A stretch of 34,169 nt of DNA from an uncultured Shimia sp. (GTDB lineage Bacteria > Pseudomonadota > Alphaproteobacteria > Rhodobacterales > Rhodobacteraceae): the NCBI RefSeq assembly GCF_913054185.1, contig NZ_CAJXIV010000036.1, positions 1 through 34,169 of the forward strand, given 5' to 3'. Numbering within the stretch: the first letter of the stretch is position 1; each line of letters starts with the position of its first letter. The position numbers were made by a program, and so were the translations under genes. The notes under the pieces are model-generated. The model was not told the DNA's origin. It saw only the letters and a program-made list of their open reading frames with translations, and ran no database searches. Positions 1-34,169 of the stretch are shown here, in pieces.

Positions 1-351
1 GCCGAAAGCACCATCGAGATGGAAGTGGACGGCAAAGACATCACTGCCACGGCCGAAGGGGATGGCCCTGTGGATGCATCGTTCAAAGCCATCCGCGAAA
101 TCCACCCCAACGCCGCCCGTTTGCAACTCTATCAGGTGAGCGCCGTGACCGAGGGCACCGACGCGCAGGCCACTGTGTCCGTGCGTCTGGAAGAAGATGG
201 CGTGATCGCCACCGGCCAGTCGGCCAACACTGACACGGTTGTCGCCTCGGCCAAGGCTTACGTCCACGCGCTCAACCGTCTTCTAGTACGCCGCGACAAA
301 GTGGGTGAAGGCGCAGACGCCAAAGAGGTGTCTTATAAAGATCTCGCTTAA
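1..351 (+). CDS. leuA: 2-isopropylmalate synthase, C-terminal part (5' end outside window)
   Basis: The frame is open from the first base, so this is the 3' end of a longer gene. The 116 visible residues match the C-terminal allosteric (leucine-sensing) domain of LeuA: a GDGPVDA loop, then SFKAI, LQLYQVSAVTEGTDAQATV and a late GQSANTDTVVASAKAYVHALNRLL segment. In the full enzyme this domain follows the TIM-barrel that condenses acetyl-CoA with 2-oxoisovalerate, the first committed step of leucine synthesis in the cytoplasm. The catalytic barrel is not in the window. Citramalate synthase has a related C-terminal domain, so the substrate cannot be proven from this part alone, but the loop sequences favour LeuA. 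A strong terminator follows ten bases after the stop. Confidence 0.93.
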   Translation, partial: AESTIEMEVDGKDITATAEGDGPVDASFKAIREIHPNAARLQLYQVSAVTEGTDAQATVSVRLEEDGVIATGQSANTDTVVASAKAYVHALNRLLVRRDKVGEGADAKEVSYKDLA

Positions 352-360
352 ATGAATGGA

Positions 361-389
361 AGGCTGTCCCAGATTGGGGCAGCCTTTTT
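361..389 (+). terminator. Rho-independent terminator of leuA
   Basis: AGGCTGTCCC (361-370) pairs with GGGGCAGCCT (376-385), with one G-U pair and a five-base loop. A run of five T (385-389) follows. It sits just after the leuA stop codon. No matching T tract exists on the other strand, so it acts only on leuA. Confidence 0.9.
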
Positions 390-444
390 GCCTAAGAGCA
401 AAAGCCCCTGAAACAATAGCATCTTGACGGACAAATCCTGGCGT

Positions 445-1887
445 TCACTCGTAGCCGCCGAAATCTTCACCGGGCTTGATATTTGGGTATTCCACCATGC
501 TGGCCGTTAGGTCGCCAAGAATACGTGTAACCGGTGTCATAACCCAAGCGTGCGAAAACCCTTCATTCCCCCAAAGCTCAAACTGTTCCGCCGGGTCTTC
601 CTTGATGTTGTACACCTGAGGAAATGTATGCTGCTTAATCTCCGCGAATGTACTTTCTGCCGTAAAGAAATGCACCTTCATATCGCGCCACTTCACCGCG
701 AAGACGTTATCACCAACGAATGTCACAACGTGCTCTCGGTTCGAGGTGGTTTGTTCGCCAAGAAAGAAAGCGCTTTGATCAATGCCATCGATTGGTCGGT
801 CCGAAGGAATGCGATCCGCCTCACCTACAAGGGTCGCAAGCGTTGGATACATGTCTAAAACTGAAACGATCTCGTTCGAAACCGCACCCGCTGGAACTCG
901 GTCTGGCCATCGTATCATAGCGGGTGTCCGCAGGCCGCCTTCAAAACCTGTGCTTAGCCCGCCGCGCCAAGGTCCAGTTGATCCACCGACTTCTCCCGTC
1001 GCATATCCCCCCCGTTGCGGTAGGGTGCCGGGTCCATTGTCCCCCGTCAGAATGACAACCGTGTCTTTTGTTGCGCCTGAGGCATCTAGAGCATCGAGGA
1101 TGCGCCCAATGTTGTGATCAACCTCGTGTTTGATGTCTGAGTAAATACCGGCGTCGGAAACACCTGCAAAGTCGGGATGAATAACCCAAGGCGGGTGGAA
1201 TTGCGTAAAGCCGACATAAAGGAAAAAGGGCTTTTCGTCATCGGCGCGGTGTTGGATGTAGCTGACAGCGCGGTCCGTGATATTGCGATCAAAGGTTGTC
1301 TTTCCAGATACATCATAAAGGTCAGTTTCATAAGACGGTGCGCCCTTCTCACCCTCCCAGAAGTGCGGAACAGCTGCGACCTCCGGATCAAACTCCGGCG
1401 TGGCTGTGTACGCCGCAGCGTTGGAACCTTCGTTAATGCCCCACCACTCATCATATCCCTGATCGTTGGGATGCCGTCCGACTTGTGCGCCGATGTGCCA
1501 TTTGCCGAATAGAGCGGTTCGATAGCCAGCATCGGAAAGGAGTTCGGCAATGGTGTATTCCCAAGGCGCGAGGCCATCGGGTTCACCGGGCGCGGCCACC
1601 TTCTGGGTGCCGCTGCGGATAGGAAGACGCCCTGTATGTATGGCCGAACGCGTTGGAGTGCATTGGTTTTCGATATTGAAATTGAGAAATCGCATACCTT
1701 CAGCGGCAAACGCATCAATCTCAGGTGTTGGAACCGTGCTTCCTTGCAAGCCAATGTCACCCCAACCCCAGTTATCAACCAAAAGGTAAACGATGTTTGG
1801 GCGCTCAACTTCTGCGTGGGAAACGCTTGCAAAGGCAAGGAGCGCCACTGCAACAAGCGCGGGAAAATTCTTGATGCTGTGTCTCAT
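445..1887 (-). CDS. Secreted sulfatase (arylsulfatase family)
   Basis: A 480-residue type I sulfatase that would hydrolyse a sulfate ester outside the cytoplasm. Residues 1-25 are a signal peptide ending SVSHA. The core begins PNIVYLLVDNWGWGD, the first metal-binding strand; here the usual Asp-Asp pair is Asp38-Asn39, as in several sulfatase subgroups. The catalytic motif C-T-P-T-R (Cys76-Arg80) fits C-x-P-x-R, whose Cys is converted to formylglycine. A later TGDNGPGT segment supplies the other metal ligands. The substrate cannot be told from sequence; sulfated algal polysaccharide or small aryl sulfates are possible. No formylglycine-generating enzyme is encoded in the window. Base and codon use is less GC-rich than in the neighbours, which may indicate acquisition. 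It stands alone between leuA and cueR. Confidence 0.88.
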   Translation of the reverse strand: MRHSIKNFPALVAVALLAFASVSHAEVERPNIVYLLVDNWGWGDIGLQGSTVPTPEIDAFAAEGMRFLNFNIENQCTPTRSAIHTGRLPIRSGTQKVAAPGEPDGLAPWEYTIAELLSDAGYRTALFGKWHIGAQVGRHPNDQGYDEWWGINEGSNAAAYTATPEFDPEVAAVPHFWEGEKGAPSYETDLYDVSGKTTFDRNITDRAVSYIQHRADDEKPFFLYVGFTQFHPPWVIHPDFAGVSDAGIYSDIKHEVDHNIGRILDALDASGATKDTVVILTGDNGPGTLPQRGGYATGEVGGSTGPWRGGLSTGFEGGLRTPAMIRWPDRVPAGAVSNEIVSVLDMYPTLATLVGEADRIPSDRPIDGIDQSAFFLGEQTTSNREHVVTFVGDNVFAVKWRDMKVHFFTAESTFAEIKQHTFPQVYNIKEDPAEQFELWGNEGFSHAWVMTPVTRILGDLTASMVEYPNIKPGEDFGGYE

Positions 1888-2041
1888 AATCCGAGGCCCA
1901 ATCAGTTACATGCTAGCTCATACACTACGTGTGTTTCTGTTTTAGGCAACCTCGTGAGATTGAACTAAAAGATATAGAAAAAACGACCGCTATGGGCACT
2001 AGACTGCCCTTTCCTAGCTCCACCACGTCGTCTCATTTCAC

Positions 2042-2428
2042 TTAAACCCGCCCCAGATCCTCCAAGATCGGACAATCCGGCCGCCCGTCGCCTGCACAGT
2101 GTGCCACCAGATGGCTCAACGTGCCGCGCATTGCCTGCAAATCCGCAATCTTTCGGTCGATCTCGGTCAGGTTCTTCTGCGCCACCCGCTTCACGTCCGC
2201 ACTGGCCCGCCCTTGATCCTCGTAAAGCGCCATCAACGTCCGGCAGTCCTCAATCGAAAACCCAAGCCCCCGTGCACGGCCCAGAAACACCAGTTTGTGC
2301 TGATCCTTCTCGCTAAAGCTGCGGTAGCCATTGTCGCCCCGCGCCGGGGTCACAAAGCCGATGTCCTCGTAGTAGCGAATGGTTTTCGCCGGCAGGCCGG
2401 TGTTCTTGGACACTTCCCCGATATTCAT
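2042..2428 (-). CDS. cueR: Cu(I)-responsive MerR-family activator CueR
   Basis: 128 residues. The N-terminal MerR winged helix reads MNIGEVSKNTGLPAKTIRYYE, then a long dimerisation helix. The C-terminal metal loop has Cys111 and Cys119 in CAGDGRPDCP, the two-cysteine spacing that binds Cu(I) in E. coli CueR (Cys112/Cys120). It senses cytoplasmic copper and untwists the copA promoter. I chose the ATG at 2428, which overlaps the copA stop codon (TGATG) and has GAAGG four bases upstream; a GTG one codon earlier lies too close to that site. It is downstream of copA in the same operon, so it is probably autoregulated through the promoter at 4939-4969. Confidence 0.93.
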   Translation of the reverse strand: MNIGEVSKNTGLPAKTIRYYEDIGFVTPARGDNGYRSFSEKDQHKLVFLGRARGLGFSIEDCRTLMALYEDQGRASADVKRVAQKNLTEIDRKIADLQAMRGTLSHLVAHCAGDGRPDCPILEDLGRV

Positions 2429-4902
2429 CACACACCTTCTTTCTTGCTGGCCTGAAAGGCTGGCTGGATGCGCCGCAAGCGCAGCGCATTGGACAGGACA
2501 AACACGCTCGACAGCGCCATCGCTCCTGCGCCCAGCATTGGCGACAGGGCAGGCCCACCAAACGGCACCAGTATGCCTGCCGCCACCGGAATGAGCGCGA
2601 CGTTGTAACCAAACGCCCAGAACAGGTTCTCTTTGATATTGCGCATCACTTTACGGCTCAAATCAAGTCCGGTCACCACGCCACCCACGTCGCCCGCCAT
2701 CAGCACCACGTCCGCCGCTTCAATCGCCACATCCGTGCCGGTGCCAATGGCGATGCCCACATCCGCCGCCGCCAAGGCCGGAGCGTCGTTGATGCCATCG
2801 CCGACAAAAGCCACTTTGCCCACGGTGTCACGCAACTGCTCCAGCGCAGCAACCTTACCGTCCGGTAAGACCTCTGCGACCACATGGTCCACACCCAGCT
2901 CCCGCGCCAAGGCCCGTGCCGTGCGCTCCGTATCCCCGGAAATCATCGCCACGGTTTTTCCCAATCCATGCAGGGCTTTGATCGCCGCAGCTGAAGTGGG
3001 TTTTACCGCATCCGCCACTGCAACCGCCGCGGCCAACTGACCATTCACCGCTACATAGATCGGAGTCTTGCCTGCCTCGGCAAACCCCTGTGCGCGCGCC
3101 ACCAGACCACTTACCGGCACCTCCAACGCCTGCATCAACCGCGCGGCGCCCACTGCCACTTGTGCACCGTCCACAGTGCCGATCAGCCCATGCCCAACCC
3201 GCACCTCAAGGTCGGCACAGGCCACTACATCCAGCCCGCGCATATCAGCCTCAGCCACCATCGCGCGGGCCAACGGATGTTCAGATTGCGCCTCCACCGA
3301 GGCCACCTGCGCCAGCACCACTTCCTCGTTAAAACCCTCGGCCAAAACCACATCGGTCACCGACGGCGCCCCTTGGGTCAGCGTGCCGGTCTTATCAAAC
3401 GCCACCACGTCGCAATCCTGCAACCCTTGCAGCGCGTCGCCTTTTCGGAACAGCACGCCCAACTGCGCCGCGCGTCCGGTGCCCACCATAATCGAGGTTG
3501 GCGTGGCCAATCCCATGGCACAAGGGCAAGCAATGATCAGCACGGCCACCGCCGCCACCAACGCATAGCCCAAGCGCGGCTCCGGCCCGACCAGCATCCA
3601 GACCACAAAGGTCGCCACCGCAATCGCCATCACCACCGGCACAAACACCGCCGTGATCCGATCCACCACGTTCTGGATCGGCAGTTTCGCCCCCTGCGCC
3701 TGACGCACCATATCGATGATCTGCGCCAGCATTGTATCACGCCCAACCTGCTCCGCCTCAAAGCGCAGCACACCGGCCCCATTCACTGTGCCCGCAATCA
3801 CCGCATCGCCTGCGGTTTTCTCCACCGGCACCGGCTCACCTGAGATCATCGCCTCGTCGACAAAGGAGCTGCCATCCCGCACACGCCCATCCACGGCCAC
3901 CCGCTCGCCGGGCCGCAGAACCAGCACATCCCCCACAGCAACCTCTTCAATCGACAGCTCGACAACCTCGCCTTTGCGCTCCACCCGCGCCACGCGTGGC
4001 TGAAGCCCCACAAGCGCCTGAATGGCCGCTCCCGTGCGCCCCTTGGCGCGCGCCTCCATCCAGCGCCCCGCCAGGATCAAGACTACAATCACCGCCGCAG
4101 CTTCATAATAGACGTTGGCCGTACCCGCAGGCAGCAGCTCCGGCGCAAACGTCGACATCACAGAAAACAGATACGCCGCCCCAGTGCCCAACGCGACCAG
4201 AGAATTCATCTCCGGCGCGCCTTTCAAAAGCGCAGGAATACCTTTGGCGTAAAACTCCCGCCCAGGCCCAATCAGCAAGATCGAGGTCAGCACAAACTGG
4301 AATAGATAACTGTTCTGCATCCCCACATTGGCCATCAGCCAATGATGAAACGCTGGCACCATATGTCCGCCCATCTCGATGCAGAACACGGGAAAGGCCA
4401 ATACCGCCGCCAGCAGCACCCGCCGCTTGGCCGCTTTGGCCTCTACCTCTTTCCGATCCGTGATGTCTTCCGGCACGCCGTCCTCCGGCACCCGCGCCGG
4501 ATAGCCCGCCCGCGTGCTTAACGCGGCAATCTGGTTGGCCGTGATCGCCCCTTCCAAGTAGCGGACTGTCGCGCTCTCACTGGCAAAATTGATCTCCGCC
4601 GACAGAACACCCTCGCCCGCCGCCATCGCCGTCTCCGCGCGGCGCACACAGCCCGCACAGGTCATCCCGCCGACATCCAGCGTCACCGTGGCCTCCCGCG
4701 CCGGATAGCCCGCCGACTTCAACGCTGCAATCACGCCATCGCGCACGGTGTCGTCCTCAAACGCCACCCGCGCCGAGGTATCCGCAAGGTTCACGCTCGC
4801 GTCCTGCACCCCGTCCACAGCGGCCATTGCCTTCTGCGCGCGGTTCACGCACCCCGCACAGCTCAGCCCGTCCAACTGGAAATTCAACACATGTGCCGTC
4901 AT
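2428..4902 (-). CDS. copA: Copper-exporting P1B-type ATPase CopA
   Basis: 824 residues, inner-membrane Cu(I) efflux pump. Two N-terminal heavy-metal domains carry GLSCAGC (Cys15/Cys18) and GMTCAGC (Cys82/Cys85). Transmembrane segments follow from about residue 163. The actuator domain has SGEPVPVEK near 354. The membrane ion-site motif is CPC (459-461), the hallmark of Cu/Ag pumps. The phosphorylated Asp503 lies in DKTGTLT. The nucleotide domain has SEHPLA, and the hinge is GDGINDAP. Length and domain order match the family. The stop codon overlaps the cueR start by one base, so the two are translationally coupled. The upstream MerR-type promoter points to copper induction through CueR. Confidence 0.96.
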   Translation of the reverse strand: MTAHVLNFQLDGLSCAGCVNRAQKAMAAVDGVQDASVNLADTSARVAFEDDTVRDGVIAALKSAGYPAREATVTLDVGGMTCAGCVRRAETAMAAGEGVLSAEINFASESATVRYLEGAITANQIAALSTRAGYPARVPEDGVPEDITDRKEVEAKAAKRRVLLAAVLAFPVFCIEMGGHMVPAFHHWLMANVGMQNSYLFQFVLTSILLIGPGREFYAKGIPALLKGAPEMNSLVALGTGAAYLFSVMSTFAPELLPAGTANVYYEAAAVIVVLILAGRWMEARAKGRTGAAIQALVGLQPRVARVERKGEVVELSIEEVAVGDVLVLRPGERVAVDGRVRDGSSFVDEAMISGEPVPVEKTAGDAVIAGTVNGAGVLRFEAEQVGRDTMLAQIIDMVRQAQGAKLPIQNVVDRITAVFVPVVMAIAVATFVVWMLVGPEPRLGYALVAAVAVLIIACPCAMGLATPTSIMVGTGRAAQLGVLFRKGDALQGLQDCDVVAFDKTGTLTQGAPSVTDVVLAEGFNEEVVLAQVASVEAQSEHPLARAMVAEADMRGLDVVACADLEVRVGHGLIGTVDGAQVAVGAARLMQALEVPVSGLVARAQGFAEAGKTPIYVAVNGQLAAAVAVADAVKPTSAAAIKALHGLGKTVAMISGDTERTARALARELGVDHVVAEVLPDGKVAALEQLRDTVGKVAFVGDGINDAPALAAADVGIAIGTGTDVAIEAADVVLMAGDVGGVVTGLDLSRKVMRNIKENLFWAFGYNVALIPVAAGILVPFGGPALSPMLGAGAMALSSVFVLSNALRLRRIQPAFQASKKEGV

Positions 4903-4938
4903 CGACTCGTCTCGCTTAAAATTCTCGTTCGACTACAT

Positions 4939-4969
4939 CACATAAAGGTTCCAGTCACGGGAGGGTCAA
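4939..4969 (-). promoter_or_regulatory. CueR-type promoter of copA-cueR
   Basis: On the minus strand TTGACC (4969-4964) is the -35 element and TATGTG (4944-4939) the -10, separated by 19 bp. This over-long spacer is typical of promoters activated by MerR-family proteins. The spacer holds an imperfect dyad, CCTCCC...GGAACC, that resembles copA operators of other bacteria. The predicted transcription start is about 30 bp before the copA ATG. Binding by CueR is inferred. Confidence 0.8.
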
Positions 4970-5098
4970 GCTCTCACCCACATTTTTCTCACCTCGCGTC
5001 CAATTACCCCCCAACTCACTGTTTATATGTCACTTTCTTCATAACCCTCCACCTCTACCAACCACACAACACCGAAAAAATCACCCCCAAGGCAAATT

Positions 5099-5136
5099 CT
5101 AGTTTGATCCTCAAATTAATTTGAGGCACAAATTAA
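5099..5136 (+). promoter_or_regulatory. Tandem XylR (ROK) operators upstream of xylBA
   Basis: Site 2 (5116-5136) is a perfect 21-bp operator: TTAATTTG, five bases, CAAATTAA. Site 1 (5099-5119) is CTAGTTTG, five bases, CAAATTAA, with six of eight left-arm bases matching. The sites share the four bases at 5116-5119, so their centres are 17 bp apart. The junction also forms a perfect 18-bp palindrome at 5109-5126 (CCTCAAATTAATTTGAGG). A further CAAATT half-site lies at 5093. The same motif precedes xylF. Assignment to the ROK repressor XylR is inferred from context and from the A/T-flanked TTTG/CAAA form of ROK operators. Confidence 0.8.
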
Positions 5137-5162
5137 GTGTGAATACCTGAGGAGGAGTCGCC

Positions 5163-6617
5163 ATGTTTGTGGGAATTGATCTCGGCACGTCTGGAGTACG
5201 TGCCCTGCTGATTGACGCGTCCCAACGTGTGATTGGCGCAAAAGAAGCCGCTGTGGACACGGCCCGTCCGCACACCGGTTGGAGTGAACAGCTGCAATCC
5301 AATTGGATCACCGCCACCAAAGCGGTCTTTGCTGAACTGAAAGCCGATCACCCCGCCGAAGTTTCCGCCATCCAAGGCATTGGCGTGTCCGGCCATATGC
5401 ATGGCGCCAACCTGCTCGACAATAATGGCACCCCATTGCGCCCCTGCATGATGTGGAATGACACCCGCTCCGCCACGCAAGCCGCCAAGCTCGACGTCAC
5501 TGACCAAGTACGTGACCTCTCTGGCAACATTGTCTTCCCAGGCTTCACCGCTCCCAAAGTGGCTTGGGTTGCTGAGAATGAACCAGACACTTTTGCCAAA
5601 ACTGCCAGAATCTTGCTGCCCAAAGACTTTCTGAACTTTTGGCTCACTGGCGTCTACGCCTCCGACATGTCCGATTCCGCCGGCACCAGCTGGCTCGACG
5701 TCGGCGCACGCGACTGGTCCGAAACGCTGCTCACCGCCTCCGGCATGCGCCGCGATCAGATGCCCGACCTGTTTGAGGGATCTGAGGCCATTGGCACCGT
5801 GCGCGATGACATCGCAGCCGAACTGGGCCTGCCCAAAGGCGTGATTGTCGCCGCAGGTGCAGGAGACAACGCCGCCGCCGCTTGCGGCATTGGCGCGCTG
5901 AACGAGGGCGACGGATTTGTCTCTCTAGGCACTTCCGGCGTACTGCTTACTGGCCGTGGCGCCTACGCGCCCAAGCCAGAAAGTGCAGTGCACACCTTTT
6001 GCCATGCGATCCCGAACCGCTGGTATCAGATGGGGGTGATCCTTGCAGCCACCGACAGCCTCAACTGGCTCTCGCGCAATCTACAAGAGACGCCGGCCAA
6101 CTTGACCAAACTCCTGGGCGACAGCATCAACGGCCCCGGCACCATGCGCTTCTTGCCCTACCTATCGGGCGAGCGCACCCCGCACAATGACGCCACCATG
6201 CGCGGCGCTTTCTTGAACATCGACATAGACGCGGGCCACGCCGCCCTCACCCAAGCGGTGCTGGAGGGTGTCAGCTTTGCCCTGCGCGACAACCTCGAAG
6301 CGTTAAAATCCACCGGTGCGCAACTCGAGAGCCTCATCGCCATCGGCGGTGGCAGCCAGTCGCCCTATTGGGTCGAGCTCATCGCCACGCTGCTTGATCT
6401 GCCAATCTCCCTGCCCAAAGCAGGCGAATTTGGCGCAGCCCTCGGCGCCGCCCGCTTGGCGATCTGCGCTGCCACCAACACCGATCCTGAGGCCGTCATG
6501 ACCCGGCCCGAGATCGCCACAATCGTTTCCCCCCGCAGTGATCTGCGCGACGCATACAAGGACGCTTATGCGAACTTCGTCACTCTGTACCCCGGCATAA
6601 AGGCCCTGACACAATGA
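5163..6617 (+). CDS. xylB: Xylulokinase XylB
   Basis: 484 residues, FGGY kinase family; phosphorylates D-xylulose to xylulose 5-phosphate in the cytoplasm. The N-terminal phosphate loop is [28 protein letters not shown] (74-86) matches the xylulose-binding GQMHG region of E. coli XylB. Asp235 in GAGDNAAAA is the likely catalytic base (Asp233 in E. coli). [15 protein letters not shown] is the second FGGY signature. A strong ribosome site (GAGGAG) lies eight bases before the ATG. The stop overlaps the xylA start (ATGA), so the pair is translationally coupled. The upstream tandem operators suggest xylose induction by relief of XylR repression. Confidence 0.96.
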
Positions 6618-7918
6618 CCGATTTCTTCAAAAACATCGCCCCCGCCCAATATGAAGGGCCGGACAGCACCAACCCGATGGCCTTCCACCACTACAACCCC
6701 GATGAGGTTGTCATGAGCAAACGCATGGAAGACCACCTGCGCTTTGCCGTCGCTTATTGGCACAGCTTTGCCTGGGAAGGCGGTGACCCGTTTGGCGGTC
6801 AAACCTTTGAGCGCCCGTGGCACCCACAGACCCGCATGGACATGGCCAAAGTGAAGGCTGACGCCGCATTCGAGATGTTCGACATCCTCGGCCAACCCTA
6901 TTTCTGCTGGCACGATGCGGACATCCGCCCCGAAGGTGACAGCTTTGCTGAAAGCTTGAAGAACTTCGAAGAGATGATTGAATACTTTGAAGAAAAAATG
7001 AGCACCCGCCAAATCAAACTGCTCTGGGGCACCGCCAATATGTTCAGCCACCGTCGCTGGATGTCGGGCGCCTCCACCAATCCTGATCCGGAGGTCTTTG
7101 CCTACTCCGCCGCCACAGTAAAAACTTGCATGGACGCCACCATGAAGCTGGACGGCGAGAACTACGTGCTCTGGGGGGGGCGCGAAGGTTACGAGACTTT
7201 GCTCAATACCGACATGGGCCGCGAGCTGGATAACATGGGTCGATTCCTCCACATGGTGGTGGATTACAAACACAAAATTGGCTTCAAAGGCAGCATCTTG
7301 GTTGAGCCCAAGCCACAGGAGCCGTCCAAGCACCAATATGATTTTGACGCCGCCACCTGCTATGGTTTCTTAAAAAAGTACGGCTTGGAAAACGAGGTCA
7401 AACTCAACCTCGAGCAAGGCCACGCCGTTCTCGCCGGGCACAGCTTTGAACATGAGATCGCCACGGCTACGGCGCTTGGCGTGCTCGGCTCCATCGACAT
7501 GAACCGCAACGATTATCAGTCCGGATGGGACACCGACCAGTTCCCCAACTCCGTGCCAGAAGTGGCGCTGGCCTACTACCACATCCTCAAAGACGGTGGC
7601 CTCAAAACCGGCGGCACCAATTTTGACGCCAAACTGCGCCGCCAATCGCTTGATGCCAAAGACCTGATCGCCGCCCACATCGGTGGCATGGATGTTTGCG
7701 CCCGAGGTTTGAAGGCCGCCGCCGCCATGATCGAGGACGGGGGCCTTGAGGATGCCCTTTCTGAGCGCTACGCCGGTTGGGACACCGACGCAGCCAAAGC
7801 CATGCTGGCTGGCGGTCTGGACGGCACTTTTGAGGACGTGATGAGCGGTAAGATCAACCCGGCGCCCAAATCCGGCCGTCAGGAGATTTTGGAAAACTAC
7901 GTGAACCGCTTTGTGTAA
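6614..7918 (+). CDS. xylA: Xylose isomerase XylA
   Basis: 434 residues, class II xylose isomerase; interconverts D-xylose and D-xylulose using two divalent metals. HDADIRPEG contains the catalytic His100 and Asp103 (His101/Asp104 in E. coli). [12 protein letters not shown] (53-65), the [16 protein letters not shown] metal site and [19 protein letters not shown] near residue 290 are diagnostic. Length is normal for the class. Its presence shows that this organism uses the isomerase route of xylose breakdown. It starts within the xylB stop codon. A terminator follows 39 bp after the stop. Confidence 0.97.
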
Positions 7919-7957
7919 TATCTTGTTTCAAAACCGTTATTGAGCCAAGATATACCG

Positions 7958-7994
7958 GCCCTTCGCGCATATTCTCCTGCGCGGAGGGCTTTTC
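7958..7994 (+). terminator. Terminator after xylBA
   Basis: GCCCTTCGCGC (7958-7968) pairs with GCGCGGAGGGC (7979-7989), one G-U pair, followed by TTTTTC. It ends only 17 bp before the ATG of the peroxidase gene at 8012, so that gene either depends on readthrough or has a promoter overlapping the hairpin. Confidence 0.8.
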
Positions 7995-8011
7995 TAAATG
8001 AAAGATTTGCC

Positions 8012-9322
8012 ATGCGCCCTTTGATGCTCACAGCCGCTTTCCTGCCTGCAATTGCCAGCGCCTCGCCGCTGCCCAAGGCGGACGCCATTTTCCCGGCGCA
8101 AGATGTGACAGAAGTCGAGCTGGGTTGGCAGCTGTTTTACGATCCCATCCTGTCCGGCAACCGCACCGTTGCTTGCGCCACCTGTCATCACCCGGACTTG
8201 GGCACCTCCGACGGCGTCTCTTTGGGCCTTGGTGATGGGGCGAAGGGCCTCGGTTTGGAGCGAAAAATTGACGCCACCAACCCACCGGAAAAACGCATCC
8301 CCCGCAACGCCCCGGCCCTATGGAACCTCGGCGCCACCGAATTCACCGTTTTCTTCCACGATGGCCGTCTGGAAGACGACCCCACCCGCCCCTCCGGCAT
8401 CCGCACCCCTTTGGGCGGCGAGATGGAGACGGGTTTTGACAACGCCCTCGCCGCCCAAGCCATGTTCCCCGTGCTCTCAGGTGACGAGATGGCCGGACAC
8501 TACTCTGAGAATGACGTCAGCCAAGCGGTGCGCCTAGGTCAGCTCACCGGCCCCGGCGGCGCTTGGGACATCCTTGCAAAACGCATAGAATCCATCCCCG
8601 CCTATCGCACAGCCTTCGACAACGTCATCGGCACAGAGGAACCGATCAAATTCCACCACATCGCCAACGCGCTTGCTGCCTTCATCACTTTCGAATGGCG
8701 CGCCGACACCTCGGCCTTTGACGCCTACCTGCGCGATGGCACACCCCTCGAACAAAATGCGGCCGCCGGCATGGATCTCTTCTATGGCAAAGCTAAATGC
8801 GGCAACTGCCATTCTGGCCAATTCCAGACCGACCACGGTTTTCACGCCATCGCGCTCCCGCAAATTGGCCCCGGCAAAGCTGCCCCCTTTGAGCGCCACA
8901 ACCGCGACGTTGGCCGAGGCCGCGTCACCGGCCACGAGGAAGACTTCTACCGCTTTCGCACGCCAAGCCTGCGCAACATCACACAGACCGGTCCATATGG
9001 GCACAACGGCGCCTACACCTCGCTTGAATCTATGGTGCGTCACCACCTCGACCCGGTAGGTTCTCTTCGTGCCTATGTTGAAGCCAACGCCACCTACTCA
9101 GACGGGGAATTTAATACTGATTTCAAATTGATGCGCGACGATCCTGAAGTGATAGAAATCGCCGCATCCAATGAGCTTCCCCCAATTGATCTCACCGATT
9201 TGGAGGTCGCGCAAATCCTCGGTTTCCTCGAAAGTCTTACGGATTATGACGCCATCCAGGGCCGCCTCGGCGTGCCAGAAAGCGTGCCCTCCGGCCTGCC
9301 TGTGGATCAACTTTCCAACTGA
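8012..9322 (+). CDS. Periplasmic di-heme cytochrome c peroxidase / MauG-MbnH-like protein
   Basis: 436 residues with a signal peptide (MRPLMLTAAFLPAIASA). Two c-type heme sites are present: CATCH (Cys55-Cys58-His59) and CGNCH (Cys263-Cys266-His267). The framework ELGWQLFYDPILSGN, IPRNAPALWNLG, FFHDGRLED and RTPSLRNITQTGPYGHNG is that of the CcpA/MauG/MbnH superfamily, whose members reduce peroxide or oxidise residues of a partner protein. Which activity applies cannot be told from sequence. I chose the ATG at 8012 because it gives a clean signal peptide; an upstream TTG at 7940 lies before the terminator hairpin. It follows xylA and converges with the CRTAC1-like gene, with only 13 bp between their stops. 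Confidence 0.88.
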   Translation: MRPLMLTAAFLPAIASASPLPKADAIFPAQDVTEVELGWQLFYDPILSGNRTVACATCHHPDLGTSDGVSLGLGDGAKGLGLERKIDATNPPEKRIPRNAPALWNLGATEFTVFFHDGRLEDDPTRPSGIRTPLGGEMETGFDNALAAQAMFPVLSGDEMAGHYSENDVSQAVRLGQLTGPGGAWDILAKRIESIPAYRTAFDNVIGTEEPIKFHHIANALAAFITFEWRADTSAFDAYLRDGTPLEQNAAAGMDLFYGKAKCGNCHSGQFQTDHGFHAIALPQIGPGKAAPFERHNRDVGRGRVTGHEEDFYRFRTPSLRNITQTGPYGHNGAYTSLESMVRHHLDPVGSLRAYVEANATYSDGEFNTDFKLMRDDPEVIEIAASNELPPIDLTDLEVAQILGFLESLTDYDAIQGRLGVPESVPSGLPVDQLSN

Positions 9323-9335
9323 TCTCTGCCATACC

Positions 9336-10877
9336 TCAATACTCTGACAACACGGTCACCGGGCCTTCTGACCACACCCGCCAACTGCCGTTCACCGGCA
9401 CTTCGATCCAATCACCCAGCGAGCCATCCGGCCACTTGATCCGCACCTCAACGAGCTCGGCCTCGCCCAGCCCAAAATACTGCGGCGCGGACATACCACC
9501 GGCATGACCACCTCCTACGGTGATCTCTCGCCAATACACCCGCTCACCAACCCTCACCTCAATGAACGCGCCCACGGCCTGACTGTTGGCATCCTTGCCC
9601 ATCAGTGTCAGCGCCACCCAATTGCCGGTTCCCTCGCTGACGTTTTGGTAGACTTCCATTGGCGCGCGCCGGTTTACCACCGTCAGGTCAAGCAACCCAT
9701 CGTGGTTCAAATCCACCAACGCCGCCCCACGGCTGCGCGCCAATGTGGCAATCCCCGCCACGTCCCCCTGCTCGACAAACGTGCCGTCCTCCTGCTGCAT
9801 CAACAGATTGTTGGGATCTTCCATCGCCGCGCCAGGCATCTGCTGCACGTTGCCCTTGGATATGAACACATCGTCCAGCCCGTCGTTGTCCACATCACCA
9901 AAACTGATGTGCCAACCGGTTGAGGGCCGCCCGTCGCCACCGGTGTAGGGCCGATGCGCCGAGGTGCCCATCTCGTATGGCACGTCCTCAAACGTCGGGG
10001 CCTCTGCGCTGACACGTTTCATCAACCGCTGATCCCCCATCGACGACAAAAACACTTCACTCTTGCCATCAAAATCCAGATCGCGCTGTGCAATGCCCAT
10101 ACCCCACAGCATATGTGTGGCCCAACCGTCCTTTTCGCCATAAAGCCGCGGCGTGTCTTCCATCGCCCAAAGCTGCTCCGCTCCACCTTTCACATAGTAG
10201 TGCCGATCGTTGCTCATCCGCAGATCAGCTTGTCCCAAACGGCCCCAGTCAGAAAACAGGATCGACAGCGGGCAGAACCCCGGCGTCAACGTGCTTTTGA
10301 CGTAGCCAGCACCTTCTGGCCGGAACAGATCATTGTCGTCACAGGCCTCAAACGGCCCCTCGGGATCGTCGCGGTCCACATAATTGCCAAACGCCAAAGT
10401 TGGCGGCGCATCCTGCCGCTCCCACGTGGCCGAAAACGCCGTGGTCCAGCCATCGCCCCGGTCAAAGCCTGGCACCTCCATCGGCTCAAAACTGCACTCT
10501 GCACCGCCCTTCAGCAGCAAGTTTTCACCAACCCGCAAGACCACCAGGTCCAGCCAGCCGTCGCCATCAATATCGAGTGGATAAAATCCCGTGGTGCCGG
10601 GCACCATCAACGCGTCCGGCGTTCCTTCCTCAAGCGCAATCGCCCCGCGATGAAGACTCCGATTGCGCAACAACACCGGCGGGTTTTCCCCACCCGCCGC
10701 CACCAGTTCCGGCAGCCCGTCGCCGTTGCAATCAAACGCTGCGACACCGCCGCCAACATAAAACTCCCAACCGCCGTCATAAACGTGCTCAACCACCTCC
10801 ACCGGCGCAAAGCGCACCTCCGCCTGCGCGGTACCAACCGCCGCAATCATCAGTGCGGTGAAACCGCTAAGCCGCAT
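9336..10877 (-). CDS. Secreted FG-GAP/VCBS repeat protein with ASPIC-UnbV domain (CRTAC1 family)
   Basis: 513 residues with a signal peptide (MRLSGFTALMIAAVGTAQA). At least five calcium-binding-type repeats follow the D-x-[DN]-x-D-G pattern: DCNGDGLPEL (49-58), DIDGDGWLDL, DFDGKSEVFL, DVDNDGLDDV and DLNHDGLLDL. They predict an integrin-alpha-like beta-propeller. The C-terminus (FGLGEAELVEVRIKWPDG) matches the ASPIC/UnbV domain. Function is unknown; an extracytoplasmic binding or partner role is inferred. The start at 10877 gives the signal peptide directly and overlaps the last 11 bp of xylR, so it is probably co-transcribed with the regulator. A longer frame reaching 10925 would add 16 residues inside xylR. 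It converges with the di-heme peroxidase. Confidence 0.83.
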   Translation of the reverse strand: MRLSGFTALMIAAVGTAQAEVRFAPVEVVEHVYDGGWEFYVGGGVAAFDCNGDGLPELVAAGGENPPVLLRNRSLHRGAIALEEGTPDALMVPGTTGFYPLDIDGDGWLDLVVLRVGENLLLKGGAECSFEPMEVPGFDRGDGWTTAFSATWERQDAPPTLAFGNYVDRDDPEGPFEACDDNDLFRPEGAGYVKSTLTPGFCPLSILFSDWGRLGQADLRMSNDRHYYVKGGAEQLWAMEDTPRLYGEKDGWATHMLWGMGIAQRDLDFDGKSEVFLSSMGDQRLMKRVSAEAPTFEDVPYEMGTSAHRPYTGGDGRPSTGWHISFGDVDNDGLDDVFISKGNVQQMPGAAMEDPNNLLMQQEDGTFVEQGDVAGIATLARSRGAALVDLNHDGLLDLTVVNRRAPMEVYQNVSEGTGNWVALTLMGKDANSQAVGAFIEVRVGERVYWREITVGGGHAGGMSAPQYFGLGEAELVEVRIKWPDGSLGDWIEVPVNGSWRVWSEGPVTVLSEY

Positions 10878-12060
10878 TGTCTGCCAACTCCACAAGTGCG
10901 TTTTCAGATACGTTTTCAAGTGCATAGGCCGCTGCGCCGCGTGCCCACATCAGGTTGCCCCATTTGTGCACCACAACCTCAGGCGGGGCTTTGTCGACCT
11001 GCACAATCAGCTTGCGCATGCCTTCAATGACCTCCTCCGCATAGAGATGACTGGCCTGCATTTGCTCGCCCGCCAAAATAATCAGTTCCGGATCAAAAAT
11101 GTTCACGATATTGGCCAAGCCCATGGCAAACATGCGCCCCGCCCGCGTCACAATCGACGCCGCAACTGCGTCGCCATTTTTCGCAGTGCGCAAAATGTCT
11201 TCTACCTGACGCTCCGCAGCTTCCCCGCTGGCCTGCATCGCTTCGCGCGTCAGCGCATAATCCGCCACATAAGCTTCAAGACAGCCCCGCTGACCACAGC
11301 GACACAATGCGCCCTCCAGCTGCACTTTGGTGTGTCCAAATTCAGCGCCACAGCCCCGCGTGCCGCGGTAAATCTCATCATTGATCACAATGCCCATGCC
11401 AACGCCGCTCTCGATGGTCACAACGATAAAATCATTGTGCCCTTGCCCAAGACCAAAGCTCTTCTCCGCCATGGCAACAAGGTTGGCGTCATTGTCCAAA
11501 AACACCGGAATGCCCAGCACCTGCTCCAGAACGTCACCAAACTGCACGTTGCGACTTGTCAGCGACGGCGACCAATGCACAAACCCGCGCGGCGCATCGA
11601 CAACTCCGGCAATCCCAAGACCAAACCCCGCCACATCCTGGCGCGACAGGCCAACTTTCTGGGCCAGTGTTTCCACCAAACCCGCCAGAACCTGCGCCAT
11701 CTCAGCAGCCGGCAAAACTGCTGTTTCAAGGTCCGCCTCATGATCCGCCAGTTGTACGCCTTCAAAATCAAGCAGCACCAACGACACCGTTTTGTTGGAA
11801 ATCTTCGCCCCTGCGATTAAGCGTGCGGCGCCGCGAATCTTTAGGTCCACCTTAGGTCGACCCCGCTTCGAATCTTTCGCCTCTGAGTCGCTGCTAACCT
11901 CTTCAATCAACCCTTCACGTAAAAGCTCCGCTGTGATTGTCGTCACGGTTGCGCGGCTGATTCCCGTCAGCTCGCTCAGAACAATACGTGGCACCCGTTG
12001 CTGCCTGCGAATTTCATTCAACAGCTTACGCCGCCCAAATTCTCTTTGATTCACAGACAT
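10867..12060 (-). CDS. xylR: ROK-family transcriptional regulator, XylR-like
   Basis: 397 residues. An N-terminal winged helix (about 8-60, RIVLSELTGISRATVTTITAELLREGLIEE) is fused to a ROK sugar-kinase-like domain. The ROK zinc site is intact: His242 in AEFGHTKV and Cys253, Cys255 and Cys260 in CRCGQRGCLE. Such proteins usually repress sugar genes and let go when sugar binds. It is divergent from xylF and flanked by the rest of the xylose genes, so D-xylose is the likely inducer. The operators at 5099-5136 and 12170-12190 are its likely targets, and the latter may also control xylR itself. It is unrelated to the AraC-type XylR of E. coli despite the shared name. Confidence 0.88.
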   Translation of the reverse strand: MSVNQREFGRRKLLNEIRRQQRVPRIVLSELTGISRATVTTITAELLREGLIEEVSSDSEAKDSKRGRPKVDLKIRGAARLIAGAKISNKTVSLVLLDFEGVQLADHEADLETAVLPAAEMAQVLAGLVETLAQKVGLSRQDVAGFGLGIAGVVDAPRGFVHWSPSLTSRNVQFGDVLEQVLGIPVFLDNDANLVAMAEKSFGLGQGHNDFIVVTIESGVGMGIVINDEIYRGTRGCGAEFGHTKVQLEGALCRCGQRGCLEAYVADYALTREAMQASGEAAERQVEDILRTAKNGDAVAASIVTRAGRMFAMGLANIVNIFDPELIILAGEQMQASHLYAEEVIEGMRKLIVQVDKAPPEVVVHKWGNLMWARGAAAYALENVSENALVELADNAA

Positions 12061-12169
12061 ATACTCATTTCCTTCTTCACCGAACGCGGCCTGAAATCAA
12101 GACACAAACGGCCCTGAACCGGCGTCAAACCATGCCGAGGTTTGGGCGCTCAATGCAAGGTTAGCTTAT

Positions 12170-12190
12170 TTAATTTGATTTACAAATTTA
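12170..12190 (+). promoter_or_regulatory. XylR (ROK) operator upstream of xylFHG
   Basis: TTAATTTG (12170-12177), five bases, CAAATTTA (12183-12190). This is the operator seen before xylB with one changed base. A plausible promoter overlaps it: TTGATT at 12175-12180, 16 bp, TACGAT at 12197-12202. A repressor bound here would cover the -35 element. The site lies 77 bp before the xylF start and 110 bp before the xylR start. Confidence 0.78.
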
Positions 12191-12267
12191 TTACGCTACG
12201 ATTGAGACCACCAGTCACAGCCGACTCACTTCGGCCAAAGACTGGGACGAACATTTGGGAGGACACC

Positions 12268-13281
12268 ATGAAACTTTTTGCATCTGCGACGGCTGTTATC
12301 GCCGGCGCTATTATGAGCACCGCAGCATGGGCTGATGATCTGGTCATCGGCGTAAGCTGGTCCAACTTTCAGGAAGAGCGCTGGAAAACCGACGAAGCCG
12401 CGATCAAAGGCGCGCTGGACGCCGCTGGCGCCAAGTATATCTCTGCTGACGCGCAGAGCTCCTCTGCCAAGCAGCTTTCTGACATCGAAAGCCTGATCGC
12501 TCAGGGCGCCGATGCGCTGATCATTCTGGCACAAGACGCCTCTTCCGTGGGGCCAGCCGTTCAGGCTGCTGCCGATGAAGAGATTCCGGTGATTGCCTAC
12601 GACCGCCTGATCGAAGACAGCCGCGCGTTCTACCTGACTTTTGACAACGTCGAAGTGGGCCGCATGCAGGCGCGTGCCGTTCTGGAAGCCATGCCAAAAG
12701 GCAACTACGTGATGATCAAAGGCTCGCCCACCGATCCAAACGCGGACTTCCTGCGCGGTGGCCAGCAAGAGATCATTCAAGCCGCCATCGACAGCGGTGA
12801 CATCAAGATTGTCGGCGAAGCTTACACCGACGGCTGGGTGCCAGCCAACGCCCAGCGCAACATGGAACAAATCCTGACGGCTGCGGACAACAAAGTTGAC
12901 GCCGTGATCGCCTCCAATGACGGCACCGCCGGTGGTGTTGTAGCTGCGCTGACCGCACAGGGCATGGAAGGTATTCCAGTGTCTGGTCAAGACGGTGATC
13001 ACGCCGCGCTGAACCGTGTGGCGATGGGCACTCAGACTGTATCTGTCTGGAAAGACGCGCGTGCGCTCGGCACCGCAGCGGGTGAAATCGCTGTGGCTTT
13101 GGCGTCTGGCAACGCGGTGGACGGCTCTGCTGAATGGACGTCCCCTGCGGGCACCACGCTGAACTCCATGTTCTTGGCACCTGTGCCTGTGACAGCAGAC
13201 AACCTGAACACAGTTCTGGACGCTGGCTGGATCGAAAAAGACGTGCTCTGTGCTGGATCTTCCAACACAGCTTGTCAATAA
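12268..13281 (+). CDS. xylF: D-xylose ABC transporter substrate-binding protein XylF
   Basis: 337 residues, periplasmic binding protein of the CUT2/ribose type. The signal peptide is MKLFASATAVIAGAIMSTAAWA. The mature start DDLVIGVSWSNFQEERWKTDE is typical of XylF. QSSSAKQLSDIESLIAQGADALIILAQD, PVIAYDRLI and ASNDGTAGGVVAAL form the two-lobed sugar site. The ATG at 12268 has GGGAGGA seven bases upstream; an earlier in-frame ATG at 12142 lies upstream of the operator and would destroy the signal peptide. It is first in an operon with xylH, xylG and glk, and is followed by a strong intercistronic hairpin that probably keeps its transcript level above that of the permease. Confidence 0.95.
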   Translation: MKLFASATAVIAGAIMSTAAWADDLVIGVSWSNFQEERWKTDEAAIKGALDAAGAKYISADAQSSSAKQLSDIESLIAQGADALIILAQDASSVGPAVQAAADEEIPVIAYDRLIEDSRAFYLTFDNVEVGRMQARAVLEAMPKGNYVMIKGSPTDPNADFLRGGQQEIIQAAIDSGDIKIVGEAYTDGWVPANAQRNMEQILTAADNKVDAVIASNDGTAGGVVAALTAQGMEGIPVSGQDGDHAALNRVAMGTQTVSVWKDARALGTAAGEIAVALASGNAVDGSAEWTSPAGTTLNSMFLAPVPVTADNLNTVLDAGWIEKDVLCAGSSNTACQ

Positions 13282-13288
13282 ACACCCC

Positions 13289-13315
13289 TGCCCTTCCGCC
13301 ATTGGCGGAGGGGCA
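13289..13315 (+). promoter_or_regulatory. Intercistronic hairpin between xylF and xylH
   Basis: TGCCCTTCCGCC (13289-13300) pairs over 12 bp with GGCGGAGGGGCA (13304-13315), one G-U pair and an ATT loop. No T tract follows, so it is more likely a 3'-end stabiliser for the binding-protein mRNA than a terminator. Such hairpins commonly sit between binding-protein and permease genes. Confidence 0.75.
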
Positions 13316-13425
13316 CCCAATTTCCCCCACTCCCCTAAGATTTGACCACCTTTGACTGGCGCGGCCTCAACTGCGCAGACTGGAAAAGGTGTCTCAATCC
13401 GCGCGAACCAAAAAGGGACCGCACA

Positions 13426-14691
13426 ATGCAAAATCAAGCCAAAACTCTGATCAACAAGCTGGGGCTCGACCCGCGCCTGCTTGGCATGATCGGTGCGCTT
13501 GTGGTGATCTGGATCGTCTTTGGTGTGTTTACCGACGGCCGCTTCCTTTCACCCCGGAATTTCTTCAACGTCTCGGTTCAATCCGCCTCCGTTGCCGTGA
13601 TGGCAACAGGCATGGTCTTTGTGATCGTGACGCGCAACATTGACCTCTCTGTTGGTTCGCTTCTGGGCTTTATCGGCATGAGTGTGGCCGCACTACAGGT
13701 TCAGGTACTCCCCGACGTCTTGGGCCTCGGTCACTGGTCGATTTGGATCATCTCCGTCTTTGCCGCGATCCTGATGGGCGCTGCACTTGGTGCATTCCAG
13801 GGCTGGGTCATCGGTTACCTCACCGTGCCCGCGTTCATCGTGACCCTCGGCGGTTTCCTTGTCTATCGCGGTGCCATGTGGTGGGTCACCAAAGGCCAAA
13901 CCCAAGCCCCTCTGGACCCGACGTTCCGCCTCTTGGGCGGCGGTGCCGAAGGCACATTGGGCGAGACGCTCAGCTGGGCATTTGGCATCATTGCCGCATT
14001 GGTCGCAGTGGGCTTCATGCTGCTCAGCCGCCGCAACAAGGCCTCCCATGGTTTCTCCGTAAAACCCGCCTGGGCAGAAGGCATGCTTATGGCCATCGCT
14101 GCTGGCGGCATCCTGCTGTTTGTCTCGATCATGAACAGCTACCCCATTCCCAAAGGCGCGATGAAACGCATCACCAAGGCCCAAGGCATTGAATATACAG
14201 ACGGCATGGTTTGGAACCACGGTGTTGCCATTCCGGTTGTGATCCTGCTGGCGGTGGCCATCATCATGACCATCATCGCCCGCCGCACCCGTTTTGGCCG
14301 TTACGTCTACGCCACTGGCGGCAATCCAGAAGCGGCGGAACTCTCCGGCATCAATACCCGCTTTCTGACCGTGAAAATTTTCGCCCTGATGGGCGCTCTG
14401 ACCGGCATCGCTTCGATCATCGCCTCTGCCCGCCTCAACGCAGTGGACGTGGGGCTTGGCACGCTGGATGAGCTGCGCGTGATTGCTGCTGCTGTCATTG
14501 GCGGTACCGCTCTCTCCGGTGGCGCTGGCACCATCTACGGCGCGGTGATTGGTGCGCTGATCATGCAGTCGCTGCAATCTGGCATGGCCTCTGTTGGCGT
14601 CGACGCTCCGCTGCAAAACATCGTTGTCGGTGTGGTTCTGGTCTTCGCGGTCTGGGTCGACATCGTCTACCGCCGCCGCACAGGCGCGTAA
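13426..14691 (+). CDS. xylH: Xylose ABC transporter permease XylH
   Basis: 421 residues, inner-membrane permease of the CUT2 (ribose/xylose) family. Many hydrophobic segments are visible, starting [16 protein letters not shown]. The family motif [18 protein letters not shown] lies in the first third. The cytoplasmic coupling region [23 protein letters not shown] and the late [19 protein letters not shown] are characteristic. A longer middle loop (about residues 205-245) is typical of XylH relative to RbsC. The ATG at 13426 is preceded by AAAGGGA; an earlier in-frame ATG at 13342 lacks a ribosome site. It is 144 bp downstream of xylF and 11 bp before xylG. Confidence 0.94.
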
Positions 14692-14702
14692 GGAGTATCA
14701 TT

Positions 14703-15467
14703 ATGGACAAGCAAACCCCTCTCGTGGAAATGCGCGACATCCACATCTCCTTTGGTGGGATCAAAGCGGTGGACCATGTCTCCGTTGATCTGATGCCGGG
14801 CGAAGTGGTTGGCCTTCTGGGCCACAATGGCGCGGGCAAATCCACGCTGATCAAAATCCTCTCCGGCGCCTATCAGGGTGACGGCGGTGAGATCTACATC
14901 AACGGCGAAAAGGCCGAGATTCACAATCCCCGCGACGCGCGCAAGTACAACATCGAGACCATCTACCAGACCCTTGCGCTGGCCGATAACCTCGATGCCG
15001 CGTCCAACCTCTTCTTAGGCCGGGAACTCACCACCCCTTTGGGCACCGTGAACGACGATGCAATGGAGGCCGAAACCCGCAAGATCATGGGCAAGCTCAA
15101 CCCGAACTTTCAAAAGTTCGCGGAACCAGTCTCTGCCCTTTCGGGAGGTCAGCGCCAATCGGTGGCCATTGCCCGCGCGGTCTACTTTGACGCCAAGATC
15201 CTGATCATGGACGAACCCACCGCCGCACTAGGTCCACATGAGACCCAAATGGTCTCCGAGCTCATTCAACAGCTCAAGGCCCAGGGCATCGGCATTTTCC
15301 TGATCAGCCACGACATCCACGATGTCATGGAACTCTGTGATCGCGCCTCTGTGATGAAGAACGGCCAACTGGTTGGCACTGTGGATGTGAACGACGTCAC
15401 CGACGACGATTTGCTGAGCATGATCATCCTCGGCAAAAAGCCCGAAGGCGTATCTGTTCAAACCTGA
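14703..15467 (+). CDS. xylG: Xylose ABC transporter ATPase XylG, single-domain form
   Basis: 254 residues. Walker A is GHNGAGKST (40-48), the ABC signature is LSGGQ (146-150), Walker B is ILIMDEP (166-172) and the switch His is in LISHD. The E. coli XylG and RbsA proteins are about 500 residues with two fused ATPase domains; here there is one, so the active transporter must use a homodimer, as known for other short CUT2 ATPases of alphaproteobacteria. There is no second half in the adjoining sequence, and the C-terminus ([11 protein letters not shown]) looks natural rather than truncated. It powers uptake with XylF and XylH. Confidence 0.93.
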
Positions 15468-15521
15468 TTTAATTCGCTAGACGAACCAACGAATTGACTC
15501 GGAAGAAGAAAGTTGCGGTTT

Positions 15522-16445
15522 ATGACGTACTTAGTAGGTGACATCGGTGGCACAAACACACGCTTGGCTCTGGCGGATGCTTCAGGCGTGCGCATTGAAA
15601 GTGTGATGCGCGCCTCCAATGATGACTACAAAAGCTTTGACGCCGTGCTCGCAGCTTATCTTGCAAAAACCACCCCCGGCGACCTCGCCGGGGTGTGCAT
15701 CGCCATCGCCGGACCTGTGCATTCCGGCGAAGGTGAATTGACCAACCGCGACTGGTTCCTCAGTGTGGAAAACCTGCGCACCCAAACCGGCGCGCCCCAT
15801 GCGGAGTTGATCAATGATCTCTCGGCTCTGGGCTACGCGCTGGCCCGCATTTCCACCGATCCGGTCTGCGGCACCAAACACGAGCCGACCAATGGGCAAG
15901 CCTTGGTGGCAGGCATGGGCACCGGTTTCAACGTCAGCCCCACCCGCCGAAACGCACGAGGTGGTTTGACCGCCATGGAGGCTGAATTGGGGCACGCTGA
16001 GTTGCCTTACTCCGTGGGCAAACTGCTACGCGATGAATTGGGCGACGGCGCGGACATTTTTGTCACCTATGAAGACTGCTTCTGCGGGCGCGGCCTGGAA
16101 CGCCTGCATCAGGTGGTCAGCGGCCAACGCAAAGGCGGCAAAGAGATTGTCGACGGTTTTGCCAACGGCTGTACCGACGCCACGCGCACCGTACGCCTGT
16201 TTGCCCGCGCCTTAGGCCGCCTCACGCAAGCAATGATCCTGCAATATATGCCGCGTGACGGCGTGGCCTTTGCTGGCTCCGCCTCCAAAGGCGTGCTGAC
16301 TTCCGCTGCACTCCCTGACTTCATGACAGAGCTCACCCGCGACGCCCATGACATTGTCGATCCGGAAACCTTCCCGATCAGCCTTATCACCGATGACGCC
16401 GCCGCGCTTGCAGGCTGTGTGCAATATCTGGAACAGACGTCCTAA
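15522..16445 (+). CDS. glk: Glucokinase (Glk family)
   Basis: 307 residues from the ATG at 15522. LVGDIGGTNTRLALAD is the phosphate-binding loop. LINDLSALGYAL holds the catalytic Asp of bacterial glucokinases, and MEAELGHAELP follows the sugar-binding region. It phosphorylates glucose with ATP; the sugar preference is inferred from the family. A TTG three codons earlier (15513) is better spaced from GGAAGAAG at 15501-15508, so the true start may be that codon. It follows xylG by 54 bp with no clear terminator and is likely transcribed with xylFHG, which hints that the transporter also brings in glucose. It overlaps the end of the convergent LysR gene by four bases. Confidence 0.88.
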   Translation: MTYLVGDIGGTNTRLALADASGVRIESVMRASNDDYKSFDAVLAAYLAKTTPGDLAGVCIAIAGPVHSGEGELTNRDWFLSVENLRTQTGAPHAELINDLSALGYALARISTDPVCGTKHEPTNGQALVAGMGTGFNVSPTRRNARGGLTAMEAELGHAELPYSVGKLLRDELGDGADIFVTYEDCFCGRGLERLHQVVSGQRKGGKEIVDGFANGCTDATRTVRLFARALGRLTQAMILQYMPRDGVAFAGSASKGVLTSAALPDFMTELTRDAHDIVDPETFPISLITDDAAALAGCVQYLEQTS

Positions 16446-17371
16446 GCCGCCGCCGGATTGACCTCATAGGCCTTTAGCTGCTGCCAAAACGCCTCCTGCG
16501 CGTCTGTCACGTCTTCCGTCTTGCGCACCGCACAGATATTCCACGTGATTGGCGCGCGGGTTTCAATGGCCTGCAGCCGTCCCAGCGCCAACATCTCTTC
16601 AAATGTGTCTTTCACCGCGCCAACAATAAACCCGTCCTGCGCAGCCAGTTGCGTGAGGAAATGGTAGTCGTCACTCTCAACTTGCGGCAGCGCTTTCACA
16701 ATCTCTTCCGCCTCCGCATCCCCGCCCAGCGCCTTTATCAGCGTTGCACGCCAGTGTTTGTGCAGATGTGGCGAGGCAAACGGATACGAAAACACCTCTT
16801 TTAACGTCACCACACCGCGCTCATGGATCGGATGTCCCGGACGGGCTACAAACATCACCGGGCGTTTGGCGATCATCATGATCTCCACATTGTCCGCCTC
16901 CGGCGTATGGGTCAGATCCCCAATAAACATGTCAATTTCACCGTTCTGCAAACGCTCTAGCGGCGAAATCCGCGCGCTCACGTCCAACTGAAACCGCAGC
17001 ATCGGACTCGCCTTCATCGCCTCACGCAACACTGGCTGGACCAACGCACGCGGCACCAAAGGCCCGCAACCAATCCGCAGCTGACGTCCCTCACCGGTGC
17101 GCAACAACTCCAGCTGCCGCGTAAACAGACCCAGGTCTTGCTCAAGTTTTCGCGCCAGTGGCAAAAATTCCTGCCCTGCGCGAGTCAACCTACAGTTGTT
17201 GCGACTGCGGTGAAACAAAACCACACCCGCCTGCTCCTCCGCCTGCTGGATGTAGCGGGACAACGAAGCATTGGAGACTCCCATTCGCCGCGCAGCCTCT
17301 TGAAAACTATTGGTTTCCGCCAAATGGAAAAATGCTTCGAGGGACGTTTCAGTGAGCATGCCTAGCCTCAA
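16442..17371 (-). CDS. LysR-family transcriptional regulator
   Basis: 309 residues. The N-terminal helix-turn-helix (about 6-65) reads TSLEAFFHLAETNSFQEAARRMGVSNASLSRYIQQAEEQAGVVLFHR. The remainder is a periplasmic-binding-protein-like effector domain. The ligand is not recognisable. It is divergent from a secreted sulfatase across a 136-bp gap that contains a LysR-type inverted repeat, so control of the sulfatase is the simplest role. A second Met at residue 5 could be the true start. Its stop codon overlaps the end of glk. Confidence 0.86.
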   Translation of the reverse strand: MRLGMLTETSLEAFFHLAETNSFQEAARRMGVSNASLSRYIQQAEEQAGVVLFHRSRNNCRLTRAGQEFLPLARKLEQDLGLFTRQLELLRTGEGRQLRIGCGPLVPRALVQPVLREAMKASPMLRFQLDVSARISPLERLQNGEIDMFIGDLTHTPEADNVEIMMIAKRPVMFVARPGHPIHERGVVTLKEVFSYPFASPHLHKHWRATLIKALGGDAEAEEIVKALPQVESDDYHFLTQLAAQDGFIVGAVKDTFEEMLALGRLQAIETRAPITWNICAVRKTEDVTDAQEAFWQQLKAYEVNPAAA

Positions 17372-17392
17372 TTTCAGTTCTTGGGCCTAGCT

Positions 17393-17407
17393 TTTCAAAA
17401 CCTGAAA
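17393..17407. promoter_or_regulatory. Candidate LysR operator
   Basis: TTTCA, five bases, TGAAA: a perfect inverted repeat fitting the T-N11-A pattern of LysR sites, 21 bp from the LysR start codon. A second inverted repeat, CAGGT-N6-ACCTG, lies at 17458-17473, nearer the sulfatase. Both are in the gap between the divergent genes. Binding is inferred. Confidence 0.5.
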
Positions 17408-17507
17408 CCAATGTAAACCTGCGTTGCCACTTTACGGGACACAACTCTACTTTGCGGCAGGTTACAGGACCTGTTTAAAAAACGTGCAAGTATTAGGATG
17501 TGATTTC

Positions 17508-19085
17508 GTGTCAAAATTCCCTGCAATGATGGTGTCGTTGACGACAACCATCGCGGCTCTGGGCTTCGCCGCTCAAGGCGCTCTCGCCGAAACCGACCAA
17601 CCCAATATTCTGGTGATCATGGCTGATGACGTTGGTTGGGCCAGCCTCGGCAGCTATCACCAAGGTGTGAAAAGCATCGAGACCCCAAACCTCGATCAAC
17701 TCGCCGCCGAAGGTGCGCGTTTCACCGACTACTACGCCCAACCCAGCTGCACCGCAGGCCGCTCGGCCTTCATCACCGGGCAATTTCCGGTCCGCACCGG
17801 CATGCACACCGTTGGCCTGCCCGGCGATCCTGTGGGGCTAAACGAAAACGACCCAACTCTGGCCAACATGCTCAAAGGGCTGGGCTACACCACCGGCCAA
17901 TTTGGCAAAAATCACCTCGGCGACCTCAACCAATTCCTGCCCACCACCAAGGGCTTTGACGAATATTGGGGCTGGCTCTACCACCTCAATGCCATGGAAT
18001 ACACCACCGACCCGGACTGGCCGGATGATCCTGAATTCAACAACCAGTTTGGCCCACGCAACATCATTCACAGCTATGCCACCGACACCGTGGACGAGAC
18101 CGTTGATCCACGCTGGGGACTGGTGGGCAAACAACGCATCGAAGACGATGGCGAAGCCCCACCCGAACGTCAGAAAACCCTCGACAACGAAGTCACCACT
18201 CACACCCTGGACTTCATCGACCGCGCCGTGGACGCAGACACGCCTTTCTTTGTCTGGATGGCCCCTGCCCGCGCCCACGTCTGGACTCACCTGAGCCCGG
18301 AATATGAAGCTTTGCTCGGGGATGGGCGTGGGCTTCAAGACGTGGTCATGAAGGAACTGGACGACAACGTCGGCAAAGTGCTCGCGCATCTCGATGAACG
18401 CGGGATCAGCGACAACACCATCGTGTTGTTCACCTCTGACAACGGCCCGGAAACCATGACCTGGCCCGATGGCGGCACCACGCCCTTCCACGGCGAAAAA
18501 GGCACCACATGGGAAGGCGGATTCCGCGTGCCTGCTGTGGTGCGCTGGCCCGGCCAGATCGCCGAAGGTCAGGTGCTCAACGGTATCTTTGACGCCATGG
18601 ACTGGATGCCCACCTTGGTCTCTGCAGCTGGTGGCCCAGACGACCTGCCCGCCGCCATGCTGGAGGGCCATGACGGCTATCAAGTGCACTTAGACGGCTA
18701 CAACCAACTGTCTTATCTGCGTGGCGAAAGTGGCAGCAACCGTAAGGAAATCATCTATTACGAAGGCACCGACCTTCAGGCCGTACGCTACAAGGACTGG
18801 AAAGCCCACTTTGTGATCCAGGAAAAAGGCTGGGCCGGTCCCAAGGAAGACCTCAACGCCCCGCTGCTCTTCAACCTACGGCGCGATCCGTATGAGAAAG
18901 CGGCTGAGGAATCCGGCATGTACACCCGCTGGATGGGCAACAAGATGTGGGCCTTTGGACCGGCAGCCCGTCTGGTACAAAAGCACCTGACCACCTTTGC
19001 AGACTTCCCGCCACGCGGCAAAGCCGTCGGCAACGAGGAGCACGTCAAAGAACAGGTCGCAAGCGAAGGTGGCATGTCCCAGTAG
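17508..19085 (+). CDS. Secreted sulfatase (arylsulfatase family), second copy
   Basis: 525 residues from the GTG at 17508. This start is preceded by AGGA nine bases upstream and gives a signal peptide ending AAQGALA; an in-frame ATG at 17424 would add 28 residues and bury it. The metal strand is NILVIMADDVGWASLG (Asp40-Asp41). The formylglycine motif is C-T-A-G-R (Cys81-Arg85), fitting C-x-[PA]-x-R. FTSDNGPETMTWPDGG contains further metal ligands, and HGEKGTTWEGGFRVPAVVRWPG is the conserved central block. The substrate is unknown. It differs clearly from the sulfatase at 445-1887 and is not a recent duplicate. It is divergent from a LysR gene that probably controls it, and ends at a terminator. 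Confidence 0.9.
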   Translation: MSKFPAMMVSLTTTIAALGFAAQGALAETDQPNILVIMADDVGWASLGSYHQGVKSIETPNLDQLAAEGARFTDYYAQPSCTAGRSAFITGQFPVRTGMHTVGLPGDPVGLNENDPTLANMLKGLGYTTGQFGKNHLGDLNQFLPTTKGFDEYWGWLYHLNAMEYTTDPDWPDDPEFNNQFGPRNIIHSYATDTVDETVDPRWGLVGKQRIEDDGEAPPERQKTLDNEVTTHTLDFIDRAVDADTPFFVWMAPARAHVWTHLSPEYEALLGDGRGLQDVVMKELDDNVGKVLAHLDERGISDNTIVLFTSDNGPETMTWPDGGTTPFHGEKGTTWEGGFRVPAVVRWPGQIAEGQVLNGIFDAMDWMPTLVSAAGGPDDLPAAMLEGHDGYQVHLDGYNQLSYLRGESGSNRKEIIYYEGTDLQAVRYKDWKAHFVIQEKGWAGPKEDLNAPLLFNLRRDPYEKAAEESGMYTRWMGNKMWAFGPAARLVQKHLTTFADFPPRGKAVGNEEHVKEQVASEGGMSQ

Positions 19086-19130
19086 AGGCACAGTGGGACA
19101 CCCTCTCCCGCCTCTTACTCTGCCATCCCA

Positions 19131-19160
19131 AAGGCGCAGCCCCTCGGCTGCGCCTTTTTT
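19131..19160 (+). terminator. Terminator of the second sulfatase gene
   Basis: AAGGCGCAGC (19131-19140) pairs perfectly with GCTGCGCCTT (19147-19156) around a six-base loop, and the T run continues to 19160. Confidence 0.92.
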
Positions 19161-19220
19161 CTTGGGTGTCCGCTAACAGAGCCACTTGCCAACCTCCAGC
19201 GCACGCTTTAGTGGATCAAC

Positions 19221-19237
19221 ATGTTATGTTATAACGT
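19221..19237. promoter_or_regulatory. Zur-like box upstream of zinT
   Basis: ATGTTAT, three bases, ATAACGT: an inverted repeat with one mismatch, built on the GTTAT/ATAAC half-sites seen in alphaproteobacterial Zur operators. It ends 28 bp before the zinT ATG, where a bound repressor would block transcription. Zur itself is not encoded in the window. Confidence 0.68.
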
Positions 19238-19265
19238 AATTCCTGAGTGAAAATTGGAAACCTCT

Positions 19266-19937
19266 ATGCAACACACCATTCTCAAACATCTCACCGCGCT
19301 CTCCATTGGTGCGCTGGTCGCTTTTTCATCCCAGGCAGTGGCGCAAACCGTCACAGCCGAAAGCAAATCCAAAGAGCACAAGCATTCCCATGCCCACGAT
19401 CACAAAAAAGCCGAACCAAAGCTGATCGACGAGTCCAAGGTGCAAGCCCGTGCCCTGTCCGACTGGGAAAACGACTGGCAGTCTGTCTACCCCTTCCTGC
19501 AAGATGGTACGCTTGATCCCGTGCTGGAGCACAAAGCCGAAAGCGGCAAAAAAACCGCCGAGGAATACCGCACCTACTACGAAACCGGCTTCAAAACCGA
19601 TGTGGATCGCATCCAAATTGACGGCACAAACGTTGCCTTTTTCAAAGACGGCAAACCGGTCCAAGGCAGCTACGAAGTGGACGGCTATGAGATACTGACC
19701 TACAAATCCGGCAATCAAGGCATCCGTTTCATCTATGAAAAAGCTGGCGGAGACGCTGCCGCGCCGCAGTTCATCCAGTTCAGCGACCACGAAATGGTGC
19801 CCACCAAGGTCGACCACTTCCACCTCTACTGGGGCGGCGACCGCGCAGCTCTGCTCAAAGAAGTCACCAACTGGCCAACCTATTTCCCCGCGGCCTGGAG
19901 CGGTTCGGACATCGTTGAGAATATGACCGGCCACTAA
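19266..19937 (+). CDS. zinT: Periplasmic zinc-binding protein ZinT
   Basis: 223 residues. A signal peptide ends near AVAQ (27). A histidine-rich stretch follows (EHKHSHAHDHKK, about 37-48; His38, 40, 42, 44, 46). The ZinT domain begins LSDWENDWQSVYPFL and contains IQIDGTNVAFFKDGK, GIRFIYEK and the metal-site segment VDHFHLYWGG. In other bacteria ZinT scavenges zinc (or cadmium) in the periplasm and passes it to ZnuA. The ATG at 19266 is preferred over a TTG at 19254. A Zur-like box just upstream fits zinc-starvation induction. No znuABC genes are nearby. Confidence 0.92.
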   Translation: MQHTILKHLTALSIGALVAFSSQAVAQTVTAESKSKEHKHSHAHDHKKAEPKLIDESKVQARALSDWENDWQSVYPFLQDGTLDPVLEHKAESGKKTAEEYRTYYETGFKTDVDRIQIDGTNVAFFKDGKPVQGSYEVDGYEILTYKSGNQGIRFIYEKAGGDAAAPQFIQFSDHEMVPTKVDHFHLYWGGDRAALLKEVTNWPTYFPAAWSGSDIVENMTGH

Positions 19938-19968
19938 CCCTATTTGTCCTGAGCCCAAACAAAGGTGA

Positions 19969-19997
19969 GACGCGCGAGTTTGCCTCTCTCGCGTGTC
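19969..19997 (+). other. Hairpin after zinT, weak terminator candidate
   Basis: GACGCGCGAG (19969-19978) pairs with CTCGCGTGTC (19988-19997), one G-U pair and a nine-base loop. No T tract follows directly, so termination is uncertain. Confidence 0.35.
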
Positions 19998-20098
19998 ACC
20001 GCCAAATCAACTTTTGTTGCCATTTTGTTCACGATGCGTAAAGGTGAGAAACACCGCGTTGTTTCTGCCTATGCCGGTCCCCACTCAAGGACACCATC

Positions 20099-20710
20099 AT
20101 GACCAAGATCGATTTCAAGAAGACCCTCAAACATCTCTACGTCCCCTCCGCCAAAGACTTCGCACTGGTAGAGGTTCCCGAAATGACGTTTGTAAAGATC
20201 GACGGCCAAGGCGCGCCCGGCAACGAGGCCTATCAACACGCACTGTCCTGGCTCTATCCGGTCAGTTACGGATTAAAATTCTTCTCCAAACAAACCTTGG
20301 ACAAAGACTACGTTGTGCCCCCGCTGGAAGGCCTATGGTGGGCCAATGACATGACCGCCTACACCGATGACCGACGTGACGAATGGCACTGGACCATGAT
20401 GATCATGCTGCCCGAGTGGCTGGACGACGCCGCTTTCTCCGCTAGCGTCGAGAAAGCATCCAAAAAGCTCGGCACCCCGCCAGGGTCCCTGCGCCGTGAA
20501 ACCTTCAACGAAGGCCTCTGCGCCCAAATTTTGCACATTGGCCCCTATAGCGAAGAGGGCCCCACCATCGCCAAATTGCACAAAGAGTTCCTACCGCAAA
20601 ACGGCCTGACCGAAAACGGCCACCATCACGAGATCTATTTGGGGGACCCGAGGAAAACCGCCCCAGAAAAACTGCGCACGGTCCTTCGTCATCCCGTTCG
20701 CAGGGTTTAG
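20099..20710 (+). CDS. GyrI-like small-molecule-binding domain protein
   Basis: 203 residues, soluble, no signal peptide. The pattern FALVEVPEMTFVKIDGQGAPG near the N-terminus, WWANDMTAYTDDRRDEWHWTMMIMLPEW in the middle, and LRRETFNEGLCAQILHIGPYSEEGPTIAKLHKEF followed by HHHEIYLGDPRKTAPEKLRTVLRHPV match the GyrI-like (SOUL/BRP-type) family. These bind small molecules and are often stand-alone. The ligand is unknown. AGGACAC upstream of the ATG serves as the ribosome site. It is a single gene ending at a terminator shared with katG. Confidence 0.8.
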   Translation: MTKIDFKKTLKHLYVPSAKDFALVEVPEMTFVKIDGQGAPGNEAYQHALSWLYPVSYGLKFFSKQTLDKDYVVPPLEGLWWANDMTAYTDDRRDEWHWTMMIMLPEWLDDAAFSASVEKASKKLGTPPGSLRRETFNEGLCAQILHIGPYSEEGPTIAKLHKEFLPQNGLTENGHHHEIYLGDPRKTAPEKLRTVLRHPVRRV

Positions 20711-20719
20711 CCCAACAAA

Positions 20720-20753
20720 AAAGGCGCGACCTCCGCCGCGCCTTTCTCTTTTT
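20720..20753. terminator. Bidirectional terminator between the GyrI-like gene and katG
   Basis: AAAGGCGCG (20720-20728) pairs perfectly with CGCGCCTTT (20737-20745). A pyrimidine/T-rich tail follows on the plus strand (to 20753). The A run at 20717-20722 provides the T tract on the minus strand. It serves both convergent genes. Confidence 0.88.
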
Positions 20754-20765
20754 ACCTTGCTCAGA

Positions 20766-23057
<2,292 letters not shown>

Positions 23058-23951
23058 ATGAATAGCCTTACCCTCCGCCAACTTCGCTATTTTGACGCGC
23101 TTGCTGAGCACGGCCACTTTGGTCGCGCGGCGGATGTGTGTTCCATTTCACAACCTGCCTTATCCGTGCAAATCAAGGAGTTGGAAGAAAGCTTTGGGGC
23201 CCCTTTATTGGAGCGCACCACCCGCCGTGTACGCCTCACATCCTTTGGCGAAGACGTGCTTGTGAGGGTGCGCGACATCTTGCGCAGCGTCGATGAATTG
23301 GGCGACATGGCGCGCGCGGCCCAATCCGGCCTCACCGGTCGTTTGCGCCTCGGTGTGATTCCCACCATCGCGCCCTACTTGCTGCCTGCCCTACTGCGGC
23401 AGGTGAAAACCACTTTCCCCGACATGGCGCTCATGGTGCGCGAAACCATGACAGCCAATCTGATAGCTGAACTGCACGCCGGACGCATCGACACCGCCAT
23501 TGTCGCTTTGCCAGTGTCAGAGCCCGCCTTCACCGAGGTGCCCCTCTGGTCAGAAGAGTTTGTCCTGGTCCGCCCGGACTCCGAAGCCGCCGCTCCCGTG
23601 CCAGCCCCGGACCACTTGGAACGCGAACGTCTGCTCCTGCTCGAAGAAGGTCACTGCTTCCGCGATCAAGCGCTGTCTTTCTGCTCATTGCCAACAGTCC
23701 GCCCCCACGAAGGCCTCGACGGCTCCTCCCTCTCGACGCTGGTGCAGATGGTTGGCGCAGGTCTGGGCGTCACGGTGATTCCCGAGATGGCCATCCCTGT
23801 GGACACACCTGCCGCCGCCGTGAACGTCGTCCGTTTTGCCGGCGCGCAACCGGCCCGCACCATTGGTATGATCTGGCGAAAAAGCAGCCCACTTGCGGCA
23901 CAGCTCACACAATTATCTGATCTGGTGCGAGACGTCGGGGAAACGCTCTAG
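23058..23951 (+). CDS. oxyR: Peroxide-sensing LysR regulator OxyR
   Basis: 297 residues. The LysR helix-turn-helix is LRQLRYFDALAEHGHFGRAADVCSISQPALSVQIKELE. The redox motif GHCFRDQALSFC has Cys200 and Cys209, equivalent to Cys199 and Cys208 of E. coli OxyR, which form a disulfide on peroxide exposure. This separates it from ordinary LysR proteins. The divergent katG is its expected target. Cys28 in the DNA-binding domain is extra. Confidence 0.94.
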   Translation: MNSLTLRQLRYFDALAEHGHFGRAADVCSISQPALSVQIKELEESFGAPLLERTTRRVRLTSFGEDVLVRVRDILRSVDELGDMARAAQSGLTGRLRLGVIPTIAPYLLPALLRQVKTTFPDMALMVRETMTANLIAELHAGRIDTAIVALPVSEPAFTEVPLWSEEFVLVRPDSEAAAPVPAPDHLERERLLLLEEGHCFRDQALSFCSLPTVRPHEGLDGSSLSTLVQMVGAGLGVTVIPEMAIPVDTPAAAVNVVRFAGAQPARTIGMIWRKSSPLAAQLTQLSDLVRDVGETL

Positions 23952-24078
23952 CGCAACGTTCGGTGCCTTAAGCGCGTCAGCAGCCCAAATTCCCGCACCA
24001 ACGCGAAACAGTCGCCATACAGACACAATACCGACGCGCAAAATGTTGGTTAATGCCGCTCTTCACCGGCGCAACATT

Positions 24079-25266
24079 TCACTCTTTGGTGACATCGTAT
24101 TGATAGATCCAGTCAAACTGCCCCATCATCTTTCGCGGCGCCAATGTGGACGCCATACGAATCCCCATATGCGCCGCCATGCGCAGGGGTCCATTGCTTA
24201 GGTGGTATTTCCAGGCATTCTTGCTGGCCGTGTCCACGACCTTGGTCACACGCTGCTTGCGCCGGTCCTGATACGCGGCCAAGCCACCTTCAAAATCTTC
24301 CGCTTTTTCAAGGGCATCGCCAAGTACCCAGGCATCTTCCATCGCCATGACAGCGCCCTGCGCCATAAACGGCAACGTGGGATGCGCAGCATCCCCCAAT
24401 AGCGCACAGTGGCCTTTGTGCCAGACCGGCGCCACCGGATGACGAAACAGCCCCCATTTGCGCACATCACTGACTTCCGCCAGCATGCGTCGCACACCAC
24501 CGCCAAAATCTTTAAATGTTTCCATCAGGTTGACTGGATCATCAGGAATATGCCAACCCTCTTCCGTCCAGCCCACCTGCTCTTGCACAGCGACAATATT
24601 GACCAATTCACCACCCCGCAGCGGATAGCTCACTACGTGACGTTTTGGCCCCATATGCACCTGAACCACATCCGGAAGTGCCATGGTGTTGGGCACTGTC
24701 GCCCGCCACGCCGCCTGCCGAGTGAAAAACGGTGCCACCGTGCCGTTGAGCGCCGGGCGCACCTTGGAGTGCAACCCGTCCGCACCCACAATCAAATCCG
24801 CCGTCATCTCCGCGCCATTGGCCATGATAACCTTGGGCCGATCACCAGGCACAACAGTCTCAACCTGCTGAAGCAAAAGCACTTTTATACCCGATTTTCG
24901 AACGGCTTGCGCCAAAACATCAATCAGATCTGCCCGGTGCACAAAGTAATACTCTGTTGGACGCAGCGGGTCATTTTCAGACACCAATCCAAGATCCAGC
25001 CGACTCACCAGGCGCCCTGCCGCATAGTCGCGCAGTTCCACCGCGTCCGCACGCACTGCGCGCGCTTTAAGCGCAACGTCGACGCCCAGCGCCTTGAGCA
25101 CGGCCATTCCATTGGGACTGACTTGCAGGCCCGCCCCAACCTCTGTGATCGCCTCGGCCTGCTCCAAAACATGCACTTTGGCGCCCCGTTGATGTAGGGC
25201 AAGCGCAGCCGTCAAGCCGCCAATCCCTGCACCAATGATGGTGATTTTTTTACCTTGCAAATCCAT
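24079..25266 (-). CDS. FAD-dependent aromatic monooxygenase (salicylate / 3-hydroxybenzoate hydroxylase-like)
   Basis: 395 residues, class A flavoprotein hydroxylase. The FAD-binding GxGxxG is GAGIGG (12-17). The DG motif is GADGLHS (161-167), and the second FAD motif is GDAAHPTLPFMAQGAVMAMEDAW (from 291). EVGAGLQVSPNGMAVLKALG follows the pattern of salicylate and 3-hydroxybenzoate hydroxylases. The ring substrate cannot be fixed, and no other aromatic-degradation genes are nearby, so its pathway is open. It is 97 bp downstream of dksA on the same strand but separated by a terminator. An 127-bp gap with no recognisable feature lies between its stop and that of oxyR. Confidence 0.83.
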   Translation of the reverse strand: MDLQGKKITIIGAGIGGLTAALALHQRGAKVHVLEQAEAITEVGAGLQVSPNGMAVLKALGVDVALKARAVRADAVELRDYAAGRLVSRLDLGLVSENDPLRPTEYYFVHRADLIDVLAQAVRKSGIKVLLLQQVETVVPGDRPKVIMANGAEMTADLIVGADGLHSKVRPALNGTVAPFFTRQAAWRATVPNTMALPDVVQVHMGPKRHVVSYPLRGGELVNIVAVQEQVGWTEEGWHIPDDPVNLMETFKDFGGGVRRMLAEVSDVRKWGLFRHPVAPVWHKGHCALLGDAAHPTLPFMAQGAVMAMEDAWVLGDALEKAEDFEGGLAAYQDRRKQRVTKVVDTASKNAWKYHLSNGPLRMAAHMGIRMASTLAPRKMMGQFDWIYQYDVTKE

Positions 25267-25281
25267 GGCTTAACCCTAACG

Positions 25282-25310
25282 CAAAAACGCTGGAGCAAAA
25301 GCCCCAGCGT
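25282..25310 (-). terminator. Terminator of dksA
   Basis: Read on the minus strand, ACGCTGGGGC pairs with GCTCCAGCGT (one mismatch, four-base loop) and is followed by TTTTTG (25287-25282). It separates dksA from the monooxygenase gene. Confidence 0.75.
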
Positions 25311-25363
25311 CTTTGTTTTTGGTATCATTGCCTGCGTTTTTCCGTCACAGGCAACTTCGTTTT

Positions 25364-25837
25364 TTAGTCGTCGCGGTGAACTTTCTCGCGGCGTTCATGG
25401 CGCTCTTGCGCCTCAAGGCTCATGGTCGCGATTGGGCGTGCATCCAGACGTTTGAGCGAGATAGGCTCCCCCGTCACTTCGCAGTACCCATATTCGCCTT
25501 CATCAATACGGCGAATAGCGCTGTCAATTTTGTTCACCAATTTGCGCTGGCGATCCCGGGTGCGAAGCTCAAGCGCGCGATCAGTCTCCTCACTGGCGCG
25601 GTCGGCAACGTCCGGAATATTACGGGTGCCATCTTGCAGCCCCTCGATCGTGTCGCGGGTATCCGCAACCAAATCTTCTTTCCAGCTCAATAGTTTACGT
25701 CGAAAGTATTCAACCTGCCGGTCATTCATGAACGGCTCATCTTCTGCGGGACGATAGTCGTCGGGCAGGAAAGTTTCGGCTTTCATTTCTGCTCCCTCAT
25801 CGCGGCTCACGTCCATCGTGGTATTCAATTCAGACAT
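25364..25837 (-). CDS. dksA: RNA polymerase-binding transcription factor DksA, single-cysteine form
   Basis: 157 residues. The order is an N-terminal leader (FLPDDYRPAEDEPFMNDRQVEYFRRKLLSW), a coiled-coil with the DTRD and DRASEETDRALELRTRDRQRKL segments, and a C-terminal zinc-finger-like region. DksA inserts its coiled-coil in the RNA polymerase secondary channel and works with ppGpp in the stringent response. Only one cysteine remains in GYCEVTGEPISLKRLDARPIATMSLEAQERHE; the classical form has four. Rhodobacteria are known to use such a form. The ATG at 25837 follows GAAGGGGGG; an open frame 18 codons longer crosses the leader hairpin and is rejected. Confidence 0.9.
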   Translation of the reverse strand: MSELNTTMDVSRDEGAEMKAETFLPDDYRPAEDEPFMNDRQVEYFRRKLLSWKEDLVADTRDTIEGLQDGTRNIPDVADRASEETDRALELRTRDRQRKLVNKIDSAIRRIDEGEYGYCEVTGEPISLKRLDARPIATMSLEAQERHERREKVHRDD

Positions 25838-25858
25838 GTAACCCCCCTTCTCTCCGTG

Positions 25859-25881
25859 CCAGCCAATACTCCGTTGGCTGG
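25859..25881 (-). promoter_or_regulatory. Hairpin in the dksA leader
   Basis: CCAGCCAA (25859-25866) and TTGGCTGG (25874-25881) form a perfect 8-bp inverted repeat with a seven-base loop. In the dksA mRNA it lies just upstream of the ribosome site and has no T tract. It could affect translation or mRNA stability. A smaller inverted repeat, CCGCA-CAT-TGCGG, lies at 25902-25914. Confidence 0.5.
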
Positions 25882-25972
25882 GGAATGTCACTACCTGTTA
25901 ACCGCACATTGCGGACAAAATATGTTCACGATAGGGTGCGCGCCGAAATAGGCGAACGGGCGGAGAAATTTT

Positions 25973-26812
25973 ATGCAGTTTTCGGGTACCAAAGACTACG
26001 TGGCCACCGACGATCTGACCGTGGCGGTCAACGCTGCCGTGACGCTGGAGCGCCCCCTATTGGTCAAAGGTGAGCCGGGCACCGGCAAGACGGAACTGGC
26101 CATGCAAGTTGCACGCAGCTTGGGTCTCAAAATGATCGAGTGGAACGTAAAGTCCACCACCAAAGCACAGCAAGGCCTCTACGAATATGACGCCGTCTCT
26201 CGCCTGCGCGACAGCCAACTTGGTGACGAACGTGTGCATGATATTGGCAACTACATCAAACGCGGAAAGCTCTGGGATGCCTTTGATTCTGATGAGAAAG
26301 TTGTCCTGCTGATCGATGAAATCGACAAGGCAGACATCGAGTTCCCCAACGACTTGTTGCAAGAACTCGATAAGATGGAGTTCCACGTTTATGAAACTGG
26401 CGAGACCATCAAAGCCAAGCACCGTCCGATCATCATCATCACCTCCAACAACGAAAAAGAGCTGCCCGACGCCTTCCTGCGCCGCTGCTTTTTTCACTAC
26501 ATTCGTTTCCCCGAAATGGAGACTTTGAAGCAGATCGTTGAGGTGCATCATCCTGGGATCAAAGAGGCCCTGCTGACCACCGCCCTCACACAGTTCTTCG
26601 AGATCCGCGACACTGCTGGCTTGAAGAAAAAGCCGTCCACATCTGAGGTGATCGACTGGCTGAAGCTGCTCTTGGCCGAAGATTTGTCGCCCGAAGACCT
26701 CAAACGCGATGGCGCGAACGCCCTGCCCAAGCTGCACGGCGCCCTGCTTAAAAACGAGCAAGACGTACATTTGTTTGAACGCCTGGCCTTTATGGCACGG
26801 TCCGGTCGCTAA
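25973..26812 (+). CDS. MoxR-family AAA+ ATPase (CoxD-like)
   Basis: 279 residues. Walker A is GEPGTGKT (33-40). Walker B is VVLLIDEIDKAD (from 110). IIITSNNEKELPDAFLRRCFFHYIRFP carries sensor 1 and the arginine finger, followed by a short lid domain. MoxR ATPases act as chaperone-like partners of VWA-domain proteins in metal-centre insertion or complex maturation. The likely partner is the CoxE-like VWA gene at 28970, four genes downstream on the same strand; MoxR-VWA pairs are common in CO-dehydrogenase-type clusters, but no cox structural gene is present here. GGAG precedes the ATG. It is divergent from dksA. Confidence 0.88.
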   Translation: MQFSGTKDYVATDDLTVAVNAAVTLERPLLVKGEPGTGKTELAMQVARSLGLKMIEWNVKSTTKAQQGLYEYDAVSRLRDSQLGDERVHDIGNYIKRGKLWDAFDSDEKVVLLIDEIDKADIEFPNDLLQELDKMEFHVYETGETIKAKHRPIIIITSNNEKELPDAFLRRCFFHYIRFPEMETLKQIVEVHHPGIKEALLTTALTQFFEIRDTAGLKKKPSTSEVIDWLKLLLAEDLSPEDLKRDGANALPKLHGALLKNEQDVHLFERLAFMARSGR

Positions 26813-26966
26813 ACCTCTGCCAATACTTTTGAACGGACTGCACCCATGTGGGCCATTCAAATTCACCAAGCGCACCGCGTTTTTGCTCAAGTCTTTGCGC
26901 ATCTTACGATCCACTTAAGGCCTGATTTTGTAGCAGGAATTGGCCCTCAACCGGAGTCCGCACCAA

Positions 26967-27419
26967 ATGTCTCAGTCTGACGTCCTCATCCGCCCTCTCA
27001 CCGAAGCCGACCACGCAGAGTGGCGCCGGCTCTGGACCGACTACATCACCTTTTACGAAAGCACCGTGACCGAAGAGGTTTACGCCTCGACCTTCGCGCG
27101 CCTCCTGGGTGACGATCCACAGGATTACTCCTGTCTGGTTGCAGAATTGGACGGCAAACTCATTGGTTTGACCCACTACCTGTTCCACCGCCACGCTTGG
27201 AAGGTTGAAAACGTTTGTTATCTGCAAGACCTCTACGCCGATCCAGACGTCCGTGGCACAGGTGTCGGTCGCAAACTGATTGAAGCGGTTTACAAAGCCG
27301 CAGATGACGCCGGCGCGCCAAGCGTGTATTGGATGACACAAGAATTTAACACCAACGCCCGCAAACTCTATGATCGAATCGGGCAGTTGTCCCCGTTTAT
27401 TAAGTATCAAAGGCCCTGA
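26967..27419 (+). CDS. GNAT-family N-acetyltransferase
   Basis: 150 residues from the ATG at 26967, preceded by GGAG; a longer frame from 26940 lacks one. The GNAT acetyl-CoA motif A is LQDLYADPDVRGTGVGRKLIEAVYKAADDAGA, with the pyrophosphate loop R-G-T-G-V-G-R. It ends YWMTQEFNTNARKLYDRIG, the usual motif B. The substrate is unknown; small amines or protein N-termini are possible. It ends two bases before the TTG start of the lipoprotein gene, so they are likely co-transcribed. Confidence 0.87.
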   Translation: MSQSDVLIRPLTEADHAEWRRLWTDYITFYESTVTEEVYASTFARLLGDDPQDYSCLVAELDGKLIGLTHYLFHRHAWKVENVCYLQDLYADPDVRGTGVGRKLIEAVYKAADDAGAPSVYWMTQEFNTNARKLYDRIGQLSPFIKYQRP

Positions 27420-27421
27420 TT

Positions 27422-28792
27422 TTGCGCTCTTTTCTGTCTTCACTGATTCCTTTGGCCTTTGTTCTGGCGGCCTGTACGCCGGTTGGTCAAAACGGCGTAC
27501 CCACCCGCGCCGCGGTGAGTGACACCACTTTGCCGCCGGTCAAAGCCTTCTCGACACCACGTCCCATTCCACCCAACCGCTCCAACCGCGACATCGCCCG
27601 CGACTTTCTTGACCTCAGCTTTGAGTTGGAAAGTGGCCGTACTCTTGAGCGCCTCACCCGTTTTGAAGGCCCAATCACGGTACGCGTGACCGGTGCCCCC
27701 CCCACCGGCATGATGTCGGACCTCAAAGCCCTTCTGGCACGTCTGCGCAATGAAGCGCGCATCGACATCTCTCTGACACAGTCGCCATCCGCCAACATCA
27801 CGATTCAGGCCGTCTCTCGCCGGGACATCCGCAAAGCCCTGCCCCAAGCGGCCTGCTTTGTGGTGCCCAATATTTCCTCGCTGTCACAGTATCGCTCGGC
27901 GCGGCGCAGCGGCGCGGCCAACTGGGCGCTTTTGGAAAGCCGCGACAAGATCGCGATTTTTCTGCCCAATGACACCAGCCCGCAGGAAACCCGCGATTGT
28001 CTGCACGAGGAATTGGCCCAAGCCCTTGGTCCCCTAAACGATCTCTACCGCCTGCCCGACAGCGTCTTTAATGACGACAACATCCACGCGGTGCTCACCG
28101 GTTTTGATATGACCGTGCTGCGGGCCTACTACGACCCAACCCTGCGCAATGGCATGACCCGTGGTGAAGTGGCCTCCCGCCTGCCATCAATCCTGTCACG
28201 CATCAATCCCCGTGGTGATCAACTGTCCAGCAATCCGCTACCAGAGACCCCACGCGCCTGGATCAACGCAGTACAAACCGCCCTTGGCCCTGGCACTTCG
28301 CCGGCCAATCGTCGATCCGCGGCCCGCCAAGCGCTTGTGATTGCACAGGATAATGGATGGCAAGACCATCGCCTCGGCTTTGCCCATTACGCTTTGGGTC
28401 GTCTGCTGCAATCGCAAGATATCGCCGCCGCCCACACGCATTTCAAAGCCGCCGACCACGCTTACCGCTCTGCGGAACCTTACGGCCCGCACCGCGCCTT
28501 TGTAGCGACACAACTCTCCGCCTACGCCATCAGCGCCGGTCATAGCCGCGAAGCCCTCAACATCCTAAATCCACAAATTTCCCCTGCCGGCCGCTTTGAG
28601 AATGCTGCGCTGCTGTCCACCCTTATGCTTCTGCAAGCAGAGGCCCTGGAGATGGAAGGCAAGTTCGAGGACGCTGGCGCCCTGCGTCTGGACAGTCTTG
28701 GCTGGGCACGATACGGCTTTGGCCCGGACTGGGCCGTGCGCGCAAAACTGCGCGAGATCTCGGCACTCAGCCCGATCAAAGGGAGATCCTAG
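27422..28792 (+). CDS. DUF2927 lipoprotein
   Basis: 456 residues. The N-terminus MRSFLSSLIPLAFVLAAC has a lipobox (LAAC) with the lipidated Cys18. No ATG is suitable: the start is a TTG at 27422, eight bases after AAAGG, giving the lipoprotein signal directly. The first half (LSFELESGRTLERLTRFEGPITVRVTG to CLHEELAQALGPLNDLYRLPDSVFNDD) matches the DUF2927 family, with a conserved HEE-x-x-Q segment that recalls a metallohydrolase motif. The C-terminal part (about 280-440) looks alpha-helical and tetratricopeptide-like. Function is unknown. It lies between the GNAT gene and a 55-residue membrane protein. Confidence 0.82.
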   Translation: MRSFLSSLIPLAFVLAACTPVGQNGVPTRAAVSDTTLPPVKAFSTPRPIPPNRSNRDIARDFLDLSFELESGRTLERLTRFEGPITVRVTGAPPTGMMSDLKALLARLRNEARIDISLTQSPSANITIQAVSRRDIRKALPQAACFVVPNISSLSQYRSARRSGAANWALLESRDKIAIFLPNDTSPQETRDCLHEELAQALGPLNDLYRLPDSVFNDDNIHAVLTGFDMTVLRAYYDPTLRNGMTRGEVASRLPSILSRINPRGDQLSSNPLPETPRAWINAVQTALGPGTSPANRRSAARQALVIAQDNGWQDHRLGFAHYALGRLLQSQDIAAAHTHFKAADHAYRSAEPYGPHRAFVATQLSAYAISAGHSREALNILNPQISPAGRFENAALLSTLMLLQAEALEMEGKFEDAGALRLDSLGWARYGFGPDWAVRAKLREISALSPIKGRS

Positions 28793-28798
28793 GACACC

Positions 28799-28966
28799 AT
28801 GTTTGTACTTCTCGGCGCTTTGCTTGGCGCAATCACCGGTGGCACTTTGGCCAAGAAACGTGGCGGCAAACGCGCCGACATCCTGCAATACGGCGCGGTC
28901 TACGCGATGATTTTTGCCATCCTCGGCCTGTTTATCACGCTGATCATCCACCGTATGGCTCTCTGA
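28799..28966 (+). CDS. 55-residue membrane protein, function unknown
   Basis: A short gene encoding a protein with an N-terminal hydrophobic, glycine-rich stretch (MFVLLGALLGAITGGTLA), a basic loop (KKRGGKRADILQ), and a hydrophobic helix (AVYAMIFAILGLFITLII) near the C-terminus. Two membrane segments with a positive cytoplasmic loop is the likely topology. AGGACACC lies directly before the ATG. It starts six bases after the lipoprotein stop and ends three bases before the VWA start, so it is embedded in the operon, which supports it being a real gene. Similar small proteins sit in this position in other Rhodobacteraceae, sometimes labelled apolipoprotein acyltransferase without basis; that is from memory. 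Confidence 0.78.
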   Translation: MFVLLGALLGAITGGTLAKKRGGKRADILQYGAVYAMIFAILGLFITLIIHRMAL

Positions 28967-28969
28967 CCC

Positions 28970-30154
28970 ATGTTCTTGCCCTTCTTTGAAAACCTGCGTG
29001 ACGCCCGTGTGCCGGTCTCGCTGCGCGAGTTTCTGGGATTTCTCGAAGGGCTGAAGGCTGGCCTTGCCACTTATGATGTGGAGAGTTTCTACTACCTCGC
29101 CCGCACCATCATGGTGAAAGACGAGCGCAACATCGACAAATTTGACCGCGCCTTCGCGGCCACATTTGACGGCTTGGGCGAAATCTCCGCGCAGGACGTC
29201 CTGGACGCCGTCGACATTCCCGAAGAGTGGCTGCGTAAGATGGCTGAAAAGCACCTCTCCGCAGAGGAAATGGCCGAGATTGAAGCCCTCGGTGGCTTCG
29301 ACAAGCTTATGGAAACACTGCAAGAGCGCCTCAAAGAGCAGGAAGGCCGCCATCAGGGTGGCAACAAGTGGATTGGCACCGCTGGCACCTCGCCGTTTGG
29401 CGCCTATGGCTACAACCCCGAGGGTGTGCGCATTGGCCAAAAGGAAAGTCGCCACCAGCGCGCGACCAAAGTCTGGGACAAACGCGAATTCAAAAACTTC
29501 GACGGCTCCGTTGAACTTGGCACCCGTAACATCAAAGTGGCCCTCAAACGCCTGCGCCGCTGGGCCCGCGAAGGCGCAGCCGAAGAGCTGGATTTGAATG
29601 GTACCATCAAGGCTACGGCTGAACATGGGTATCTCGATGTCAAAACCCGTCCCGAGCGCCACAACGCCGTAAAAGTGCTGCTGTTTCTGGACGTTGGCGG
29701 CTCGATGGACCCGCACATCAAAGTGGTCGAAGAACTTTTCTCCGCCGCCCGTGCAGAGTTCAAACACCTCGAATACCATTACTTCCACAACTGTCTTTAC
29801 GAAGGTGTGTGGCGCGACAACAAACGCCGCTGGAATGATCAAATCCCCACCCACGAAGTGCTGCGCACCTATGGGCCGGACTACAAATGTATCTTTGTAG
29901 GTGACGCCTCCATGTCCCCTTATGAGATTGCCTACCCAGGCGGGGCCAACGAACATTGGAACCAAGAAGCGGGCCAAGTCTGGCTGGAACGCGCCCGAGA
30001 TCAATGGGCCTCCCACCTGTGGATCAACCCTTTGCCAGAGGCACATTGGCAGTACACCCACTCCATCGGCATGATCCGCGATATTTTTGAAAACCGCATG
30101 GTGCCAATGACCCTCGAAGGTCTGGAACGCGGCATGCGGGAATTGACCCGCTGA
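28970..30154 (+). CDS. CoxE-like VWA-domain protein
   Basis: 394 residues, no signal peptide. The N-terminal half is helical (FLPFFENLRDARVPVSLREFLGFLEGLKAGL). A conserved middle follows, then a C-terminal von Willebrand A-like fold from about 235 (VKVLLFLDVGGSMDPHIKVVEELFSAAR). The metal-site motif is D241-V-G-G-S245, so the middle residue of the usual D-x-S-x-S is Gly. The family is CoxE/YehP-like and works with MoxR ATPases in the maturation of enzyme complexes. The likely ATPase is the gene at 25973. It follows the 55-residue protein by three bases. A 12-bp direct repeat covers its stop codon and recurs before the next gene. Confidence 0.85.
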   Translation: MFLPFFENLRDARVPVSLREFLGFLEGLKAGLATYDVESFYYLARTIMVKDERNIDKFDRAFAATFDGLGEISAQDVLDAVDIPEEWLRKMAEKHLSAEEMAEIEALGGFDKLMETLQERLKEQEGRHQGGNKWIGTAGTSPFGAYGYNPEGVRIGQKESRHQRATKVWDKREFKNFDGSVELGTRNIKVALKRLRRWAREGAAEELDLNGTIKATAEHGYLDVKTRPERHNAVKVLLFLDVGGSMDPHIKVVEELFSAARAEFKHLEYHYFHNCLYEGVWRDNKRRWNDQIPTHEVLRTYGPDYKCIFVGDASMSPYEIAYPGGANEHWNQEAGQVWLERARDQWASHLWINPLPEAHWQYTHSIGMIRDIFENRMVPMTLEGLERGMRELTR

Positions 30155-30228
30155 CGTGACAGCGAAGTCGCGGCTTGAAAAATGCATCAAAACATAATCC
30201 TCTAGTGACGTGACAGCTGGAGGTAGGC

Positions 30229-31377
30229 ATGCCACACCACTTTTCCTTTGAGGAATATCAAGACCGCGTGTCGCGCGCCCAATCAGCCTTATCCAAGCAA
30301 GGGCTGGACGCCATTTTGTTATTTGCACCAGAAAGCCAATTCTGGCTGACAGGATACGACACCTTTGGGTTTGCCCTGTTCCAATGCATGGTCCTATCCA
30401 GGTCGGGTGACATTCACCTTCTCACCCGCAGGCCAGACCGGCTGCAGGCACAGCTCACAAGCACCTTACAAATTGATCACATTCACATCTGGTCAGAGGC
30501 GCAGGGCGCGGACCCGATAGCGGATCTCTCTCGCTTACTTGCAGAGTTGGGGATGTCCGACGCCAAGCTTGGCTATGAGTCCAAGACTGCTGGGCTGACA
30601 GACTATTGGGGCCAACAACTGCGCAACACACTTCCAAATCTTGTCGACTATAGCGATCTCATTTCAGATCTACGTCGAGACAAATCAGATGCGGAAATAG
30701 CGATGCACCGAACCGCCGCGGCCCTCTCCGACGATGCGCTGGACGCGGCTCTCAGAGCGACCAAAGCTGGCGCATTTGAGGGGGACATACTTGCGGAAAT
30801 GCAAGGCGCAGTGTTCCGAGGGGGAGGTGACTATGCCGGGAACGAGTTCATTCTTGGATCAGGCGAACGTGCCCTTTTGTGCCGATCGGCTTCCGGACGA
30901 CGCCACCTGTCAGCACAAGATCAACTGACCATCGAATGGTCCGGCGCATATGCACGTTATCATGCGGCCATGATGCAAACGCTCATTGTTGGGCAAGCAA
31001 GCAATCAGCACCGCAAAATGTTCGCCGCCGCCAATGAGGCCCTAACGGCCTGCGAAGCAGCCATTTGCCCCGGCGCGCCTATGGGCGATGTGTTCCACGC
31101 CCATGCCGACACGTTTGATGCACATGGCTTTCAGCACGCTAGGCTTCAGGCTTGCGGATATGGAATGGGCGCCGTGTTTGCACCGATCTGGGTAGACTTC
31201 CCGATGTTTTACGAAGGCAACCCGCAGATCATGCGAGAAAACCAGGTTTTCTTCCTGCATATGATTTTGATGGACGATGCAACAGGCGAAGCCATGTGTT
31301 TGGGACATTCCGTATTGTGCTCACATAGTGGCACAGAAAGGCTCTCGCGACACACACCACAACTCTTTGAACTCTAA
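30229..31377 (+). CDS. Creatinase-like M24 family hydrolase, metal ligands missing
   Basis: 382 residues. The N-terminal domain (about 1-150) resembles the creatinase/prolidase N domain (RVSRAQSALSKQGLDAILLFAPESQFWLTGYDTFG). The C-terminal pita-bread domain is recognisable from YSDLISDLRRDKSDAEIAMHRTAAALSDDAL onward. Typical metal-aminopeptidase motifs are altered: the DxGxxxxGYxSDxTR region reads EWSGAYARYHAAMM, and the usual HGIG is GYGMG. This suggests a metal-free C-N hydrolase like creatinase or ectoine hydrolase, not a true Xaa-Pro peptidase. The substrate is unknown. Codon use differs from the neighbours (several TTA codons), which may mean transfer. AGCTGGAGG is the ribosome site. Confidence 0.78.
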   Translation: MPHHFSFEEYQDRVSRAQSALSKQGLDAILLFAPESQFWLTGYDTFGFALFQCMVLSRSGDIHLLTRRPDRLQAQLTSTLQIDHIHIWSEAQGADPIADLSRLLAELGMSDAKLGYESKTAGLTDYWGQQLRNTLPNLVDYSDLISDLRRDKSDAEIAMHRTAAALSDDALDAALRATKAGAFEGDILAEMQGAVFRGGGDYAGNEFILGSGERALLCRSASGRRHLSAQDQLTIEWSGAYARYHAAMMQTLIVGQASNQHRKMFAAANEALTACEAAICPGAPMGDVFHAHADTFDAHGFQHARLQACGYGMGAVFAPIWVDFPMFYEGNPQIMRENQVFFLHMILMDDATGEAMCLGHSVLCSHSGTERLSRHTPQLFEL

Positions 31378-31418
31378 CGGCCCTTGCTCCCCGCCGCCGG
31401 AGCTTCCATATCTACCTT

Positions 31419-32111
31419 ATGATCAAACTGATGCCCATTCTCATCGCAGTGCTCTATGGCCTGCTGATGATGCGTTTTTCTGCCTGGCGTACCGCGCGTG
31501 AGTTGGACGCCAAATCCACCGAGCTGGCTGACCCACGCCTCAATCCGCTGATCAAGGACATGGCCAAGGCCCTCGATCTGCCGCGCATCCGCGTGCACAT
31601 CTATGAGATTGAGCCGGTCAATGGCCTGGCTGCGCCAGATGGGCGCATTTTCTTGACCCGTGGTTTTTACAACCGTTACCGTGCGGGCGATGTGACGGCC
31701 GACGAAATCGCCTCCGTGGTGGCCCATGAGCTGGGTCACGTGGCTTTGGGCCACTCCCGCCGCCGCATGATCGACTTCTCCGGCCAAAACGCCCTGCGCA
31801 CCGCCCTCGCCATGGTTCTGAACCGCTTCTTGCCTGGTATCGGCCCTTTGGTGGCCAACACCGCCACAAGTCTGCTGTCGTCGCGCCTCTCAAGAGGGGA
31901 TGAGTATGAAGCAGATGCGTATGCCGCCGCACTTCTGGTGAAATCTGGCATTGGCACCGCCCCGCAAAAATCCCTGTTTGAGAAACTCTCCCACCTCACC
32001 GGTGCGCACGGCGCCAGCACACCCGCCTGGCTGCTCAGTCACCCCAAAACCGAGGAGCGTATTCAAGCCATCGAAAAGCTCGAACACAAATGGGGCATCA
32101 CCAAAACCTAA
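31419..32111 (+). CDS. M48 family metalloprotease
   Basis: 230 residues. An N-terminal hydrophobic segment (LMPILIAVLYGLLMMRF) would anchor it to the membrane. HELGH (103-107) binds zinc, and EYEADAYAA (from 162) carries the third ligand. LNPLIKDMAKALDLPRIRVHIYEIEPVNGLAAPDGRIFLT is typical of the peptidase-M48 core. It is short relative to HtpX (about 290) and has one membrane segment, so it belongs with the smaller M48 proteins. A role in membrane or periplasmic protein quality control is inferred. It follows the M24 gene by 41 bp and converges with the PIN gene, with about 67 bp between. Confidence 0.87.
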   Translation: MIKLMPILIAVLYGLLMMRFSAWRTARELDAKSTELADPRLNPLIKDMAKALDLPRIRVHIYEIEPVNGLAAPDGRIFLTRGFYNRYRAGDVTADEIASVVAHELGHVALGHSRRRMIDFSGQNALRTALAMVLNRFLPGIGPLVANTATSLLSSRLSRGDEYEADAYAAALLVKSGIGTAPQKSLFEKLSHLTGAHGASTPAWLLSHPKTEERIQAIEKLEHKWGITKT

Positions 32112-32178
32112 GCGTTTCTCGTTCCCCTGATATCTTGGGGATCACCGCCTCGCTGTGACAGGGCAAAGCCCCTAGATC

Positions 32179-32724
32179 CTACATGCTCACAGCTTTCGCC
32201 AGCTTCGGCAGCCGCGCCTTTTTCAACAGCTTGCGCATTTCCCAAGCCTCGCCACTCAACCGCTCAGCCTCTTGCCGCACCGCCTCACAGACCGCTGCCA
32301 CGCCTTCGGGATCGGTCTCCCAACACCCGCGCAGAAGCTCATCCGGCGCAATCCGCTCAAGACCTTCTTCCGCCAAAATATGCTTTGGAAAATCCTTCGC
32401 ATTCATCGTGACAATGGCATCTGCCGATCCGGAAATCGCTGCCGCCAGCACATGCACGTCATGCTCATCAGGCAAATACAGTCGATCTTCCAGCGAAGGC
32501 TTCCACGTCACCGCAGCCTTAGGCCATGCCGCCCGCAACAAAGCAATCTCGCCCCGTGCTTGCGGCTCACCGGTTGGGCCCAGCTTGCGTGCCGCCCGCG
32601 CCCATTCTTCCAAAATCCGCTCTGACCACTGCGGCTCAAACGCACCGGTCTTGGCCACGCCCAACAACACCGCCCGCATCACGGTAGGATACAAAACGCA
32701 GGTGTCTAGGAGCAGGCGCTTCAC
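32179..32724 (-). CDS. PIN-domain protein (putative ribonuclease)
   Basis: 181 residues. The N-terminus MKRLLLDTCVLYPTVMRAVLL holds the first catalytic Asp (Asp7). DEHDVHVLAAAISGSADAIVTMNAKDFP (86-113) carries the other acidic residues of the PIN nuclease fold. The C-terminal part is an unfamiliar helical extension. A PIN protein can be a VapC-type toxin, but no antitoxin gene precedes it: the upstream neighbour is the methyltransferase, whose stop overlaps this start by four bases. A housekeeping RNase role is therefore as likely as a toxin-antitoxin role. Confidence 0.82.
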   Translation of the reverse strand: MKRLLLDTCVLYPTVMRAVLLGVAKTGAFEPQWSERILEEWARAARKLGPTGEPQARGEIALLRAAWPKAAVTWKPSLEDRLYLPDEHDVHVLAAAISGSADAIVTMNAKDFPKHILAEEGLERIAPDELLRGCWETDPEGVAAVCEAVRQEAERLSGEAWEMRKLLKKARLPKLAKAVSM

Positions 32725-33932
32725 AGACGGAAAAACAGCGACTTGAGATATCCGCTTTCCGCCAGTTGCGGCATCAATGGATGGTCCGGTCCCGCAAACC
32801 CAGTGTGGATAAGCTGTGCCTGTCGCCCAGCCCGGCCAATCCCGCGCACCGACGCGCCCCGGAACCGTGCCAAATCAGCGGCGTGGGAACAGGAGCATAG
32901 CCCCAGATACCCGCCTTCAGCCACCAAAGGTGCCGCCAGCCGAGCCACGCGCTCATAGGCCCTCAGACCTTTCTCAAGCGCTGGTTTGGATGGTGCAAAC
33001 GCCGGTGGGTCACAAATCACAACGTCAAATTTTGCACCCTCTTCGCCCAGCGCAGTCAACACGTCAAAGGCATCGCCCTTGCGCGTCGCAAAGCGCTCCG
33101 CCACGCCAGCTGCTTCGGCGCCCGCCTGCGCCAACTCCAGCGCCGCTGCAGACCCATCTACGGCCGTGGCATGGCTCGCCCCAGCAGCCAAGGCCGCCAA
33201 AGAGAACCCACCCACATGGGCAAACACGTCCAACACCTTGGCATCTTTGCTAAGTCCCGCCGAAAAAGCATGGTTCGGACGTTGATCAAAAAACAGTCCG
33301 GTTTTCTGACCACCGGTCAGATCGGCCATATACGTCGCGCCGTTCATCACAACTGACACCGGCGCGTCCGGCGCGGCGCCCGCCATAACAGCGCTGTGCT
33401 CTTCAAGGCCTTCCAAAACCCGCGCGCGACCTGAGCCGTTTTTCAGCACGTTGGTCACGCCAGTCACCGCCACTAAGGCCGCAACCAGCGGCTCCAACAA
33501 TGTGTCGGCCCAGGCTGCATTGGGCTGCACCACAGCAGTGTCCCCAAACCGGTCCACCACAACACCGGGCACCCCATCCGCCTCGGCATGGACCAACCGG
33601 TAAAACGGCGTATCAAACACCCGCTCGCGCATGGCCAGCGCACGGGCAAATTTTGCCTCAAACCACGCTTGGTCAATTTGCGCTTCGGGATCACGATCCA
33701 ACATGCGGCAGAAAATCTTGCTGTGGCTGTTGGTCGCCACCACCCCCATGGGCTGGCGATTGTCATCTTCCAGCACCGCAAGGGTGCCGGGCACAAGCGC
33801 CTTGGTGCGCCGGTCTGTGACCAGCTCGTTATCATAGGCCCAGGGAAATCCATGACGGATTGCACGGGCGTTGGCTTTCGGTTTCATGCGCACAACAGGG
33901 CGCACAAACGGAGATGAGGACGACATAGACAT
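32721..33932 (-). CDS. Class I SAM-dependent rRNA methyltransferase, RlmI-like
   Basis: 403 residues. An N-terminal PUA-type RNA-binding domain (about 12-85, RMKPKANARAIRHGFPWAYDNELV) is followed by an EEHD-type bridge and a Rossmann methyltransferase. The SAM site is KVLDVFAHVGGFSLAALAAGA, and the catalytic loop is VVICDPPAFAPSKPALEKGLRAY. The SCSHAADL motif near the end is family-typical. RlmI methylates a cytosine of 23S rRNA in E. coli; the exact target here is inferred. Its stop overlaps the PIN-gene start (ATGA), indicating coupled translation of the two. Confidence 0.88.
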   Translation of the reverse strand: MSMSSSSPFVRPVVRMKPKANARAIRHGFPWAYDNELVTDRRTKALVPGTLAVLEDDNRQPMGVVATNSHSKIFCRMLDRDPEAQIDQAWFEAKFARALAMRERVFDTPFYRLVHAEADGVPGVVVDRFGDTAVVQPNAAWADTLLEPLVAALVAVTGVTNVLKNGSGRARVLEGLEEHSAVMAGAAPDAPVSVVMNGATYMADLTGGQKTGLFFDQRPNHAFSAGLSKDAKVLDVFAHVGGFSLAALAAGASHATAVDGSAAALELAQAGAEAAGVAERFATRKGDAFDVLTALGEEGAKFDVVICDPPAFAPSKPALEKGLRAYERVARLAAPLVAEGGYLGLCSCSHAADLARFRGASVRGIGRAGRQAQLIHTGFAGPDHPLMPQLAESGYLKSLFFRL

Positions 33933-33989
33933 GCCGCCCTCCTACTTGTTTATTTCGGGTGTGAAAACCCTTCTCTGCGCTTGGCGATG

Positions 33990-34169
33990 TTACTCCGCCG
34001 CAGCCACCTCAAGCGCCACCGGTGCCAACGGCTGGATCCGCTGGGTGACCCCACGCGCAGGTTCAACAAACCCTTCAGCTTTGGTCAGCTCATCATGCAC
34101 CACACGGGCCAAGTGCTGGGTGATGCGGTATTTCTGGGTCAAACCACGGGCTTCCGCCTCAAAGGCCAT
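33990..34169 (-). CDS. Unidentified open frame at the right edge (possibly partial)
   Basis: 59 residues are open from the window edge to a TAA at 33990. The first codon at the edge is an ATG, so it could be complete, but no upstream sequence is available and it is more likely the end of a longer gene. The protein is hydrophilic, rich in Ala and Glu, begins MAFEAEARGLTQKYRI and ends LEVAAAE. I do not recognise the family. It is 57 bp upstream of the RlmI-like gene on the same strand, so the two may be co-transcribed. Confidence 0.5.
   Translation of the reverse strand: MAFEAEARGLTQKYRITQHLARVVHDELTKAEGFVEPARGVTQRIQPLAPVALEVAAAE

Follow-up and report, generated by a model that had tools for sequence, protein, structure and literature searches.

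Genes for a di-heme protein of the CCP_MauG superfamily and for a CRTAC1-type beta-propeller form a conserved convergent pair in marine Roseobacter-type bacteria (family Rhodobacteraceae), the tie of this pair to the xylose locus is real, and in one branch an unrelated, vanadium-type peroxidase takes the place of the di-heme protein; CRTAC1 stays constant and the peroxide enzyme can be exchanged. The pair and this exchange suggest that sugar use is linked to a peroxide-dependent step not yet described. Present in about 100 genera, linked to a single sugar locus and with its peroxide enzyme exchanged in nature, the pair provides a testable setting for both the CRTAC1 and the CCP_MauG families, and if our reading is correct, an abundant marine group has, at its xylose/glucose locus, an exported redox step missing from current pathway maps.

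Organization of the locus

The window, a stretch of 34,169 nucleotides from an uncultured Shimia sp., was read beforehand from the letters alone, and this sequence-only reading had placed genes for a di-heme protein and a convergent FG-GAP/ASPIC-UnbV protein between xylBA and xylR-xylFHG. Both open reading frames are indeed present there (Table 1), and the described overlap of the CRTAC1 gene with xylR amounts to 11 bases, between the CRTAC1 ATG at 10877 and the xylR end at 10867. The di-heme reading frame is open from a TTG at 7940, its signal-peptide-like stretch starts at the ATG at 8012, and its stop (9322) is separated from the end of the CRTAC1 gene (9336) by 13 bases; CRTAC1 runs on the minus strand from 10877 to 9336, with a further in-frame ATG at 10925. 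Pfam scores were 118 bits for CCP_MauG in the di-heme protein and 74.9 and 44.9 bits for FG-GAP_3 and UnbV_ASPIC in CRTAC1, and the xyl neighbours exceeded their NCBIfam cut-offs (XylB, 532 vs 380; XylA, 666 vs 533; XylF, 460 vs 390).

Table 1. Features of the xylose locus in the window
Feature	Position	Strand	Basis or remark
Overlapping pair of predicted XylR operators upstream of xylB-xylA-diheme	5099..5136	.	Second and third best in window
xylB, xylulokinase	5163..6617	+	NCBIfam
xylA, xylose isomerase	6614..7918	+	NCBIfam
Terminator-like hairpin, xylA/di-heme gap	7972..7988	+	8 in region vs 4.9 +/- 2.1 in shuffles
Di-heme CCP_MauG-superfamily protein, predicted exported	8012..9322	+	ORF list, Pfam, NCBIfam
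First heme motif CATCH	8174..8188	+	Residues 79-83, numbering from 7940
His140, inter-heme Trp position	8357..8359	+	His in 76/80 paired relatives
Second heme motif CGNCH	8798..8812	+	Residues 287-291
His369, MauG Tyr294 position	9044..9046	+	His in 79/80 paired relatives; predicted bis-His second heme
CRTAC1-type beta-propeller, predicted exported (FG-GAP_3, UnbV_ASPIC)	9336..10877	-	ORF, Pfam, profile and fold matches
xylR-like ROK regulator	10867..12060	-	Adjoins CRTAC1 in 73/80 loci read
Palindrome of type TTAATTTG-N5-CAAATTAA, predicted XylR operator	12170..12190	.	Best site in window
xylF, substrate-binding protein	12265..13281	+	NCBIfam; ORF open from 12142, start inferred
ABC permease, xylH position	13342..14691	+	ORF open from TTG 13342
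ABC ATPase, xylG position	14703..15467	+	
Weak predicted operator before glucokinase-like gene	15469..15489	.	
Glucokinase-like protein	15513..16445	+	

Conservation of the pair and its link to xylose genes

The survey covered 295 Rhodobacteraceae genomes, approximately one per genus. CRTAC1 matches at E 0.001 were obtained in 162 of the 295 genomes and di-heme matches at E 1e-40 numbered 173, the best 150 of the 162 and the best 150 of the 173 being used; the di-heme gene was called close in the 125 genomes above a 440-bit line, which was set after viewing the listing. Among these 150 and 150 listed matches, the two genes lay within 6 kb of each other in 104 pairs, 101 of them convergent and with a median gap of 56 bp, which rules out a chance neighbourhood, and xylA was present in 103 of the genomes with an adjacent pair, which make up at least 104 of the 295. 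CRTAC1 was found in 117 of the 125 genomes with a close di-heme gene among the matches listed, so the two genes do not occur independently. On the same listed matches, 117 genomes carried both genes and 116 of these had xylA, as against 64 of the 178 others; the Fisher tests treated the genomes as independent, which they are not, because all come from one family. The proposed co-occurrence with the xylose genes was thus upheld in the family genomes.

When 80 of 103 pair loci were read, at least one xyl gene was present in 79, and the order of a forward di-heme gene, reverse CRTAC1 and xylR genes, and forward xylFHG was kept in 72. The position of xylBA varied, with xylB or xylA just upstream of the pair in 37 of the 80 loci and xylBA behind xylG in 29. 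The block travels as a unit, plasmids included, and the tractable strain Phaeobacter inhibens DSM 17395 carries the pair on pPGA1_262 (cytochrome c peroxidase PGA1_RS18330 and CRTAC1 PGA1_RS18335), while the genes that flank the block in the window (two sulfatases, CopA and LysR) recur in 0 to 1 of the 80 loci.

Exceptions were found on both sides. A close di-heme gene without CRTAC1 was present in 8 of the 125 genomes among the matches listed. Shimia marina (L172) has kept the di-heme gene and lost the xyl block and CRTAC1, and S. abyssi (L171) has xylBA followed by the di-heme gene, with no CRTAC1 within the stretch read. More distant di-heme copies adjoin TRAP transporters or trmFO. Conversely, in the CRTAC1-only loci, of which 20 of 46 were read, CRTAC1 can adjoin xylR without the di-heme gene (L143-L147, L154), as it also does in Ruegeria sp. 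TM1040. Neither gene was found in 33 of 180 xylA genomes among the matches listed, and five CRTAC1 genomes outside the family had neither a di-heme nor a vanadium-type partner at the thresholds used.

Replacement by a vanadium-type enzyme

The search for a vanadium-haloperoxidase-like gene covered all 33 genomes with CRTAC1 and no close di-heme gene among the matches listed. From the 116 further genomes that carry both genes a random 33 were drawn, of which 24 were covered, as were 23 of the 33 genomes with xylA only. The gene was found in 22 of the first 33, directly upstream of CRTAC1 on the same strand in 22 of 22 and with xylA in all 22, and in none of the 24 sampled genomes with both genes; the search as run returned none in the remaining 11 of the 33. 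Two matches were found in the 23 xylA-only genomes, both without CRTAC1 among the matches listed. The best solved relative of the encoded protein was 4cit, a vanadium-dependent haloperoxidase (E 2.8e-67 over 387 residues) that we take to be the Zobellia iodoperoxidase, and the vanadate motif K-RP-PSGH-SR-H was present in 10 of 10 copies checked. Pfam PAP2 was barely above its cut-off in one of the two proteins scanned. Haloperoxidase activity is a prediction from sequence and motif, and the protein differs from 4cit in that its gene sits with CRTAC1 in xylose users.

The CRTAC1 propeller

The neighbour of xylR belongs to the CRTAC1/ASPIC-UnbV proteins by its FG-GAP repeats, UnbV_ASPIC domain and propeller fold (Pfam, profile and predicted model). 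Its only solved relative by sequence is cartilage acidic protein 1 (CRTAC1, 9etn; 1.9e-26), and the murine 9etn is also the top fold match of the predicted model, with about 20% of residues identical once the folds are aligned; that is an animal protein from another context. No biochemical function of CRTAC1-type proteins, from bacteria to man, was found in the open-access literature.

The sequence-only reading had suggested this protein as a possible substrate of the di-heme enzyme and had described it as rich in Trp and Asp, which holds modestly, as 15 of its 513 residues are Trp (2.9%) and 42 are Asp (8.2%). Its invariant residues include W53, W160, W274, W338, Y182, Y243, C66, C144, C195 and C218, conservation was also seen at Y244, H339, K357 and N359, and most of the invariant aromatic ones are kept in 10 of 10 copies with a vanadium-type partner. 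No Trp, Tyr or Cys that could mark a modification differed between the groups; therefore no such CRTAC1 residue is peculiar to pairing with the di-heme enzyme. Together with the genomes that hold the di-heme gene and lack CRTAC1, this does not support modification of CRTAC1 by the di-heme enzyme. Differences between the groups were seen at D196, H242, Q299, Q362 and R397, in a comparison with just 10 vanadium-type copies from one clade. In the CRTAC1 tree, L152 and L159 are labelled as non-vanadium-type, and their genomes do carry the vanadium-type gene beside CRTAC1.

Placement of the di-heme protein

Membership in CCP_MauG (PF03150) is clear, with 118 bits against a gathering threshold of 25.6 bits and two CXXCH motifs (residues 79 and 287). 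To our knowledge, CCP_MauG proteins outside the classical groups are mostly without known substrate. Placement in the MauG/MbnH branch, as had been suggested, was not supported: the score of 118.6 bits is far below the cut-offs for both MauG (TIGR03791, 443.85 bits) and MbnH (TIGR04039, 362.85 bits), and the ligand column, Tyr in MauG and MbnH and Met in CcpA, is His in the window (His369) and in 79 of 80 relatives. The inter-heme Trp column is His in the window (His140) and in 76 of 80, although this column is alignment-dependent, with MbnH reading His in one alignment and Trp in another and an Azospirillum reference reading His. The peroxide pocket (Q173, P177 and E183) was invariant in 80 of 80. 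In a tree that included MbnH and Tyr-type references and no MauG sequence itself, the family grouped with the Hxs-type protein and away from both of these (100/99*, long branch). By these sequence comparisons the di-heme family forms a branch of its own, whose closest neighbours are Hxs-associated MauG-like proteins. A short Sphingomonas protein, used as a reference outside the family, also has His at the ligand column.

The protein shares with MauG the CCP_MauG fold, two CXXCH motifs and the distal Gln/Pro/Glu, and MauG complexes were the best fold matches of its predicted model. It differs in having His at the place of residue 294, as in the aligned 3orv (Y294H MauG), in its CRTAC1-type partner, and in that no mau or preMADH genes were among the window neighbours checked (xyl genes, sulfatases, LysR and CopA-like). 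MbnH with MbnP likewise combines a di-heme gene with an adjoining gene for an exported partner, and 6e1c was the best solved relative by profile; here, in contrast, the convergent neighbour is an FG-GAP/UnbV_ASPIC protein, and no MbnP gene lies beside the pair. In Methylocystis parvus, the protein encoded between MbnP and mbnA, which we read as MbnH from this place although it is called MbnM in its record, carries a Tyr in the ligand column. The best NCBIfam model was TIGR03981, for His-Xaa-Ser-system-associated MauG-like proteins, at 267.3 bits and below its cut-off of 340; the one above-cut-off member seen (L246) shares the ligand-column His, but keeps the inter-heme Trp, and no Hxs genes were among the named neighbours in the window. 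Classical CcpA shares the distal Gln/Glu peroxide pocket and is set apart by its Met ligand, here His, and by the inter-heme Trp, here mostly His; the protein thus does not fall inside classical CcpA.

According to PMC12758564, hydrazine synthase gamma and its non-anammox homologues share a CCP-like di-heme in which the second heme is bis-His and the inter-heme Trp is replaced by His, and some of the homologue clusters include a CRTAC1-family gene. The match was weak (5c2v_C, E 8.4e-7 vs e-23 to e-37 for BthA, MauG, CcpA and MbnH), no alpha or beta subunit genes lie beside the pair in what is another locus, and this relation was rejected, the likeness being confined to two columns.

Operators and control

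An operator model trained on 85 xylR-xylF gaps found its site in 85 of 85 of these same training gaps. Control of the pair by sugar, as had been proposed, is in keeping with the window, where predicted XylR-type operators precede both pair-bearing units, but it does not extend to the di-heme gene in general: of the 42 loci in which this gene does not follow xylB/xylA, 39 lacked an operator of its own within 4 kb upstream, and xylose control is therefore not general.

Possible role of the pair

We tentatively favour, at somewhat short of an even chance, the reading that the two proteins make up an exported module that uses H2O2 and is attached to a locus for uptake and use of aldoses (xylose, probably glucose), in which CRTAC1 would be the constant, sugar-side component and the di-heme protein its bis-His, peroxidase-type partner. 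H2O2 would bind at heme 1, in the Gln/Pro/Glu pocket, and electrons would arrive via the bis-His heme 2; in one branch the vanadium-haloperoxidase-like enzyme would do the same job. Our best guess is that CRTAC1 acts on or holds an aldose outside the cytoplasm, and that the peroxide enzyme either clears H2O2 made there or supplies an oxidation that keeps CRTAC1 active. The conserved pair, its locus, the ligand signature and the exchange are computed results, whereas export, heme ligation, a meeting of the two proteins and the chemistry are inferred. As for glucose, mutant tests in PMC10130141 assign both glucose and xylose uptake to the xylFGH transporter of Ruegeria pomeroyi. An aldose epimerase gene is present in 16 of the 80 pair loci, and aldos-2-ulose dehydratase, a sugar enzyme, is also among the fold matches of the CRTAC1 model, weakly and at the level of fold only (rmsd about 12-13).

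A maturation of the MauG/MbnH type, in which the di-heme enzyme would use long-range electron transfer to oxidise CRTAC1 at a Trp, Tyr or Cys and so give a protein-derived cofactor, appears unlikely. The strict pairing, the CCP_MauG superfamily and the many invariant aromatic and Cys residues of CRTAC1 would agree with it, but these aromatics are equally kept beside the vanadium-type partner, some genomes hold the di-heme gene by itself, and His takes the place of Tyr294. PMC6405878 reports that the bis-Fe(IV) feature is lost when this Tyr is changed to His in MauG and in BthA and that BthA Y463H retains peroxidase activity, and it names the inter-heme Trp, with its role, as Trp93 of MauG. Since heme 2 would be bis-His, a MauG-type bis-Fe(IV) state is not expected, and the ligand column predicts no stable state of this kind with H2O2; such a heme may still carry out other oxidations.

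It is similarly doubtful that the two proteins share their control but not their function, with the di-heme protein serving as a general periplasmic peroxidase against H2O2 during fast aldose oxidation and CRTAC1, co-transcribed with xylR, being a sugar-binding or surface protein unrelated to it. Relatives of the di-heme gene next to other catabolic or transport loci, and CRTAC1 adjoining xylR without the di-heme gene, are what it would lead one to expect; yet the convergent pair stays together while xylBA shifts, the substitute enzyme also lies directly beside CRTAC1, and the two peroxide enzymes are mutually exclusive in the sample. Least probable is hitch-hiking, in which the pair, as a long-standing neighbour, would have been inherited or carried along with the xyl block and would play no part in sugar use, for although the single family of non-independent genomes, the movement of the block and the xylA genomes lacking both genes would suit it, the pair is retained across its genera despite xylBA rearrangement, the other flanking genes are not kept, and the operator-controlled units of the window each include a gene of the pair.

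No description of the pair was found in the open-access literature, a scope that excludes subscription work such as Phaeobacter xylose proteomics, and the available parts of PMC9007349 and PMC10130141 name no gene of it.

In fungi, copper radical oxidases are paired with peroxidases. By analogy, the favoured module could be carried further in a version that we think improbable as it stands: CRTAC1 would be an exported aldose propeller enzyme that depends on an H2O2-dependent oxidase to produce or maintain its working state, a slot filled twice, by the bis-His di-heme protein and by the vanadium haloperoxidase relative, under the xylose repressor, as a bacterial counterpart of the fungal pairs.

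Conservation of the pair and its tie to xylose genes

The genome of the window (G000; 4.04 Mb, 176 contigs) carries in this block xylB, xylA, the di-heme gene, the FG-GAP/ASPIC-UnbV (CRTAC1) gene, a ROK regulator gene, xylF, and genes for an ABC permease, an ATPase and a glucokinase-like protein. The di-heme gene, which shares up to 90% identity with its closest named relatives, those of Shimia, lies 3' of xylA on the same strand, behind a terminator-like hairpin, and xylR and CRTAC1, in that order, overlap by 11 bases, so that they are probably co-transcribed. Both the di-heme protein and CRTAC1 have signal-peptide-like N-termini, as judged by eye.

The sequence-only reading had placed the two genes inside a xylose locus, and this association recurs in other genomes of the family. 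Among the best 150 matches listed per protein in 295 Rhodobacteraceae genomes, 104 pairs were no more than 6 kb apart, with a median gap of 56 bp; the two genes converge in 101, diverge in 2 and run in the same direction in 1. XylA (E 1e-100) was present in 180 of the 295 genomes. With a threshold of 440 bits for the di-heme gene, both genes were among the matches listed in 117 genomes, of which 116 had xylA; 64 of the 180 xylA genomes lacked one or both genes and 33 lacked both. Of the 103 other loci with the pair, 80 were compared (at least 40% identity): xylR, xylF, permease and ATPase genes were each recovered in 72 to 77, xylB in 69 and xylA in 66, and window genes beyond the block recurred 0 or 1 times. 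The order di-heme>, <CRTAC1, <xylR, xylF>, permease>, ATPase> was kept in 72/80; the di-heme gene directly followed xylB or xylA in 37 loci, xylBA lay 3' of the ATPase gene in 29, and a single locus (L112) had no xyl gene. Across Alphaproteobacteria the two genes are scarce outside the family (12/289 and 10/289 genomes at E 1e-60, family members counted in). The annotated named examples, Phaeobacter piscinae P13, Ruegeria conchae and P. inhibens DSM 17395, are all borne on large plasmids.

Nature of the di-heme protein

Sequence, profile and fold (model pLDDT 74.6) agreed on the CCP_MauG superfamily, but placement in the MauG/MbnH branch, proposed earlier, was not borne out. At the place of MauG Tyr294, anchored by the solved Y294H variant 3orv, which has His there, 79/80 paired relatives and 47/48 other family copies (the remaining one a gap) have His. 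The methanobactin-locus copy of Methylocystis parvus has Tyr, as does a second di-heme protein of G000; a classical CcpA has Met, and an Hxs-type member (His-Xaa-Ser-system-associated, TIGR03981) has His. The inter-heme Trp place is His in 76/80 paired relatives, and the peroxide-pocket Gln, Pro and Glu are invariant. In a 45-protein tree with long branches, the family and the Hxs-type protein grouped together (100/99*), separate from 10 references; an eleventh reference lay near the root. One study (PMC6405878) reports that replacing this Tyr by His abolishes the bis-Fe(IV) feature in both BthA and MauG, and that BthA Y463H retains peroxidase turnover. The enzyme is therefore best predicted to be of peroxidase type, with bis-His ligation at the second heme, rather than a MauG.

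Predicted operators and sugar control

The xylR-xylF gaps share the palindrome TTAATTTG-N5-CAAATTAA; the operator model was trained on 85 such gaps and thus finds 85/85 by construction. Independently of that training set, strong predicted sites numbered 121 in the 1.55 Mb of the 80 pair loci, versus 0 in 0.38 Mb of shuffled sequence, and the next best sites in the window lie 5' of xylB, with a weaker one 5' of the glucokinase-like gene. Where the di-heme gene follows xylB/xylA, 32/38 loci have a predicted site no further than 4 kb 5' of it, versus only 3/42 elsewhere, which argues that its putative xylose control is restricted to that one arrangement. CRTAC1 is nearly always a member of the xylR unit; the sugar control proposed earlier would apply to it, and is not a general property of the di-heme gene.

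Exchange of the CRTAC1 partner

Loci were read for 20 of the 46 CRTAC1 genes that lack a nearby di-heme gene, and in 10 of these a conserved, exported, PAP2-like protein is encoded directly upstream on the same strand. Its best match of solved structure is the vanadium-dependent haloperoxidase 4cit (2.8e-67), and the vanadate motif is present in 10/10 copies. A search of 80 genomes found this gene in 22/33 with CRTAC1 but no di-heme gene among the matches listed (adjoining CRTAC1 in 22/22, with xylA in 22/22), in 0/24 with both genes, and in 2/23 with xylA only, neither having CRTAC1 among the matches listed. A xyl block was within the stretch read in 4/12 vanadium-type loci (L151, L152, L155, L157). 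The vanadium-partnered CRTAC1 copies, together with one long-branched xyl copy (L161), make up a single supported clade (98*) nested among di-heme-paired copies, so that one exchange of partner is enough to explain them.

CRTAC1 retains its conserved Trp, Tyr and Cys with either partner. The top fold match of its model (pLDDT 84.0) was murine CRTAC1, followed by diverse propellers that include, with weak, fold-level similarity, the sugar enzyme aldos-2-ulose dehydratase. A parallel is described in PMC12758564: a CRTAC1-family gene adjoins hydrazine-synthase-like genes with a CCP-like gamma part.

We read CRTAC1 and the sugar locus as the putative constant part and the exported, peroxide-using enzyme as the exchangeable part. 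Such an H2O2-dependent module would serve aldose use outside the cytoplasm, where the enzyme may mature CRTAC1, remove H2O2 made by CRTAC1, or oxidise a third substance. Against a strict two-partner machine stand the 8/125 genomes with the di-heme gene but no CRTAC1 among the matches listed, the Shimia marina and S. abyssi loci, and distant di-heme copies beside TRAP transporter and other genes. The single components are known families; we found no description of the sugar-locus pair in the open-access literature, where the bis-His branch and the peroxidase exchange also appear undescribed.

Features of the window and of related loci
Feature	Locus	Position	Remark
Di-heme gene	window	8012-9322 (+)	
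CRTAC1 gene	window	9336-10877 (-)	
Predicted operators	window	5116, 5099	5' of xylB
Weaker predicted operator	window	15469	5' of glucokinase-like gene
Sulfatase genes	window	445-1887, 17424-19085	one each side of sugar locus
Second di-heme CCP_MauG protein	G000:C99	6683-7759	Tyr at ligand column
Vanadium-haloperoxidase-like exported gene	L148, L149, L150, L151, L153, L155-L158, L160		directly upstream of CRTAC1, replacing di-heme gene
Di-heme gene, Shimia marina	L172	7986-9335	same place; xyl block and CRTAC1 lost
Di-heme gene, S. abyssi	L171	8046-9347	xylBA retained; no CRTAC1 or xylFHG within stretch read
Di-heme relative	L253	8956-10239	with flavin-dependent oxidoreductase, aldo/keto reductase and flavin reductase genes, presumably a sulfoquinovose-like set
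Di-heme genes, two metagenome genomes	L195; L205	1924-3243; 7722-9041	neighbours presumably beta-hydroxyaspartate cycle genes
CRTAC1-xylR locus, Ruegeria sp. TM1040	L258	9553-10536	CRTAC1 and xylR retained; convergent neighbour a calcium/sodium antiporter gene in place of the di-heme gene

In L226, L227, L234, L240, L241, L242, L243, L244 and L253, more distant relatives of the di-heme gene (42-48% identity) follow TRAP transporter genes or are close to them, and others adjoin a trmFO-like gene, judged from the protein start alone, in L215, L217, L220, L221, L224, L229 and L232.
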